From: Alphaproteobacteria bacterium
GTDB lineage: Bacteria > Pseudomonadota > Alphaproteobacteria > ATCC43930 > CGMCC-115725
Length of the DNA: 64,000 bases
Assembly: GCA_028871455.1 (NCBI GenBank)
Contig: JAGWNF010000010.1
Coordinates: forward strand, 1 to 64,000
Direction: 5' to 3'
Below are positions 1 through 64,000 of this stretch, piece by piece. Below the pieces are notes generated by a model. It did no database searches and was not told the DNA's origin. It was given only the letters and a program-made list of their open reading frames with translations. A program made the translations under genes and the position numbers. Each line of letters starts with the position of its first letter. The stretch's first letter is position 1.

Positions 1-356
1 TTTACCCGGAGTTGCCGACCGACTTGGCATCGGCGACCGACTATCAAGTCCAAGTTTTAGCCCGTGGTATCTCCTCGGGCGCGAAGGATCACTTCGCATA
101 TTGACCCCCGTCGACGCATGATGCGCGCGGGGGTCTTTGCATGAGGTCCACACGCTGGCCGACGAGACGAATGCCCCAAATTCCGTCGGGGATCGCCATG
201 AGTGCCGCGATCAAGGCAGCGCGGCGGCAGCAGCAGGTCGAGCGCCGCGCCGCCCAGCCGCCGCCAAACGAGATCACCGACGAAGCCTCCCATGTCCCGA
301 TCACAGGCGAGGGCGGCCGCCTTGTCAATCTGCGCTGGCGAAGGCGATGATGCACC
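1..356. other. Left-edge region with no intact gene
   Basis: Apart from the comF remnant I see no intact gene here. Two hairpins are visible: an imperfect 8-bp stem at 11-37, and a stem of 8 bp (GACCCCCG at 101-108 with its complement near 127-134) followed by only three T residues. Neither is convincing as a terminator. The 63 bp between 294 and 356 should hold the start signals of the methyltransferase gene, but no clear promoter stands out. Confidence 0.4.
89..293 (-). pseudogene. comF: Decayed 5' remnant of comF (double zinc ribbon / phosphoribosyltransferase family)
   Basis: Reading leftward from an ATG at 293, one frame gives a stretch ending ALDLLLPPRCL, which is the usual opening of alphaproteobacterial ComF proteins. 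The similarity then continues in a second frame (PDGIWGIRLVGQRVDL, then RPPRASC), where a normal ComF would carry zinc-binding cysteines; most of those cysteines are now W or R. This looks like a frameshifted, cysteine-poor and 3'-truncated comF. The position supports it: in many alphaproteobacteria comF lies divergent from the methyltransferase that starts at 357. Intact ComF is about 240 residues; only about 70 are left here. It could instead be chance resemblance in GC-rich DNA. Confidence 0.45.
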
Positions 357-1166
357 ATGAAATCGGCCGAGCCGCCGCTGATCTTCGATTCGCGTGCCAT
401 CCGCCGTCATCGCGAGCGCGCGGTCAGGCTGGGGCTGGGCGCGGAATTCCTCTTTGAGCGCGCGGCAGTCGAGTTGGCCGACCGCCTTGGCGAGATCAAG
501 CGACGGTTTCCGGCGGCGCTTGATCTCGGGTGCCGTCGCGGCCTGATGGCGCGGGCACTCGATCGCCGCGGTGATATCGACCGCCTAGTCTCAGCCGATC
601 CATCGGAGGCGCTCGCGCGTCGCGCGCGGCGACCGGCCGTGGTGATCGATCTCGAAGCGCTGCCGTTTGCGCCGCGCAGCTTCGATCTCGTGTTGAGTCC
701 CTTGCTGTTACATTGGGTCAACGATTTGCCCGGCGTGCTGCTGCAATTGCGACACGCGCTTAAGCCGGGTGGGCTATTGCTGGCGACGCTGTTCGGCGGC
801 GAGACGCTGAGCGCGCTGCATGCGGCGTTGATCGAGGCCGAGCTCGACAGCGCGGGCGGCGCCAGCCCCCGCGTGTCGCCCTTCACCGACCTGCGCGATC
901 TGGGCGATCTCCTGCAACGGGCGGGGTTCGCGGAGCCGGTGGTTGACGCCGATCGTATCGAGGTCGAATACGCTGATCTGTTCGCCTTGATGCGCGACCT
1001 GCGGGCGATGGGCGAAGCCAACGCGCAGCGCGAGCGGCGTAAATCCGCGACGCGGCGCGACACGCTGACACGCGCTGCGGCGCTCTATCGCGACCGCGCG
1101 CCGCATGGCCGCGTGATCGCGACGTTTCAGACGGTCAACCTGACGGCGTGGGCGCCGGCGCTGTAA
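357..1166 (+). CDS. SAM-dependent methyltransferase, BioC/NDUFAF5-like
   Basis: A 269-residue class I methyltransferase. Residues about 53-60 (ALDLGCRRG) form the SAM-binding glycine motif, slightly altered from the usual DLGCGxG because R replaces G. VLSPLLLHWVNDLPG (about residues 112-126) is the core motif of the BioC/NDUFAF5 group, followed by a LKPGG loop. Bacterial members next to comF and mutT are commonly annotated as BioC-like; the mitochondrial relative NDUFAF5 hydroxylates an arginine in complex I, and alphaproteobacterial members may do the same. That role is inference. The gene converges on the lipoprotein gene with 6 bp between the stops. No biotin genes are nearby, so a biotin role is unlikely. 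Confidence 0.85.
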   Translation: MKSAEPPLIFDSRAIRRHRERAVRLGLGAEFLFERAAVELADRLGEIKRRFPAALDLGCRRGLMARALDRRGDIDRLVSADPSEALARRARRPAVVIDLEALPFAPRSFDLVLSPLLLHWVNDLPGVLLQLRHALKPGGLLLATLFGGETLSALHAALIEAELDSAGGASPRVSPFTDLRDLGDLLQRAGFAEPVVDADRIEVEYADLFALMRDLRAMGEANAQRERRKSATRRDTLTRAAALYRDRAPHGRVIATFQTVNLTAWAPAL

Positions 1167-1172
1167 GCCGTC

Positions 1173-1424
1173 TCACTGGCAGGCGTAGAAATAGGTGCGC
1201 TCATGGGCGCCACTGATGTCCGAGCCGCGCAGCACGGATAGTTTGCCGTAATGCTGACAGTGCAGCGCCGCGATGTTGTACGTATAGTATCCAGTGCCCG
1301 CGACGATGACGATTCCAGTCGCATCGGCGCGCACGATCTGGGGCCGCTGGGCGTAGTCGGGAGCATAGCAGCCGGCGAGCGGCAGGACGGCAAGCAGGCA
1401 CAGCAGCGGGACGATACGAGTCAT
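1173..1424 (-). CDS. Small predicted outer-membrane lipoprotein, unknown function
   Basis: An 83-residue protein beginning MTRIVPLLCLLAVLPLAGC. The positively charged start, hydrophobic core and LAGC lipobox (cleavage before Cys19) predict a lipoprotein. The mature part is short (about 65 residues), with GTGYYTYN and two further cysteines near the C-terminus (LHCQHYG and the final YACQ), which could pair in the periplasm. It is the last gene of the leftward ppiC-argJ-mutT group, 38 bp after mutT. I do not recognise the family. Small lipoproteins of this kind are often cell-envelope proteins, but nothing visible gives a function. Confidence 0.7.
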   Translation of the reverse strand: MTRIVPLLCLLAVLPLAGCYAPDYAQRPQIVRADATGIVIVAGTGYYTYNIAALHCQHYGKLSVLRGSDISGAHERTYFYACQ

Positions 1425-1462
1425 GGCGGGAGCCTACGGGTGTGGTTGCCGCCGGGCAAGCC

Positions 1463-1882
1463 TCAGAGCAGATCGCGCAGCGCGGCAATCAGGTCTTTGT
1501 CGGCAGGCGGCATCTCGTAGTCGGCGAAGCGCGCCGGCCTCACCCAGCTTAGGCGCTGGCCCTCGCGCGCGGTCACCATCCCCTTCCATCGCCGGCAGAC
1601 ATAAAGCAGCAGGACCACGTGGAGCGTCGAATAGCGATGCGAAGCGAAGGTGAGGGGCGAAAGACACGCCTCGGTCACGTCGATGCCGAGTTCTTCGTGC
1701 AGCTCGCGAATGAGCGCGGTCTCCGGCGTCTCGCCGGCCTGGATCTTGCCGCCAGGGAATTCCCACAACCCGGCCATCGCCTTGCCGGCCGGCCGTTCGG
1801 CGAGCAGCACCCGGCCGTCGGTATCGATCAGCGCGACGCAAACCACCGTCACGCTCGCCGCGTCAGCTCCGGTAGCTGCCAT
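1463..1882 (-). CDS. mutT: Nudix hydrolase MutT (8-oxo-dGTP diphosphatase)
   Basis: A 139-residue Nudix protein. The Nudix box begins at GGKIQAGET and continues into RELHEELGI, matching GX5EX7REUXEEXGU. MutT removes 8-oxo-dGTP from the nucleotide pool and so prevents A:T to C:G mutations; members that read WEFPGGK and end in a short helical tail are the typical MutT form. The chosen ATG at 1882 lies 20 bp inside the 3' end of argJ, giving an overlap that suggests translational coupling. A much longer upstream extension is open but is the antisense-like shadow of argJ and has no family features. The argJ-mutT pairing is common in alphaproteobacteria. Confidence 0.9.
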
Positions 1883-3092
1883 TGATGTCGATGTAGCGGT
1901 GCGTGAGGTCGCAGGTCCAGACCGTCCAGCGACCGCGGCCGATGCCGAGATCGACCGCCAGGCGAATATCGCGGCCGGACATGTGCCGCGCGACCGGGCC
2001 CTCGTCGTAACCCGGCACCGGGCCGCCCTTTTCGGCAATTTGCACGCCGCCGACCGCGATGGAGAGCCGGTCGCGATCCGCCTTTTCGCCGGCTTTGCCG
2101 ACGGCCATGACGATCCGGCCCCAATTGGCGTCACCCGCCGCGATCGCGGTCTTCACCAGCGGCGAATTGCCGATCGCGAGGCCAACGCGCCGCGCAGCGG
2201 CCGGCGAAGCGGCGCCCGAGACCTCAATCGTGACGAACTTCTCGGCGCCCTCGCCGTCACGCACGATTTGTTGCGCCAAGTCGATCAGCACCTCGTCCAA
2301 CGCCCGGCGAAACGCGCGCAACGCCGGGTCGTCCGCGCGTGTGATCCGTTTGTTGCCGGCCTTGCCCGTGGCCACCAGCAGCAACGTGTCGCTCGTCGAT
2401 GTATCGCCATCGACCGTGATCGAGTTGAACGATCGCTCGTTTCCGGCGGCGAGCATCGGCTGGAGCGCGGTGACCGCGATGTTGGCGTCGGTGAAGATAT
2501 AGGCGAGCATGGTGCCCATGTCGGGCGCGATCATGCCCGAGCCTTTGGCAATGCCGTTGATCGTCACGCTCCGGTTGCCGAGCTCGACGCGTCGGGTCGC
2601 GCCCTTGGGAAAGGTGTCCGTCGTCGTGATCGCCAGCGCTGCTTCGGCCCAGGCATCCGGCCGTGCCGCCGCTGCCGTCGCCGGTAGCGCCGCGACGATC
2701 TTCGCCGCGTCGAGCGGCTCGCCGATGACGCCGGTCGACGACACGAATACCTCGCGGTCGTCGCAGTCGAAGACCTTGGCAGCTGCGGCGACTGTCGCGG
2801 TCACGGCGTCGCGCCCGCGCTGGCCGGTGAAAACGTTAGCGTTACCCGAGTTGACCACGACCGCGCGTGCCCTGCCGCGCCTCAGCGCTCTACGGCACCA
2901 GTCAATCGGCGCGCCTGGCGTCAGCGAACGGGTAAATACGCCGGCCACCGCGCTGCCGGGCGCTACCACCGCCAGCATCAGGTCGGTGCGCTCCTTGTAG
3001 CGGATGCCACAATGGGCGCTTGCCAGGCTGACACCGCCGATCGGCGGCAGTTCCGGAAAGCGCTCGGGCGCGAGCGGCGAAACCGCAGCCAT
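1863..3092 (-). CDS. argJ: ArgJ, bifunctional glutamate N-acetyltransferase / ornithine acetyltransferase
   Basis: A 409-residue ArgJ. It recycles the acetyl group from N-acetylornithine to glutamate in arginine biosynthesis. The autocleavage region reads [14 protein letters not shown], with the nucleophilic Thr at about residue 194, where the precursor splits into alpha and beta chains. [11 protein letters not shown] and DGDTSTSD (the acid-binding and active-site segments) are intact, and the C-terminus ends in the typical [10 protein letters not shown]. The ATG at 3092 is preferred because the protein then starts like other ArgJ proteins (MAAVSPLAP...); a longer frame upstream has no homology. 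It sits 37 bp after ppiC and overlaps mutT by 20 bp. Confidence 0.95.
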
Positions 3093-3129
3093 CGTCGGCC
3101 AACCGTCTCCGTCGAAGCCGTGCCGCTGC

Positions 3130-4095
3130 TTACGGCTTGACGTTGAGCTGGTCGGGTGCAGTGCCCGGCGCGAGCGTCGGCGCACCCGGAGCAATCGCGC
3201 CGCCGCCGGCTGGTGGCTTCAGCTTCAGCGGCGTCTGCTTCTGTCCAGCGCCGGCGGGTGGAAGCTTGCTGCCGTCGAGCGCAAAAATCTCGACCTTCGC
3301 CTGCTTATCGAGCTCGCGCATCCGCTCGCCGACGATCTTGGTGGCCATCTCCTGCGCCAGCCGCGGTGCCTCCTGCTCGTAGGGCAGAGCCTTGCCCGGT
3401 CGACGATCTTCGACCTGGATGACGTGCCAGCCGAACTGCGTATGTACCGGCGTTTGCGTGAACTCGTCCTTCTTCAGCGCGAAGGCGGCATCGGCGAACT
3501 CCGGCACCATCTCATCCTTCGTGAACCAGCCGAGCTCGCCGCCGGAGGCTTTGCCGGACGGATCGATCGTCTTCTCCTTCGCCAGCGTTGCGAAGTTGGC
3601 TCCCTTCTTCAGTTGCGCGATGATGTCCTCGGCCTCCTTCTTGGTCTGGACCAGAATGTGACGGGCCTTGACCTCTTCGTGCTTCGGCGCGTCCTTCGCG
3701 TAGGCGGCGTAGGCCGCTTCGAGTTTCGACTTAGTGATCTCCTTGCGGGCGAGTTCGTTGAAATAGGCGTCCTGCAGGATCTGGTCGCGCGCGAGGAACA
3801 AACGCTTCCTGATGACCGGATCGGCTTCCACCCTGGCCTTTTCCGCTGCCTGGGCGGCGATCACCATCGTGACCAACCGGTCGACGATCTGCGGATAAGC
3901 CTTCTCGAGGCTGACGTGCTGGCGCACGTCGGGTGCCAAAGCGCTGTATGCGATCTCGACGTCGAGCCGGGTGAGCGCCTGGCCGTTGACCCGCGCCACG
4001 ACGGGGTCGCCGGTCGGCTTGACCTTCTGGGCCAGCGCCGGACTCGCAGCCAGGACAAGGATCAAGCAGGCGAAAATCGCGTTCCGCGCCGTCAT
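3130..4095 (-). CDS. Periplasmic PpiC/parvulin-type peptidyl-prolyl isomerase
   Basis: A 321-residue exported folding helper. Residues 1-22 are a Sec signal peptide ending SPALA. A SurA_N-like helical region follows ([15 protein letters not shown]). The parvulin domain is in the middle, with [25 protein letters not shown] and FGWHVIQV all present, and the C-terminal tail is proline/glycine rich. It is expected to catalyse cis-trans isomerisation of prolyl bonds in outer-membrane or periplasmic proteins. The start at 4095 is preceded by AAAGGA at 9 bases, so it is chosen over a longer in-frame start. It is divergent from secA, as in many alphaproteobacteria, and is the first gene of the ppiC-argJ-mutT run. 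Confidence 0.9.
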
Positions 4096-4235
4096 AGCAA
4101 GTGTTCCTTTCGGTTCAGACCGTCGCGGCGGACCAGCCGCGTGCGCGCCGCTGATAAAGCACATCGCCCAGTCCAGAACAAGCGCCGCCGAGCGTTAATA
4201 TGCGGTTCCGATGGGCCTTTTCTGGGTGGGCCGAA

Positions 4236-4264
4236 TTGACACTCGCGTTATATGCCCCTATCTC
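4236..4264 (+). promoter_or_regulatory. Likely secA promoter
   Basis: A perfect TTGACA at 4236-4241 is followed after 17 bases by TATCTC at 4259-4264. It lies about 55 bases before the secA ATG in the gap between the divergent ppiC and secA genes. The -10 element is weak, so this is a sequence-based guess. Confidence 0.45.
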
Positions 4265-4318
4265 TCATAACGTCGCTCTGGCGACGGCCCCATTTCCCGG
4301 CACCCCTTCGAGGTCTTG

Positions 4319-7000
<2,682 letters not shown>

Positions 7001-7017
7001 TGGTACGTCGGCGAACC

Positions 7018-7040
7018 ATGCGGCCGAAAAAAAGCCGCAT
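7018..7040 (+). terminator. Possible terminator hairpin after secA
   Basis: A 7-bp perfect stem (ATGCGGC at 7018-7024 with GCCGCAT at 7034-7040) encloses an A-rich loop. It begins 18 bases after the secA stop. There is no clear T-tract after the stem, so termination would be weak or Rho-assisted. Confidence 0.35.
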
Positions 7041-7189
7041 TAAACGGAATTAATCGCAACGAAGGCACCGCGTAATCCACCGCGGACCATGGTGTGGCGA
7101 GTTTTCACGGGGGTGACTGCCCAAGTGGAGGCGATGCCCCGGTCCGCCGGTCCTTCTGCAACGAGTTTTTCCTGCAACGAGGTCGATCC

Positions 7190-8734
7190 ATGCCGTTTTT
7201 GACGATTTTCGCTGGCCGTATGGGCAAGCTGATGCTTGCGGGCGCGGTGTCCCTCGCCGTGATTGGCATGCCCTTTGTGCCAGCGCGGGCAGCAGAGCCG
7301 GCCATCATCCAGATACCGAGCTTCGCGCCGATCGTGAAGAGGGTCTTGCCAGCGGTCGTGAACATCTCGGTGACCGAGAAATCGGATTTTGCCAGCAACG
7401 ATAACGGCGATGATGGCGATCAGGGGCTGGGGCCGAACGCCAACCCATTCCAGGGCTTCCCGCCGTCGCCGTTCGACCAGTTCCTGCGCCGGTTTTTCCA
7501 GCAGCAACAGCGGCAATTCCAGGAGCCGAATCCCGGGGTCCAGCGTATCGCGCTCGGTTCAGGCTTCATCATCGATCCAAGTGGCTATGTCGTGACCAAC
7601 AATCACGTGGTGCAAGACGCGACCAAAGTGACTGTCATCCTGCAGGATGGCAGCCGTCACCCAGCCAAGATCATCGGCCGCGATCCAAAGACCGACCTCG
7701 CGCTGCTGAAGATCGAAAGCTCGACCCCGCTGCCATACGTCAGCTGGGGTGACAGCGGGGCGGCGCAGGTCGGCGACTGGGTGGTCGCCGTCGGCAACCC
7801 CTTCGGCCTCGGCGGCACCATCAGCACTGGCGTGATCTCGGCGCGCGGGCGCGACATTCACGCCGGCCCGTACGATGATTTCCTCCAGATCGACGCGTCG
7901 ATCAATCGCGGTAATTCAGGCGGGCCGGACTTCAATCTCGAGGGCCAGGTGATCGGCATCAATACCGCGATCTACTCGCCCAATGGCGGCTCGGTCGGCA
8001 TCGGTTTTGCCATTCCGTCGAGCCTGGCCAAACCGATTATCGAGCAGCTGCGCGAGCACGGCAAGGTCGAGCGCGGCTGGCTCGGCGTGCAGATTCAGAG
8101 CGTTACGCCCGACATCGCCAGCAGCTTGGGTCTGCCGAAGCAGGAGGGCGCGCTGGTCGCGGACGTGACCAAGCACAGCCCTGCTGCCGCTGCCGGTGTC
8201 AAGCAGGGCGATGTCATCCTCTCGTATGAGGGCCACGACATAGAGCGGCTGCGCGACCTGCCAATCGCTGTCGCCGAAACCCAGGTAGGCCAGACGGCCG
8301 CGTTCAAGGTCTGGCGCGACCATAAAGAGGTGACGCTGCATGCGAAGATCGCCGAGATGCCCGCCAATATCGAGATGGCGCAGGCATCGGCCAAACGACC
8401 GAGCGGCGCGACGTCGAGCAGCATGGGCGTCCGGCTCTCCAGCCTCACGCCCGAGCTGCGCCGGCGCGCGCATGTGCCGAACAGCGTCAAGGGCGTCATC
8501 GTCACGCATCTCGATGCGACCTCGCCGCTGGCGGCTGTCGGCGTCCAGCCGGGTGACGTGATTGAACAGATCAACCAGAAGCCGGTCTACACGCCGAAAG
8601 AGGCGATGGAGCGGCTCGAGACAGCGCGCAAGCAAAGGGGTCCGAACAAGACCTTGCTGCTGTTGCTCAACCGCCAGGGCGTCAACGAGTATGTGGCGCT
8701 TTCGGTCGAGAATGGCGGCGCCGAAAAAGGCTGA
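7190..8734 (+). CDS. DegP/DegQ-type (Do) periplasmic serine protease
   Basis: A 514-residue HtrA-family protease. Residues 1-34 are a signal peptide (ending PARA). The catalytic triad is His139 in TNNHVV, Asp169 in KTDLALLK and Ser243 in RGNSGGP. Two PDZ domains follow (about residues 285-370 and 420-505). A glutamine/phenylalanine-rich segment (about residues 95-112, QFLRRFFQQQQRQF) precedes the protease core, as in the LA loop of Do proteases. It degrades or refolds damaged envelope proteins. The ATG at 7190 has GAGG seven bases upstream and gives a proper signal peptide; a GTG at 7094 would put a hydrophilic stretch before it. The gene is followed after 19 bases by a response regulator gene, a pairing seen elsewhere in Rhodospirillales. 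Confidence 0.93.
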   Translation: MPFLTIFAGRMGKLMLAGAVSLAVIGMPFVPARAAEPAIIQIPSFAPIVKRVLPAVVNISVTEKSDFASNDNGDDGDQGLGPNANPFQGFPPSPFDQFLRRFFQQQQRQFQEPNPGVQRIALGSGFIIDPSGYVVTNNHVVQDATKVTVILQDGSRHPAKIIGRDPKTDLALLKIESSTPLPYVSWGDSGAAQVGDWVVAVGNPFGLGGTISTGVISARGRDIHAGPYDDFLQIDASINRGNSGGPDFNLEGQVIGINTAIYSPNGGSVGIGFAIPSSLAKPIIEQLREHGKVERGWLGVQIQSVTPDIASSLGLPKQEGALVADVTKHSPAAAAGVKQGDVILSYEGHDIERLRDLPIAVAETQVGQTAAFKVWRDHKEVTLHAKIAEMPANIEMAQASAKRPSGATSSSMGVRLSSLTPELRRRAHVPNSVKGVIVTHLDATSPLAAVGVQPGDVIEQINQKPVYTPKEAMERLETARKQRGPNKTLLLLLNRQGVNEYVALSVENGGAEKG

Positions 8735-8753
8735 TACAGGTGAGGGGCGGGGC

Positions 8754-9434
8754 GTGCGTATTCTGGTCATTGAGGACGATCGCGAGGCGGCGGCCTATCT
8801 CATCAAGGGCCTGACCGAGAGCGGCCACCGCGTCGATCTCGCATCTGAGGGCCGCCAAGGGCTCGAGCGCGCCCGCGACGGCAGCTTCGACGCGATGATC
8901 ATCGATCGCATGTTGCCGGGACTCGACGGCTTGTCGATCATTGCCGCGCTCCGTGCGGCGAACGATTTAACGCCGGTGCTGGTGCTGAGCGCGCTGGGTG
9001 ACGTCGAGGATCGGGTGCAGGGACTGCATTCGGGCTGCGATGATTATCTTCCGAAGCCGTTCGCGTTCTCCGAGCTGTTGGCGCGGCTCGAGGCGCTTAC
9101 GCGACGCGGCGGTGCCGAGACCAAGCTGAAAGTTGCCGATCTCGAGATGGACCTGATCGCGCGCGAAGTCACTCGCGCTGGACAGCCGATCGATCTGCTG
9201 CCGCGCGAGTTCCGGCTGCTCGAATACCTGATGCGCAACGCCGATCACATCGTCACGCGCACCATGCTGCTGGAAAAGGTCTGGGACCATCATTTCGATC
9301 CGCAGACCAATGTAATCGATGTCCACATCAGCCGGCTACGGCAGAAAATAGATCGCGGCTTCGAGCAACCACTGCTCCATACCGTGCGCGGCACCGGCTA
9401 TGTGCTGCGTCCGCCGCGCAACTATTCCGGCTAG
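8754..9434 (+). CDS. OmpR/PhoB-family DNA-binding response regulator, no kinase beside it
   Basis: A 226-residue regulator: receiver domain with the acidic pair at residues 8-9, phospho-acceptor Asp51 ([11 protein letters not shown]) and Lys101 (LPKPF), then a winged-helix domain (residues about 130-220) with the recognition helix region [14 protein letters not shown] and the wing RGTGYVL. The start chosen is GTG at 8754, which has a strong GAGGGG seven bases upstream; an ATG at 8712 inside the protease gene is a longer alternative. By family it should control envelope-stress or metal-response genes, possibly the protease before it. Its partner histidine kinase is not in this window: accA follows on the other strand, and the two stop codons overlap. 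Confidence 0.88.
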
Positions 9435-10384
9435 ATTCCGCGCGTTCCCATCTGCAGGAATTTCGCGCGCCGCGCCGCGCGCAAGCCTGGCCCGTCGAGC
9501 CTCAACAGCGGCAGCAGCGCCTTCTCGATCGCGTCGCCGGTGGCGGCGATGACGACGTCGTGCGCCCGGTGCGCGCCGCCGAGCGGTTCAGCCACGATCG
9601 CGTCGATGATGTTGAGCCGAAGCAAATCCTGAGCCGTCAAACGCAGAGCCTCGGCAGCGTCCTGAGCGTTCTCGGCACTGCGCCACAGGATCGAAGCACA
9701 TCCCTCCGGCGAGATCACCGAATAAATCGCGTGTTCGAGCATGAGGACGACGTTGGCGGCGGCCAGCGCGATGGCGCCGCCCGATCCGCCCTCGCCGATG
9801 ATGGTGGCGATCAACGGGACTTCGAGCTCGAGGCAGGCCTCGATGGCCCGCGCGATCGCCTCCGCTTGGCCGCGGGCTTCGGCGTCGACCCCGGGATAGG
9901 CGCCGGCGGTGTCGACGAACGTCAGCACCGGCAACTTGAAGCGGTTGGCCAACTCCATCAGCCGCCGCGCCTTGCGGTAACCTTCGGGCCGCGCCATACC
10001 GAAATTGTGCCGGACGCGTGCCTCGGTGTCGGCGCCCTTCTCATGCGCAATGACGACCACCGACCGGCCGCGAAACCGGCCGAGCCCACCGACGATCGCG
10101 CGATCCTCGGCGAAATTCCGGTCGCCCGCGAGCGGCGTGAAATCGGTGATCAGCCGCCGCAGATAGTCGCCGCCATGCGGCCGGTCGGGATGGCGGGCGA
10201 TCTGAACCTTCTGCCAGGGCGTCAGCTTGGCGTAGGTCTGGCGCAGAAATTTCTCGACCTTGGCCTCGAGGCGTGCAACTTCCTCGGCGATGTTGATGTC
10301 GCCGCCGTCAGAGATGTGCCGCAGCTCTTCGATCTTGCCTTCGAGATCGACGAGCGGCTGCTCAAAGTCCAGAAAGTGACGCAT
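9431..10384 (-). CDS. accA: AccA, acetyl-CoA carboxylase carboxyltransferase subunit alpha
   Basis: A 317-residue AccA, the normal length. It forms the carboxyltransferase with AccD and transfers the carboxyl group from biotin to acetyl-CoA in the first step of fatty-acid synthesis. The acetyl-CoA/carboxybiotin site motifs are visible: [26 protein letters not shown] and [12 protein letters not shown]. The ATG at 10384 ([11 protein letters not shown]) matches the start of other AccA proteins; an upstream in-frame ATG adds six residues. It is 51 bases downstream of xerD on the same strand and converges on the response regulator with a 4-bp stop overlap. Confidence 0.97.
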
Positions 10385-10435
10385 GGCCGTTTGACGTAGC
10401 ATGCGCCGCGCGATGATGCTACCCCGCGTACCGGC

Positions 10436-11329
10436 TTATTTCTTGCGCGCGAGGGGATGCGCCTCGTTCACCAGGCGCTTCAATCGTTCGCTCTGCACGT
10501 GCGTATAAATCTGCGTCGTGGCGATATCGACGTGACCAAGCATCTCCTGGACGCTGCGGAGGTCGGCGCCGCCATCAACCAGGTGGCTGGCGAAGGCGTG
10601 GCGCAAAACGTGTGGCGACACTTTGAGACCGGTCTCGCGCGCCAGACTGGCGATGAGCTGGCCGCAACGCCGGCGCGTCAGATGGCCTGTGGCGCCACGC
10701 GACGGAAAGAGCCAGCGCGATTCTGCGTCCTCCTTGAGGAAACGGCCACGAACCGCAAGATACGCATCGAGTGCGCGTCGCGCCGGCCGGCCCACCGGCA
10801 CCAGCCGTTCCTTACCGCCCTTGCCTCGCACGATCAGGAATCGCGGATCGCGCCGCGCCGCCGATAGCGACAGGCCGACGAGCTCGGACACGCGTAGGCC
10901 GGCGCCGTAAAGCAGCTCGACGAGACAGGCCAATCGCACGCCTTCGGCGCCATCCTTGGCGCGCGCGGCGGCAATCAGCTTTTCGGCGTCGTCCGTCATC
11001 AGAACTTTCGGTAAAGGCCGCCTGAGGCGTGGGCCGTCGAGCGCGTTCGTCGGATCGTCACGGCGGATTTTTTCGACGACCAAGAAGCGAAAAAACTGAC
11101 GCAGCGCGGAGAGGCGCCGCGCCGCAGTTCCGGGCGACCGCCGTGCGCTTGCCAGCTGCACGAAATAGCGCCGCAAATCGTCGGTTGCCGCCGCCGCCAG
11201 CGTGACGCCGCGGCGCCGTAGAAAGTCCTCGATCTGGCGCAGGTCGTTACGATAGGCGGCGAGCGTCAGCTTGGCGGCGCCGCGCTCGGCGGCGAGCATC
11301 TCGAGGAAGGCTTCGATATGCCGATCCAT
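10436..11329 (-). CDS. xerD: XerD, site-specific tyrosine recombinase for chromosome dimer resolution
   Basis: A 297-residue tyrosine recombinase. The N-terminal SAM-like core-binding domain (MDRHIEAFLEMLAAERG) is followed by a catalytic domain with Arg in GAGLRVSEL, Lys in GKGGKERLVPV, HxxR in SPHVLRHAFASHL, the second His in LGHVDIATT and the nucleophile Tyr in IYTHV. With XerC it resolves chromosome dimers at dif near FtsK. The start at 11329 lies one base after the stop of the upstream gene; an ATG at 11344 would overlap it. It belongs to the leftward group that ends in accA. A closely related XerC cannot be excluded, but the context (before accA, after the aroK divergence) is the usual one for xerD. 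Confidence 0.9.
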   Translation of the reverse strand: MDRHIEAFLEMLAAERGAAKLTLAAYRNDLRQIEDFLRRRGVTLAAAATDDLRRYFVQLASARRSPGTAARRLSALRQFFRFLVVEKIRRDDPTNALDGPRLRRPLPKVLMTDDAEKLIAAARAKDGAEGVRLACLVELLYGAGLRVSELVGLSLSAARRDPRFLIVRGKGGKERLVPVGRPARRALDAYLAVRGRFLKEDAESRWLFPSRGATGHLTRRRCGQLIASLARETGLKVSPHVLRHAFASHLVDGGADLRSVQEMLGHVDIATTQIYTHVQSERLKRLVNEAHPLARKK

Positions 11330-11330
11330 A

Positions 11331-13058
11331 TCAGATGCCGGCATCGAGCGCCGCCTCGAGCGCCAGCGCATGCGCATCGGCATCGAGGCCGACCGCGTGC
11401 AGGCCCGCGACGGCGCGATCCAGCGCCAGAGGTTCGGCTGTCAAGGCGCCGCCGCTCTCCGCGATGAGTAGAGTGGCGAGAACCGTCTGACCGAGCTCCG
11501 CATTCTGCGCGGATTGCTGCTGTAGCGCCCAGAGCGCGGTGTTCGGCACGGCGCCCGGCGTCGGTGGCGCGGCCAGCGCCGCCGGTGCGAGATTGGCGAG
11601 CGCCGTTGGATCGGCGCCAAGTGCGCTCAGTAGCGCATAAATCAAATCGGCATGGGCGCCGGCACCCGCAGGGTTTCCGGCCACGATGGCATCGTGCAGT
11701 AGCCCGGGATCAACCTGCGGCACGCCCGGTTGCGCAAGTACGGCCAGTAATGCAGCCGCTTTGTCGCCGGAGGCCGCGATCCACGGCTTCGCCGCGTCGG
11801 CATAGCCCGCGGCAAGCAGGATACGCGCCGCGATGGCGGCGAATTTCGGATCGGCGTTGACGTTCGGGATGTCGGCCAAGGTCGGCGCCAAAACGCGTGC
11901 CATGGGCACGAACACGCCGAGCTTGGCGGCATCAGTGGCAAGCGCCGCGAGTGCGGTCATGCGGACCGTGAAGTCGGTGCCAGACTTCGCGAGTGCGTAA
12001 AGCATGGCGCGTTCGCGCGCATCGGTCGGCAGGCGAACGGTTCGTCGAGCACGCGCCAGCTCGTCGGGTGTGAAGCTGATGGCGCCGTAAAGCGCCCCAA
12101 GCGCCTGCGGCGGGATCGCGCCCAGTGCTTCGGCGCGTTCAGCCGCGGCGAGGCGATCGAGCGGTGGCACTGTGTCGTTGGTGGCGTATTCGGCCAGCGC
12201 CGAGGGATCGGCGACCGCAATCGCGGTGTCAGGGAGCGGCCGCTTCGCCGCCACGAGCAGCGCCACACGCAACGGCGTGGGGTCGCCAAGCCGCGCGATC
12301 TTGCCGGCGCGCCGCTCGGCGATCAGCCGGATCAACCGGTCGAATTCTGGATCCGGTGGCGCCTTCTGATCGACCAGTAGACTTTGACCGAATGATGCCT
12401 TCGTGAAATCGCCAGACAATGCCTGGCACGCAATCAGCGCGCGCGCCCACCACACGCCAGAATATTGTGCGATGCGATCGTTGATCTCTTGGCAGGCGAC
12501 GTTTGTGTCGTTCGCCGCAAAGTGCAGCTCGACGAGATCGCGATCGATTGCTTCGCTAGCGGCGGTCGGTGGCAGCGACTGGATGAGCGCGAGGCCGTCG
12601 TTGACGAAGCCCAGCGCGTAAATCCGGTCGATTCGTATCGCCAGGAGGTTGTCGCTGCCGGCTGGCTCGACCGGGCCGCTGGGCGCCGTCGCATCGCTGA
12701 GCAGGAGGCGCCGCGCCAGGTTGACGAGCGCCGGTGAGGTGACGGGTTGGAGCTGTGGCAGCGCCGTGGTGACAAAGCTTCGGCTAGCGCCGTTCCACAT
12801 GTCACGGGCAAAGCCGCCCTTCGAAGTATTGAGCAAGCCGGTCCACGACGTATCGACGGGCTGCAGGGGGGCGATCTGGATCGTATTGTCGCCGCCGACG
12901 GGCGGCGCTGGAGACTCAGTCGGCGCGCTGCTCGCCGGCACTGCCGGCGGCGGCGAGAGAGAGATCGGCTGGGCGGTGGCAGATGCCGCGCTCAGCAGCA
13001 ACACCGCGACCGCGCTCGCGAGGCGGCGCGCCGGCAGTTCAGTGCGGCAGACGCGCAT
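11331..13058 (-). CDS. Exported alanine-rich protein of unknown function
   Basis: A 575-residue protein starting with a signal peptide (residues about 12-30, LASAVAVLLLSAASATA). After a proline-rich linker it is almost entirely helical, alanine-rich (ALAALATDAAKL, AARILLAAGYADAAKP), like a chain of TPR- or ARM-type helical hairpins, with no enzyme motif. Expected in the periplasm. The ATG at 13058 gives a normal signal peptide; frames upstream do not. It overlaps the small membrane gene before it by 20 bp and ends one base before xerD, so it is firmly in this operon. A large helical exported protein in this place, beside xerD and aroK, is conserved in Rhodospirillales as far as I recall. Function unknown. 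Confidence 0.8.
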   Translation of the reverse strand: MRVCRTELPARRLASAVAVLLLSAASATAQPISLSPPPAVPASSAPTESPAPPVGGDNTIQIAPLQPVDTSWTGLLNTSKGGFARDMWNGASRSFVTTALPQLQPVTSPALVNLARRLLLSDATAPSGPVEPAGSDNLLAIRIDRIYALGFVNDGLALIQSLPPTAASEAIDRDLVELHFAANDTNVACQEINDRIAQYSGVWWARALIACQALSGDFTKASFGQSLLVDQKAPPDPEFDRLIRLIAERRAGKIARLGDPTPLRVALLVAAKRPLPDTAIAVADPSALAEYATNDTVPPLDRLAAAERAEALGAIPPQALGALYGAISFTPDELARARRTVRLPTDARERAMLYALAKSGTDFTVRMTALAALATDAAKLGVFVPMARVLAPTLADIPNVNADPKFAAIAARILLAAGYADAAKPWIAASGDKAAALLAVLAQPGVPQVDPGLLHDAIVAGNPAGAGAHADLIYALLSALGADPTALANLAPAALAAPPTPGAVPNTALWALQQQSAQNAELGQTVLATLLIAESGGALTAEPLALDRAVAGLHAVGLDADAHALALEAALDAGI

Positions 13059-13179
13059 CGGGTATGGGGTGTTCGATCCGCGTCGTCGGCACCGGAATAT
13101 GCCAGAACATGAGAACACCGCCGCCGGCAGCAATCAATACAACCAATGTCGCGAGCGCGAGCAGAATGAATTTTCCCAT
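13039..13179 (-). CDS. 46-residue single-pass membrane protein
   Basis: A short protein, MGKFILLALATLVVLIAA then GGVLMFW, with one membrane helix (residues about 3-28) and a conserved-looking tail: IPVPTTRIEHPIPDARLP. Similar small proteins ending in a proline-rich 'PxPxxxVExxxPxxRFP' tail are found at this place in related genomes. The ATG at 13179 is used because it starts directly at the helix; an upstream in-frame extension to 13239 is hydrophilic and not family-like. It overlaps the next gene by 20 bp, suggesting coupled translation. It may anchor or help secrete the exported protein that follows; this is inference. Confidence 0.65.
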   Translation of the reverse strand: MGKFILLALATLVVLIAAGGGVLMFWHIPVPTTRIEHPIPDARLPH

Positions 13180-13288
13180 GGACTCCGATTTCCTGACGAG
13201 ACCGTTCCCGGCGGGCCGGTTGGCGGCGAATCCCGGCAATATGCTAGGCTCTAGCGATGACCGGACATCTGCAGTCTATCGGCGCCGC

Positions 13289-13858
13289 ATGAGCGTTTCA
13301 ACGCCGCACCAGCCGCTTCGCGTGCCGAAGACGGTTGCGCTCATCGGCCTGATGGGTGCCGGCAAAACGGCGGTCGGCCGCCGTTTGGCGCAGCGCCTCG
13401 GCGTTGAATTCGCCGACGCCGACGCCGAGATCGAAAGAGCCGCCAATGCGACGATTGCCGAGATCTTCGCCGAGCAGGGCGAGCCCTTTTTCCGCGCTCG
13501 CGAGCGCGAGGTAATCAAGCGGCTGCTCGCCAATCCGGTCCACGTTCTCGCCACCGGTGGCGGCGCCTTCATGGATCCGGCCACGCGGGCACTGCTGCGC
13601 GAGCGCGCCATCACGATTTGGCTTCGAGCCGGCCTTGACGTGATGTTGGCGCGTGTCATGCGCCGCAATAACCGGCCGTTGCTCAACGCCGGCGAGCCGC
13701 GCGAGGTGCTCGATCGGCTGATGGCGGAGCGTTATCCGGTCTACGCCAAGGCCGACATCACGGTCGATAGCGTCGACGGTCCCGCCGAGGTCACGCTTGA
13801 GCGTGTCATGACGGCGCTTGCACCTTATCTCGGCATTCCGGCGGGTGTGACGCCATGA
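13289..13858 (+). CDS. aroK: AroK, shikimate kinase
   Basis: A 189-residue shikimate kinase. The P-loop GLMGAGKT is at residues 20-27, the shikimate-binding Asp and Arg lie in FADADAEIE and FFRAREREV, and TGGGAF and RNNRPLL (lid and adenine-binding loops) are present. It makes shikimate 3-phosphate in the chorismate pathway. The ATG at 13289 is preferred; longer in-frame starts would overlap the divergent small membrane gene. Its last codon overlaps the start of aroB by 4 bp, the usual alphaproteobacterial aroK-aroB pair, so the two are translated together. Confidence 0.95.
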   Translation: MSVSTPHQPLRVPKTVALIGLMGAGKTAVGRRLAQRLGVEFADADAEIERAANATIAEIFAEQGEPFFRAREREVIKRLLANPVHVLATGGGAFMDPATRALLRERAITIWLRAGLDVMLARVMRRNNRPLLNAGEPREVLDRLMAERYPVYAKADITVDSVDGPAEVTLERVMTALAPYLGIPAGVTP

Positions 13859-14979
13859 GCGACGCGCAACGGTTGCGCGTCGAACTCGGCGCGCGCAGCT
13901 ACGACATCGTGGTCGGTTCGCAGTTGCTCGCGCAGGCGGGCACGCTGATCGCCAGCGTTGTGCGGCAGAGGCGGGTGATCGTGGTCACCGACGCCACGGT
14001 CGCGCGGCTGCATCTCGAGGCTCTGCGCCAGGGCCTTGCCCTGGCTGGTCTGACGGCCGAGGCGGTCGTCGTGCCGCCCGGTGAGGCGACGAAAAACTTT
14101 GCGCACTTTCAGCAGCTCTGTGAGGACATTCTCGCGCTTGGCGTCGAGCGCGCGACTCCGATCATGGCCCTCGGCGGTGGCGTCGTAGGCGATCTCGCCG
14201 GCTTCGCTGCCGCAACACTGCTGCGCGGCCTCGATTACATCCAGGTACCGACGACGCTACTCGCTCAGGTCGACAGCTCCGTTGGCGGCAAGACCGCGAT
14301 CGACACGCGCCTCGGCAAGAATCTCGTGGGCGCATTCCATCAGCCCGTGCTGGTGATTGCCGACATCGACACGCTCCGCACGCTGCCGTACCGCGAGCTG
14401 CTGGCCGGCTATGCCGAGGTCGTGAAATATGGGCTGATCCGCGACCGCAGATTCTATGAATGGCTCGAGGCGCGCGCGGGCGAGCTGCTGGCCGGCGATC
14501 CTGCACTGCGCCGTGAAGCGGTGCTGCACAGTTGCGCCGCCAAGGCGGCCGTTGTCGCCGCGGACGAGCGCGAGGCCGGCGAGCGCGCTTTGCTGAATTT
14601 CGGTCATACCTTCGGCCATGCTCTCGAGGCCGCGACCGGCTTCGGCGGTGCGCTGTTGCATGGCGAGGCGGTCGCGCTCGGCATGTGCATGGCTTTCGAC
14701 CTTTCGACGAAGCTGCGGCTTTGCCCAGCGGACGCGGCTGCACGCGTGCGCCGTCATTTTGCGGCTGTCGGCTTGCGCACCGAGATCGGCGAACTGGACG
14801 CCGATAACCTGCTGGCACTCATGCGCAAGGACAAGAAGGTCGCCGACGGCCGCATCAGCCTGATCCTCGCGCGCGACATCGGCCAGGCTTTTGTCAGCCG
14901 CGATGTTGAGCCCGAAATGCTGTGCGAGTTCTTGCGCAGCGAGATGAGGACGCTGGCGGCGCCGGTACGCGCCGTCTAG
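13855..14979 (+). CDS. aroB: AroB, 3-dehydroquinate synthase
   Basis: A 374-residue NAD- and metal-dependent enzyme that cyclises DAHP to 3-dehydroquinate. Motifs: PPGEATKNF, GGGVVGDLAGFAA (NAD binding), QVDSSVGGKTAID, GYAEVVKYG and the metal-binding NFGHTFGHALE. The start overlaps aroK at ATGA. The DUF2889 gene follows after 27 bases and may be in the same transcript. No anomaly. Confidence 0.97.
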   Translation: MSDAQRLRVELGARSYDIVVGSQLLAQAGTLIASVVRQRRVIVVTDATVARLHLEALRQGLALAGLTAEAVVVPPGEATKNFAHFQQLCEDILALGVERATPIMALGGGVVGDLAGFAAATLLRGLDYIQVPTTLLAQVDSSVGGKTAIDTRLGKNLVGAFHQPVLVIADIDTLRTLPYRELLAGYAEVVKYGLIRDRRFYEWLEARAGELLAGDPALRREAVLHSCAAKAAVVAADEREAGERALLNFGHTFGHALEAATGFGGALLHGEAVALGMCMAFDLSTKLRLCPADAAARVRRHFAAVGLRTEIGELDADNLLALMRKDKKVADGRISLILARDIGQAFVSRDVEPEMLCEFLRSEMRTLAAPVRAV

Positions 14980-15006
14980 GCAGGGCAATTTTCCGGAGGA
15001 TTGGTC

Positions 15007-15579
15007 ATGCCGTTATCGCCCGCGTTGCCGCGCCAGCACATTCATACGCGCCAGGTCGATTGCCGTGGTTATCGCCGCGAGGATGGACTCTGGGACATTG
15101 AAGGCCATTTGACCGATACTAAGGCCTATGCCTTCGATAGCGATTATCGCGGCCGTATCGAAGCCGGCGAACCGGTGCACGATATGTGGGTGCGGCTGAC
15201 CGTCGACGACAATCTGATCCTCTGCGGCATCGAAGCGGTAACCGACCAAAGCCCGTTTCCGGTTTGCTCCGCGATCACGCCGAACTTCGAGCGTCTCATC
15301 GGCCTGAGCATCCGACCGGGATTCCTGTCGAAAGTCCGCGAGCGGCTCGGCGGCATCGAAGGCTGCACGCACCTAGTCGAACTCATGGGGCCGATCGCAA
15401 CGACTGCGTATCAGACCATCTATCCCTATCGCCAGCGCTTGGCGCGCCAGCGCGGCGACGCGCCGCCGCAGCCGCCAAAAGACCGACCGCGTCTCATCGA
15501 CACCTGTCACGCTTTCCGCAGCGATGGCGAGATCGTCAAGCGTCTGTGGCCCGACTACTACACCGGCGCGCGCGAGTAA
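15007..15579 (+). CDS. DUF2889 family protein
   Basis: A 190-residue soluble protein. The family signature is clear: CRGYRREDGLWDIEGHLTDTKAY followed by basic and acidic residues (SDYRGRIEAGEPVHDMW) and a C-terminal LIDTCHAF plus WPDYYTG. DUF2889 proteins have no established biochemical role. The ATG at 15007 has GGAGG eight bases before it, so it is chosen over a TTG at 15001. It follows aroB closely and probably shares its transcript. Its C-terminal CHAF segment might bind a metal or a ligand; this is speculation. Confidence 0.8.
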   Translation: MPLSPALPRQHIHTRQVDCRGYRREDGLWDIEGHLTDTKAYAFDSDYRGRIEAGEPVHDMWVRLTVDDNLILCGIEAVTDQSPFPVCSAITPNFERLIGLSIRPGFLSKVRERLGGIEGCTHLVELMGPIATTAYQTIYPYRQRLARQRGDAPPQPPKDRPRLIDTCHAFRSDGEIVKRLWPDYYTGARE

Positions 15580-15588
15580 CGCCGCTAG

Positions 15589-15936
15589 TCAGGCTCGGGC
15601 ACGCGGCCGAACGATACCGTGCCCGGCCCGCAGATGACCCTCGTCAGTCGCCGCGGCCTGGAAATAGGTCAACAAGAAGACGCGGATCGCGGCGGTGAGC
15701 GTCGACTGATTTCGGTGGCGCGCGATCATCGTCACCAACTCGTTGAGCGTCTTATTCTCGCGCTGGCAGACCATGGCGAGCGCCTGCCACATTGCCGGTT
15801 CCAGGCGGATGCTGGTGCGATGACCCTCGACCGTGACGTTGCGATTGACCAAGGTGGAGTGCGTCGCATTGGCACACATTTGCTCGTTGCCTCCGGGTTG
15901 GGCGAGCCCGGCGAGCCGTTGGTCGTGCGGGTCCAT
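15589..15936 (-). CDS. Ribbon-helix-helix domain protein (RHH_4 type)
   Basis: A 115-residue protein whose middle part, NRNVTVEGHRTSIRLEP then MWQALAMVCQRENKTLNELVT, fits the alphaproteobacterial ribbon-helix-helix family that often carries the phrase 'SLTSAIRVFLL' (here STLTAAIRVFLLTYF). Such proteins are small DNA-binding regulators acting as dimers. The N-terminal 20 residues are less certain, since an ATG at 15879 is an alternative start. Convergent with the DUF2889 gene (9 bases between stops). Its target is not visible. Confidence 0.8.
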   Translation of the reverse strand: MDPHDQRLAGLAQPGGNEQMCANATHSTLVNRNVTVEGHRTSIRLEPAMWQALAMVCQRENKTLNELVTMIARHRNQSTLTAAIRVFLLTYFQAAATDEGHLRAGHGIVRPRARA

Positions 15937-16034
15937 AAGTCAAATGTTAGCGCGATTTATATGCAGCGCAACCATTAAGAGCGTGGACTCGGATAAATAC
16001 AACCACAGATTGTACTACCGGTCTTGGACCGCGC

Positions 16035-16328
16035 TCAGCCCGGTTGACCGTCGATTTGGTCTTCTTCCGGCGTCAGGGTGCTGAGTTGAAGGGCGTGCAC
16101 GCTGACCCTCAGCTCGTCGGCGAGCAGGGCGTAGACTCGACGCTGACGCACGAGCTGGCTCTCGCCGGCGAAGGCCGGAGAGACGATCTCGACCCGAAAG
16201 TGGCTCTCGCCGCCGGGTCGGGCGCCGGCATGGCCGGCGTGGCGCTGGGAATCATCGTGAATCGCCAGCCGCGTCGGTTGCAACACGGTCAGCTTGCGGC
16301 GAATGCGTTCCGCCACCGGTCCGGACAT
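16035..16328 (-). CDS. bolA: BolA family protein
   Basis: A 97-residue BolA/IbaG-type protein. MSGPVAERIRRKLTVLQPTR is the typical N-terminal helix, HDDSQRHAGHAGARPG carries the conserved histidines that can bind an iron-sulfur cluster with a monothiol glutaredoxin, and ESHFRVEIVSPAF is the beta strand/loop of the KH-like fold. BolA proteins act with Grx4 in iron sensing or cluster delivery. It is divergent from the J-domain gene, and bolA next to J-domain-cobS-cobT is a recurring alphaproteobacterial arrangement. Confidence 0.92.
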   Translation of the reverse strand: MSGPVAERIRRKLTVLQPTRLAIHDDSQRHAGHAGARPGGESHFRVEIVSPAFAGESQLVRQRRVYALLADELRVSVHALQLSTLTPEEDQIDGQPG

Positions 16329-16437
16329 GCGATTTGTCCTTTAAATCCGTGGGAAACAGCCCATTTTAACAGTATTTCCGGCCAGCGGCAGGCGTAGCTT
16401 GTCAGGAATCGACCGTCTCTCCATACTATCGGGCATC

Positions 16438-17001
16438 ATGCCACGTCCCGTTAGCGCGAGCCATGCCGACCCGGACAGGGCGGCAAGAGGCCGCCGTTGT
16501 GACCATCCGGGGTGCGTCGAAATCGGCGAGTTCCGGGCGCCACGTTCGCGCTCGGCGTTGCACGATTATCTCTGGTTTTGCCTCGACCACGTGCGTACGT
16601 ACAACTCGTCGTGGAACTACTACGCTGGCATGTCGCCCGAAGAGATCGAACGCGAAATCCGGCATGATACGGTCTGGCACCGGCCGAGCTGGCCCCTGGG
16701 ATCGCGCACCTTCCGCTATCAAGCCCGGTTCAGGGACGATGGTCTGTTCGATCTCGATGACGAGCCGGTGGCCAATGCCAACGGCGCGACGCGGCATCGG
16801 CATCCGGCATCGCCGGAAGCGCAGGCTCTGGCGGTCTTCGACCTGAATGAGCCGGTTTCGCTCTCGGACGTGAAGGCGCGCTACAAAGAGTTGGTGAAGC
16901 GCCATCACCCGGACGCGCATGGCGGCGACAAGGATGCCGAGGAACGCCTGAAAATCATCAATCAGGCCTATTCGACGCTCAAAGCTTGTTACACCTCGTG
17001 A
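16438..17001 (+). CDS. J-domain protein with an N-terminal Cys/His motif, upstream of cobS
   Basis: A 187-residue protein. The C-terminal 60 residues are a J domain ([25 protein letters not shown] intact), so it should stimulate a DnaK-type chaperone. The N-terminal part has a Cys/His-rich segment ([10 protein letters not shown], then [11 protein letters not shown] about 30 residues later) that could hold a zinc ion. The start at 16438 (MPRPVSASH) is chosen because the upstream in-frame stretch from a TTG has no ribosome-binding site. It is 25 bases before cobS, and J-domain proteins of this type commonly precede cobS in alphaproteobacteria, perhaps to assemble the CobST complex; that last point is inference. 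Confidence 0.85.
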
Positions 17002-17026
17002 GCAGCAGCGGCAGCAGAAAGCGGTT

Positions 17027-18022
17027 ATGACAGTCAATAACAACACTTCTAGCGAAGCCCTCGACCAGCCGGACATCACAGTTTCGGTTCGCCAGACTTT
17101 CGGCATTGATTCCGATCTGCAAGTACCGGCGTTCTCGCGGCCGAGCGATCACGTGCCCGATCTCGATGAGGCCTACCGCTTCGACCGCGATACCACGCTC
17201 GCGATTCTCGCGGGCTTCGCCTACAACCGGCGCGTCCTGGTCCAGGGCTATCACGGCACCGGCAAGTCGACGCATATCGAGCAGGTCGCTGCGCGGCTGA
17301 ACTGGCCCCTGATCCGCATCAATCTCGATAGTCATATCAGCCGTATCGACCTGGTCGGCAAGGACGCGATCGTCCTCAAGGATGGGCTGCAGATCACGGA
17401 ATACCGCGAAGGCCTGCTACCCTGGGCGCTGCAGCATCCGACCGCGCTGTGTTTCGACGAATACGATGCCGGTCGTCCCGACGTGATGTTCGTCATCCAG
17501 CGCGTGCTTGAGGTTGAAGGCAAGCTGACGCTACTCGACCAGAACCGCGTCATCCGCCCGCATCCAGCGTTCCGGCTGTTCGCTACTGCGAACACCGTCG
17601 GACTCGGCGACACGACCGGCCTCTATCATGGCACGCAGCAGATCAACCAGGGCCAGATGGATCGCTGGAATATCGTTGCGACGCTGAACTACCTGCCGCA
17701 CGACGCCGAAGTCGACATCGTCTTGGCCAAGGCACCGTCCTATGACAACGAGGAAGGCCGCCGCATCGTCCACGCGATGGTTTCGCTTGCCGAGCTGACG
17801 CGCGCCGGCTTCGTCAACGGCGACATCTCGACGGTGATGTCGCCGCGCACTGTCATTACTTGGGCCGAGAACAACCGTATCTTTGGCGATCTCGCCTTCG
17901 CTTTCCGCACCACCTTTCTCAACAAGTGCGACGAGGTGGAACGCGCCACGGTGGCCGAATATTACCAGCGTTGCTTCGGCACCGAGCTGAAGGAAAGCGG
18001 CATCCGCGTCACCGTAAGCTGA
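17027..18022 (+). CDS. cobS: CobS, AAA+ subunit of the CobST cobaltochelatase motor
   Basis: A 331-residue AAA+ ATPase of the MoxR/chelatase clade. Walker A is GYHGTGKST (about residues 74-82), Walker B is [10 protein letters not shown], sensor I is ATANTVG. In the aerobic cobalamin pathway CobS and CobT form the chaperone-like motor that acts with CobN to insert cobalt into hydrogenobyrinate diamide. It lies 18 bases before cobT. No other cobalamin genes are in the window, which is normal for alphaproteobacteria, where cobS-cobT sits apart from the cob cluster and may have a second, more general chelatase or assembly role. Confidence 0.95.
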
Positions 18023-18040
18023 CGCGCCGGAGCTGCGGCG

Positions 18041-19921
18041 ATGGCGGACAACGACTCACCGGTCGAAATCTTCAAGCGGTCGACGGCGGCGACGCTGCGG
18101 GCCATCGCGCGCCGCAGCGACGTCACCGTCACCTACGGTGCCGAGCCGGCCGGCGCAGCGGGTGCGCGCATCAGGTTGCCGCTGCCGCCGCGCGATTTAG
18201 CAGAGAAGGACGCCGCGCCGGTACGCGGCGCCGCCGACGCGCTGGGCCTGCGCCTGCGCTATCACGATCCAGCCTTGCATGCACGACGGGCGCCGTCTGG
18301 CGAGACGGCGCGCAACATCTTCGAGGGTGTCGAGCAGGCGCGCGTTGAGGCCCTCGGTTCGCGCGGTATGGTGGGCGTCGCCGGCAATCTCGCGGCGATG
18401 CTGGACGAGCGCTATCGCCGCCAGGGCTATGAACAGATGGCTGAGCGCAACGACGTCACGCTCGCCGAGGCGATCCGCATGCTGGTGCGCGAGCGGCTCA
18501 CCGGTGCGCCGCCGCCACCCGCCGCGCGGCAAGTGGTCGAGCTGTGGCGTCCCTATCTTGAGGGCAAGGTTGGCCGCGATCTGATCGAGCTCGAACGCCA
18601 CATGCGCGACCAGGCGACATATGGGCGCACGGCGCGGCAGCTGATCCAGGATCTCGACCTCGATCTGGGTGAGACCGAGGACGAGGGCGCCGAGGACAGT
18701 GCCGAAGACGACAGCGACAAGGTCGAGGAAGGCGATAACGAGAACGAGAGCGGCGAGGGGGCGACTTCGGGCGCACAAGGCACGCTCGAAGGTGGCGCAC
18801 CCGACCAAGACAAGCAGGACGGCGAATCCACTGGCGCCGAAGAGGTGCAGGGCGAACTGATACCCGGCGCTGGTGATGACGATCCCGGCCGGCCGGGCCG
18901 CCCCGGCCAGTTGCCGCGCCAACGCGGCGCCAACGACGATCCGCTGGCCTATCGGCCGTTCACCACCCAGTGCGACGAGGTGATCGATGCCGCGAGCCTG
19001 TGCGATCCCGACGAACTGACCCGGCTGCGCGGCCTACTGGATCAGCAGCTGGCGCATCTCCAGAGCATCATCGCCCGGCTGGCGAACCGGCTGCAGCGCC
19101 GGCTGCTGGCGAAGCAGGCGCGTTCCTGGGAATTCGACCTCGAAGAGGGCATCCTCGATTCAGCGCGCCTTGATCGCGTTGTCACTAATCCGATCTATCC
19201 GCTCTCGTACAAGCGCGAGAAGGAGATGGAATTCCGCGACACGGTGGTGACGCTGCTTATTGATAATTCTGGTTCCATGCGGGGCCGGCCGATTACCGTC
19301 GCGGCGATGAGCGCCGACATCCTGGCGCGTACCCTGGAGCGCTGCGGCGTCAAGGTCGAGATCTTGGGCTTCACCACGCGGGCATGGAAAGGCGGACAGG
19401 CGCGCGAGCGCTGGATCGCCGCCGGTAAGCCGGCTAATCCCGGCCGTCTCAATGATCTGCGGCATATCGTCTACAAGGCCGCCGACGAGCCGTGGCGCCG
19501 GGCGCGGAAGAGTCTCGGCCTGATGCTGCGCGAAGGCATCCTCAAGGAGAACATCGACGGTGAGGCGCTGATCTGGGCGCACGAACGGTTGCTGGCGCGG
19601 CCGGAACAACGCCGGATCCTGATGGTAATCTCCGACGGCGCGCCGGTCGACGATTCGACGCTCTCAGTCAATCCCGGCAATTATCTTGAGCGCCATCTGC
19701 GCGAGGTAATCGGCTACATCGAACGCGGCTCGCCGGTCGAGCTGACGGCGATCGGCATCGGCCACGACGTCACGCGCTACTACCGCCGCGCCGTCACTAT
19801 CGTCGACGCCGAGCAGCTCGGCGGCACCATGCTCGAGCGTCTGGCCGAGCTGTTCGATGAAGATGGTCCGCCGGCCGTTATAGCCGCCGGACGGCGCGCG
19901 CCGCTGCGGGCGCGGGCTTGA
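18041..19921 (+). CDS. cobT: CobT, VWA-domain subunit of the CobST complex
   Basis: A 626-residue protein. The N-terminal third is helical; residues about 205-290 form a very acidic linker (runs of E and [20 protein letters not shown]) typical of CobT; the C-terminal third is a von Willebrand A domain with the MIDAS motif DNSGSMRG. With CobS it forms a stacked-ring motor for CobN. The stop at 19921 is followed by a short gap before the leftward GNAT gene. No unusual residues at the MIDAS site. Confidence 0.95.
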
Positions 19922-19959
19922 TCTTTAACGACCGGTAACTAAGGCAGTGCGGCGGCGCG

Positions 19960-20526
19960 CTATTGGACCGGCGGCTCGCCTGTCGGCTCGCCGCGCGACT
20001 TGGCATGCCGGCCGAGCACGGCGCTGAAATTGCGCCAGCCGTAGGCGATCGCCTCGACGGGCTGGCCGGCGACCGGGATTGGCCGGTGCATCGCCTGCTT
20101 GCCGCCCAGGCGCTCGTAGAAGTAGCGGGCGGGATTGCCGCGCACCACCCAGACCAACGCCGAGCGATGGCCCGAGTTTTCAAGTCGCTGAAACAGCGCG
20201 GCCATGAGCGCACGGCCGAAGCCGAGACCCTGGAGATCGGGCAGCACGTAGAGGGTGTAGATTTCGCCGGTGTAATCGACGGTGCCGTCGCGTTGGGCGC
20301 CGCAATTACCGAAGCCGATCACGCCGATATGGGGGTGTTGCACCACCCAGACGTCCTCCGGCCGGTGCCGCAGGAAGCTCGCCCACGAGGAGGTCTGGCG
20401 GCGTTCCGACATATTGAGCAAAACCCGATCGGGCAGCATGCCGGGATAGGTCGCCCGCCAAGTATCGATCTCGACTTTAGCGATCGCCTGCGCATCCTCA
20501 AGCCGCGCCTGACGAACGACGCTCAT
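19960..20526 (-). CDS. GNAT family N-acetyltransferase
   Basis: A 188-residue acetyltransferase. The acetyl-CoA binding motif is in LYVLPDLQGLGFGRALM (Q/RxxGxG/A form), preceded by the central beta strand GEIYTL and followed by VWVVRGNPARYFYERLGG, typical of RimI-like GNATs. The substrate cannot be read from sequence. The ATG at 20526 has GGGAGGGGC before it, so the upstream extension is rejected. It is convergent with cobT and 92 bases downstream of the quinone oxidoreductase gene on the same strand. Confidence 0.88.
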   Translation of the reverse strand: MSVVRQARLEDAQAIAKVEIDTWRATYPGMLPDRVLLNMSERRQTSSWASFLRHRPEDVWVVQHPHIGVIGFGNCGAQRDGTVDYTGEIYTLYVLPDLQGLGFGRALMAALFQRLENSGHRSALVWVVRGNPARYFYERLGGKQAMHRPIPVAGQPVEAIAYGWRNFSAVLGRHAKSRGEPTGEPPVQ

Positions 20527-20618
20527 AGTGCCGCCCCTCCCAAGGCGACAAGCATCATAGACCGGGCCGCGCGCCGCTTTCGAGAGGTTTCGCGCCGCCA
20601 GCCGCGTTTTTTCGTACG

Positions 20619-21599
20619 TCAGGCGCTCGTTTGGAGGACGATCTTGCCGATGACGCGGCGCTCGCGCAGCAGGCGAAAGGCCGCGGTGGCCTCGGTCAGC
20701 CCGAGCCGGTGCGAAATGACCGGCCGCAGGCGACCCTCGGCATACCATGCCGTCAGGCGGGCGAACGCGCCTGTCAGGAAATCCGGCCGGCGCCGGCGAT
20801 ACGAACCCCAGACGAAGCCCATGATGTCGATATTCTTTACAAGCACGTGATTGGCGGGAATCTGGGGCACGCTGCCGGAGGCGAATCCGATCACCAGGAT
20901 ACGGCCGCCCCAGGCGATCGAGCGCAGCGCTTGGGTGAAAGCCTCGCCGCCGACCGGATCGAACACCACGTCAACGCCGCGATCCGCGGTGAGCGTGCGG
21001 ACGCGTTCGCGCAAATCCTCGCGTCGGTAATCGATGGCGTGAGTCGCACCATGCGCCAGCGTCAGCGTGCATTTCTCGGCGTCGCCGGCGGCCGCGATCA
21101 CCGTCGCGCCGATGGCGGCTGCCACCTCGACCGCCGCCAGGCCGACACCGCCGGCCGCGCCCAGCACGAGTACGGTCTGGCCGGGCTTCAGTTGCGCGCG
21201 CCAGGCGAGCGCACCGTAAGCGGTGCCATAGGCGATCGGAAAACCGGCGGCGGTGTCAAAGTCCATGCCCGGCGGAATCGGAAATACGGCGTTCGCCGCC
21301 GCCACGGCGACCTCGGCATAGCCGCCCCAGGGCAGCGCTGCCATGACGCGATCACCGGCCGCAAATCCGGTGGCTCCCTCGCCGAGCGCGCGCACTGTGC
21401 CCGCCACCTCGAAACCCGGCGTGAATGGCACCGGCGGCTTCTCCTGGTATTGACCGAGCACCATCAGCATCTCGCCGAAATTAACGCCGGCCGCATGCAC
21501 GTCGATCGCAATCTGGCCGGGCCCGGGCGACGGCGCCGCCACGTCGGCAAGGCCGAGATTGTCGATCGAACCATAGGCACGGCAGACCATTGCACGCAT
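20619..21599 (-). CDS. NADPH:quinone oxidoreductase family protein (zinc-free MDR)
   Basis: A 326-residue medium-chain dehydrogenase/reductase lacking the zinc-binding cysteines. The N-terminal half shows GVNFGEMLMVLGQY and PGFEVAGTV; the Rossmann part shows VLVLGAAGGVGLAAVEVA (dinucleotide binding) and VFDPVGGEAF. Members reduce quinones, alkenals or enoyl compounds with NADPH; several are annotated as acryloyl- or crotonyl-type reductases, and the exact substrate cannot be told. ATG at 21599 is directly after a divergent region shared with ialB. Confidence 0.88.
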   Translation of the reverse strand: MRAMVCRAYGSIDNLGLADVAAPSPGPGQIAIDVHAAGVNFGEMLMVLGQYQEKPPVPFTPGFEVAGTVRALGEGATGFAAGDRVMAALPWGGYAEVAVAAANAVFPIPPGMDFDTAAGFPIAYGTAYGALAWRAQLKPGQTVLVLGAAGGVGLAAVEVAAAIGATVIAAAGDAEKCTLTLAHGATHAIDYRREDLRERVRTLTADRGVDVVFDPVGGEAFTQALRSIAWGGRILVIGFASGSVPQIPANHVLVKNIDIMGFVWGSYRRRRPDFLTGAFARLTAWYAEGRLRPVISHRLGLTEATAAFRLLRERRVIGKIVLQTSA

Positions 21600-21655
21600 T
21601 TCAGAATCTCCGGTCAGAACTTGTCGCTGCCGTCGACTCGACGCAAGCGCATTGC

Positions 21656-21684
21656 TTGTCGCCGGTGTACGGCTTCGCTATGGT
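21656..21684 (+). promoter_or_regulatory. Likely ialB promoter giving a leaderless transcript
   Basis: TTGTCG at 21656-21661 and TATGGT at 21679-21684 are 17 bases apart. A start 7 bases after the -10 falls on the A of the ialB ATG at 21691, so the mRNA may have no leader; no Shine-Dalgarno sequence is visible before the ATG. The -10 overlaps ATGGTTAA (21680-21687), the reverse complement of the CtrA half-site TTAACCAT. Confidence 0.45.
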
Positions 21685-21690
21685 TAACTC

Positions 21691-22203
21691 ATGCATCGAT
21701 TCGTTTTTCCGCTGGCGCTGCCTTTTGTCCTGATCGCGACGGTTGCTGCGGCGCAGCCGATCAAGACGCTTGAAACCGGCAAGATCTGGAGCGCATACAG
21801 CCTGCCCGAAAAAGGCGGGCCGACCTGCTACCTCGTCGGTAAGCCGACGAAATCGACGCCGGCGAACGCGCAGCGCTCGCGTGTCGATGCCATGGTGTCG
21901 CATCGCGTCGGGGAGAAAGCCTACAATGTGGTCACCTTCAATCTCGGCTATGCGGTGAAGAAGAACACGCCGGCCGAGGTCACGATCGACGGCAAGAAGT
22001 ATGTGCTCTTCCTCGACAACGACGCCGCCTGGACGCCGAATGCGAAGACCGACAAGACCATCACCGAGGCGCTGGCGCGCGGCAACACCGCGGTCGTCAA
22101 GGCGATCTCCGCCCACGGCACGACCACGACCGATACCTACGATCTGACCGGTTTCGGTCAGGCGCTCAAGGCCATCAACGCCGCCTGCAAGGTCAAGCCG
22201 TAA
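21691..22203 (+). CDS. Invasion-associated locus B (IalB) family periplasmic protein
   Basis: A 170-residue exported protein. Residues 1-21 are a signal peptide ([16 protein letters not shown] then Q). The mature part follows the IalB pattern: a W-x-AY segment ([19 protein letters not shown]), a central strand VVTFNLGY, and two cysteines (TCYLV and the final AACKV) likely to form a disulfide. IalB proteins were named from Bartonella, where they affect red-cell invasion, but they are widespread in free-living alphaproteobacteria, where the role is unclear. It stands alone, divergent from the quinone oxidoreductase. Confidence 0.85.
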
Positions 22204-22244
22204 GGCTGGCGCGGCGGTCGCCGCGGACCTATATCTTGCCGGTG

Positions 22245-23356
<1,112 letters not shown>

Positions 23357-23366
<10 letters not shown>

Positions 23367-23433
23367 CTCAGCTGGTTAGAGCAGAGGAATCATAATCCTA
23401 AGGTCGCCGGTTCGAGTCCGGCCCCCGCTACCA
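23357..23433 (+). tRNA. tRNA-Met (CAT), elongator type
   Basis: A full 77-base cloverleaf: acceptor GGCGGGG/CCCCGCT with a G-T first pair, D stem GCTC/GAGC, anticodon loop ATCATAA (anticodon CAT), T stem GCCGG/CCGGC with TTCGAGT loop, and an encoded CCA at 23431-23433. The last pair of the anticodon stem (position 27-43) is a G-A mismatch, which is unusual. The G-T first acceptor pair and stem resemble the alphaproteobacterial elongator rather than the initiator tRNA. A tRNA-Ile(CAT) read with lysidine is the alternative. Ten bases overlap the rlmN coding region. Confidence 0.9.
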
Positions 23434-23617
23434 GTTTCGTCGCGGTCATGCGCTTTAGATTCCCTGCGGTGACAATTGCGGGCGACAGAGACAATCCCAT
23501 AATTCGCGCTGGGCTTCGTTGTGAGCGGCTTGCCGCCGGCTGCCGGTAATCAATGCTTTACCGGTCGCGGGTCAATCTCGGCGCTGCATCCGCTTCCCTC
23601 CGGCGAGCCAAAGCGCC

Positions 23618-24781
23618 ATGGGCCTGTTTCGCCTCTTGCTTGCAATGTCTGTGCTGCTGGCTCATGCCGACGGCGTGCACGGCTACGCCATGCTCGGCGG
23701 CGATGTCGCGGTGCAGGCGTTCTATTTGGTCTCCGGCTTTTACATGGCGCTCGTCCTGAACGAGAAATATGCCGCCGGCCGGGCCGGAACGCTCACCTTC
23801 TACACAAACCGCGCCCTGCGGATCTATCCGACCTATTGGCTCATCTTCGTTCTGGCGGTCGCTTTCTACGGCGGGATGTATCTGTCGGGCCGCGGACCCG
23901 GAGTCTGGGGGCCGCACATCGTGTTCTTCCGGCATTTGGTTGGGCCGACCTGGTGGTATCTGATCGGATCCCAGATCCTGCTTTTCTCGATCGACTTGAC
24001 CAATTTCCTGGCCGTTGCCCCAGGAGGCCATCTCTACTGGATCGCCAACTTCCATCCGGCCACGGGAATCGCGGGCTACCAGATTCTATTCGTGCCGCAG
24101 GCTTGGACGCTCGGCCTGGAACTGATTTTTTACGCCATCGCACCGTTCATCGTCCGGCGTCGTCCGGCGGTCGTCGCGTTGGTGGCTCTTCTTTCGCTCG
24201 CCCTGCGCGTCGTCGCCTATGAGCATGGCCACGATTACGATCCCTGGACCTACCGGGTTTTTCCGTTTGAGTTGTCGACGTTCCTCTGGGGATCGCTGTC
24301 ATATCGGGCGTTCGCGTGGTTGCGAAACCAAGCGTGGTCCGAAGGGATCGTTCTCTGGCCGCCCGCGGCGGCGTTGCTCGCCCTTACCCTTTCTTATCCG
24401 TGGCTTTTTGCTTTCAACGGCGGCCGCTGGTGGTATCTCGGCGCCGTGGCCTTCTTGCTACCGGCACTTTTTCTGAAGACCGGGCGCATCGGGTTGGATC
24501 GCTTCTTGGGCGAGCTGTCCTATCCGTTCTATCTCTGCCATGTCCTCGTGCTCACGATGATCGATGCAACCGACCCGCAGCTGACGGCCAAATACCGCAC
24601 CTACGCGGCAATCGCCGTTTCGATCGGCGTGTCGGCATTGGTGGAGATTTCGGTGAACGCGCCGATCGACCGCTACCGGCAGCGGCGCGTCAAGCTGAAG
24701 GCCGCGGATGTTTCATCGCACTCGTCCATCCCGGGGCTCCGCGCGCCCGCGTCTGCGGCGCTTTCGGCGGTCCGGGACTAG
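23618..24781 (+). CDS. Acyltransferase 3 family membrane protein (OafA/YrhL-like)
   Basis: A 387-residue integral membrane protein with about ten hydrophobic segments. The family motifs are visible: a His in the first helix (VLLAHADG), FYLVSGFYMALV, and the RxxRIYPTYW motif (TNRALRIYPTYW, residues about 65-76). Such proteins transfer acetyl or other acyl groups to sugars of lipopolysaccharide, exopolysaccharide or peptidoglycan on the outer face of the inner membrane. It stands alone, 184 bases after the tRNA and divergent in sense from nirK. No glycosyltransferase is nearby. Which glycan it modifies is unknown; the surface gene cluster at 26-35 kb is a possible partner. Confidence 0.87.
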   Translation: MGLFRLLLAMSVLLAHADGVHGYAMLGGDVAVQAFYLVSGFYMALVLNEKYAAGRAGTLTFYTNRALRIYPTYWLIFVLAVAFYGGMYLSGRGPGVWGPHIVFFRHLVGPTWWYLIGSQILLFSIDLTNFLAVAPGGHLYWIANFHPATGIAGYQILFVPQAWTLGLELIFYAIAPFIVRRRPAVVALVALLSLALRVVAYEHGHDYDPWTYRVFPFELSTFLWGSLSYRAFAWLRNQAWSEGIVLWPPAAALLALTLSYPWLFAFNGGRWWYLGAVAFLLPALFLKTGRIGLDRFLGELSYPFYLCHVLVLTMIDATDPQLTAKYRTYAAIAVSIGVSALVEISVNAPIDRYRQRRVKLKAADVSSHSSIPGLRAPASAALSAVRD

Positions 24782-24841
24782 CGCATCAACGGCGCGTGCC
24801 GTGGAAGCAAAGGCGTCGCCGGTCGGCGGTTGCCGCGCGAT

Positions 24842-25924
24842 TTATGCGGCCGGCGGGTGCGGATTGAAGATCGCGGTGTCCTCCGGCCCTTCGACTTGCA
24901 ACAGACCCTTCGCGCCACGCTCGATCCGCGCGATGGCATGGTCGACGATCGGGAAAGTGCCCGGCACCACAAGGTTGAACTCGGCGACGACCGCGCCGCC
25001 CGGCGCAACCGTCGTCGTCTGCACCGCCTCGAGCGGCTTAGCGACGAGCGACGCCTGGTCGTAAAGCCGTTCCATGATCTGGCCGATGATGTGGAACGAG
25101 GAGGCCTTGTTGGGGCCGCCGACGCCGAAGAAAACGCGCACCGTCTCGCCCACCTTGCCCTTGAGCGGATGCCGCTTGGTGAGCGCGTCGGCCGCGCCGT
25201 TGAAGACGAAGTATTCCGGCGTCTCGGCGAGAATCTTGTCGTAGCTCACGGTCGCCGCGCCAGGCGTGCCGTAGGCCTGCGTCGTATAGATCTCGCTCTG
25301 CATGATGTAGAACTCGCGATCGACCTTCGGCAGGCCCGCTGCCGGCTCGATCAGGATCATGCCGTGCATGCCGTTCGAGATATGCATCGCGACCGACGGC
25401 GTGGCGCAGTGATAGACAAAAAGCCCCGGCCTGGTCGCCTTGAAGGTGAAGCTCTTGGTCTGGCCCGGTGCGCATGCCGTCGCTTGGCTGCCGCCGAACG
25501 GCCCCATCACCGCGTGCAGGTCGATGTTGTGCATCATCATGCTGGTCGGCGAATTGGTCAGCCGGATTTCGATGGTGTCGCCGACCCGGGCGCGCAGGAG
25601 TGGCCCCGGAACCTGCGGTGCCTCGCCGGGACGGCGGAACGTCCAGTACTGGTAAGTGACGCCGTCCGCGAGCTGGCCCGTCGTCTCCACCGTCTCGAGG
25701 TCGAACCGCACGTGCTGCGGAGCACGCCGTCCGATCGGTGCCGGCACGTCGGCGGGATCGCGCGCGATGTTCGCCGCCGTCGCCGGTGCCGCCGCGCCAT
25801 CGGTCGCGGCGCGGGCGGGTGTGGACGTCAGCGGCGATGCCAGACCGACAAGCGCCGCGGTCGCTGGAATGAGTCCCATTCCTTTGAGGAAATCCCGCCG
25901 AGCGGGGCCAGTGTTGTCGGTCAT
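24842..25924 (-). CDS. nirK: NirK, copper-containing nitrite reductase (NO-forming)
   Basis: A 360-residue two-domain cupredoxin with a twin-arginine signal (RRDFLKGMG, cleavage near residue 40), so it is exported folded to the periplasm. All copper ligands can be placed: type 1 His132, Cys173, His181, Met186; type 2 His137, His172, His329; catalytic Asp135 and His278. It reduces nitrite to nitric oxide in denitrification. The ATG at 25924 begins the Tat signal; upstream in-frame sequence adds a poor start. No other denitrification gene is near, so it may be a single-step NO-maker or the rest may be elsewhere. It lies alone behind an FNR-type box. Confidence 0.95.
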   Translation of the reverse strand: MTDNTGPARRDFLKGMGLIPATAALVGLASPLTSTPARAATDGAAAPATAANIARDPADVPAPIGRRAPQHVRFDLETVETTGQLADGVTYQYWTFRRPGEAPQVPGPLLRARVGDTIEIRLTNSPTSMMMHNIDLHAVMGPFGGSQATACAPGQTKSFTFKATRPGLFVYHCATPSVAMHISNGMHGMILIEPAAGLPKVDREFYIMQSEIYTTQAYGTPGAATVSYDKILAETPEYFVFNGAADALTKRHPLKGKVGETVRVFFGVGGPNKASSFHIIGQIMERLYDQASLVAKPLEAVQTTTVAPGGAVVAEFNLVVPGTFPIVDHAIARIERGAKGLLQVEGPEDTAIFNPHPPAA

Positions 25925-25985
25925 GAGTCGATCTCCGATGCGTTGTCGTGCGGTTTTGGAATGCCACAGCACGGCGCTCGGGTAT

Positions 25986-25999
25986 TTGATTTAGGTCAA
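25986..25999 (-). promoter_or_regulatory. FNR/NNR-type box upstream of nirK
   Basis: TTGAT-TTAG-GTCAA fits the palindrome TTGAT-N4-ATCAA at 9 of 10 positions and is 62 bases before the nirK ATG. FNR, DNR and NNR proteins bind such sites and switch on nirK when oxygen is low and NO is present. A -41.5 spacing puts the start site about 20-25 bases before the ATG. Confidence 0.7.
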
Positions 26000-26203
26000 G
26001 CCGACAGGAAATGCCGCGCGATCATCGCGGTGTATTCATCGCGATGCGTGAGCGCGCTCATGCAACCGCTGTCGTAAACTTGGCCGGCATCCGCGCAAAC
26101 TACGTAATGCCCCTATTACCTTTGCGGTTAACGACGCGCCCGATGATTCGCGCCGCGACATAATGGCGCGCCGAACGGCGCCGCACGATGCACGACGGCC
26201 AGT

Positions 26204-29065
26204 TCAGTCGAGAAAGACGCGGTAGGCGGTTGGCTCGCGCAACGCGCGCCAGAGATTGGCGGCGCGCGAGCAGTCCGCGGCTTTGAGCAGCGACCAGAAG
26301 ACGTCGTCGCGCGCCGCCGGAACGGCGGCATCGTGCGCTCCGACGAGGCGTTGGGCGATCTCGAGCAAGCCGCACTGGAACGGCGCCTGCGCGATCTCGC
26401 AGCCGACGGCCCGCGCCAGCCGCGCACAGTCGATATGCGCCGGCGCAAAGCTGCGACCAGCGACGGCGAACATCGGCAGATCCGTCTCGGAATCGCCGAC
26501 CGCAACCGTGTCGCCGGCGTGGCCGGTCCAGGCGAGCAGGGCGGCAAGCCCCGTGCCTTTGTCGACGTCCTTCGCCAGGATCGTGGTGTCGATCGTCGTC
26601 TGATGCGCGAGCAGCCGGTCGAAACCGTTTTCGGCGATGAGATTGCGGACCAGCAGCTCAGGCAGCGGCACGGTGCCCTTGCGCGCGTAGGTGTAGGCGC
26701 GGATCGAGCATCCGTAGCCGTCGTCGACAAAGATTCCGGGCATGGCCTTGAGCAAGGCACGCAGCGCCGCGAGCTGCTCGAGCGCGACGTCGTCGAGCAG
26801 GACGCGGCCCTGACTCGTGGTCGCGTCCCAGATATAGCTGCCGCATTCCGCGACGCCGCCGACGAAGCCGTAAGCCTCGCAATAGTCGCGCACTTGGTGC
26901 GCCGGCCGCGCGGTATCGACCGCGATGGCAAAGCTCCGGCTGCCGAGCAACGCGAGCGCATCGAGGCCGGCGGCGGTCGTCGTCGGAAAACCGAAGGTTC
27001 GGCGATCGACCACGCCGTCGAGATCGAGCACCGCCAGCGGCGCGCGCCAGGTCGACGGCGCCTTGGGCGGACAAAGCGCGCCGCTGTAGCGGGCGCTTTC
27101 GCGCGTCAGGAAATTCCAGGCCTTGACGTATTGGGCGTTGAACTCGCCAGCGCGATGTGCGAGATGCGTCTGCTTGACGATGCCGTCGAGCGCCGCCTGA
27201 CGGGTCCACAGGCCGGCCATCAGCTTGCACAGCAGAAGGCGCTCGCCCGCCGGCGCGTCGCCGGTTGCCGCGCCATAGCGCGCCAGCAGCTCGGCCTGCT
27301 CGTCGCGCGTCAGGTCGAGCTGCAAGGCGGCGTCGGCCAAGTCATAGGCCGGATCGCAGAGATTGATCTCGTTCTTGCCGATGCCGTGATGCTCGAAATC
27401 GGTCTTGAGCAGGCCGCCGGGGCCGGCGATCCATTCGTCCGCCGCCATCCGGCCATCGATCAGCGCGGCGCGCGATTCCAGGCGGGCGGCGAGGCGGCGG
27501 CGGAGCGGCGCCGCCATCAAGCCGGCCACGCCGGGTCCGTAAGCCGCCGACAGCGTCTCGGCCAGCATCGTCAGGCCTTCGTGCTGCGCGTCGGGTTCGT
27601 TCGCCGTCGGGACCGGCAGGCGCTCGGCGCGGGCGGCGACGTAGGTCGCGGCGGCCGCGATCCAGGTGTGGCGCGGCACCATCGCGCGCTCGGTTTGTGC
27701 GGTTTGCGGCAGCCACTCGGTATAGAGAATCCCATCGCGCAGACCAATCAACGGCGGCACGCGACCACCGAGGCGATCCGCGGTCAGGAACGCGGCATAG
27801 GCGAGCCAGCCCCAGCCAACGCTCTTGGCGAAGACGTAGCGGAGCTCGCTGCCGGCGACGCTGTCGAGGCGAACCGTATAGACGCGCTTCAACCGATGCC
27901 GCCGGCAATCGCCCGAGCGATATTCGAGTTCGGCGTTGAAGGCTGCGGCCGCATGATGTTCGACGACGGCGACACCGCGATAGCCTTGAGCAAGAAAATA
28001 TTCACCGAGCCGCGCCTCGATCATATCGTCGTCGGCGAGCAGCCGTGCCTTGTGCCAATCCTCCGGCGGCAAGGTGATGATGGATTCACGGGCGAAGGCG
28101 GCGGCCTCCTTGTGCTCGCGCCAGTCGCGCCGCAGCGGATGGACCGGAAACAGCACCGAGCGGGCGCCGGCTCCGAAGCCCGCCCGGCGCAATATCTGGA
28201 CGGCCATGCCGATGGTATCGCCGCTGAACGGCGGATCGTCGATCAGCGCCGCGTGATAACCGGCCTGTGCCAGCGTGCGCAGCCGCCGTGTTTCTTCGGC
28301 CGATGGCCCCTTGTTGGGACGGATCGTCACGATCGCGGTGCGGGCGAAACCGTGCGCGGCGAGGCGCGCGCGCATGAGCGCAGCAAAATAGACGCCGGCC
28401 GTCCGCAGGCCGACGATGGCCACCGGCAGCGTGCGGTCCGGATATGCGGCTGCAAAGCGGTCCGCCAGCTCCACAACGTCCCCGTGCGTCAGGTCCTGCT
28501 TGCGGAAAGCCGACGGGATGCGAATCAGTTCGGCTTGCAGTCGCACCGGCAGCGGGCGCGCAAGAACTTGCGTCAGCCCACGCGCCGCCGCCGCGATGTC
28601 GTCGGCGCCGGCGGCGGTTTCGGCCGCGAGCAACCGCAGAAACGCATCGAGTGCGGCTTGCCAGTCGTCGCGCCAGCGCCGCAAATCGTGCGATTGGCGC
28701 GCGCGACCGGCCGCGGTAAGTAAATCCAGCGCGCGGATAACGAGGCGCATGCCCGGCAATTTGACGAGGCGATGCGGTACGCGCAGGACCGGACCGCGCA
28801 GCGCGTCCTCGACCGCAGTCAGCAGCGCGCCGGCAAGGAGGAACACGTTGATCATCGCCTCGGCGCGCTGCCAGCTTTCGGCCGGAACACCGAGCCGCGA
28901 CAGTTCCCGTTCGAGGTGACCCGCGGCCTCGCCGACCGTGCACAGCGGATTGAGCGACCACGGATAATCCGAATAAAACGTGCGCTCGGCCGCCAGCGGC
29001 TGGAGCGTGCCGGCTGCCCCCGGTTCGCTCCGATCGATCGCTTGAAGATTGCTGCGCAGTGTCAC
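26204..29065 (-). CDS. Three-domain protein: phosphoribosyltransferase-like, APH-like kinase, HAD phosphatase
   Basis: A 953-residue protein, unusual in its make-up. Residues 1-190 are helical and unassigned. About 190-310 look like a type I phosphoribosyltransferase: IVGLRTAGVYF, then a PRPP-loop-like AALIDDPPFSGDT (272-284). About 345-660 resemble an aminoglycoside-phosphotransferase-like kinase: a K in FAKSVGWGW, a hinge ILYTEWLP, and KTDFEHHGIGKNEINLCDPAYDLADAA, where the usual HxD is replaced by LIDGRM. About 675-900 are a HAD phosphatase with Cof-type cap: DLDGVVD (681-687), T718, K836 and GDSETD (857-862). Together these could transfer ribose-phosphate, phosphorylate and dephosphorylate one small molecule. 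It is 16 bases after the GNAT gene and ends the surface-cluster operon. The GTG start has a weak ribosome-binding site. Confidence 0.75.
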   Translation of the reverse strand: MTLRSNLQAIDRSEPGAAGTLQPLAAERTFYSDYPWSLNPLCTVGEAAGHLERELSRLGVPAESWQRAEAMINVFLLAGALLTAVEDALRGPVLRVPHRLVKLPGMRLVIRALDLLTAAGRARQSHDLRRWRDDWQAALDAFLRLLAAETAAGADDIAAAARGLTQVLARPLPVRLQAELIRIPSAFRKQDLTHGDVVELADRFAAAYPDRTLPVAIVGLRTAGVYFAALMRARLAAHGFARTAIVTIRPNKGPSAEETRRLRTLAQAGYHAALIDDPPFSGDTIGMAVQILRRAGFGAGARSVLFPVHPLRRDWREHKEAAAFARESIITLPPEDWHKARLLADDDMIEARLGEYFLAQGYRGVAVVEHHAAAAFNAELEYRSGDCRRHRLKRVYTVRLDSVAGSELRYVFAKSVGWGWLAYAAFLTADRLGGRVPPLIGLRDGILYTEWLPQTAQTERAMVPRHTWIAAAATYVAARAERLPVPTANEPDAQHEGLTMLAETLSAAYGPGVAGLMAAPLRRRLAARLESRAALIDGRMAADEWIAGPGGLLKTDFEHHGIGKNEINLCDPAYDLADAALQLDLTRDEQAELLARYGAATGDAPAGERLLLCKLMAGLWTRQAALDGIVKQTHLAHRAGEFNAQYVKAWNFLTRESARYSGALCPPKAPSTWRAPLAVLDLDGVVDRRTFGFPTTTAAGLDALALLGSRSFAIAVDTARPAHQVRDYCEAYGFVGGVAECGSYIWDATTSQGRVLLDDVALEQLAALRALLKAMPGIFVDDGYGCSIRAYTYARKGTVPLPELLVRNLIAENGFDRLLAHQTTIDTTILAKDVDKGTGLAALLAWTGHAGDTVAVGDSETDLPMFAVAGRSFAPAHIDCARLARAVGCEIAQAPFQCGLLEIAQRLVGAHDAAVPAARDDVFWSLLKAADCSRAANLWRALREPTAYRVFLD

Positions 29066-29081
29066 GGCGGTTCCGATCGGA

Positions 29082-30329
29082 TCACGCGGACCGGCGCCGG
29101 AAGACAGTCTCCAGCTTATGGAACGTCCACTGCATGAATGGCAGCACGGAGATCAGGAACGGTCCCGGCGACCGGCCCGACGTGGCGAGAATCGTCTGGA
29201 TGATGCGCCGGTCCAGCCAGATCTGCTTGGTCAGCGCCGGGCCCGGCGACGAGCACGAATCCATCCAGCGGATCCAGGCGTGGCGATGGACCTCCTCGAT
29301 ATTCGCGAGTTCGAGCAGTACGCCGGGCGAAAACCGCGCATAGGCTTCGTCGAAGGCGACCTTGAAGGCGAACGATCCGTTGCGGCAGAGAAAATTGCAC
29401 AGTTGCGCGATCGGTCGGCCATTGAGCGTCAGCGCCAGCATCATCAGCCGGCCGCGGCGAAACGCTTCCTTGAGGGCGTCGGCGAAGAACTGCTTTTGTG
29501 CCGGATGGCACGACAGCGCCGTGCCTTCGTGGCCCTTCCAGCCGCTCGCTTCGAGGCGCAGGAATTCGTCGATCCAGCCGACGACGTCGCCGTCGCCGGC
29601 AAGCAAGGTATAATCGAGCGCGCCCTGGCGGCCGAGCGCGTTCTCCTGCTGGCGCAGCGTGCGGCGTTTCTTGGTCGACAGCGCTTCGTCGAGATAGGCC
29701 TTCGCGTCGGCACGCGGCCGCAACAAGGCGCGCGTCGTGCATTCGAGCGTCAGGATCGGGTCACGGCGTTCCTCGAGGAATTCGACGAAGGATTCCCACA
29801 GCGGACCGTCGCCCGAGATGCCGCCGAACTCGATCAGGATGGCGCCGCGCGGATCGCTCGCGGCCCAATCGAACACGGCCTGAAAGCAGGCCTGGGCGGT
29901 CTCGCCGCGGATGAGCGGACTGCACAGGAAGCAGTGAACGTGCTTCCACAGGCGCAGCGCGCTGAATGGCAGATTCTTGTAATGGGTCTGGCGTTCGAAC
30001 GGGAAGAAGCCGCACAGCACCGGCTGGTCGGCCGATGCCGGGTCCTGCGCGTAGACGAGCACGAATGCGAGCTCGGCGCCGCCGCGCAGATGCTGCAGCG
30101 CCGGCAGCAGCATCCACGGTTCGTAGAACACGTTGGGCTCGAGCGCCTCCGTCGCCAGCTCTTCCCAGGCCCTGAGATGGCGCGCGAGGCCGGCCGCGTC
30201 GCGTTCGACGACGACCGTCAGTCGCGCGTCTTTGGCGATGCGCCGGGGTTTGGCGTCGTCGGTGCGGACCGCCGGGGTACCGGCCGGCGCGTGCGCCAGG
30301 GAGACCGCGGGTTCGGCCATGGCGCTCAC
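29082..30329 (-). CDS. CelD/BcsL (FemAB-like) GNAT acyltransferase
   Basis: A 415-residue protein of the CelD/BioF2-like GNAT family. The signature runs from KKRRTLRQQENALGRQG through FLRLEASGWKGHEGTAL to GRPIAQLCNFLCRNGSFAFKVAFDEAYARFSPG. Such proteins have two GNAT folds and take part in polysaccharide or lipid surface structures, probably acylating sugars or ligating amino acids from charged tRNA. Members sit in exopolysaccharide and cellulose operons. The GTG start overlaps the ATP-grasp stop at GTGA, so translation is coupled. Donor and acceptor cannot be told from the sequence. Confidence 0.85.
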   Translation of the reverse strand: MSAMAEPAVSLAHAPAGTPAVRTDDAKPRRIAKDARLTVVVERDAAGLARHLRAWEELATEALEPNVFYEPWMLLPALQHLRGGAELAFVLVYAQDPASADQPVLCGFFPFERQTHYKNLPFSALRLWKHVHCFLCSPLIRGETAQACFQAVFDWAASDPRGAILIEFGGISGDGPLWESFVEFLEERRDPILTLECTTRALLRPRADAKAYLDEALSTKKRRTLRQQENALGRQGALDYTLLAGDGDVVGWIDEFLRLEASGWKGHEGTALSCHPAQKQFFADALKEAFRRGRLMMLALTLNGRPIAQLCNFLCRNGSFAFKVAFDEAYARFSPGVLLELANIEEVHRHAWIRWMDSCSSPGPALTKQIWLDRRIIQTILATSGRSPGPFLISVLPFMQWTFHKLETVFRRRSA

Positions 30330-31555
30330 GCGGCCTCCGCGTCGAGGGCGCGATGCGAGCGCGTCAGCCGCGCGAAGCCGCGTTGCATCAGGCTGCCGAT
30401 CTCGGCGATTCCCGGCGCGGGATCGTCCAGCGTCAGGCTGTCCCAGCGCTCGCGCAGCGTCAGCATGTTGGCGACGGTTTCGGCGACGACCGCCGGCAGC
30501 TTCTTGGTTGCCAGCGTCGGATCGCGGCGGTTGGCATGCAGATTGGCGAGCTGCCAGTCGAGATCGAGCGGCAGGTTGCGGGCGAAGATACCGGTGCGGT
30601 AGTGCACTGGAAAATCGCGCCGGCCGGTGGTGAGAAACTCGAAAAGCGCCAGCGGAAAATCCGCGCCGGCGGCGACGCTCAGCGGCAGCGAGCCCCAGAA
30701 GCGGGCGTTGACCTCGACGAAGATCCAGTCGCCGGTCGACGGATTGACCTTGAACTCGACCATGGCGACGCCGGTGTAGCGCACCGGCCGCAGAATACGC
30801 AGCGCGGCGTCGAGCAATTCCGGCGACAGCGCGACGCTCTTGCGATAAGTGCTCTGGCCGCCTTCGAGCGGCTCGTGCACGCGAACGTGCTGGAACGCCA
30901 GCAGCTTTTCGCCGCGGTCGAGCAGCAGCTCGACGCCAGCGCCGTGGCCGATGAAATTCTGCTGTGCCGCCACCGGGCCGCAGGCCAGGAACTTCGGCAG
31001 GACGCGCGACAGCTCCGCCTCGCTGCGCACTTTGCGCACCGCCAGGCCTTGGCTCGCATGATCGAAGGTGCGCGACGGCTTGAGCACCAACGGCGCGCCG
31101 AACTCTCGCCAGGCCGCGCGTCCGCCCTCCATGTCGGTGACGATGATCTCGCGCGGCAGCCGCACGCCGGCGTCGCGCGCCAGCGCGTTGGTGCGGTGCT
31201 TGTCGAAGAGCACGGCGATCGCTTCGTCGTTCGGCGTGTAAATGCGCCCGAACGGCTCGAGGTCGACGCGGTGGCGGTGGAGCGCGAGCGTGTCGATGTC
31301 GGTGCAGGGAACGATCAGGTCGAAGCGCTCGCGCCGCATCAAATCGACGAGCGCCGTCTTCCAGCCGAGGTCGGTATCGCTGTAGGGCGGCAGCTTGTGC
31401 GCCGCGTGGAGGTAGCGCGAGCGCAGCGAAATGCAGTTCGGCCGGTTCCAGGCGCTATGCACTTCGACGCCGCCGCGACCGAGCGACCGGATCACGGCCA
31501 GCACGGTCCGCGACACGCTCGACAGGACCAACGCCTTTTTCATGGGGTTGCTCAT
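30326..31555 (-). CDS. ATP-grasp ligase (carbamoyl-phosphate-synthase-like fold)
   Basis: A 409-residue ATP-grasp protein. The pre-ATP-grasp Rossmann-like domain (LVLSSVSRTVLAVIRSLG) is followed by PLVLKPSRTFDHASQG (ATP lysine and small loop) and the metal-binding FVEVNARFWGSLPLSVAAG. It joins a carboxylate to an amine or thiol with ATP. Proteins with FVEVNARFWGS often occur in polysaccharide and peptide modification clusters next to FemAB-like transferases, as here. The ATG at 31555 (MSNPMKK) is chosen; one at 31543 is possible. It overlaps the GNAT gene by 4 bp. Substrates unknown. Confidence 0.85.
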   Translation of the reverse strand: MSNPMKKALVLSSVSRTVLAVIRSLGRGGVEVHSAWNRPNCISLRSRYLHAAHKLPPYSDTDLGWKTALVDLMRRERFDLIVPCTDIDTLALHRHRVDLEPFGRIYTPNDEAIAVLFDKHRTNALARDAGVRLPREIIVTDMEGGRAAWREFGAPLVLKPSRTFDHASQGLAVRKVRSEAELSRVLPKFLACGPVAAQQNFIGHGAGVELLLDRGEKLLAFQHVRVHEPLEGGQSTYRKSVALSPELLDAALRILRPVRYTGVAMVEFKVNPSTGDWIFVEVNARFWGSLPLSVAAGADFPLALFEFLTTGRRDFPVHYRTGIFARNLPLDLDWQLANLHANRRDPTLATKKLPAVVAETVANMLTLRERWDSLTLDDPAPGIAEIGSLMQRGFARLTRSHRALDAEAA

Positions 31556-31964
31556 CCGCGCCGCCGCCGGCGCGCCGGCCGGTCCGACGCCGTGGCGCGA
31601 CCAGCGTCTATAGCATCCGAATGGTAAAGCCCGGGTTTCCCGCGGACCGCCTCCGGCGAGCGTCGGAATCCCTGACAACCCGGCGTGTGGCGGCGGCGCG
31701 AGCGACCGCAAAGCCCCGAGAATCCTGGCGATTTCTCCGTGGCACGGCGGTTGCTGAACCAGATGCAGAAGCCGTCAGAAGCCACCGTCAGGAAAGGTCC
31801 GTCCATGGTTAACGTTCTCTGGTTCGCGTTGAACCTGGTTGCGCTGGTCGTCGTCGCCCTTGCGCTCAATGCCGCGAGCCTCGTGCTGCGCGGATTGGGG
31901 TTCGGTCGGCGTTCCGAGCTGCGTTTCCGGGAACCATTCACGCGTTCGTAGTCCCGATTGCGGA
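31556..31964. other. 409-base gap between the deacetylase and ATP-grasp genes
   Basis: This is the only long break in an otherwise tightly packed leftward operon. It holds the 48-residue membrane frame on the plus strand at 31805-31951 and no clear terminator. A separate promoter for the three downstream genes could sit here, but I do not see a confident one. Confidence 0.4.
31805..31951 (+). CDS. Possible 48-residue membrane protein on the opposite strand
   Basis: A short frame with AGGAAAGG just before its ATG, giving a single strong membrane helix (VLWFALNLVALVVVALAL, residues about 4-28) and a basic tail. It lies in the 409-base gap between the ATP-grasp and deacetylase genes, on the opposite strand. 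Its ATG overlaps a TTAACCAT CtrA half-site. It might be a real small membrane protein or a chance frame. Confidence 0.35.
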   Translation: MVNVLWFALNLVALVVVALALNAASLVLRGLGFGRRSELRFREPFTRS

Positions 31965-33038
31965 TCAGCCGGCCGCCCGGCGTCGTTCGCCGGACGGCTG
32001 CGCCGCTTGCGGCAGCGTCCTGCCACGCGCCGCATCCATCGCGCGATAGACGCCCTGCGCCGACGCCGGCCGGCCGCCGATCTCGCCCATGAAGAATTCG
32101 AGATAGCCGTCGAGCCAGGCGAGGAACTGCTCGAGGTCGCGGCGCGTGCGGACATAGGGCGTGTGCCCGACGCCGAGCGACGGGCTGTGATAGCTGATGA
32201 CGAAGACCTGCTGCTCGCCCCGGCGGACGAGGGCGCGCGTCAGGCGCTTGGCTTCGGCGAGGGTCACGCCTTCCGGGCTAAGGCGAATCCGGTCGAGCAG
32301 CCGCGCGCGGGCGCAGACCGCCGTGGCGCGCAACCGCACGCCGTGCGTGCCGCCGATCCACGGGAACACTTCCTCGCCGAAGCGATGGAACAGGCCGAGA
32401 AATCCGGTCGTCAGCGGAATTTCGAGCAGCCGCTCCGCACCGCCGAACCAGAAGGGATCGGGCGACCAGTGACGGAAATCCGGACCCGCGATCGGCCGCA
32501 GATCGGTCCAGGGCAGTACGCTCGAATCGATCAAGAATCCCAGTTCGTCCAGCAAGGCGCGGGTCTCGGCGTCGGCACCGTAGCGCCCGGCGCGGTAGAC
32601 GATCGGCGCGACGCCGAGATTATGCTCGATGGTCTGTTTGAGGATGATCAGCTTGCGGTGCTCGAGATCGCGCGGCAGGTTGCAGGCGAAGGAATTGCGG
32701 TCGCCGACCTCTTCCTCGACCGGCGGCGTGACCCAGGGATGCAGGTGCGCGCCGATCTCGCAGCGCGCGTCGGCCAGGAATTCGCGCAGCGGCTGGTAGC
32801 CGTCGGCCTGCACGGCGACCGGATAATCGACGAGGTAGACCGGCTTGACGCCGTAACGGTCGAAAACCATCTGCGCGCGCCACTGGTGCTTCATCGCCGT
32901 GACGCCGCGCGCGTCGCTCGAGAAGTTCTTCTGCCAGTCGAACTCCTCCTCGGTATCGACCAGGACCAGGAGCTGCGGCGGCGTCGACGCCGGCAGGCAT
33001 CCGCGGTGAGGCATCGGCGCGGTCCGATCCGCGGTCAT
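31965..33038 (-). CDS. Polysaccharide deacetylase family protein (WalW-like)
   Basis: A 357-residue protein of the NodB-homology/polysaccharide deacetylase fold. The metal and catalytic residues can be placed: LVLVDTEEEFDW near the start, then IGAHLHPW (metal histidines), RAGRYGAD, and a late HSPSLGVGHTPYV segment. WalW-type members act in polysaccharide clusters. They remove acetyl or similar groups from amino sugars or precursors. The ATG at 33038 overlaps the flippase stop at ATGA, so it is the second gene of the operon. No signal peptide is visible, so it probably works in the cytoplasm on a precursor. Confidence 0.85.
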   Translation of the reverse strand: MTADRTAPMPHRGCLPASTPPQLLVLVDTEEEFDWQKNFSSDARGVTAMKHQWRAQMVFDRYGVKPVYLVDYPVAVQADGYQPLREFLADARCEIGAHLHPWVTPPVEEEVGDRNSFACNLPRDLEHRKLIILKQTIEHNLGVAPIVYRAGRYGADAETRALLDELGFLIDSSVLPWTDLRPIAGPDFRHWSPDPFWFGGAERLLEIPLTTGFLGLFHRFGEEVFPWIGGTHGVRLRATAVCARARLLDRIRLSPEGVTLAEAKRLTRALVRRGEQQVFVISYHSPSLGVGHTPYVRTRRDLEQFLAWLDGYLEFFMGEIGGRPASAQGVYRAMDAARGRTLPQAAQPSGERRRAAG

Positions 33039-34618
33039 GTGGCGCGTCGTCCCACGGCGGGCAGCGACAGGCGGCGGCTGACGCTGCGCAGAAGCACGGC
33101 TTCCGGACCGTCGGCGCCGCCGCTCAACGTCCACAGCGCGATCAGCAATCCGACATAGACTGCCGCCCCGATGGCCGCCGCGATGCCAAGCTGCGCCAGC
33201 GCCGCCGACAAGGTGCTCGCCGCCGGCGCCCAGGCGAAGCCGAAATGCGCGAGAACCAGCGCCATGCCGGCGGTGGCGGCGGCCGACCGCCAGGTCTCGC
33301 CGATGAGCACGCTGACACGGAAGCCCGTGACCCGCCGCAGCACGACGATATAGATGGCGCTTTCGAGCGTCAGCGCGATGCCGGTCGCCCAGGCCAGGCC
33401 TGCGAGCCCGCCGAGCAGCACGCCGGCAATCAGCAAGGGCACGCGGAGCAGGGCCATGGCGGCGGTCGTGAAGGTGGTGATCTTCGGATTGCCGATCGCC
33501 ATCACGCCGAGCATGCCGATGTTGGTGATGACGGAGAACGTGGCAAACGGGCCGACGATCGCCACCAGCGGAACGCCGCTGAGCCACGCCGGACCGAGAG
33601 TGACGCGGATGAGCGGCGCCGCGACCAGCGAGATGCCGACGCCCGCCGGCAGCACGATGCACAGGGTCGCCGCCATCGCCTTGGCCAGCGTGTCGGACGA
33701 GCCGCGACCGCTGTGATGGATCGCCGACAGTCCGGCATAAAGGGCGCGGCCGACGGGCTCGACGAATTCGCTGATCGGCAGCAGCGCGACCTCGAGCGAG
33801 GCCGAGAACAGGCCGACGGCGCTCGTGTTCATCAGGCGGCCGACAATGAACGAATCCGCGCGCTCACGGCAGAAGCCGGCGACGCTGGTGCCCCAGATCC
33901 ACGACGACATGCCGAGCAGGCGCCGCCAGGCGACCAGCGTCAGACGGGGACGGAACGGATGCATGGCATAGCTCAGCCCGACGCGCGCGGTGCGTTGCAC
34001 GACGATGCCGATGACCAGCGCCCAATAGCTGCGGGTGACCAGCGCAGTCGCGACCGTCGCAATGACGGCGGCGACGCGCGGCACCATGAACAGCAGAAAG
34101 TCGCGGTCGAATCGGAAGTGACGGCGGAAATCGAGCGCGCCGACGTTCTCGCAGCTCTCGATCACCAGGAGCGGACCGAGGATGAGCAGGATGACGCTCA
34201 AACGCTCGTCGCCAAAGAATCGGCCGACCGGATAGGCGGCAGCGACGATGACCAGTGCCGCGATCCCGGTACGGATGAGGCCGAGCGTGAAGCCGGTGCT
34301 GTAATACGCCTCGTCGGGATTTTTTTCGCGCAGCATCACGTCCTGAATGCCGAGCGTCGCCATGGCGTCGATGGCGCGTGCAAAGGCGCCGGCGAGAGCC
34401 ACCAGACCGAAATCCATCGGCGACAGCAGGCGCGCGAGCACAAACGTGCTGAGCGCGCCGAGCGTCCGGGTGGCGAAGCGCCACGTCACCATCCAGCCGG
34501 CGCCGCGCACCGTCTTTTTGGCGAGTGACTCGTCCGGCGCAGTGGCATCGCTGCCGCTATCGCCATCGCTCCCGAGAATGTCGACCATTGCGTGAAGCGT
34601 TATTCCTGGGCGCGCCAT
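33035..34618 (-). CDS. Wzx-type polysaccharide/lipid flippase
   Basis: A 527-residue membrane protein with about 12-14 hydrophobic segments and the Polysacc_synt/RfbX pattern: an N-terminal VRGAGWMVTWRFATRTLGALSTFVLARLLSPMDFGLVALA, then ERADSFIVGRLMNTSAVGLFSAS. These proteins move lipid-linked sugars across the inner membrane. It is the first gene of the leftward five-gene run, 4 bp coupled to the deacetylase. The start could also be the internal ATG at 34588. Two CtrA-like sites lie upstream. No glycosyltransferase or polymerase gene is nearby to supply its substrate. Confidence 0.88.
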   Translation of the reverse strand: MARPGITLHAMVDILGSDGDSGSDATAPDESLAKKTVRGAGWMVTWRFATRTLGALSTFVLARLLSPMDFGLVALAGAFARAIDAMATLGIQDVMLREKNPDEAYYSTGFTLGLIRTGIAALVIVAAAYPVGRFFGDERLSVILLILGPLLVIESCENVGALDFRRHFRFDRDFLLFMVPRVAAVIATVATALVTRSYWALVIGIVVQRTARVGLSYAMHPFRPRLTLVAWRRLLGMSSWIWGTSVAGFCRERADSFIVGRLMNTSAVGLFSASLEVALLPISEFVEPVGRALYAGLSAIHHSGRGSSDTLAKAMAATLCIVLPAGVGISLVAAPLIRVTLGPAWLSGVPLVAIVGPFATFSVITNIGMLGVMAIGNPKITTFTTAAMALLRVPLLIAGVLLGGLAGLAWATGIALTLESAIYIVVLRRVTGFRVSVLIGETWRSAAATAGMALVLAHFGFAWAPAASTLSAALAQLGIAAAIGAAVYVGLLIALWTLSGGADGPEAVLLRSVSRRLSLPAVGRRAT

Positions 34619-34691
34619 GCCCCGCGCGCCGCGGAAACCTTAGGCCGCCGGCCGTAAATTTGGCGTTATTGGCGGGATCAAAGCCGCCGCC

Positions 34692-34769
34692 ATGGTTAAC
34701 GAGGAACGCCGCCGCCGGCGCGGTACGCCGTGACGTCCGCCCACGGCGTTAGGGCTAACGGCCGGTTAA
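34692..34769 (-). promoter_or_regulatory. CtrA-like sites upstream of the flippase operon
   Basis: On the minus strand TTAACCAT (the CtrA half-site) is at 34699-34692, 74 bases before the flippase start, and TTAA-N7-TTAG (one mismatch from TTAA-N7-TTAA) is at 34769-34755. A 14-bp inverted repeat CGTTAG-GG-CTAACG overlaps it at 34747-34760. CtrA activates cell-cycle and motility genes in alphaproteobacteria. Confidence 0.45.
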
Positions 34770-34783
34770 CGCGACCCGCGGGC

Positions 34784-35746
34784 TCAGTCGGAGCGATAGA
34801 GCGGTAGCTTGGTGCCGGCGGCAGTGCGCTCGGTCACGATGTCACGACGGAAGCGGAACAGCTTCGCCGGCCGCCCGCCGGTCGCAGTCGCGACCTTGCC
34901 GGTCTCCTCGACGAGACCCTGTTGCTCGATCAGTCGGCGGAAGTTCTGCTTGTGGAGACGCTGACCGGCCAGCGCTTCGACGGCGCGCTGGAGCTGGAAC
35001 AGCGTGAAGCTTGCCGGCATCAACTCGAACACCACCGGCCGATACTTGATCTTGGCGCGCAAGCGCGCGATGCCGGTGGCGAGGATACGGCGATGGTCGT
35101 GCGCCATCGGCGTTCCCATTGTCGGATCCGCGGCATCGCGGTCGCCGCCGGACTCGGCAACCAGCCCCGCTTCCCACAGCAGCTCGTACCGCTGCAGCAC
35201 GAACTCCTCGTTCCAGCTCCGACCGCCGCCGGCGAACGTGACGGCGATGCGCTCGCGGCGATTGCGGCGCAGCACCGTCGGCGCCCGTTGCGCCCAGACG
35301 CGCAGCCGCGGCGCGATCCTGCGAGCGAGCACGGCAGGCGGGCCGCGGCGCCAGTCCTCCCAGGGGAAATAGCGGTACCAGTTGCACCAGGTGGCATCGG
35401 CGGCTCCGGCGTCGCCGCGTTCGCGCGTCAGCCCGAGATAGCTGATCGAAATCCGCCGTTCGATCGCCGCCTCGCGTGTGCGCTCGCGATCAGCGAAGGT
35501 GTAGAGTTGCTCGATGTAGCCGAGCGCATGGCCGGTCTGATCCTCGACCCAGGCGCGCAGGCCGCTGTGGAGCGTGCGATGACGCGACTGTAGCGGTCCC
35601 GAGGGCAGCGCGATGCCGCCCTGCAAGGCCAACACGCGCGGCTCGTCGCCGGCGACCGCGACGATGACCGCCGTCAAGTCGACGGCCAACCGGCCCTCCG
35701 GCCGCTCATCCGCGTCCGGGCTGGAAGGATTGGGTCGTGCGCCCAC
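34784..35746 (-). CDS. nrtR: NrtR, Nudix-related transcriptional regulator of NAD synthesis
   Basis: A 320-residue protein: an N-terminal Nudix-like domain with a degenerate Nudix box (VDLTAVIVAVAGDEPRVLALQGG onward), binding ADP-ribose or a related ligand rather than cutting it, and a C-terminal winged helix (SFTLFQLQRAVEALAGQRLHKQNFRRLIEQQGLVE). NrtR represses NAD genes and lets go when ADP-ribose rises. Its position divergent from nadABC strongly supports this role. Start is a GTG at 35746 with no clear ribosome-binding site, so the N-terminus is uncertain; a start further in is possible. Confidence 0.88.
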   Translation of the reverse strand: MGARPNPSSPDADERPEGRLAVDLTAVIVAVAGDEPRVLALQGGIALPSGPLQSRHRTLHSGLRAWVEDQTGHALGYIEQLYTFADRERTREAAIERRISISYLGLTRERGDAGAADATWCNWYRYFPWEDWRRGPPAVLARRIAPRLRVWAQRAPTVLRRNRRERIAVTFAGGGRSWNEEFVLQRYELLWEAGLVAESGGDRDAADPTMGTPMAHDHRRILATGIARLRAKIKYRPVVFELMPASFTLFQLQRAVEALAGQRLHKQNFRRLIEQQGLVEETGKVATATGGRPAKLFRFRRDIVTERTAAGTKLPLYRSD

Positions 35747-35763
35747 GCCGCCGTCGCTCCGAC

Positions 35764-35794
35764 TTGACAGGTCTTATAGTCAATCCTAGCATAA
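35764..35794 (+). promoter_or_regulatory. nadA promoter with overlapping NrtR-like operator
   Basis: TTGACA at 35764-35769 and TAGCAT at 35787-35792 are 17 bases apart. A 21-bp imperfect palindrome from TTAT (35774-35777) to ATAA (35791-35794) covers the spacer and the -10. Its outer half-sites match the alphaproteobacterial NrtR pattern TTATACTC...GAGTATAA in part. Binding there would block RNA polymerase and shut off nadABC. Confidence 0.5.
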
Positions 35795-35804
35795 TATTCG
35801 GTCT

Positions 35805-35829
35805 GGGCGCTTGCGCCCGTTTCTTTTGT
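35805..35829 (+). terminator. Hairpin plus T-tract in the nadA leader (possible attenuator)
   Basis: GGGCG at 35805-35809 pairs with CGCCC at 35814-35818 around a 4-base loop, followed by GTTTCTTTTG. It has the form of an intrinsic terminator but lies between the promoter and the nadA start at 35858, so it may cut nadABC transcription in some conditions. The stem is only 5 bp, so its strength is doubtful. Confidence 0.35.
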
Positions 35830-35857
35830 ACCAGAAATGCTCAATGGGAGCATAATT

Positions 35858-36829
35858 ATGCCGGACACCTTGCCGCTGAGCCAGCTTTACGAGCGCGTCC
35901 GCCCCGTCGTGCCGCCAGTCGAGTGGCCGGCCTTCGCCGACGACATCGCCGCAATCCGCGCGTTGAAGCGCGAACGCGACGCCGTCATCCTGGCGCACAA
36001 CTATCAGACGCCGGAAATCTTCCATTGCGTCGCCAACATCACGGGCGACAGCTTGGCGTTGGCGCGCGAGGCGGCGAAAACCGACGCGCGTGTGATTGTG
36101 CTGGCCGGTGTCCACTTCATGGCCGAGACGTCGAAGCTCCTCAATCCAGACAAGACCGTCCTGGTTCCGGATCTGCGTGCCGGCTGCTCGCTTGCCGAGT
36201 CGATCACGGCCGCCGATGTCCGGTTGCTGCGCCGGCGCTATCCCGGCGTGCCGGTGGTCAGCTACGTCAACACCTCGGCCGCGGTTAAGGCGGAATCCGA
36301 CATCTGCTGCACCTCGGGCAACGCGAAGCGGATCGTCGAATCGCTCGGCGTGCCGCGCGTCATTATGTTGCCCGACGAATATCTGGCGCAGAATGTCGCG
36401 GCCGAGACCGCGGTCGAAATCGTCGCCTGGCACGGCCGTTGCGAGGTCCACGAGCGTTTCAGCGCCGCGGAAGTCCGCACTTTGCGCGCGGAGCATCCGG
36501 GTCTCGTCGTCCTGGCCCATCCCGAATGCCCGCCCGACGTCGTCGCCGCTGCCGATTTCGCCGGCTCGACGGCGGCGATGTCGGACTACGTGGCGCGGCG
36601 CCATCCGGCGCGCGTCGTGCTGCTGACGGAATGCTCAATGAGCGACAACGTGGCGCTCGCCCATCCCGAGGTCGCGTTCGTGCGGCCCTGCAATCTCTGC
36701 CCGCACATGAAGCGCATCACCCTCGCCAACATCCGGCAGGCGCTGGAAACGATGACACACGCGGTGACGATCGATCCATCGATCGCCGACCCGGCCCGTC
36801 GTGCCGTCGAACGCATGCTGGCGGTCTAG
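35858..36829 (+). CDS. nadA: NadA, quinolinate synthase
   Basis: A 323-residue iron-sulfur enzyme that condenses iminoaspartate with dihydroxyacetone phosphate to quinolinate. Recognisable parts: [23 protein letters not shown], the cysteines in [16 protein letters not shown] and CNLCPHMK that hold the 4Fe-4S cluster or line the site, and the HPECP segment. ATG at 35858 has GGGAG seven bases before it; an ATG at 35837 is in frame but lacks one. First gene of nadA-nadB-nadC, three bases ahead of nadB. Confidence 0.95.
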
Positions 36830-36832
36830 CGC

Positions 36833-38383
36833 ATGGACTCCGCTCCGCAGAGCTTCGCCGGTCGGCCGGTGGTGATCGGTGCCGGCATCGCCGGGTTGAC
36901 GACGGCGCTCCATCTTGCGCCCGAGCCGGTCGTGCTGCTGGCGAAGGCGTCGCTCGGCTCGGATTGTGCCAGCGCCCGCGCGCAAGGCGGCATCGCCGTT
37001 GCGGTCGGCCCGGACGATGATCCCGACGATCACGCCGCCGATACGCTGGCTGCCGGCGATGGCCTCACGGAACCGGGGGTGGCACGGCGGGTCACCACCG
37101 AGGGTCCTGCGGCACTCGCCGAACTCGTCCGCCGTGGCGTCGTCTTCGATCGGCGCGCAGACGGCGGCTACAGCCTGGGGCTCGAAGCCGCTCATACGCG
37201 GCGCCGTATCGTGCACGCGTCGGGCGATGGCACGGGACATGCGATCACCGCCGCGCTGATCGCGGCGGTGCGGCGAACGCCATCGATCACGGTGCTTGAG
37301 AACGTCGACGCGCGGCGGCTTCTCGTCCGGGATGGCGCGATTGCCGGCGTAATCGCCACGCGTGAAGGCCGCGCGGTCGTGTTGCCGGCTAGGCGCGTCG
37401 TGGTGGCGACCGGCGGGATCGGCGGACTTTATCGCGAGACGACCAATCCACTGGCCGCCATCGGCCAGGGTCTGGCGCTGGCGGCGCGCGCCGGCGCGGC
37501 ACTGGCCGACATGGAATTCGTGCAGTTTCATCCAACGGCGCTCGATGTCGGTCGCGATCCGATGCCGCTGGTTAGCGAAGCGGTGCGCGGCGAGGGCGCG
37601 TGGCTCGTCGACGGTGCCGGACGCCGGATCATGGCCGGGTATCCGCGCGCGGAGCTCGAGCCGCGCGACGTGGTCGCCCGCGAAGTCTGGCGGCTTTCGG
37701 CGGCCGGCGGCCGCGCCTATCTCGATGCGCGGCAGGCGCTCGGCAGCCGCTTTGCCGACCGCTTTCCCGGCATCGCCGCCGCATGCCGCGCCGCGGGTAT
37801 CGATCCCGCCGTTGAACCGATTCCGGTCCGCGCCGCCGCGCATTATCACATGGGCGGCATTGCCGCCGATGCGGCTGGCCGTAGCACGGTGCCGGGTTTA
37901 TGGGTGGTCGGCGAAGCCGCCGCCACCGGCCTGCATGGCGCCAATCGCCTAGCCAGCAATTCGCTTCTCGAAGCCTGCGTCTGCGCGCGCTGGGTGGCAG
38001 AGTCCGTTGCCGGCGCCGAGATGCGGCCGTGGCGCCGTGTCACGGCCGGTGTTCCGCCGATCCCGCCGCCGTCAGATGCGCGCGGCATCCGCCGGGTCAT
38101 GGCGGAACGCGTCGGCGTATCGCGCGACCGCGACGGCTTGCGCACCGCTATTGGTGCCCTGGCGGAGTTCGCTTTCGACGCCGGCCCCGCAGCCGACCCC
38201 GCGCTCGTCGGCCTGTTTGTCGCAGTCGCGGCCCTGCAGCGCGAAGAAAGCCGGGGCAGCCACTATCGCAGCGATTTTCCGCGGCCATCTTCCGCGTCGG
38301 CGCGTCGCTCCTTCCTGCGGCTCGCGGACTTGCAGCACGCCGCGCTGGCCATGGTCGATCGTCGCGTGCGCCTGGAGGCCTAG
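36833..38383 (+). CDS. nadB: NadB, L-aspartate oxidase
   Basis: A 516-residue flavoprotein that oxidises aspartate to iminoaspartate for NadA. The FAD-binding motif VVIGAGIAGLTTALHL is near the N-terminus; ASARAQGGIA-like sequence (CASARAQGGIAVAVG) and HFHPTAL-type MEFVQFHPTALD plus AAHYHMGGIAADAAG are the succinate dehydrogenase/aspartate oxidase hallmarks. Starts three bases after the nadA stop and ends three bases before nadC. Normal length. Confidence 0.95.
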   Translation: MDSAPQSFAGRPVVIGAGIAGLTTALHLAPEPVVLLAKASLGSDCASARAQGGIAVAVGPDDDPDDHAADTLAAGDGLTEPGVARRVTTEGPAALAELVRRGVVFDRRADGGYSLGLEAAHTRRRIVHASGDGTGHAITAALIAAVRRTPSITVLENVDARRLLVRDGAIAGVIATREGRAVVLPARRVVVATGGIGGLYRETTNPLAAIGQGLALAARAGAALADMEFVQFHPTALDVGRDPMPLVSEAVRGEGAWLVDGAGRRIMAGYPRAELEPRDVVAREVWRLSAAGGRAYLDARQALGSRFADRFPGIAAACRAAGIDPAVEPIPVRAAAHYHMGGIAADAAGRSTVPGLWVVGEAAATGLHGANRLASNSLLEACVCARWVAESVAGAEMRPWRRVTAGVPPIPPPSDARGIRRVMAERVGVSRDRDGLRTAIGALAEFAFDAGPAADPALVGLFVAVAALQREESRGSHYRSDFPRPSSASARRSFLRLADLQHAALAMVDRRVRLEA

Positions 38384-38386
38384 GCG

Positions 38387-39235
38387 ATGGCCGTTCCCCC
38401 GCTGCCGTCGATCATGATCGAGCCGTCGGTGCGCGCCGCGCTGCTCGAGGATCTCGGCCGTGCCGGCGATATCACCACCGACGCGGTCGTGCCGGTTGAG
38501 GCGCGCGCCGAGACCGCCCTCGTCGCCCGCAGAGCCGGCGTCGTGGCGGGACTCGACTGCGCCCTGATGGCGTTCCGACTGATCGAGCCCGCCATCAAGA
38601 CGGACGTCAAGCGGCCGGATGGTAACGCGGTTGGCACGGGCGACGTGATCGCGACGATCGCCGGCCCGACGCGCGGTATCCTGTCGGCGGAGCGCGTCGC
38701 GCTCAATTTCCTCTGTCATCTGAGCGGCATCGCCTCGGCGGCGGCGGTGATTGTGCGATCGATCAAGGGCCATCACGCGCGGCTCGTCTGCACGCGCAAG
38801 ACCGTACCGGGCCTGCGCGCGCTGCAGAAATACGCCGTGCGCGTCGGCGGCGGGTTCAACCATCGCTTCGGTCTCGATGACGGCGTGCTGATCAAGGACA
38901 ACCACGTCGCTGCTGCCGGTGGTCTGGCTGCTGCGGTCACGCGCGCCCGTGCCGCCATCGGCCACCTGGTCAAGATCGAGCTGGAGGTGGACACGCTGGC
39001 GCAGCTCGAAGAGGCGTTGCGGCTGCCGGTCGATGCCGTGCTGCTCGACAACATGAGCCTCGACGAGCTCCGCCGCGCCGTCGCGCTGGCCGATGGCAGG
39101 CTGATCACCGAAGCGTCCGGCCGGATCACGGCCGAGACCGCACCGGCCGTTGCCGCGACCGGCGTCGATCTGCTGTCGAGCGGCTGGCTCACGCACAGCG
39201 TGCCGGCGCTCGACATTGGTCTCGACTGGCGTTGA
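38387..39235 (+). CDS. nadC: NadC, nicotinate-nucleotide pyrophosphorylase (carboxylating)
   Basis: A 282-residue quinolinate phosphoribosyltransferase. It converts quinolinate and PRPP to nicotinate mononucleotide. Motifs: LNFLCHLSGIAS, CTRKTVPGLRALQKYAV, GGGFNHRFGLDDGVLIKDNH and VLLDNMSLDE. It is the third gene of the NrtR-adjacent operon. Directly after its stop lies a fragment of another gene. Confidence 0.95.
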   Translation: MAVPPLPSIMIEPSVRAALLEDLGRAGDITTDAVVPVEARAETALVARRAGVVAGLDCALMAFRLIEPAIKTDVKRPDGNAVGTGDVIATIAGPTRGILSAERVALNFLCHLSGIASAAAVIVRSIKGHHARLVCTRKTVPGLRALQKYAVRVGGGFNHRFGLDDGVLIKDNHVAAAGGLAAAVTRARAAIGHLVKIELEVDTLAQLEEALRLPVDAVLLDNMSLDELRRAVALADGRLITEASGRITAETAPAVAATGVDLLSSGWLTHSVPALDIGLDWR

Positions 39236-39237
39236 GC

Positions 39238-39312
39238 GCGTCGCCGCGAGCGCGCTATATGACCGGCACGGTGATTCCAGTCGACGGCGGCCTGCGGCGC
39301 TATCAGTTCTAG
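39238..39312 (+). pseudogene. C-terminal remnant of a short-chain dehydrogenase (SDR)
   Basis: Directly after nadC a short frame ends in YMTGTVIPVDGGLRRYQF then TAG at 39310-39312. The TG-x-x-x-x-VDGG sequence is the universal C-terminal end of SDR enzymes, where it follows an SPxARY-type helix, also visible here. The rest of the enzyme (about 220 residues, Rossmann part, YxxxK) is missing. It looks like the tail left by a deletion or recombination. Confidence 0.65.
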
Positions 39313-39335
39313 GCGAATTCGCGGCGGCGGCGCTG

Positions 39336-40550
39336 TCAGGCGCTGGTGATGACTTCGCGGCGTCCGGATAGCCATGCAAATGACGCGGAGAGCAGCGCCA
39401 TGCCGGCGCCCAGCGCAAACAGCGCCGCGTAGGATCCGAGACGCGAAAAGATAAAGGCGCAGAGATAGCCGCCCACTGCGTAAATCACCGCGTAGGCGAT
39501 GGTCATCCATCCCCACAGCTGCCGGTGGTGCTCGATCGGCACGAGCTCGGCAGCGCGGCCCGATCCCAGCGAGGTCGTCGCCAGGCCAAAGGCGCCGATG
39601 CCGAACGATGCGACGAACAACACCGGGGCACCGGCCCAAATCGCCGGTGCGCCGACGCAAGCTGCCAATCCGACGAGCGTCAGCGTGTAGGTGCGCGCGA
39701 AGCCCAGCCGCTCGGCGACGATGCCCGTCAGCATCGGTCCGCACGCGGCGCCCAGGCCGAGCACCGACCAATAAAAACCGCCGACGCCCAAACCCAGGCC
39801 GAGACCGCGGGCGACGAAGTCGGTCCAGTAGACCGTCGGCGGCGCGAAGGCGAGACCGATCAGGCCATAGGAGATCAACAGGCGGACGACCGTCCGCGTG
39901 AGAGGCGGTCGCGAGCCGCGTCCGTGTGCAATCCTTCCGGCGGTCGCCGCCGAGCGGCTGGAAGCGTCCGCCGGCCAGCCGCTCCACGCCGCGGCTGTCA
40001 GCCCGATGCCGATGGCACCAAGTACGATCCACGCGGCAGGCAGTCCGGCATGCACCAGCCAAGGCACGACGGTGCCCGACAGGGCGATGCCGGCGCCGAC
40101 GCCGGTGAACACGATGCCGGCCACGCGTCCGCGCCGTCCCACCGGCGTTACGGCGAGGACGGCGGTCGGTGCCAGCACCATCAGTACGCCGCCGATCGCG
40201 CCGGACGTCAGCCGCCAGAGAAAGTACCAGGCGAAGCCGAGTGGCGTCGCGCAAGCGACGAAACTCGCCGCACCGACGATCATCGCCGCCTTGACCAGCG
40301 CCATCGCCGGAACGTGCCGCGCCAGACGGCGCGTGCTCGCCGCGCCGACGAGGTAGCCGGCAAGGTTGGTGGCGCCGAGATACCCGGCTTGCGCAGCGGT
40401 GAACCAATGCGCCTGAACCAGCGCCGGGATCAGCGGCGTGAAGGCGAACCGCGACAGCCCGATGCCCAGCAGCAGCGCCGACAGGCCAGAGAAGGTGGTA
40501 TGGCGTGGTCGCGCCGGACTCATCGCGCGCGCTTCGGTTTCGGCGGTCAT
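39336..40550 (-). CDS. MFS transporter, YbfB/YjiJ-like
   Basis: A 404-residue transporter with 12 predicted membrane helices. The start GLSALLLGIGLSRFAFTPLIPALVQAHWFTAAQAGYLGATNLAGYLVGA is the pattern of the YbfB/YjiJ MFS group, whose members export small metabolites or drugs. The ATG at 40550 is chosen; upstream in-frame sequence is basic and not family-like. Convergent with nadC across the SDR remnant. Its substrate is unknown; being beside the NAD operon could be chance. Confidence 0.87.
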   Translation of the reverse strand: MTAETEARAMSPARPRHTTFSGLSALLLGIGLSRFAFTPLIPALVQAHWFTAAQAGYLGATNLAGYLVGAASTRRLARHVPAMALVKAAMIVGAASFVACATPLGFAWYFLWRLTSGAIGGVLMVLAPTAVLAVTPVGRRGRVAGIVFTGVGAGIALSGTVVPWLVHAGLPAAWIVLGAIGIGLTAAAWSGWPADASSRSAATAGRIAHGRGSRPPLTRTVVRLLISYGLIGLAFAPPTVYWTDFVARGLGLGLGVGGFYWSVLGLGAACGPMLTGIVAERLGFARTYTLTLVGLAACVGAPAIWAGAPVLFVASFGIGAFGLATTSLGSGRAAELVPIEHHRQLWGWMTIAYAVIYAVGGYLCAFIFSRLGSYAALFALGAGMALLSASFAWLSGRREVITSA

Positions 40551-40715
40551 CAGATTCCCTGGCGTTGTCGCGGCAACGTAACCGGTGCGGCGCGCGCCGC
40601 TAAATGCGTTATTGTGCGAGGAGGCATGCGCTCGGCTCGCGTGGCGCATGATGGGACGACCGCCATCGTCGCCGGCTGCCGCCAGGGTCTCGGCCGAGCC
40701 CGCGTAAGGCGCCGA

Positions 40716-42146
40716 CTACAAGTCCATCGACAGCGGCGCCGCGATGTCCTCGAGCGATCGCCGCTCGGCATTGACGCCGATCGCGCCCTCGACCGCGGCC
40801 GCTCCCACCATCAAGCCGGCGGCCAGCAGGTAGCCCCACATCAAGGCGTCGCGCGAACCGCTCTGGATCAGGATTCCGAACAGCGACGGGCCCGCGATAC
40901 CACCGATCGCCGCACCGAAGGCGTAGAACAGGGCGATGATCAACGCGCGCAGCTCAAGCGGAAAGGTCTCGCCGACGGTGAGATAGGCGGCGCTCGCGGC
41001 AGCGGAGGCAATGAAGAAGATCGCCGTCCACAACGCGGTCTGGTCGGCGGCGCCGAGTGCGCCGAACGCGAAGAGCAGCGCCGTCGCCGCCATCAAGGCG
41101 CCCGCCAGGCCGTAGGTCAGTGTGATCATGACGCGGCGGCCGATGGTGTCGAACAGGCGCCCGAGCAGCAGCGGGCCCAGAAAATTCCCGGCGGCGAAGG
41201 CGAGAATGTACGCGCCCACGCGATCCGCCGGCACGGCATAGAAACGCCGCAGCACCAGCGCGTAAGTGAAGAACACGGCGTTATAGCAGAATGCCTGAGC
41301 CGCCATGAGTGTTAGCCCAAGCAGCGTGCGTCGTGGATAACGGCGCAGCAGGACGGTGGCGAGCTCGACTAGGCTCACCGGTCCGCGCGGCACAAGCCGG
41401 ATCGGCTTGCCGGCGGGACGGGGCAGCGCGCCAGCGCGACCGCCGACGCGGGCCTCGATCTCGCGCACGACGCGCTCGGCCTCGGCCAGGCGACCATGTG
41501 TCATCAGCCAGCGCGGACTCTCGGGCACCAACCGGCGCAGCATGACGACGCCTAAGCCGAGCGCGCCGCCAATGCCGAACGCGAGCCGCCAGCCGAGCCA
41601 CGGCGGCAGCAGACGTGGATCGAGCAGCGCCAGGGACGAACCCGCGCCGAGCGCGGCGCCGATCCAGAAGGTGCCGTTAACGGCGAGGTCGGTCCAGCCG
41701 CGCGCCCGCGCCGGAATCAGCTCGTCGATCGCGGAGTTGATCGCCGCGTATTCGCCGCCGATGCCAGCGCCGGTGCCGAAGCGGAACACGGCGAACGAGA
41801 CAAAATTCCAGGAGAATCCGGTGGCGATCGTCGCCGCGGCGTAGACCAGAACCGTGATGCTGAACAGCCGCTTGCGCCCGTAGAGATCGGTCAACTGGCC
41901 GAATCCAAGCGCGCCGAGGATCGCGCCGGCAAGGTAGGCGCTGGCCGCGAAGCCGATCTGGCTCTCGCTCATCGACAGCCCGTTGGGTCCGGCGAAGGCG
42001 CCCGACAGCGAGCCGACCAGCGTGACCTCGAGGCCGTCGAGAATCCAGGTTATGCCGAGTGCGGCGATGACGAGCCAGTGAAAGCGCTGCCACGGCAGGC
42101 GATCGAGCCGCGCGGGTATGTCGGTCTCATAGGATCGTTCGGCCAT
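40716..42146 (-). CDS. MFS transporter, sugar-porter/SV2-like
   Basis: A 476-residue transporter with 12 membrane helices. The loop after helix 2 reads [13 protein letters not shown] (the MFS GxxxDxxGRK motif), the loop after helix 4 includes [21 protein letters not shown], and helix 6 is followed by [19 protein letters not shown], the PESPRW signature of the sugar-porter group. It imports or exports a sugar, acid or aromatic compound; the choice cannot be made here. tRNA-Gln lies 48 bases upstream on the same strand. Confidence 0.87.
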
Positions 42147-42193
42147 GCCCGCCTCGCCGCGATCAAATCCCGCGGCACGTCATTGCTGTTGCG

Positions 42194-42268
42194 TGGCTGG
42201 GGCGGGAGGATTCGAACCTCCGTATCGCGGAATCAAAATCCGCTGCCTTACCACTTGGCGACGCCCCA
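42194..42268 (-). tRNA. tRNA-Gln (TTG)
   Basis: On the minus strand: acceptor TGGGGCG pairs with CGCCCCA, D stem GCC and GGC, anticodon loop TTTTGAT (anticodon TTG), T arm with the GGTTCGAATCC core, and encoded CCA at 42196-42194. It reads CAA and CAG codons. No clear promoter is seen within 60 bases upstream. Confidence 0.93.
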
Positions 42269-42450
42269 ATCCGATGGCACGACGCGGCCAGATCGCGCGT
42301 CCGCGCGACCTTAGCGGCTGCGGCGAGGAGCCGCAACCAACGCCGCCCGAGTCCAGTTTATGTCGGCGGACTTGCGGGTTGACGGCGGCCGGCGTGGCGG
42401 GCCAAGGTGCCGCGCGTTCTCCGGGTTTGAGCCGCGAATCGTTCTGCTTC

Positions 42451-44475
42451 ATGAGCGCCACAACCGAGGTCAAGACCGCCGTCGCGCTGCCGCTACCGAA
42501 GCCGCGCGATCCGCAACTGTGGCGCATGGCGAACTGCCTGCGGGCGCTGGCGATGGACGCGGTCGAGAAGGCCAAAAGCGGCCACCCCGGCATGCCGATG
42601 GGCATGGCCGACGTGGCGACCGTGCTCTTCACCAAATTCCTCAAGTTCGACCCGGCCGATCCCGATTGGCCCGATCGCGACCGATTCATTCTCTCGGCCG
42701 GTCACGGCTCGATGCTGCTCTATGGGCTGCTCTATCTTCTCGGCTATCCCGAGATGACGATCGGCGAAATCGAGAATTTCCGTCAACTCGGCAGCCGGAC
42801 CGCTGGTCATCCGGAGCGCGGCCACGCGCCGGGCATCGAGGTGACCACCGGGCCGCTCAGCCAGGGACTGGCCAATTCGGTCGGTATGGCGCTGGCCGAG
42901 AGGATTCTCAATGCACGTTTCGACGACGCGCTGGTCGATCATCACACCTATGTATTCGCCGGCGACGGCTGCCTGATGGAAGGCCTGAGCCACGAGGCGC
43001 TTGGCCTTGCCGGCCACCTGAGGCTCAAGAGGCTCATCGTCTTCTGGGACAACAACTCGATCTCGATCGACGGCGCGACATCGCTGGCCACGGACGACGA
43101 CCAGATCGCGCGTTTCAAGGCGCATGGCTGGAACACGCTCTCAATCGACGGTCACGACACCGATCAGATCGCCGACGCGATCGCGCAAGCGCAGCGCAGC
43201 GACCGGCCGACCATGATCGCCTGCCGGACGGTGATCGCCTTCGGCGCGCCGACCAAGGCCGGCACCTCGGCGGCGCACGGCTCGCCGCTCGGTGCCGACG
43301 AAATCGCCAGCGCGCGACGCCGTCTCGACTGGGATTCGCCGCCCTTCGTGATTCCGGACGATCTGATGAAGGCATGGCGCGCCGCCGCCGCGCGCGGGGT
43401 CAAGGCCCGCGACGCCTGGCGTCAGCGGCTCGCCGCCGCGCGCGCCGAAGATCGCGACGAGCTGACACGTCGGATGGCAGGCGAATTGCCGGCAGAGTGG
43501 TGCGCGGCGCTGGCGAACGCCGCCAAAAGCTTCGCCACCGAAAGGAAGAAAGAAGCGACCCGGCAATCCTCGGGTCGCTGTCTCGAGACGCTGCTGCCGA
43601 CGATTCCAGAACTGATCGGCGGCTCGGCCGATCTGACGCCATCCAACAACACCATGATCAAGGGCCAGAAGGTACTCACGGCGGGCGCCTATGATGGCCG
43701 CTATATCCACTATGGCATCCGCGAGCACGGCATGGCCGCGGCGATGAACGGCATGGCGGCGCATGGCGGCATCGTGCCGTATGGCGGGAGCTTCCTGGTG
43801 TTCACCGATTATTGTCGACCATCGATCCGGCTGGCGGCGCTGATGAAGCTGCGCGTTATCTTCGTCATGACGCATGACTCGATCGGCCTTGGCGAGGACG
43901 GTCCGACGCACCAACCGGTCGAGCACTTGGCGGCGCTGCGCGCGATTCCGAATCTCAATGTCTTCCGTCCGGCGGACGCTGTCGAAACCGCCGAATGCTG
44001 GATGCTGGCGCTGGAAAATTTCACCACGCCGTCGATCCTGGCGCTGTCGCGCCAGGGCTTGCCGGCGTTGCGGACCGATGTGTCCGCGAACCGGTCGGCG
44101 CGCGGCGCCTATGTCCTCGCCGAAGCGGTTGGTCCGCGCGCGGTGACGCTGCTGGCGACCGGCTCGGAAGTCGCCATCGCGATGGCGGCGCGTGAGCAGC
44201 TTGCGGGGGCGAAGATCGCCGCGGCCGTCGTCTCGATGCCGTGCTGGGAACTCTTCGAGCGGCAGGACGAGGCCTACAAGCGGTCCGTGCTCGGCAATTC
44301 ACCGCGTGTCGCGGTCGAAGCGGCCTGCCGCGAGGGCTGGGACCGCTATCTCGCACCCAAGGGCACGTTCGTCGGCATGACGGGTTTTGGTGCCTCGGCG
44401 CCAGCCGACGCTCTATATAAGCATTTCAACATCACGCCTGAGGCGGTGGCCGCCGCCGCAAAGGCGTTGCTTTAG
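42451..44475 (+). CDS. tkt: Tkt, transketolase
   Basis: A 674-residue ThDP enzyme. [11 protein letters not shown] and the ThDP/Mg motif [20 protein letters not shown] then NNSIS are in the N-terminal half; [18 protein letters not shown] and the middle-domain [16 protein letters not shown] follow. It moves two-carbon units in the pentose phosphate pathway. ATG at 42451 (MSATTEVK) is chosen; the upstream frame runs through the tRNA-Gln. It begins a rightward run of carbon-metabolism genes (gap, fba, thiE). Confidence 0.95.
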
Positions 44476-44483
44476 GAGGCAGC

Positions 44484-45494
44484 ATGGCCGTTCGTGTCGC
44501 CATCAGTGGCTTTGGTCGTATTGGTCGCTTGGTGTTGCGCGCGCTGCACGAGCAGAACCGGGACGACGTTCAGTGCGTCGCGATCAACGATCTGGGCTCG
44601 GTGCATGCTAACGCGCACCTTCTCAAGTTCGACAGTGTGCACGGCCGCTTCGATGGCGAGATCAAGACCGGTGATGATTGGATGGATATCGGCAAGGGGC
44701 CGATCAAGGTGCTGGCCGAGCGTGATCCCGCGAAGCTGCCGTGGAAGGAGTTCAAGATCGACGTGGCGCTCGAATGCACCGGCCACTTCACCAAGCGTGA
44801 CGCTGCCGCGAAACATCTCGAGGCTGGCGCCAAGCGCGTCATCGTTTCGGCGCCGGCGGACGGCGCCGACATGACGGTCGTACTCGGCGTGAACAGTGAC
44901 AACCTCAAATCTGAGCACAAGGTGCTGTCGAACGGATCGTGCACGACCAATTGCCTTGCGCCGGTCGTCTATGTGCTCAATGAAGGTCTCGGGATCGAGC
45001 AGGGCTACATGACCACCATCCACTCTTACACCGGCGACCAGCACACGATCGATACGCTGCACAAGGATCTGCGTCGCGCTCGCGCGGCCGGTCTCAATAT
45101 GGTCCCGACTTCGACCGGCGCCGCCAAGGCGCTCGGCCTTGTGATTCCGGCGCTGCAGGGCAAGCTCGACGGCACCGCCATTCGCGTACCGACCCCCGAC
45201 GTCTCGCTTATCGATTTCAAGTTCTCCTCGGCGCGGGACACCAGCAAGGACGAGATCAACGAGCTGATGACCAAGGCGGCCAACTCGAACCGCTTCAAGG
45301 GCATCCTGGCGGTTAACAAGGACGAAGTGGTGTCGAGCGACTTCATTCACGATTCTCATAGCTCGACGTTCGACCTGACGCAGACCGTCGTCATGGGCAA
45401 GCGCTTCTGCCGGGTGCTGGCCTGGTACGACAACGAGTGGGGGTTCTCGAACCGCATGGTCGAAGTTGCCGCGCTGGTCGGCGGATTGGGCTGA
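44484..45494 (+). CDS. gap: GapA-type glyceraldehyde-3-phosphate dehydrogenase
   Basis: A 336-residue NAD-linked dehydrogenase. VAISGFGRIGRL is the NAD-binding start, NGSCTTNCLAP carries the catalytic Cys, and the catalytic His lies in MTTIHSYTGDQ. Asp in INDLG marks NAD rather than NADP use. AGGAGG precedes the ATG, eight bases after tkt. In related genomes pgk follows gap; here a different, unrecognised gene does. Confidence 0.96.
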   Translation: MAVRVAISGFGRIGRLVLRALHEQNRDDVQCVAINDLGSVHANAHLLKFDSVHGRFDGEIKTGDDWMDIGKGPIKVLAERDPAKLPWKEFKIDVALECTGHFTKRDAAAKHLEAGAKRVIVSAPADGADMTVVLGVNSDNLKSEHKVLSNGSCTTNCLAPVVYVLNEGLGIEQGYMTTIHSYTGDQHTIDTLHKDLRRARAAGLNMVPTSTGAAKALGLVIPALQGKLDGTAIRVPTPDVSLIDFKFSSARDTSKDEINELMTKAANSNRFKGILAVNKDEVVSSDFIHDSHSSTFDLTQTVVMGKRFCRVLAWYDNEWGFSNRMVEVAALVGGLG

Positions 45495-45501
45495 ACCGCT
45501 T

Positions 45502-45909
45502 ATGGCGAGGCGCATCGTCGTCCACTCGTTCGCCCAGGCGCGCGCGGCGCTCGCCGCGGCCGCGGCGCTGGGGATGGACGTGACGCTGGCAAGCGCACCG
45601 GCCGCCGGCGGCTATGCCGGTCCCGGCTGGTTCAAGGCGCTGATCGACGACGCACGGCGCGCCGTGCCCAACGCCCGCTGCGATACGGTGCTCAATTGCG
45701 GCGCGGCGCCGGGTATGGCGTTTGCGGCCATGCGTCTCGGCTTTAAGCGTATTCGCCTCGCAGGCAATGCCGAAGCCGTACGCCGGCTCGCGGCCATCGG
45801 CGCCGCGATTGAATCCGGCGAGGAACCGGTGCTCGATTTGCGCGGCTTGCGCCGGCCGGAGGCGCGCTGCCGCGCTTGGCTTGCGGGTGGCGCGGTGACG
45901 CGGCCCTAG
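45502..45909 (+). CDS. Conserved-looking hypothetical protein between gap and fba
   Basis: A 135-residue soluble protein, alanine-rich. It has alternating strands and helices: VVHSFAQARAALAAAAALGMDVTLASAPAAG, TVLNCGAAPGMAFAAMRLGFKRIRL, then LRRPEARCRAWLAGG. The LNCGAAPGMAFAA stretch looks like a small Rossmann-type crossing. It is not Pgk (about 395 residues, no PGK motifs). I do not recognise the family. Co-transcription with gap (7 bases) and fba (35 bases) hints at a link to lower glycolysis or gluconeogenesis. Confidence 0.7.
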   Translation: MARRIVVHSFAQARAALAAAAALGMDVTLASAPAAGGYAGPGWFKALIDDARRAVPNARCDTVLNCGAAPGMAFAAMRLGFKRIRLAGNAEAVRRLAAIGAAIESGEEPVLDLRGLRRPEARCRAWLAGGAVTRP

Positions 45910-45944
45910 GGCTTCCGCTAGATCCGGCGCAAAGGGAAGGCGAT

Positions 45945-46877
45945 ATGGCGACAGTCACGAAAGCGATCCAAAAGATTCTCGACGGCTACGAGAGTGACAA
46001 TCCGAAAACCAAGGCCAATCTCGCCCGCATCCTGATGCAGGGGAAGCTCGGTGGCACTGGGAAGCTGGTGATTCTGCCGGTCGACCAGGGTTTCGAGCAC
46101 GGTCCCGCGCGCAGCTTCGCGCCCAATCCCCCGGCCTACGATCCGCACTATCACTTCAAGCTGGCAATCGATGCGGGGCTTTCGGCTTATGCCGCGCCGC
46201 TCGGCATGCTTGAGGCCGGTGCCAGGACCTTCGCCGGCAAGATTCCGACCATCCTCAAATGCAACTCGGCCAACAGCCTGTCGCGCTTGAAAGAGGCGGC
46301 GGATCAGGCGGTGACCGCCTCGGTCAAGGACGCCGTCCGGCTCAAATGCGCGGCGATCGGCTTCACCATCTATCCGGGTTCGGACAGGGCCTATGATCAG
46401 ATGGAAGAGATCGCTGAGCTTGGCCGCGAGGCGAAAGCGGCGGGTCTCGCGGTCGTCATCTGGTCCTATCCGCGCGGCGGCAATCTGTCGAAAGAGGGCG
46501 AGACGGCGATCGATATCTGCGCCTATGCGGCACACATGGCGGCGCTCCTGGGCGCGCATATCATCAAGGTCAAGCCGCCGACGGCGTATCTCGAGCTCGA
46601 AGCGGCGAAGAAGGTCTACGAAGCGCAACGGATCGATATTTCGACGGCCGCTGCGCGCATCCGGCACGTCGTCCAGGCATGCTTCGACGGCAAGCGAATC
46701 GTCGTCTTCTCCGGCGGCGAGGCCAGGGACATCGAAGGCGTCTACAACGAAGTGCGCGCGGTGCGCGACGGCGGCGGCAATGGGTCGATCATCGGCCGCA
46801 ACACCTTCCAGCGGCCGCGCGACGAAGCTCTCAAGATGCTCGGCCAGATCATTCGGATCTATCGCGGCGAGGCGTGA
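45945..46877 (+). CDS. Class I fructose-bisphosphate aldolase, DhnA/archaeal type
   Basis: A 310-residue DeoC/FbaB-family aldolase. [12 protein letters not shown] opens the barrel; the Schiff-base Lys is in HIIKVKPP, and [11 protein letters not shown] is the phosphate-binding end. It splits fructose 1,6-bisphosphate without metal. ATG at 45945 has an AGGG-type site upstream. The stop overlaps thiE at GTGA, so the two are coupled. Other DhnA-family enzymes make different keto compounds, but the glycolytic neighbours favour an FBP aldolase. Confidence 0.93.
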
Positions 46878-47497
46878 CCCGCCTCTATCTCATCACGCCG
46901 CCGGCATTCGATCTGTCGGTTTTCGCGCGTTCTCTCGCCGCCGCACTCGACGCTGGCGACGTCGCCTGCGTGCAGCTGCGTCTCAAACCGGCGGATGACG
47001 ACGCTATCCGCCGCGCGGCCGACATGTTGCGGCCGATTGCGCAGGATCGCGGCGTCGCTTTCCTGATGAACGACCGCGCCGATCTGGCGCTCGCCTGCGG
47101 CTGCGACGGCGTCCATGTCGGTCAGGAGGACACACCTTACGACGAAGCGCGCCGGTTGCTGGGTCCAGACCGGATCGTGGGTGTCACGTGTCACGCGAGC
47201 CGCGACTTGGCGCTGGAGGCGGCCGAGAAGGGGGCGGATTATGTCGCCTTCGGCGCTTTCTTCCCCACCCCAACCAAGATCGCCAAAGGCGCCGCCGATC
47301 CCGAGTTGCTCCGCTGGTGGAGCGCGGCGACCACCGTGCCCTGTGTTGCGATCGGCGGCATCACGCCGGCGAATTGCGCGCCTTTGGTGACAGCCGGTGC
47401 CGATTTTCTCGCGGTTGTCGCCGCCGTGTGGAATCATCCGCAAGGTCCAGCCGCGGCGGTCAGGGCCTTCGTCGAGGCGATGGCCGCCGTGCGCTGA
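46874..47497 (+). CDS. thiE: ThiE-like thiamine phosphate synthase
   Basis: A 207-residue TIM barrel. [56 protein letters not shown] and AIGGITPAN are the ThiE motifs that bind the pyrimidine diphosphate and thiazole phosphate. It joins them to thiamine phosphate. The GTG start overlaps the fba stop at GTGA. ThiE near tkt fits: transketolase needs thiamine diphosphate. TenI, a close but inactive relative, is the alternative; all main residues seem kept here. Confidence 0.87.
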
Positions 47498-47517
47498 CAA
47501 GGCGCGGGCGATCTCCG

Positions 47518-48237
47518 ATGGTTGTAACCACAGGCGAGGCAGTGGTGCCGGCAGCGCGTGAGCGTCGCGGCATGCTGCCGCCATGGGCGCTGATCGCCGC
47601 GGCGGCCGTCCACCTGCTGCCGGTGCTGATCGTCCTATGGCACTGGCCGGCCTCTCCGCCGCCGCCGCTGAAGACGATCGAGGTCACGCTGGTGCGGCCG
47701 CCGCCCAAGTCGGCGGCGAAGCCGCCCGCGACCGCCGCACTCCGGCCGCGCGAGTCCGGCCAGGACCAGACGACCGAAGCGAAGAAGACCGACAAACCGG
47801 AACCGGCGCCACCGCCACGGGCGCAGGTGCACCCGGCGCGAGAAGCGCGGCACGCCGCGGTGGCAACGCCGAAGCCGGCGGCCGAGGGCTTGCGGGTGCT
47901 GCAGCTGCGTCTGCCGCAGCGCGGCAGCACCGACCGCAACCTGGCCGGCGATCCCTATCTCAACGACCTCATGCATCGCATCGAGGGCAATCGGGTCTAT
48001 CCGCCGGCTTCGGCCTTCTACGGCGCGACCGAGCGCACCGTGGTCTACAGCGTCGGTGTCGATCCGGGCGGGACGGTGAGCACCATCACGTTGCTCGCTT
48101 CGTCGGGCCAAAGCCTGATCGACGAGGCGGCGCGGCAGATGATCGCGGCCAGCACACCGTTTCCGCGTCTGCCCACCGATCTGCCGCAGATTCGCACGTC
48201 GATCGTCATCTTCATTCCGGTCTATCCGCATGGATAA
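47518..48237 (+). CDS. TonB-family C-terminal domain protein
   Basis: A 239-residue inner-membrane protein: one N-terminal helix (residues about 26-44, PWALIAAAAVHLLPVLIVLW), a proline- and lysine-rich linker reaching across the periplasm, and a TonB C-terminal domain (ERTVVYSVGVDPGGTVSTITLLASSGQSLIDEAA). TonB delivers energy from ExbB/ExbD to outer-membrane receptors. No exbB, exbD or receptor is next to it. Start is ATG at 47518, 20 bases after thiE. Confidence 0.85.
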   Translation: MVVTTGEAVVPAARERRGMLPPWALIAAAAVHLLPVLIVLWHWPASPPPPLKTIEVTLVRPPPKSAAKPPATAALRPRESGQDQTTEAKKTDKPEPAPPPRAQVHPAREARHAAVATPKPAAEGLRVLQLRLPQRGSTDRNLAGDPYLNDLMHRIEGNRVYPPASAFYGATERTVVYSVGVDPGGTVSTITLLASSGQSLIDEAARQMIAASTPFPRLPTDLPQIRTSIVIFIPVYPHG

Positions 48238-48261
48238 GCGGAACAGACTCGACAATGCATG

Positions 48262-48289
48262 TATAGTACTATAGCACTATTATACTATA
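48262..48289. promoter_or_regulatory. 28-bp AT-rich inverted repeat, likely operator
   Basis: TATAGTACTATAG and CTATTATACTATA are near-perfect inverted copies (11 of 13 positions pair) around a 2-base centre. The site is 24 bases before the ribbon-helix-helix/RAMA gene and nearly free of G and C in an otherwise GC-rich genome. Ribbon-helix-helix proteins usually repress themselves from such repeats. Confidence 0.6.
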
Positions 48290-48313
48290 AGGGCATACGG
48301 GTGAGGTCGCAGC

Positions 48314-48751
48314 ATGATGACCATCGAGGTCGATTTTGATGTGTATAAGGCGCTAACGGCACGCCGTTCTAACGAAACCGTGACTTATAATGATGTGCTG
48401 CGCATGCTCCTGGGACTCGCTCAGCCGACCGCTGGTCTTCGTCGTCTGTTCGGCCTCGGCAGTGGCAAGGCGATGCGGCAGGCAGGCCCTCGAAACGAGG
48501 TATCAGATTGGCTTTACAAGGGAATCAGGTTCTCCGCGGGGACGGAATTACGGGCCAAATACAAGGGCCAAGTTCATCGTGCTCGGGTTGACCGTGACGG
48601 CATAGTGATCGACGGCAGGCGTTTCGCCACGCCTTCTGACGCAGCGCGCGCGGTGACTGGCACTAACGTCAATGGGTGGCGGTTCTGGCAATGCCGATTG
48701 CCTGGTGATACTGGATGGCGTCGTCTCGACTCGCTGCGACAGGACTCTTGA
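48314..48751 (+). CDS. Ribbon-helix-helix / RAMA domain protein
   Basis: A 145-residue two-part protein. The N-terminal 38 residues (MMTIEVDFDVYKALTARRS then VTYNDVLRMLLGL) look like a SeqA-N/ribbon-helix-helix dimer. The C-terminal 75 (GIRFSAGTELRAKYKGQV, then PSDAARAVTGTNVNGWRFW) match RAMA, a domain seen with DNA adenine methylases and restriction enzymes. The pair suggests a DNA-binding protein that reads or reacts to modified DNA. Its DNA is less GC-rich than its neighbours, a sign of transfer. No methylase or restriction gene is close. Convergent with epmA. Confidence 0.75.
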   Translation: MMTIEVDFDVYKALTARRSNETVTYNDVLRMLLGLAQPTAGLRRLFGLGSGKAMRQAGPRNEVSDWLYKGIRFSAGTELRAKYKGQVHRARVDRDGIVIDGRRFATPSDAARAVTGTNVNGWRFWQCRLPGDTGWRRLDSLRQDS

Positions 48752-48769
48752 GAGTCCGACTCGGGTGGG

Positions 48770-49807
48770 TCAACCGACCGGCGACCACAAGACGTCGTCG
48801 ATCCGTTCGGCGCCGCTCGCAAGCATCACCAGCCGATCGAAGCCGAGCGCGATCCCGGCGCTCGGCGGCATCGCGCCGAGCGCGACGAGGAAGTCCTCGT
48901 CGATCGGATAAGTTTCGCCATAGCGCGCCTGCTTGCGGGCACGGTCGCGTTCGAAGCGGCGACGCTGTTCGATAGGATCAGTGAGTTCCGAGAAGCCGTT
49001 GGAGAGCTCGAGGCCGCCGATATAGACCTCGAACCGCTCGGCGACGCGCGGATCCTCGGGTTTGGCGCGCGCCAGCGCCGCCATGGCGATCGGATAGTCG
49101 GCAAGGATGGTCGGCGCGCCGATGCCAAGCCGCGGTTCGATGTGCTCGAGAAAGATGCGGAAAAACAGGTCTTCCCAGTCGTCGCCATCATGCGGTGCGA
49201 TGCCCAGCGGTCTCGCCGCGTCGGCCAGCAGTGCGAGGCTCGGCTGTTCCGGATCGGGCGCCGTCGCCAGGAGATCGATACCGCAATGCTCGGCGAAGGC
49301 GGCGGCGACCGTGAGCCGGTGCCACGGCTGCCGCAGATCGGCGCTCCGGCCGCGCCACGTGAAGGCGCTACGGCCGGTTGCATCACTCACGGCGGTCAGC
49401 AGCCGCTCGCAGTCCGTCATCAATTCGCGATAGGTGGCGCCCGCCCGGTACCACTCGAGCAGCGTGAACTCCGGATGATGGGTCGCGCTGCGCTCGCCGT
49501 TGCGGAAGGCGTGACTGAGCTGGAAAAGCTTCGGCACGCCGGCGGCGAGCAGCTTCTTCATCGCGAACTCAGGCGAGGTATGCAGGAAAAACGGTCGCAT
49601 CCCGCCGCCGGGCTCCGCGAGCGTCGTCGCGAAGGCGCGCAGATGGGGTTCGAGCCCCGGGCTGATCTGGAGGGCCGGTGTGTCGACCTCGGCGAAGCCC
49701 TCGGCGGCGAAATAGCGACGGGTGGCGTGTTGCGCCGCGCCGCGTGTCGCCAGATGCGATGCGCGTGCAGCAAAGCGGTCGCGGTCCCACCACGGCGTCT
49801 CGGACAT
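48770..49807 (-). CDS. epmA: EpmA, EF-P lysine-beta-lysine ligase (GenX/PoxA)
   Basis: A 345-residue class II lysyl-tRNA synthetase-like protein without the anticodon-binding domain. VDTPALQISPGLEPHL, HTSPEFAMKKLLAAG, FRNGERSATHHPEFTLLEWYRA and LGFDRLVML are the class II motifs. It attaches beta-lysine to Lys33 of EF-P. It is divergent from efp, the pairing expected for EpmA and its target. The start ATG at 49807 is chosen over a much longer frame that overlaps efp. epmB, which makes beta-lysine, is not in the window. Confidence 0.93.
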   Translation of the reverse strand: MSETPWWDRDRFAARASHLATRGAAQHATRRYFAAEGFAEVDTPALQISPGLEPHLRAFATTLAEPGGGMRPFFLHTSPEFAMKKLLAAGVPKLFQLSHAFRNGERSATHHPEFTLLEWYRAGATYRELMTDCERLLTAVSDATGRSAFTWRGRSADLRQPWHRLTVAAAFAEHCGIDLLATAPDPEQPSLALLADAARPLGIAPHDGDDWEDLFFRIFLEHIEPRLGIGAPTILADYPIAMAALARAKPEDPRVAERFEVYIGGLELSNGFSELTDPIEQRRRFERDRARKQARYGETYPIDEDFLVALGAMPPSAGIALGFDRLVMLASGAERIDDVLWSPVG

Positions 49808-49954
49808 GCCGTTCGGCCTCCTTCGGTTGCGGAAGCTAGGCGCCAGCCAGCCAGGCGCCAAGCGCCGTATTTCGCTTGTCGTTTCGGGGCGCAAGCTGGT
49901 ACGAAGCACCCCGAAATCCACAACGAGACCGGCATTCGCGCAAGGACTGGCGCC

Positions 49955-50521
49955 ATGAAGATCAATGCTATCGACATCAAACCGGGCAACGTGCTCGAGC
50001 AGGACGGCAAGCTCTGGCTGGTACTGAAGCGCGACCTCATCCAGCCCGGCAAGGGCGGCGCCTTCGCCCAGGTCGAGATGCGCGACCTCAAGACCGGCAC
50101 CAAGACCAATGCGCGCTATCGTACGCAGGAAACGGTCGAACGCGCGCGGCTGGACGAGAAGGAGATGCAATTCCTCTACTTCGATGGCGAGATGGCGACC
50201 TTCATGGATAACGAGACCTTCGAACAGGTCACCGTCAATAAGGAGATGATCGGCGAGCCGGCCGATTTCCTCCAAGAGGGCATGATCTGCACCTTGCAGC
50301 TCTATGAGGGTACCGCGATGAGCGTGACGCTACCGCAGACCGTTGCCCTCGAGGTCGTCGAGGCGGAACCGGTGGTGAAGGGCCAGACGGCGTCGTCGTC
50401 GTACAAACCGGGCAAGCTCTCGAACGGTCGACGCGTCATGTTGCCGCCGCATGTCGGTACCGGCACGCGGGTTGTCGTGAACACCTCAGACGGCAGCTAC
50501 GTCGAACGCGCGAAGGATTGA
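49955..50521 (+). CDS. efp: Elongation factor P
   Basis: A 188-residue EF-P that helps ribosomes pass polyproline stretches. The modified residue is Lys33 in IQPGKGGAF, the form used by EpmA. The three beta-barrel domains and the ending SDGSYVERAKD are normal. Start ATG at 49955; suhB begins 11 bases after its stop. Confidence 0.97.
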   Translation: MKINAIDIKPGNVLEQDGKLWLVLKRDLIQPGKGGAFAQVEMRDLKTGTKTNARYRTQETVERARLDEKEMQFLYFDGEMATFMDNETFEQVTVNKEMIGEPADFLQEGMICTLQLYEGTAMSVTLPQTVALEVVEAEPVVKGQTASSSYKPGKLSNGRRVMLPPHVGTGTRVVVNTSDGSYVERAKD

Positions 50522-50532
50522 TTGCCACGGCG

Positions 50533-51324
50533 ATGGCGACGCGCTCGGCGCTGATCAATGTCATGGCCGCGGCTTGCCTCAAGGCGGCGCGCGGGTTGAA
50601 GCGCGATTTTGGCGAGGTCGAGCAGCTTCAGGTCTCGGTCAAGGGGCCCGGCGAGTTCGTCTCGGCGGCCGATACGGCAGCCGAAAGGATTCTTAAGCGC
50701 GAGCTTGCCAGGGCGCGGCCGAACTACGGATTTCTCTTGGAAGAGAGCGGCTTTGAGGCAGGTCGCGATACCAGCCATCGCTTCATCATCGATCCGCTCG
50801 ACGGCACGACCAATTTCCTCCATGGCCTCCCGCATTTTGCCATCTCGGTGGCGCTCGAGCGCGAGGGGAAATTGGTTGCTGGCACCATCTACGATCCGGT
50901 GAAGGACGAGATGTTTTGGGCCGAGAAAGGTCTGGGTGCCTACGTCAATGATCGTCGGCTGCGCGTGTCGGCGCGTCGCGGTCTGGGCGATGCGCTGATC
51001 GCCACCGGCATTCCGTTCCGCGACCGCGGCGATCATGAGCGCTATCTCAGGACGCTCGCGCCGGTGATGCGCGCGACCGCCGGCGTCCGCCGATGGGGCG
51101 TGGCATCGCTCGACTTCGCCTATGTCGCCGCCGGCCGCTTCGACGGCTTCTGGGAATTCGATCTCAAGCCATGGGACATGGCCGCTGGCGTGCTGCTGGT
51201 GCGCGAGGCGGGCGGCGACGTCACCGATATGGCGGGCGGCCAGGACATGCTGGCCAGCGGCTCGGTGCTGGCCGCCAATCCGACGCTGCACGACGCGCTG
51301 CGTCGGCTTTTCGCAGCAGCCTGA
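50533..51324 (+). CDS. suhB: SuhB-like inositol-1-monophosphatase
   Basis: A 263-residue Mg-dependent phosphatase. GPGEFVSAADTAAE, LLEESGFE, IDPLDGTTNFLHGLPHF and WDMAAGVLLVREAGG are the four metal and substrate sites. It dephosphorylates inositol 1-phosphate; bacterial SuhB also binds the transcription machinery at rRNA operons. ATG at 50533 matches other alphaproteobacterial SuhB starts; a TTG at 50518 overlaps the efp stop. Follows efp in the same transcript, a frequent alphaproteobacterial order. Confidence 0.93.
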   Translation: MATRSALINVMAAACLKAARGLKRDFGEVEQLQVSVKGPGEFVSAADTAAERILKRELARARPNYGFLLEESGFEAGRDTSHRFIIDPLDGTTNFLHGLPHFAISVALEREGKLVAGTIYDPVKDEMFWAEKGLGAYVNDRRLRVSARRGLGDALIATGIPFRDRGDHERYLRTLAPVMRATAGVRRWGVASLDFAYVAAGRFDGFWEFDLKPWDMAAGVLLVREAGGDVTDMAGGQDMLASGSVLAANPTLHDALRRLFAAA

Positions 51325-51496
51325 GGCGTCCCCATCACGTCCGATGGATTGCGTACGCTCGTACGCTAGCCACGGTTTCATGAAGGCTGGGGATAACCTG
51401 GGGAGGACTCCGGGGGTTAAGACTCTGTGGCGGCTCCCGGCCGCTTGCGGTACTCTTAGCATTGAAGGACTAGGGACAGGGAGGTACGGCCCGACG

Positions 51497-52555
51497 ATGC
51501 CGTCAGTGGCACGCAGGTCGCATCGCGCAGGACGAACGCTCGTCGTTGCGGCGGTCGTTGGATTCACGCTGAGCGTCGGGACCGGCGCCATGACGAACGC
51601 GCGTGCCCAATCGGTTTACGGCACCATGCGGCCGAGCGTCACCGTCGATTACAGCGTGCTCGACCACCTCGGTCCCGCGCCGCAAGTGCCGGACGGCCGT
51701 TTCGTCCTGCGCGTGCCGGCGTCCCATCCGACACGGGTCGCGCGCCGCCATGAACGGCACTCGCGTGTGATCGCCCAACGAGCCGTCCATCATCATCCGG
51801 AGCGCCGCGTGGCGCGGGCTCATCCGACGACCCGCCTGGCATCCGTCGTCATCCAGGATGGCAGCGTGATCATCGACTACGCGGCGTTGCCGCCGCGGGT
51901 TGTCAGCAACGGACCACGTATCGTATTGCGCCGTCCAGGCACCGCGACGGTGGCTGCGGCAGCGCCGGCGGTCGAGCGACCTGAGACGCCGGCGCCCGCG
52001 GCTATCCATAGGCCGTCCCAGATTGCCGTTTTGACGCCACCGACGCCGCGGCCGTCATCGCCGACACCCGTGACGCCGCCGGCGCCACGCGTCGCCACGA
52101 CTCCAGCGCCGCCGGAACCGCGCGCCGGTCCGCGCCGATCCGACTTGTCCGAGCTCTCGTCGCTGCTGCCAATCGGCGGCGTCGCGCTGGCCGCGACGCG
52201 CTCGCCGACCGAGCTGGTCAGCGATGGGCCGGCGCCGCAGTCGGACAGCCGGGCAATCCGCTTCGCGCCGGGAACCGCCGATTTGCAGGGCGATGCAACG
52301 GCCGTGCTGACGCGGGTAGCGCAAAAACTGAAAACCGATCCGCGCGAACGTATCGCGTTGGTAGCCTATGCCAGCGGCGATGCGGATCATGCCATCGAAG
52401 CCCGACGGGTATCGTTGGCGCGAGCCGTGATGGTCCGCGCCTATCTGATCGACCATGGGGTGGCGAGCGCGCGGATCGACGTGCGCGCGTTGGGTAATCG
52501 AGTGACGGACGGGGGGTCCGCCGATCGCGTGGATTTGGTGACGACCGGCCAGTAG
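51497..52555 (+). CDS. Periplasmic OmpA-like domain protein, first of an envelope trio
   Basis: A 352-residue protein with an N-terminal signal (TLVVAAVVGFTLSVGTGAM, residues about 14-40), a long Pro/Ala-rich linker, and a C-terminal OmpA-like domain (AIRFAPGTADLQGDATAVL, then RVSLARAVMVRAYLIDHGVASARIDVRALG). Such domains bind peptidoglycan. It precedes by 46 bases the MotA-like gene, so the three genes probably act together. The linker could span the periplasm. Exact family not recognised. Confidence 0.8.
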   Translation: MPSVARRSHRAGRTLVVAAVVGFTLSVGTGAMTNARAQSVYGTMRPSVTVDYSVLDHLGPAPQVPDGRFVLRVPASHPTRVARRHERHSRVIAQRAVHHHPERRVARAHPTTRLASVVIQDGSVIIDYAALPPRVVSNGPRIVLRRPGTATVAAAAPAVERPETPAPAAIHRPSQIAVLTPPTPRPSSPTPVTPPAPRVATTPAPPEPRAGPRRSDLSELSSLLPIGGVALAATRSPTELVSDGPAPQSDSRAIRFAPGTADLQGDATAVLTRVAQKLKTDPRERIALVAYASGDADHAIEARRVSLARAVMVRAYLIDHGVASARIDVRALGNRVTDGGSADRVDLVTTGQ

Positions 52556-52601
52556 GCCGACGACGTTCGCTTCAAACCCCTTTCTGCAGAAGGCAGCCCC
52601 C

Positions 52602-53741
52602 GTGAGTCATCCATCCAAGTATCTGGTGCGCATGACGTTCTTCGTCATCGCTATTGCGCTCCTTGCCGGCGCTCTGTCGCCCTCGCTCTACCCGTATTTC
52701 ATGGGCAATCCCGTGGTGAATGGGGTGATCGTCGGCATCCTGATCGCGGGCATCGTCTACGTCTTCCATCAAGTAATTCAGCTCTCGGGCAATGCGCGCT
52801 GGCTGTCGCACGCGTCGCGCGGCCAAGCCTCCGGCAAGCCGAGCCGCTTGCTGGGACCGCTCGCCCGGATGATGGGCGAAGGTCGCGGTCGCTTGGCGCT
52901 GTCGGCTGGCGCGTTGCGCGCGCTGCTCGACAGCGTCGGCTCGCGGCTTGAGGAGACCCGCGAAACATCGCGCTATCTCATTGGGTTGCTTATATTTTTG
53001 GGCCTGCTCGGCACCTTCTACGGACTCCTCGAGACGGTTCAATCCGTCAAGGGCGTGATCGGCGGTCTTTCCGCCGGTGCCGCCGACCCGGCCCGCGCCT
53101 TTGCCGATCTGAAGGCGCGGTTGCAGACGCCGCTCGGCGGCATGAGCACCGCCTTCAGCGCGTCGCTCTTCGGTCTCGCCGGCTCGCTGGTTCTCGGCTT
53201 CCTCGATCTCCAGGCGGGCCTGGCGCAGAACCGTTTCTTCAACGAGCTCGAGGAATGGTTGACCGCACAGACGCGGCTCGATGTCGCACCGGCAGCCTTC
53301 GCGACGAGCGAAGCGTCGGCGCCGGCCTACATTCAGGCGCTGCTCGAGCAGACCGCCGACACGCTCGACAGCCTGCAGCGCATCCTCAGCCGCGGCGAGG
53401 AGAGCCGCATCTCGGCCAATAGCAATCTCGTCAATTTGGCGGAGCGGCTTGCAGCGCTCACCGATCAGATGCGCACCGAGCAGGCATTGATGCGGAAGCT
53501 CGCCGAGCAGCAGCTTGAGATGAAGCCGGTGCTTCAGCGTCTCGCCGAAACCGGCAGCCCGACTGGTGCGCTCAGCGACGAGACCCGCGGGCATCTCCGC
53601 GCCATCGAGGTGCATCTGGCGCGTCTCGCCGAGGACGTATCGCACGGCCGCAGCGAGACGGTGCAGGAGATCCGTAACGAGATCCGCCTCGTCGCACGCA
53701 CCATTGCTGCGCTGGGCCAGGAACCCGAGCGCGCCCGCTAG
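52602..53741 (+). CDS. MotA/ExbB-like proton-channel protein with coiled-coil tail
   Basis: A 379-residue membrane protein. Helices about residues 11-30, 38-60, 125-147 and 185-207; the last two carry the MotA_ExbB signature (LLIFLGLLGTFYGLLETV and GGMSTAFSASLFGLAGSLVLGF). After the helices, residues about 240-379 are a cytoplasmic coiled coil. It should form a proton channel with the MotB-like protein that follows 6 bases later. The pair is not flagellar: no flagellar gene is close. GTG start at 52602. Confidence 0.85.
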   Translation: MSHPSKYLVRMTFFVIAIALLAGALSPSLYPYFMGNPVVNGVIVGILIAGIVYVFHQVIQLSGNARWLSHASRGQASGKPSRLLGPLARMMGEGRGRLALSAGALRALLDSVGSRLEETRETSRYLIGLLIFLGLLGTFYGLLETVQSVKGVIGGLSAGAADPARAFADLKARLQTPLGGMSTAFSASLFGLAGSLVLGFLDLQAGLAQNRFFNELEEWLTAQTRLDVAPAAFATSEASAPAYIQALLEQTADTLDSLQRILSRGEESRISANSNLVNLAERLAALTDQMRTEQALMRKLAEQQLEMKPVLQRLAETGSPTGALSDETRGHLRAIEVHLARLAEDVSHGRSETVQEIRNEIRLVARTIAALGQEPERAR

Positions 53742-53747
53742 GCCCGC

Positions 53748-54755
53748 ATGTCGCTCTATTCCCGCCGCCAGCGCCGTTCGACGATCAATATTTGGCCGGG
53801 CTTCGTCGACGCGCTGACGCAGCTCGTGATGGTGATCATCTTCGTCCTGCTGGTGTTCACCGTGGGCCAGTTCTATCTCAGCGGCGCGCTATCCAACCGG
53901 GACGCCGCCCTGGTGCGATTGACGCAGCAGCTCAACCAGTTGAGCGATATGCTGTCGTTAGAGAAGGGCAATAACGCCGCGCTTCAGCTTAAGCTGTCGA
54001 CGCTCAATACCGAGCTCAAATCGACGACTGCCGCCGAGACCGCGGCCGAGGCCAAAGCCAATCAGCTCGGCACGGCGCTCACCGGCACGCAGCAACAGCT
54101 GACCCAGAAGACCCAGGATCTCGGCAAGGCGCAGACCACGGTCGATCAGCTGAATGCGCAAGTCGCGGCGCTCAGGCAGCAGCTCGCGCAGATCGCCGCC
54201 GCGCTCGACATCTCCGAGGCCAAGACCAAGAAGCAGCAGGCGCAGATCACCGATCTCGGCAACCGGCTCAATCAGGCGCTCGCGACCCGGGTGGAGGAAC
54301 TGGCGAAGTATCGCTCGGAGTTCTTCGGCCGGCTGCGCTCGATCCTCGCCAACCGCAAGGATATCCGAATCGTCGGCGATCGTTTCGTCTTTCAGTCGGA
54401 CGTGCTGTTCCCGACCGCCAGCGCTGACCTCACCGACGCGGCGAAACAAAAGCTGACTGTAGTCGCCCAGGCCTTGACGAAAATCTCACCTGAGATTCCG
54501 GGCAACATCGATTGGGTGCTGGAGGTGGACGGCCATACCGATCCCCGGCCGATCAACACCACGCAATTCCCGTCCAACTGGGAGCTGTCGTCGGCGCGTG
54601 CGCAGTCGGTTGTGCGCTTCCTGATCGCACAGGGCATTCCGGCCGATCGTCTGGTGGCCGCTGGCTTCGGCCAATACACACCGATCGTGAAGGGCGACAC
54701 GCTGGCGGATTACCAGCAGGACCGGCGCATCGAACTCAAGCTGACGGAACGTTGA
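53748..54755 (+). CDS. MotB/OmpA-like partner of the proton channel
   Basis: A 335-residue protein: one N-terminal helix with Asp21 before it ([20 protein letters not shown], the arrangement of the MotB proton-binding Asp), a long coiled coil (residues about 50-185, [19 protein letters not shown]), and an OmpA domain ([13 protein letters not shown], then [30 protein letters not shown]) that binds peptidoglycan. It should anchor the MotA-like ring and use the proton flow for work at the cell wall. Not flagellar MotB, which has a different plug and OmpA part. Confidence 0.87.
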
Positions 54756-54809
54756 ATCCGCGTTGCACGACTTCTTGCGGTGTTCCGCAAAGCGTTAACG
54801 GCGGCGTGG

Positions 54810-54838
54810 TTGCATCGTCGAGGCATGGCGGCTATAAA
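54810..54838 (+). promoter_or_regulatory. rpmE promoter
   Basis: TTGCAT at 54810-54815 and TATAAA at 54833-54838, separated by 17 bases, with the start codon 25 bases after the -10. One of the clearest promoters in the window. Confidence 0.6.
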
Positions 54839-54862
54839 GCCCGCCTTCTCGGAGCAGTACCC

Positions 54863-55090
54863 ATGAAAAACGGCATCCACCCGGATTACCACGAGATCAC
54901 GGTCGTCATGACCGACGGCACGACCTACAAAACGCGGTCGACCTACGGGAAACCCGGGGAGACGCTCCATCTCGAGATCGACTCTCGGTCGCATCCGGCC
55001 TGGACTGGTGGCCAGCAGAAATTGCTCGATACCGGCGGCCAGCTGGCCCGATTCAACAAGCGATTCAAAGGGCTTGGCCTGAAAAAGTAG
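54863..55090 (+). CDS. rpmE: Ribosomal protein bL31
   Basis: A 75-residue bL31: [19 protein letters not shown] at the start and [24 protein letters not shown] at the end. It lacks the four zinc cysteines, so it is the zinc-free form, as is common in alphaproteobacteria. Own promoter at 54810. It bridges the two ribosomal subunits. Spacing to the hsp20 promoter is only 14 bases. Confidence 0.95.
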
Positions 55091-55103
55091 GCCACCTTCC
55101 GCC

Positions 55104-55132
55104 CTTGACGGGGCGCGTCTCCGATCCCATGT
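55104..55132 (+). promoter_or_regulatory. Heat-shock (RpoH) promoter of hsp20
   Basis: CTTGAC at 55104-55109 and CCCATGT at 55126-55132, 16 bases apart, fit the alphaproteobacterial RpoH consensus CTTG...CCCATNT. Transcription would start near 55138, giving a leader of about 90 bases. Confidence 0.6.
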
Positions 55133-55137
55133 GAGCT

Positions 55138-55229
55138 TACGTCCGGGACCCGACGGGTTCGGACACTGGGCGCCCGGCCGATTTCGGCGGGCGCACAAAA
55201 CCCACTTTGCTCCAAGGAGGTTGTGGATC
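55138..55229 (+). promoter_or_regulatory. ROSE-like RNA thermometer in the hsp20 leader
   Basis: Three hairpins in a row: GTCCG/CGGAC at 55141-55164 with an inner stem, GCGCCC/GGGCGC at 55170-55194, and a last one in which TTGCT (55207-55211) is opposite the Shine-Dalgarno AGGAGG (55215-55220). A U(U/C)GCU element facing the Shine-Dalgarno is the hallmark of ROSE thermometers, which open at heat to allow translation of small heat-shock mRNAs in alphaproteobacteria. Confidence 0.55.
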
Positions 55230-55682
55230 ATGGATACCTTCGATTTCGCGCCGCTCTTCCGCTCCACCATCGGCTTCGACCGGCTGTTGCGGCTCGCTGA
55301 CACGGCAACCCGCTTCGACGGCTCGGCCTACCCGCCCTACAACATCGAGACCACCGGCGAAAACGCCTATCGCCTCACCGTGGCGGTGGCGGGCTTTGCG
55401 CCGGACGAGCTCGACGTGACGGTGAAGGAGAACGAGCTGCTGGTCAGCGGCAAGTCCAAGAAGGACGACGACAGCACCGTCTATCTGCACCGCGGCATCG
55501 CCAGCCGCGCGTTCGAGCGCCGCTTCCAACTCGCCGATCACATCAAGGTGAACGGCGCGAGCCTCGACAACGGCCTCTTGCACGTCGATCTCGTGCGCGA
55601 AGTGCCCGAGGAGAAGAAGCCGCGCAAGATCGAGATCGCCGGCGGCGCTGGTCCGAAGGTGATCGACCAGAAGGCGGCCTAA
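55230..55682 (+). CDS. Small heat-shock protein, Hsp20/IbpA family
   Basis: A 150-residue chaperone. The alpha-crystallin domain spans about residues 35-130: PPYNIETTGENAYRLTVAVAGF, then the conserved LDNGLLHVDL (A/N-x-x-x-G-x-L motif) and the KKPRKIEI end of the IbpA class A/B proteins. It holds unfolding proteins in small oligomers. AAGGAGG sits nine bases before the ATG. Expression is expected to be heat-induced twice: through RpoH and through the leader thermometer. Confidence 0.95.
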   Translation: MDTFDFAPLFRSTIGFDRLLRLADTATRFDGSAYPPYNIETTGENAYRLTVAVAGFAPDELDVTVKENELLVSGKSKKDDDSTVYLHRGIASRAFERRFQLADHIKVNGASLDNGLLHVDLVREVPEEKKPRKIEIAGGAGPKVIDQKAA

Positions 55683-55704
55683 AGCCCTTCGGCTTGCTTT
55701 ACGC

Positions 55705-55739
55705 GGGGCGGTCCCGTCGGGGGACCGCCCCTTCGTTTT
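55705..55739 (+). terminator. Strong intrinsic terminator of hsp20
   Basis: An 11-bp perfect stem (GGGGCGGTCCC at 55705-55715 with GGGACCGCCCC at 55721-55731), loop GTCGG, then TTCGTTTTG. It starts 23 bases after the hsp20 stop and may also end leftward transcription of the coiled-coil gene. Confidence 0.85.
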
Positions 55740-55746
55740 GCGCGGC

Positions 55747-58700
55747 TCAGCTCTTCAGCCGCCCGACCGCGTTGGCGAGGATGAGATAGAGCTTGCCGAC
55801 GTCGGCCGTGACGAAGGTCGTACCGAGCACGTCGAGATGGTCGCAGGCGCGCGCCTGCGCCAGCAGATTCTCGAACTGGTCGAGATAATTCTGCGCGTGG
55901 CCGCGGAAGACCAGGTCTTCCTCGTATTTCTTCTTGATCGCGACCGTCGCCTGGCGCTCCTGCGCCTGCAGCAGATGACGGATGAAGACGCCGCGCTCGC
56001 CGGCATGGAATCGGCGCCAAATGGCTTCCGGCACCGGCTGGTCGAGCGCCTTGGTGATTTCGACCGACAACGACTGCAATGTCTCGATCATGTAGGTGGC
56101 GCCACGCAGGAAGGTCTCCTGCTGGTTGGCGATCGACTGATCCTTGGCGCGCTTGGCGGCGCCGACGGCCTCGTCAGCCACCTTGAGCATCGTGTTGGTC
56201 TGCTCGGAGAATAAGGCGGCGGCGTCGTGCGCCGTGCGGTTGATGTGCTCGGCCGCGGCGACCAGGGTAGAAGTTTGCTTGTCGTAGCCGGAGATCACGT
56301 CGCGCAGCTTCTCGACCGCCAGGTCAGTTGCACCGTTGAGCTGCGCCGCATGGTCGGAAAGCGCCGCGCGCACGCCTTCGAGCCGCCGCGTCGTCGCGTC
56401 GAGCGCGCCGTTGAGCTCGCGCAGCTGATGGCGCATGGTCTCGGTAGCCTTGTCGCCCTGCTCGGTCATGGCCGTGCCGGTCGCGGCCAGCTCAGCCAGT
56501 TGCGATTCCGCGACCGCGCCCATCTCCTGGAGGCGCGTCGCGACCGTGTCGGTGACGTTGCCGATCGACGAAAAATGCTCGTTGAGTGCGTTGCGGGCGG
56601 CCTCGACGCGCGTGACGGTGCGCTCGATCGCGACGGCGAGCTGCTGAACCTGCTGGCCGAAGAGCGTGCTGACTTCCTCCAACTTGACGCGCGCCTCGTC
56701 GCCCGCGGCGACCACCGCCATGCTGCCCTCGCCGAAGCGCGCGCCGAGCGCATCGATCTGGGTCTCGGCCTGGCCGACAGCGTCGGAGATCTCCTTGGCA
56801 CGTGCGCGCAGCGTCTCGCCCGTCGTCGCCAGCTGCTGCAGCGCCAGCTCGCTCACCTGGCCCAAGATGCGGCCCTGTTCGGCAAAAATCTGACCGACCT
56901 CCTCGGCGCGGCCGACCGCGCGATCGCTCGCCTGCGTCAGCTCGCCGACGCCGATTCGCAGCGAACTCTCGAAACGCGTGCCGAGATCGGCCAGGCCCTC
57001 GGCGCCGATCTTCATTTCGGCGAGCTGCCGCGTCAGCGCTCCGCCGACCGTGTCCGCCTGCGCCGCAATCGCTGCCGCCGCATCACGCAGCCGTTCGGCG
57101 TTGCTCTCGAAGGCCTGCCCAGCGCCATGGGCGTTGTGCATCGCCAATTCCGTGGCGCGCGCAAGATCCTCGGTGTGCTGCTGCAGCTTTCCCTGGATTT
57201 CGGTGACCTCCGCGCCGATCGCTTCGCGCGTCTGAGTGAAGCGCGCCACCTCGCGGCCGAAATTTTCGCCGAGCGCCGCGACACGCTGCTCGGTTTCGTC
57301 CGTCGCCGAGCGCAGACCTTCGATCTGCTGACGCAAGGCGTCGCCGCCCTGATTGAAGCGCACGGTGCTTTCACCGATCGTCGCCGCCAGCCGCCGCGCC
57401 TCTTCGTCGAAGCCGCCTCCGGCCCGGGCGAGGCCGGATCGGGCCTGCTCGGCCGCCAGCTCGATTTCGTTGACGCGTGCGCCCAAGCTGGCGCTGCCGG
57501 CCTCGATGGCCGTGACCGCATTGCGGATGCTGCGCGCGCCGGCCTCTGCCGCGGTGGTCGCCTCGGCGCCGTGGACGCGCAAGCTCTCGCCGGCAGCCAG
57601 CATATTGGCGATCGCGCGCTCGTTCTGTGTCGCCAGCTCTTGCGTGCGCTGCCGCGCCAGTTCGGCCATCTCGTCGAAGCGCGCGCCGCCATGCCGCACC
57701 GTCGCGTCGAGCGTCTCGGTTTCGCGCGCCACGCCGGCGCCGACTTCCTTGAGGCGCAACAGCGCCTGGTCGGCGGCTTCATTGAGCGTTTGCACTCGCC
57801 TTATCAGAGCCTCGCCGGCCGCTTCCGCGTCCTTGGCCGCTTCGGCCGACTGACGCGAGAGTTGCTCGGTTACGCCGCGGAACTTGTCGGCAAGGGTCTC
57901 GGCGCGATCGAGCGCGGCCGACGCCGGCGCCACCGCGGCGGCGGCCTCGTTGGCGATGCGCTGCGAGGCGCCGTCGAGGTTGCGCGCCGCCTCGTCGAGC
58001 CGGCCGCCGATCGTCTTCGCTTCCTCGCTCACGCGCGCAAGCGCACCCTCGGTGCTGCGCTCGATCGCCAGGCGTAGGGCGTCGGCCTCGGTGGCGACGC
58101 GGCCCGCTGCAAGCGTCGTGTCGCGCGTCAGGCGTTCGGTCGCGCGTTCGAACTCCGCCGTTGCGTTCGTGCCGATGCGGTCGAGCGCCTGGGCGAGGTT
58201 GCGCTCGATCGCGGCGCCGCGTTCGTCGGCGTGCCGGCCGCTGGTCTCGACCGCACGATCGACCGCCTTCTCGACCTCGTCGACGTGCTCGGCAAGGCGC
58301 TTCATCACGTCGTCGAGATCGCGGCCGATGGCGCGTTCGAGCGCGGCGGCGTCGTTCGACAACGTGTCCACTAAGCGGTTGATCGGCGCCACCGCCTGAT
58401 CGAGATCGCTGCGCGCGTATTCGGCACGCTCCATCGCGGCGTTGACCGTGCGCATCGAATCATGCAGCCGCTCGCCAAGCGTGTCGGCCGCACCTTCGAT
58501 GCGCTGCACCGTTTGGTCGACGGCGCCAGCGAGTTCCTCCGCTTGCCGGCGGAGCGCGTTGAGCGCCTCGTGCGCGCGTCGGTCGCGTTCCTCCGACGGC
58601 GAATAGAGCCGATCGAGCTGATCGGCGAGCCGCGTCGAAACCGTGGCGAATTCGGTGGCCCGCCGACGCACGACCATCGCCGCCCAGATGACCAGCGCCG

Positions 58701-58863
58701 GCAGCACGACCCAGATGACGACGACCGCGAGGGAAAGCGGCGGCAGCGCCAGCACCGTGCGCCAGCCGGTGACGAACTGGACGAACAGCGCACACAGAAC
58801 GATCCACCCGGCCGCCAAAGCCGGTCCGGACAGCCAGCGTCGCATCCCGCTCGACGACTCCAA
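55747..58863 (-). CDS. Giant membrane-anchored coiled-coil protein (TipN-like layout)
   Basis: A 1038-residue protein. Two N-terminal membrane helices (residues about 12-34 and 38-65, SLAVVVIWVVLPALVIWAAMV) are followed by about 850 residues of uninterrupted coiled coil rich in Ala, Glu, Arg and Gln (AEELAGAVDQTVQRIEGAAD, ATRLQEMGAVAESQLAELAA), then a C-terminal globular region (FHAGERGVFIRHLLQAQ). No enzyme motif. Two helices plus a long coiled coil is the layout of the Caulobacter polarity factor TipN, and the C-terminal part may be conserved among Rhodospirillales. A TTG start with GGAGAAGG before it is used; an ATG at 58845 is the alternative. Confidence 0.75.
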   Translation of the reverse strand: MESSSGMRRWLSGPALAAGWIVLCALFVQFVTGWRTVLALPPLSLAVVVIWVVLPALVIWAAMVVRRRATEFATVSTRLADQLDRLYSPSEERDRRAHEALNALRRQAEELAGAVDQTVQRIEGAADTLGERLHDSMRTVNAAMERAEYARSDLDQAVAPINRLVDTLSNDAAALERAIGRDLDDVMKRLAEHVDEVEKAVDRAVETSGRHADERGAAIERNLAQALDRIGTNATAEFERATERLTRDTTLAAGRVATEADALRLAIERSTEGALARVSEEAKTIGGRLDEAARNLDGASQRIANEAAAAVAPASAALDRAETLADKFRGVTEQLSRQSAEAAKDAEAAGEALIRRVQTLNEAADQALLRLKEVGAGVARETETLDATVRHGGARFDEMAELARQRTQELATQNERAIANMLAAGESLRVHGAEATTAAEAGARSIRNAVTAIEAGSASLGARVNEIELAAEQARSGLARAGGGFDEEARRLAATIGESTVRFNQGGDALRQQIEGLRSATDETEQRVAALGENFGREVARFTQTREAIGAEVTEIQGKLQQHTEDLARATELAMHNAHGAGQAFESNAERLRDAAAAIAAQADTVGGALTRQLAEMKIGAEGLADLGTRFESSLRIGVGELTQASDRAVGRAEEVGQIFAEQGRILGQVSELALQQLATTGETLRARAKEISDAVGQAETQIDALGARFGEGSMAVVAAGDEARVKLEEVSTLFGQQVQQLAVAIERTVTRVEAARNALNEHFSSIGNVTDTVATRLQEMGAVAESQLAELAATGTAMTEQGDKATETMRHQLRELNGALDATTRRLEGVRAALSDHAAQLNGATDLAVEKLRDVISGYDKQTSTLVAAAEHINRTAHDAAALFSEQTNTMLKVADEAVGAAKRAKDQSIANQQETFLRGATYMIETLQSLSVEITKALDQPVPEAIWRRFHAGERGVFIRHLLQAQERQATVAIKKKYEEDLVFRGHAQNYLDQFENLLAQARACDHLDVLGTTFVTADVGKLYLILANAVGRLKS

Positions 58864-58932
58864 GAGCCTTCTCCCGCGCGCCGAAAGGTCGCCTATCCCT
58901 TCCGGCGCGTCAACGCAGGAGCGCGAGTCGCA

Positions 58933-59721
58933 CTAGAGGATCGCGCGCAGCGAATCGAGAACTGCGACCGGCTGCTCGACCATCAGCATATGGCCGCAGT
59001 CCCGCAGCACGATGCTGCGCGCCTGCGCGAAGTTGCCGGTGAAGGCCTCGGCCTGCTTCGCCGGCGTCATCCGGTCCTGCGCGCCCGAGAGCAGCAACAC
59101 CGGGCAGCGCACCGCGCTCGCCGCGGCAAGCGCGCCCTGATAGCGGTCACAGGCCGCCAGATCGGCGGCGAGGCTCGGCGCCGGCGTCTGTTCGATCAGA
59201 CGCAAGGCAGCGTCGGGCAGCAAAACGCCTGGCGTCGGATTGCCGCCAGTCAGGTTCTTGAGGCCGAAACTCCAGGCGACGATCAGCTCCGAAGCGAGAT
59301 GGGCGCCGGCGCGCGCCGCGCCCAGAAGATCGGGATGGACACGCATCTGCGGCACGAATCCCAGGAGCGCCAGCGCCTCGCAGGCCGCGCCGGCGCGTGC
59401 GGCCGCTTCGAGCGCGACCAGCGAGCCCATGCTGTGGCCCGCCAGGCGAAAACACGCGACATCGAGCGTGGCAAGCGCGCGCAGCAACCAATCGGCGAGG
59501 ACCTCGATGGTCTCGAGCGCCGGTCCGGCGCTGCCGCCATGGCCGGGAAAGTCGAACGCCAACACGTTGCGGCCGTGATGCGCCAGCGTGCGCGCCTGGA
59601 ACGCCCAGATGGTGTGATTCATCCCGGCGCCGTGCAGCAGCACGACCGTCGGCAGCGTCTTGTCGAAACCCCGGCCGCCAGTGCTGGCGACAACGCGCCG
59701 ATCGCCGACGGCACAATCCAT
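58933..59721 (-). CDS. Alpha/beta hydrolase
   Basis: A 262-residue hydrolase. The oxyanion segment is LLHGAGMNHTIW, the nucleophile is Ser in AGHSMGS, the catalytic Asp is in LSGAQDRMTPA and the His in CGHMLMVEQP. Substrate is unknown: many esters, lactones or thioesters fit. It is 31 bases downstream of bdhA on the same strand, so it might act on a hydroxy acid or polyhydroxybutyrate-related ester; this is context-based inference only. Confidence 0.87.
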   Translation of the reverse strand: MDCAVGDRRVVASTGGRGFDKTLPTVVLLHGAGMNHTIWAFQARTLAHHGRNVLAFDFPGHGGSAGPALETIEVLADWLLRALATLDVACFRLAGHSMGSLVALEAAARAGAACEALALLGFVPQMRVHPDLLGAARAGAHLASELIVAWSFGLKNLTGGNPTPGVLLPDAALRLIEQTPAPSLAADLAACDRYQGALAAASAVRCPVLLLSGAQDRMTPAKQAEAFTGNFAQARSIVLRDCGHMLMVEQPVAVLDSLRAIL

Positions 59722-59752
59722 TTACGGTTTGGCCTCGGTCATCGGGCGCGGA

Positions 59753-60541
59753 TCAGCGCGCGAACCAGCCGCCGTCGACCGGCAATGCCGTGCCGGTCAT
59801 GGTGGCGGCGCCGTCGCTGCACAGGAAGACGGCGAGCGCGCCGAGCTGCTCGACGGTGACGAATTCGAGCATTTCCTGTTTCTCGCCGAGCAACTCCTTT
59901 GCCGTCTGCTCGACCGACTTGCCCTCCGCCTTGGCGCGCGCGGCGATCTGCTTCTCGACCAGCGGCGTCCGCACCCAGCCGGGGCAGATCGCGTTGCAAG
60001 TGATGCCGGCATTCGCCGTTTCGAGCGCCGTGACCTTGGTCAAGCCGACGATGCCGTGCTTGGCCGCGACGTAGCCGGCCTTCTGCACCGAGGCGACCAG
60101 ACCGTGCGCCGACGCGATATTGATGACGCGGCCCCACTTGCGCCGCTGCATGATCGGGAGCGCCGCCTTGGTGGCGTGGAACGCCGCCGACAGGTTGATG
60201 GCGATGATCGCGTCCCAGCGCTCCTCGGGAAAATCGACGATCGGCGCCACATGCTGGATGCCGGCGTTGTTGACCAGGATGTCGACCGAGCCGAGCTCTT
60301 TTTCCGTCGCCTGGATCAGGCCGCGGATCTCCGCCGGTTTCGACATGTCGGCGCCGTTGTAGGCGATCTTGGCGCTGTGTCGGCGGGCCAGGCTGTGCCG
60401 TAGGCTTTCGATCTCGGCGGCGTCGCCGAAGCCGTTGAGCATGACGTGTGCGCCTTCGGCGGCGAAGGCGGTGGCGATTGCCTTGCCGATGCCGCTGGTC
60501 GAGCCGGTGACGACGGCGCACTTCCCAGTCAATGAAGGCAT
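59753..60541 (-). CDS. bdhA: 3-hydroxybutyrate dehydrogenase
   Basis: A 262-residue short-chain dehydrogenase. VVTGSTSGIGKAIA is the NAD site; NIASAHGLVASVQKAGYVAAKHG carries the Ser, Tyr and Lys triad; GITCNAICPGWVRTPLVEKQI is the lid helix characteristic of bdhA proteins, which oxidise 3-hydroxybutyrate to acetoacetate during polyhydroxybutyrate use. ATG at 60541 chosen; the longer open frame upstream is a shadow. Followed by the alpha/beta hydrolase gene. Confidence 0.92.
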   Translation of the reverse strand: MPSLTGKCAVVTGSTSGIGKAIATAFAAEGAHVMLNGFGDAAEIESLRHSLARRHSAKIAYNGADMSKPAEIRGLIQATEKELGSVDILVNNAGIQHVAPIVDFPEERWDAIIAINLSAAFHATKAALPIMQRRKWGRVINIASAHGLVASVQKAGYVAAKHGIVGLTKVTALETANAGITCNAICPGWVRTPLVEKQIAARAKAEGKSVEQTAKELLGEKQEMLEFVTVEQLGALAVFLCSDGAATMTGTALPVDGGWFAR

Positions 60542-60551
60542 GGAGAGGGCC

Positions 60552-60734
60552 CTATCGCTTGAACAAGCTTTCGGCGCCCCCGCGCTGCTTGCGCTTGCCG
60601 GCGATCTCGGCGCGGGCGCGCGCGATCTCGGCTTCGAGTTCGGCGATATAGGCTTCGAGCTCGGCGACGCCGAGCGGCGACAGGTCGCGTGGTTTGGGCT
60701 TCTGCCGTTGCGGCAGCAGGTCCTCTTCGTCCAT
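60552..60734 (-). CDS. DUF1192 family small coiled-coil protein
   Basis: A 60-residue protein: MDEEDLLPQRQKPKPRDLSP then LGVAELEAYIAELEAEIARA and a basic end. This is the short DUF1192 family, found next to a quinone oxidoreductase and DUF1013 gene in many alphaproteobacteria. Function unknown; a short coiled-coil dimer is likely. Start ATG at 60734, 10 bases before bdhA starts on the same strand, and divergent from the quinone oxidoreductase. Confidence 0.85.
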   Translation of the reverse strand: MDEEDLLPQRQKPKPRDLSPLGVAELEAYIAELEAEIARARAEIAGKRKQRGGAESLFKR

Positions 60735-60829
60735 GCCGGCCTCCCATGCGCCCGGTGACCGTTGCCAGTGTGGCGCGATCGGGCTAAGGGTGCAATCCAC
60801 GCAAAACCACACGATCGAGGATTGATTGC

Positions 60830-61831
60830 ATGTCCGCTCTGCCTGCCGAAACCGCCGTCATCGAGATTCGCGAGCCGGGTGCGCCCGACGTGCTGCACCT
60901 TGCCCGGCGGCCGATGCCGAAACCCGGCGCCGGCGAGGTGCTGATCAAGGTCGAGGCGGCCGGCGTCAATCGGCCTGACGTCGCGCAGCGCCAGGGCAAC
61001 TATCCGCCGCCGCCGGGCGCCTCCGACATTCCAGGGCTCGAGATCGCGGGCACCGTGATCGCGTTCGGCCTCGGTGTCGATCGTCTCAAGGTCGGCGACA
61101 AGGTCTGCGCGCTGGTGACGGGTCATGGCTATGCCGAATACTGCGCCGCGCCCGAAGTGCAATGCCTACCGGCGCCGCAAGGCCTGTCGATGATCGAAGC
61201 CGCGGCCTTGCCCGAGACTTTTTTTACCGTATGGACCAATCTGTTCGAGCGCGGCCGCTTCAAGCGCGGTGAGAGCGTGCTGATTCACGGCGGCACCTCG
61301 GGAATCGGCACCACGGCGCTCCAGCTCGCGCGCGAGTTCGGCGCCAAGGACATCTTCGCCACCGCCGGCAGCGACGACAAATGCAGGGCCTGCGAGAAAC
61401 TCGGCGCCACGCGCGCGATCGACTACAAGCGCGAGGATTTCGTCAAGGTGGTGAAGGACGCGACCAACAAGCGCGGCGTCGATGTCATCCTCGATATGGT
61501 CTGCGGCTCCTATGTGCCGCGCAACATCAGCGCGCTCGCCGTCGATGGTCGCTGCGTGACGATCGCGCTCTTGGGCGGCAATCTCGCCGAGGTCAATTTC
61601 GGCGTCGTGATGATGAAGCGCCTGACGCTGACCGGCTCGACACTGCGCGCGCGCCCGGTCGAGCAGAAGGGCGCCATCGCCACGGCCCTCAAGCGCGAGG
61701 TTTGGCCGCTGCTCGACGCTGGCAAGGTCAAGCCGGTGATCTACAAGACCTTCCCGCTCAAGGACGCGGCGGCGGCCCACGCCCTGATGGAAACCTCGGC
61801 CCATATCGGCAAGATCGTATTGACGGTGTGA
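60830..61831 (+). CDS. PIG3-like NAD(P)H:quinone oxidoreductase
   Basis: A 333-residue zinc-free medium-chain reductase of the TP53I3/PIG3 group. PDVAQRQGNYPPPPGASDIPGLEIAG and FTVWTNLFERGRFKRGESVLIHGGTSGIGTTALQLA are the signature and NADPH site. It reduces ortho-quinones. It lies between DUF1192 and trcR as in many alphaproteobacteria. ATG at 60830. Confidence 0.9.
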   Translation: MSALPAETAVIEIREPGAPDVLHLARRPMPKPGAGEVLIKVEAAGVNRPDVAQRQGNYPPPPGASDIPGLEIAGTVIAFGLGVDRLKVGDKVCALVTGHGYAEYCAAPEVQCLPAPQGLSMIEAAALPETFFTVWTNLFERGRFKRGESVLIHGGTSGIGTTALQLAREFGAKDIFATAGSDDKCRACEKLGATRAIDYKREDFVKVVKDATNKRGVDVILDMVCGSYVPRNISALAVDGRCVTIALLGGNLAEVNFGVVMMKRLTLTGSTLRARPVEQKGAIATALKREVWPLLDAGKVKPVIYKTFPLKDAAAAHALMETSAHIGKIVLTV

Positions 61832-61955
61832 TGGGCGATTTCTGCTTTTCAGGCCGGGTCCGAGCGACTATATAGGGCCCATCCAGGACATGGGCATTTG
61901 GCCTTCAGCAGCGCTTGACGCGCGAGCGTGGCCATTGCCCCATCAGGAGAGATGC

Positions 61956-62558
61956 ATGTCGCTGCCGTTGATGCCCCGGGCCACCGCCGTCTGGCTGGTC
62001 GAGAACACCGCCTTGACCTTCGACCAGATCGGCGACTTTACGGGCCTGCACGCGCTCGAGGTTCAGGCGATCGCCGACGGCGAGGTATCGACCCAGATGC
62101 ATGGCCTCGATCCGATCGCCAATGGCCAACTCACGCTCGACGAGATCGAGCGTTGCCAGAAGGACCCCGAGGCGCGGCTCAAGCTCGCCAAGGAGGCGCT
62201 GCCCGAACAGGTGGTGAAGCACAAGGGCCCACGCTACACGCCGATCGCCAAGCGGCAGGACAAGCCCGATGCGATCTCCTGGCTGCTGAAGAGCCATCCC
62301 GAATTGAGCGACGGCCAGATCTCGAAACTCGTCGGCACGACCAAGCCGACCATCCACGCCGTGCGCGACCGCACGCATTGGAACACGCCCAACATCAAGC
62401 CGCGCCATCCGGTGGCGCTGGGCCTCTGCACCATGGAGGACCTGGAGAAGGCGGTGGCGCGCGCCAACCGCGGCAAGAAGCCGGAAGAAGGCAAGCCGCT
62501 GGTCCAGCCGCCGGGCGCCGAGGACGTCGCCGCCGCTTCGGAAGAGCCGGCGGCTTAG
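61956..62558 (+). CDS. trcR: TrcR-type cell-cycle transcriptional regulator (DUF1013)
   Basis: A 200-residue DNA-binding protein. Two GcrA/HTH-like helices: MPRATAVWLVENTALTFDQIGDFTGLHALEVQAI, and later AISWLLKSHPELSDGQISKLVGTTKPTIHAVRDRTHW. DUF1013 proteins are called TrcR and are thought to help control cell-cycle genes in alphaproteobacteria. AGGAGAG just before the ATG at 61956 supports the start. It stands in the conserved order with DUF1192 and the quinone oxidoreductase. Confidence 0.9.
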   Translation: MSLPLMPRATAVWLVENTALTFDQIGDFTGLHALEVQAIADGEVSTQMHGLDPIANGQLTLDEIERCQKDPEARLKLAKEALPEQVVKHKGPRYTPIAKRQDKPDAISWLLKSHPELSDGQISKLVGTTKPTIHAVRDRTHWNTPNIKPRHPVALGLCTMEDLEKAVARANRGKKPEEGKPLVQPPGAEDVAAASEEPAA

Positions 62559-62691
62559 CTGTTAGATTCTCGATGCTCGTTAGTTCGCGACTGAGGATTC
62601 ACCGGGTGAATCGACGGCATTGGTGATTGCGAAAGACGTCAGATCGCTAAGCGAGACATCATGATCTCGCTCGTATATGGGGGAATGGATT

Positions 62692-63033
62692 ATGGCGGGG
62701 TTTTTGGCCGGCTTGGTCAATTCTTTGCCATCCGTCGCTGCCATCGTGGCAGTTGGCGGCTTCGTCTTTTCGGTCGTCAAGTGGTACGACGTGCGAAGCC
62801 GCCAACTAAAGAAAGAGCGCTGGCAGGACTATACGAATGCGCTATCGACAGCCTGGGGTTGGAAGGACGGCGAAATAAACAAACCGGTCGGCGCAGCAGA
62901 ACAGATCGTCGCTGTTTATCGTCTTATCGAGTTTGAAGAATACGCGTTCATCACTGTCGCGGGTTTAGAACGCGCTTCCGGCGGTGGTACGGCCGGCTGG
63001 ATACAACTGTTCGGCCTGCAATTGATGACGTAG
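62692..63033 (+). CDS. Hypothetical small membrane protein
   Basis: A 113-residue protein with one or two N-terminal membrane helices (MAGFLAGLVNSLPSVAAIVAVGGFVFSVVKWYDV) and a soluble part. Start ATG at 62692 has GGGGGA seven bases upstream; ATG at 62677 is also possible. The DNA is less GC-rich than its neighbours, and the gene stands alone, so it could be a recent acquisition. No family is recognised. Confidence 0.55.
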   Translation: MAGFLAGLVNSLPSVAAIVAVGGFVFSVVKWYDVRSRQLKKERWQDYTNALSTAWGWKDGEINKPVGAAEQIVAVYRLIEFEEYAFITVAGLERASGGGTAGWIQLFGLQLMT

Positions 63034-63107
63034 TCAAAATCATTCGTGCGCAAAGGGCTTACAAACGTCAGGCTACCCGTTATACGCCAAGCTAGTAGAT
63101 ATAGCGC

Positions 63108-64000
63108 TTAGCCGCCCTTCGCATACCCCGCTTCTTTAAGATGTCCCGCGATCTCGCCGAGGATGGCGGGATCGTCGATGATCGCCGGCGTCTTATATTC
63201 CTCGCCGTCGGCTATCTTGCGCATGGTACCGCGCAGGATCTTGCCCGAGCGCGTCTTCGGCAGGCGCTCGACCACCAGCGCGGTCTTGAAGCTCGCCACC
63301 GGACCGATGCGCTCGCGCACCAGGCTCACCGCCTCGCTGGCGATATCCTTCGGCGCCTTCTTGGCGCCTGCCTTCAGTACCAGGAAGCCCACCGGCACCT
63401 GGCCCTTGAGCGCGTCGCCGGCGCCGATCACCGCGCATTCCGCGACCTCGGGGTGAGAAGCGAGTACTTCCTCGATGGCACCCGTGGACAAGCGGTGGCC
63501 GGCGACATTGATGATGTCGTCGGTACGCGCCATGACGAAGACGTAGCCGTCGTCGTCCATGTAGCCGGCGTCGGCGGTGAGATAATAGCCCGGATAATCG
63601 GCGAGATAGGATTTGACGAAGCGGTCGTCGGCGTTCCACAGCGTCGGCGCGAAGCCGGGCGGCATCGGCAGCTTGATGCAGAGCGCGCCGATCTCGCCGG
63701 GTTTCATCTCCGCGCCGTCCGGCGCCAGCACGTGCAGGTCGTAGCCCGGCGCCGGCAGCGTCGGCGAACCATGCTTGACCGGTAGCTGGCCGAGGCCGAT
63801 GCAGTTTGCGCAAATCGCCCAGCCGGTCTCGGTCTGCCACCAATGGTCGATCACCGGCACGTCGAGATGCGTCTCGGCCCATGAGAGGGTCGGCGGATCG
63901 GCGCGCTCGCCGGCCAGGAACAACGTGCGGAACTTCGACAGGTCGTATTTGCCGATCAGTGTCCCATCGGGATCCTCGCGCTTGATGGCCCGGAATGCCG
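63108..64000 (-). CDS. prpE: Propionyl-CoA synthetase (PrpE/ACSS3-like), 3' part only
   Basis: The last 297 residues of an AMP-forming acyl-CoA synthetase that continues beyond the right edge. The A5-type motif WWQTETGWA, DIINVAGHRLSTGAIEE (adenylate/hinge) and RLPKTRSGKILR with the catalytic, acetylatable Lys are visible. SPTLPAPGYDLHVL and the ending match PrpE rather than Acs (Acs reads GRAxKPGSxTxPFFG). It activates propionate or acetate. The 5' half and start are outside the window. Confidence 0.88.
   Translation of the reverse strand, partial: AFRAIKREDPDGTLIGKYDLSKFRTLFLAGERADPPTLSWAETHLDVPVIDHWWQTETGWAICANCIGLGQLPVKHGSPTLPAPGYDLHVLAPDGAEMKPGEIGALCIKLPMPPGFAPTLWNADDRFVKSYLADYPGYYLTADAGYMDDDGYVFVMARTDDIINVAGHRLSTGAIEEVLASHPEVAECAVIGAGDALKGQVPVGFLVLKAGAKKAPKDIASEAVSLVRERIGPVASFKTALVVERLPKTRSGKILRGTMRKIADGEEYKTPAIIDDPAILGEIAGHLKEAGYAKGG

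Follow-up and report, generated by a model that had tools for sequence, protein, structure and literature searches.

The window, the whole 64,000-nucleotide stretch of alphaproteobacterial DNA analysed here, encodes a single 953-residue protein that combines, from its N to its C terminus, a helical region, a type I phosphoribosyltransferase (PRT) domain, a putative APH/choline-kinase-like domain and a C2-cap HAD phosphatase domain. The part from the helical region to the kinase-like domain also occurs on its own, as an undescribed family, in nine other sampled alphaproteobacterial genomes. We tentatively propose that the fusion protein belongs to a surface-glycan or lipid-linked-glycan pathway, in which it would carry out a multi-step, PRPP-dependent ribosylation.

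Results

A single frame conserved in the genus

The first-pass annotation had described one continuous 953-residue chain, and the frame is indeed present on the minus strand, from 29065 to 26204 (Table 1). All the motifs quoted there were recovered: AALIDDPPFSGDT at residues 272-284, LIDGRM...KTDFEHHGIGKNEINLCDPAYDLA at 535-577, DLDGVVD at 681-687 and GDSETD at 857-862. GC content by codon position in this frame is 0.73/0.52/0.82. The overlapping antisense frame of 796 residues is disfavoured as coding by codon-position GC, by the HAD match and by the full-length orthologs. Intact full-length orthologs are found in two other genomes of the genus (76% identity in L006, 71% in L007), and the three proteins have the N-terminal start MTxRSNLQ in common. 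An artefactual fusion is ruled out by the conservation of the full-length frame in three genomes. Identity between orthologs varies along the chain: 58-66% in the helical region, the least conserved part apart from the tail (60-63%), 78% in the PRT domain, 72-79% in the kinase-like domain and 79-82% in the HAD domain. Because of this higher identity, the three putative enzyme domains appear more constrained than the helical part and the tail. A third genome of the genus, G002, contains only decayed pieces of the kinase-like domain, and the rest of the operon appears to have been lost there. These remnants lie on two contigs (L004 and L005), differ slightly from each other and adjoin an NrtR-like gene. 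The fusion protein had no match in phage, plasmid or viral collections. Neither a Pfam or NCBIfam model nor any paper that we found describes this order of domains, in agreement with the view that it was undescribed.

Table 1. Coordinates of the fusion protein, its parts and the neighbouring genes in the window
Feature	Position	Strand	Basis or remark
Fusion protein, 953 aa: helical, PRT, kinase-like, HAD	26204..29065	minus	GTG start; orthologs L006:8001-10874, L007:973-3837
N-terminal helical region, residues 1-189	28499..29065	minus	aligned also in two-domain relatives
Type I PRT domain, residues 190-345	28031..28498	minus	profile, hhalign, predicted model
PRPP-loop-like AALIDDPPFSGDT, residues 272-284	28214..28252	minus	motif; VDEGPGLSGSS in distant relatives
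Putative APH/choline-kinase-like domain, residues 346-668	27062..28030	minus	PDB profile matches (moderate)
Kinase motif region, residues 536-575	27341..27460	minus	D537, R539, E544, K554, D556, H560, D575 invariant in 9 aligned sequences
HAD phosphatase domain, C2-type cap, residues 674-905	26351..27046	minus	Hydrolase_3, PDB profiles
FemAB/GNAT-type acetyltransferase (Acetyltransf_6)	29082..30329	minus	E 8e-24; 16 bp upstream of fusion gene
ATP-grasp protein, likely start MKKALV at 31543	30326..31543	minus	CPSase_L_D2, E 4e-7; 4-bp overlap with GNAT gene
Putative one-helix membrane protein, 48 aa	31805..31951	plus, opposite operon	conserved in L006 at 5099..5245 (minus), ~83% identity
WalW/polysaccharide-deacetylase-like protein (presumed)	31965..33038	minus	sequence type; 4-bp overlap with flippase gene
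MOP-family flippase (Polysacc_synt_3)	33035..34618	minus	E 1.6e-59

The PRT and HAD domains

Three enzyme domains had been assigned in the order given above; the PRT and HAD assignments now stand firmly, the kinase assignment moderately. From a predicted model together with profile comparisons, residues 190-345 are firmly placed as a type I PRT domain. The model of residues 30-345 (pLDDT 72, pTM 0.72) realigned with PyrR at Z 12.5 over 126 residues with an rmsd of 2.9, a match that bears on the PRT part of the model and not on the fold of the helical region; structure prediction and fold comparison thereby bear out the PRT fold suspected from the letters. Most of the 50 rows of the fold alignment list were PRTs, with PyrR and orotate, uracil and purine PRTs on top. 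Because a few periplasmic binding proteins reached Z 10-11 in the same list, we base the identity of the domain on the combination of fold, loop motif and sequence. Foldseek with the same model returned a mixed list with no E below 0.001, and a whole-protein model built with three close homologs had a pLDDT of 40; the Foldseek list of the latter still consisted mostly of PRTs. At the sequence level, the PDB matches of the family profile included an orotate PRT (E 0.0027) and, lower in the list, uracil PRT and PyrR, and hhalign against the genome's own PRTs gave E 6e-5 versus 0.15-0.48 in unrelated comparisons. The Pfam Pribosyltran model scored 13.5-14.1 bits, below its curated cut-off of 26.3. 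The PRPP loop, IDDPPFSGDT, consists of an acidic pair and small residues. D276 and the P, S and G are invariant in nine sequences, the second D of the acidic pair is E in the relatives, and the final T is A in L007.

Residues 674-905 are firmly assigned by sequence to the HAD-IIB (Cof-type) phosphatase family. Pfam Hydrolase_3 matched at E 4e-7 (30.5 bits, above the cut-off of 20.9), none of the narrower NCBIfam HAD subfamily cut-offs was reached, and the PDB profile matches were YidA and other Cof-type hydrolases. The motif residues D681, D683, T718, K836, D858 and D862 are present and invariant in the orthologs. Motifs I and II are 37 residues apart and motifs II and III 118 residues apart, which is the layout of a C2 cap located between motifs II and III.

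The kinase-like domain

Residues 346-668 likely adopt a kinase fold, and we assign this third domain to the kinases with moderate confidence. No Pfam model matched it. The best PDB profile match was the choline kinase LicA, at E 0.0029 over 229 positions and at 0.026 with one sequence added; the best PDB match of a reversed-sequence control profile had an E of 0.75. Among three PDB matches, a second chain of the choline/ethanolamine-kinase family, 3dxq, was found at E 0.2-0.5. Comparison of this part by hhalign with three APHs of the same genome gave nothing, and the alignment was poor. In the LicA alignment, D537 corresponds to the catalytic Asp, E544 to the Asn ligand, D556 to the metal Asp of the DFD-like motif and D575 to a later conserved Asp. 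The HxD motif is altered, as had been claimed: its His is replaced by Leu here and by Glu or Ala in relatives, and the Asn metal ligand is absent, E544 occupying its position. Yet the catalytic and the metal Asp equivalents (537 and 556) are both kept and are invariant across the aligned sequences, distant relatives included.

Relatives without a HAD domain

The profile built from the genus found relatives of this two-domain type at E 3e-8 to 1e-11. According to a PRT-kinase profile, these distant proteins (~580-650 aa) come from one f142 genus (g162, five genomes), two f71 genera and single f47 and f72 genomes, all of the same class. We guess that g162 is Methylobacterium. The aligned relatives, for example L015:8730-10469 and L016:10009-11754, are collinear with the fusion protein and homologous over the whole helical-PRT-kinase part, with 22-24% identity and with the invariant residues in common, but they lack the HAD domain; none was seen in the frames read. 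No Pfam model scored above threshold in them, and the one that was scanned had no NCBIfam match. Among at most ~970 sampled genomes (the samples overlap), the HAD-fused form was seen only in the genus of the window. A distant match at L014/L020 is RpoC and was rejected as a false positive. The contig end in L028 (G112:C589) carries part of the kinase region again, in inverted orientation, possibly as an assembly artefact.

The context of the relatives was read at L015, L016, L019, L027 and L075; L017, L018 and the G304 locus were left out and L028 was too short. It is mostly of glycan type. L015, L016, L019 and L027 are clusters with NAD-dependent epimerases and several glycosyltransferases (Pfam was run on L015), and the L075 relative adjoins a KpsC-like gene, read by eye. 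A B12/radical SAM protein is encoded in L015 (TIGR04295, NCBIfam) and, as read by eye, in L016 and L027; we found no paper mentioning the TIGR04295 cluster under the names tried. L015 (by Pfam) and L016 (by eye) further contain an inositol-phosphate synthase and a histidine phosphatase, neither of which was seen in L019 or L027, along with a nucleotidyltransferase, a methyltransferase and a FemAB/GNAT gene. The L015 histidine phosphatase is similar to alpha-ribazole phosphatase at 1e-33, below the model cut-off. The histidine phosphatase of L015 and L016 could perform in trans the step proposed for the fused HAD of the window.

Gene neighbourhood of the fusion gene

In L006 the genes follow one another in the same order (flippase, WalW-like, ATP-grasp, GNAT, fusion) but with another outer flank: a PEP-carboxylase-like gene (read by eye) takes the place of NrtR/nadABC. 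The ATP-grasp gene, two genes upstream of the fusion gene, had gone unmentioned in the first-pass annotation. Its product matches ATPgrasp_Ter at 1.6e-5, with 25.1 bits, below the cut-off of 29.1. The WalW-like protein had no Pfam or NCBIfam match; we take it to be WalW/polysaccharide-deacetylase-like from its DTEEEFDW-type sequence. The 48-residue frame and, near it, a promoter-like block of 24 bp (GCTTTACCATTCGGATGCTATAGA), fully conserved between the window and L006, lie between the flippase/WalW-like pair and the ATP-grasp/GNAT/fusion group. Because this opposite-strand frame and the block part the two gene groups, there are probably two transcription units. The WalW-like gene had no match in G002, which is consistent with a joint loss of this gene and the fusion gene. 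Among the genes nearby, we identified neither an ordinary glycosyltransferase nor a polymerase.

Beyond the flippase gene, positions 34784..39235 of the window hold a standard NAD-synthesis locus with an NrtR-like regulator, nadA, a flavoprotein in the nadB position and nadC. Elsewhere in the same genome, L049 (G000:C17:158001-178000) is a separate exosortase-type exopolysaccharide cluster, identified by eye, with the second WalW-like gene of the genome and an APH gene (L049:7002-8105).

Discussion

In the cycle that we infer, with its acceptor and its order of steps, the PRT domain would use PRPP to attach 5-phosphoribose to an acceptor (a glycan, a cyclitol or a lipid-linked molecule) through a hydroxyl or amine of the latter, and the fused HAD would then strip the 5'-phosphate, leaving a plain ribosyl group. 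The kinase-like domain would phosphorylate the acceptor or the product, thereby priming or capping it; an inactive domain would bind it instead. The deacetylase-like, ATP-grasp and GNAT proteins would decorate the product, and the MOP flippase would move it. This ribosylation scheme is supported by the PRT fold with its acidic PRPP loop and the complete, invariant HAD motifs, by the gene order kept in L006 despite a different flank, by the apparent joint loss in G002, where decayed kinase pieces have no accompanying WalW-like match, by the occurrence of the two-domain relatives in glycan-type clusters or beside a KpsC-like gene, by the inositol-phosphate synthase and the histidine phosphatase of L015 and L016, and by the precedents of Bcs3, Cj1432 and the O7 kinase discussed below. 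Several points count against it. The fusion gene has no ordinary glycosyltransferase or polymerase nearby, the usual acceptors of canonical type I PRTs are the nitrogen nucleophiles of bases, the class of the HAD cap differs from that of CrpP, no histidine phosphatase or inositol synthase was seen in L019 and L027, and the deacetylase call lacks Pfam support.

In Bcs3 of Haemophilus influenzae b and Cj1432 of Campylobacter jejuni, the transfer of ribose-5-P from PRPP and its dephosphorylation by the HAD of the same chain were shown experimentally (PMC10299916, PMC12096443), and the Bcs3 transferase resembles PRTases (PMC10299916). Like these proteins, the fusion unites a PRPP-type transferase and a HAD phosphatase in one chain, in a glycan context. 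However, it has a kinase-like domain instead of their further transferase domain (CroT, or a GT4 domain), and its HAD follows the PRT, whereas theirs precedes the PRPP-using domain. Moreover, the HAD of CrpP carries a helical cap as an insertion in the flap that follows motif I (PMC10299916), unlike that of the fusion, which has a C2-type cap and only 37 residues between motifs I and II. The gPRT-PRP dual-domain ribofuranosyltransferases also carry out phosphoribosyl transfer followed by HAD dephosphorylation (PMC11127046, PMC11231755). The cycle proposed here has this two-step logic in common with them. Kelly et al. are said to have described gPRT in 2022 as strongly divergent from classic PRTs; the fusion protein differs in its recognisable type I PRT fold and in its kinase-like domain. 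CriT and gPRT were not among the PDB sequence or fold matches listed for the fusion, which does not in itself speak against homology, and the PDB searches showed no sequence match to Bcs3 or Cj1432. In view of the different type of HAD cap and the lack of detected transferase homology, we do not file the protein in the CriT-CrpP or gPRT-PRP family, although it may still work like them. As for the kinase, the terminator ORF6 is a methyltransferase-kinase that caps the O7 O antigen through its AmiN-like kinase domain, in a ribofuranose-containing system (PMC11231755). The role that we propose would be similar, a kinase domain acting on a glycan in such a system, but ORF6 fuses its kinase to a methyltransferase and a coiled coil and has no PRT in the chain.

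The Ter-linked pathway of PRTase, ATP-grasp and HAD proteins has a mix of enzyme classes similar to that of the fusion locus, ATP-grasp included. The fusion locus differs by its kinase-like domain and its flippase, and its PRT is outside the Ter Pfam families, as judged by comparison of Pfam models. The earlier caution that no Ter gene is present was justified: TerD gave 0 matches in the genome, with control matches in Bacillus subtilis and Deinobacterium, and no Pfam match to a Ter-type PRTase or TRSP domain was detected in the fusion at E up to 0.1, or up to 1. These absences weigh on the idea, put forward in the first-pass annotation, that the protein makes one ribose-derived small molecule. 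For a soluble nucleoside-like product, the PRT would ribosylate a base-like core, the kinase and HAD would phosphorylate and dephosphorylate it, the ATP-grasp and GNAT proteins would attach an amino-acid group and an acyl group to it, and its export would be through the MOP-type transporter. The tight packing of the ATP-grasp gene (with its sub-threshold ATPgrasp_Ter match), the GNAT gene and the fusion gene is in favour of such a product, as is the canonical PRT fold. However, the flippase is a polysaccharide-type MOP protein and the two-domain relatives are found among glycosyltransferases. The gene neighbours, here and around these relatives, point more to glycans, and we regard a small-molecule product as rather unlikely.

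A salvage-type enzyme, in which the PRT makes a nucleotide that the HAD and kinase convert to the nucleoside and back, would fit the PyrR, orotate, uracil and purine PRTs at the top of the structural neighbours and the nadABC/NrtR genes adjoining the locus in this genome. Given that a PEP-carboxylase-like gene, and not the nad genes, lies upstream in L006, and that the relatives whose context was read are not in nucleotide loci, this seems very unlikely. It is also improbable, if slightly less so, that the HAD is the sole active enzyme and that the PRT and kinase-like domains serve, in part or entirely, as binding modules without catalysis, comparable to the regulator PyrR and to pseudokinases. 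Replacement of the HxD His and the Mg-binding Asn suggests this possibility, as does a PRPP loop that departs from the usual pattern, with its last Thr changed to Ala in L007, whereas the conservation of D276, S281 and G282 in the PRT and of D537, E544, D556 and D575 in the kinase-like domain across 20-25% identical relatives argues against it.

Returning to the ribosylation of glycans, we speculate, with more reserve than for the fusion protein itself, that the two-domain family and the HAD-fused form constitute a new class of PRPP-dependent ribosyltransferases with a nucleotide-type PRT fold, whose acceptors would be glycans or lipid-linked cyclitols and whose activity would be coupled, within one chain, to a kinase and, in this genus, to a 5'-phosphatase. 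PRPP-using glycan ribosyltransferases have been recognised only recently, and those described have unusual transferase folds. If the present proteins act on glycans, the standard type I PRT fold, accompanied by a kinase-like module, would also have been recruited for glycan ribosylation, and a family of alphaproteobacterial glycan clusters that no Pfam or NCBIfam model covers would gain a testable function.
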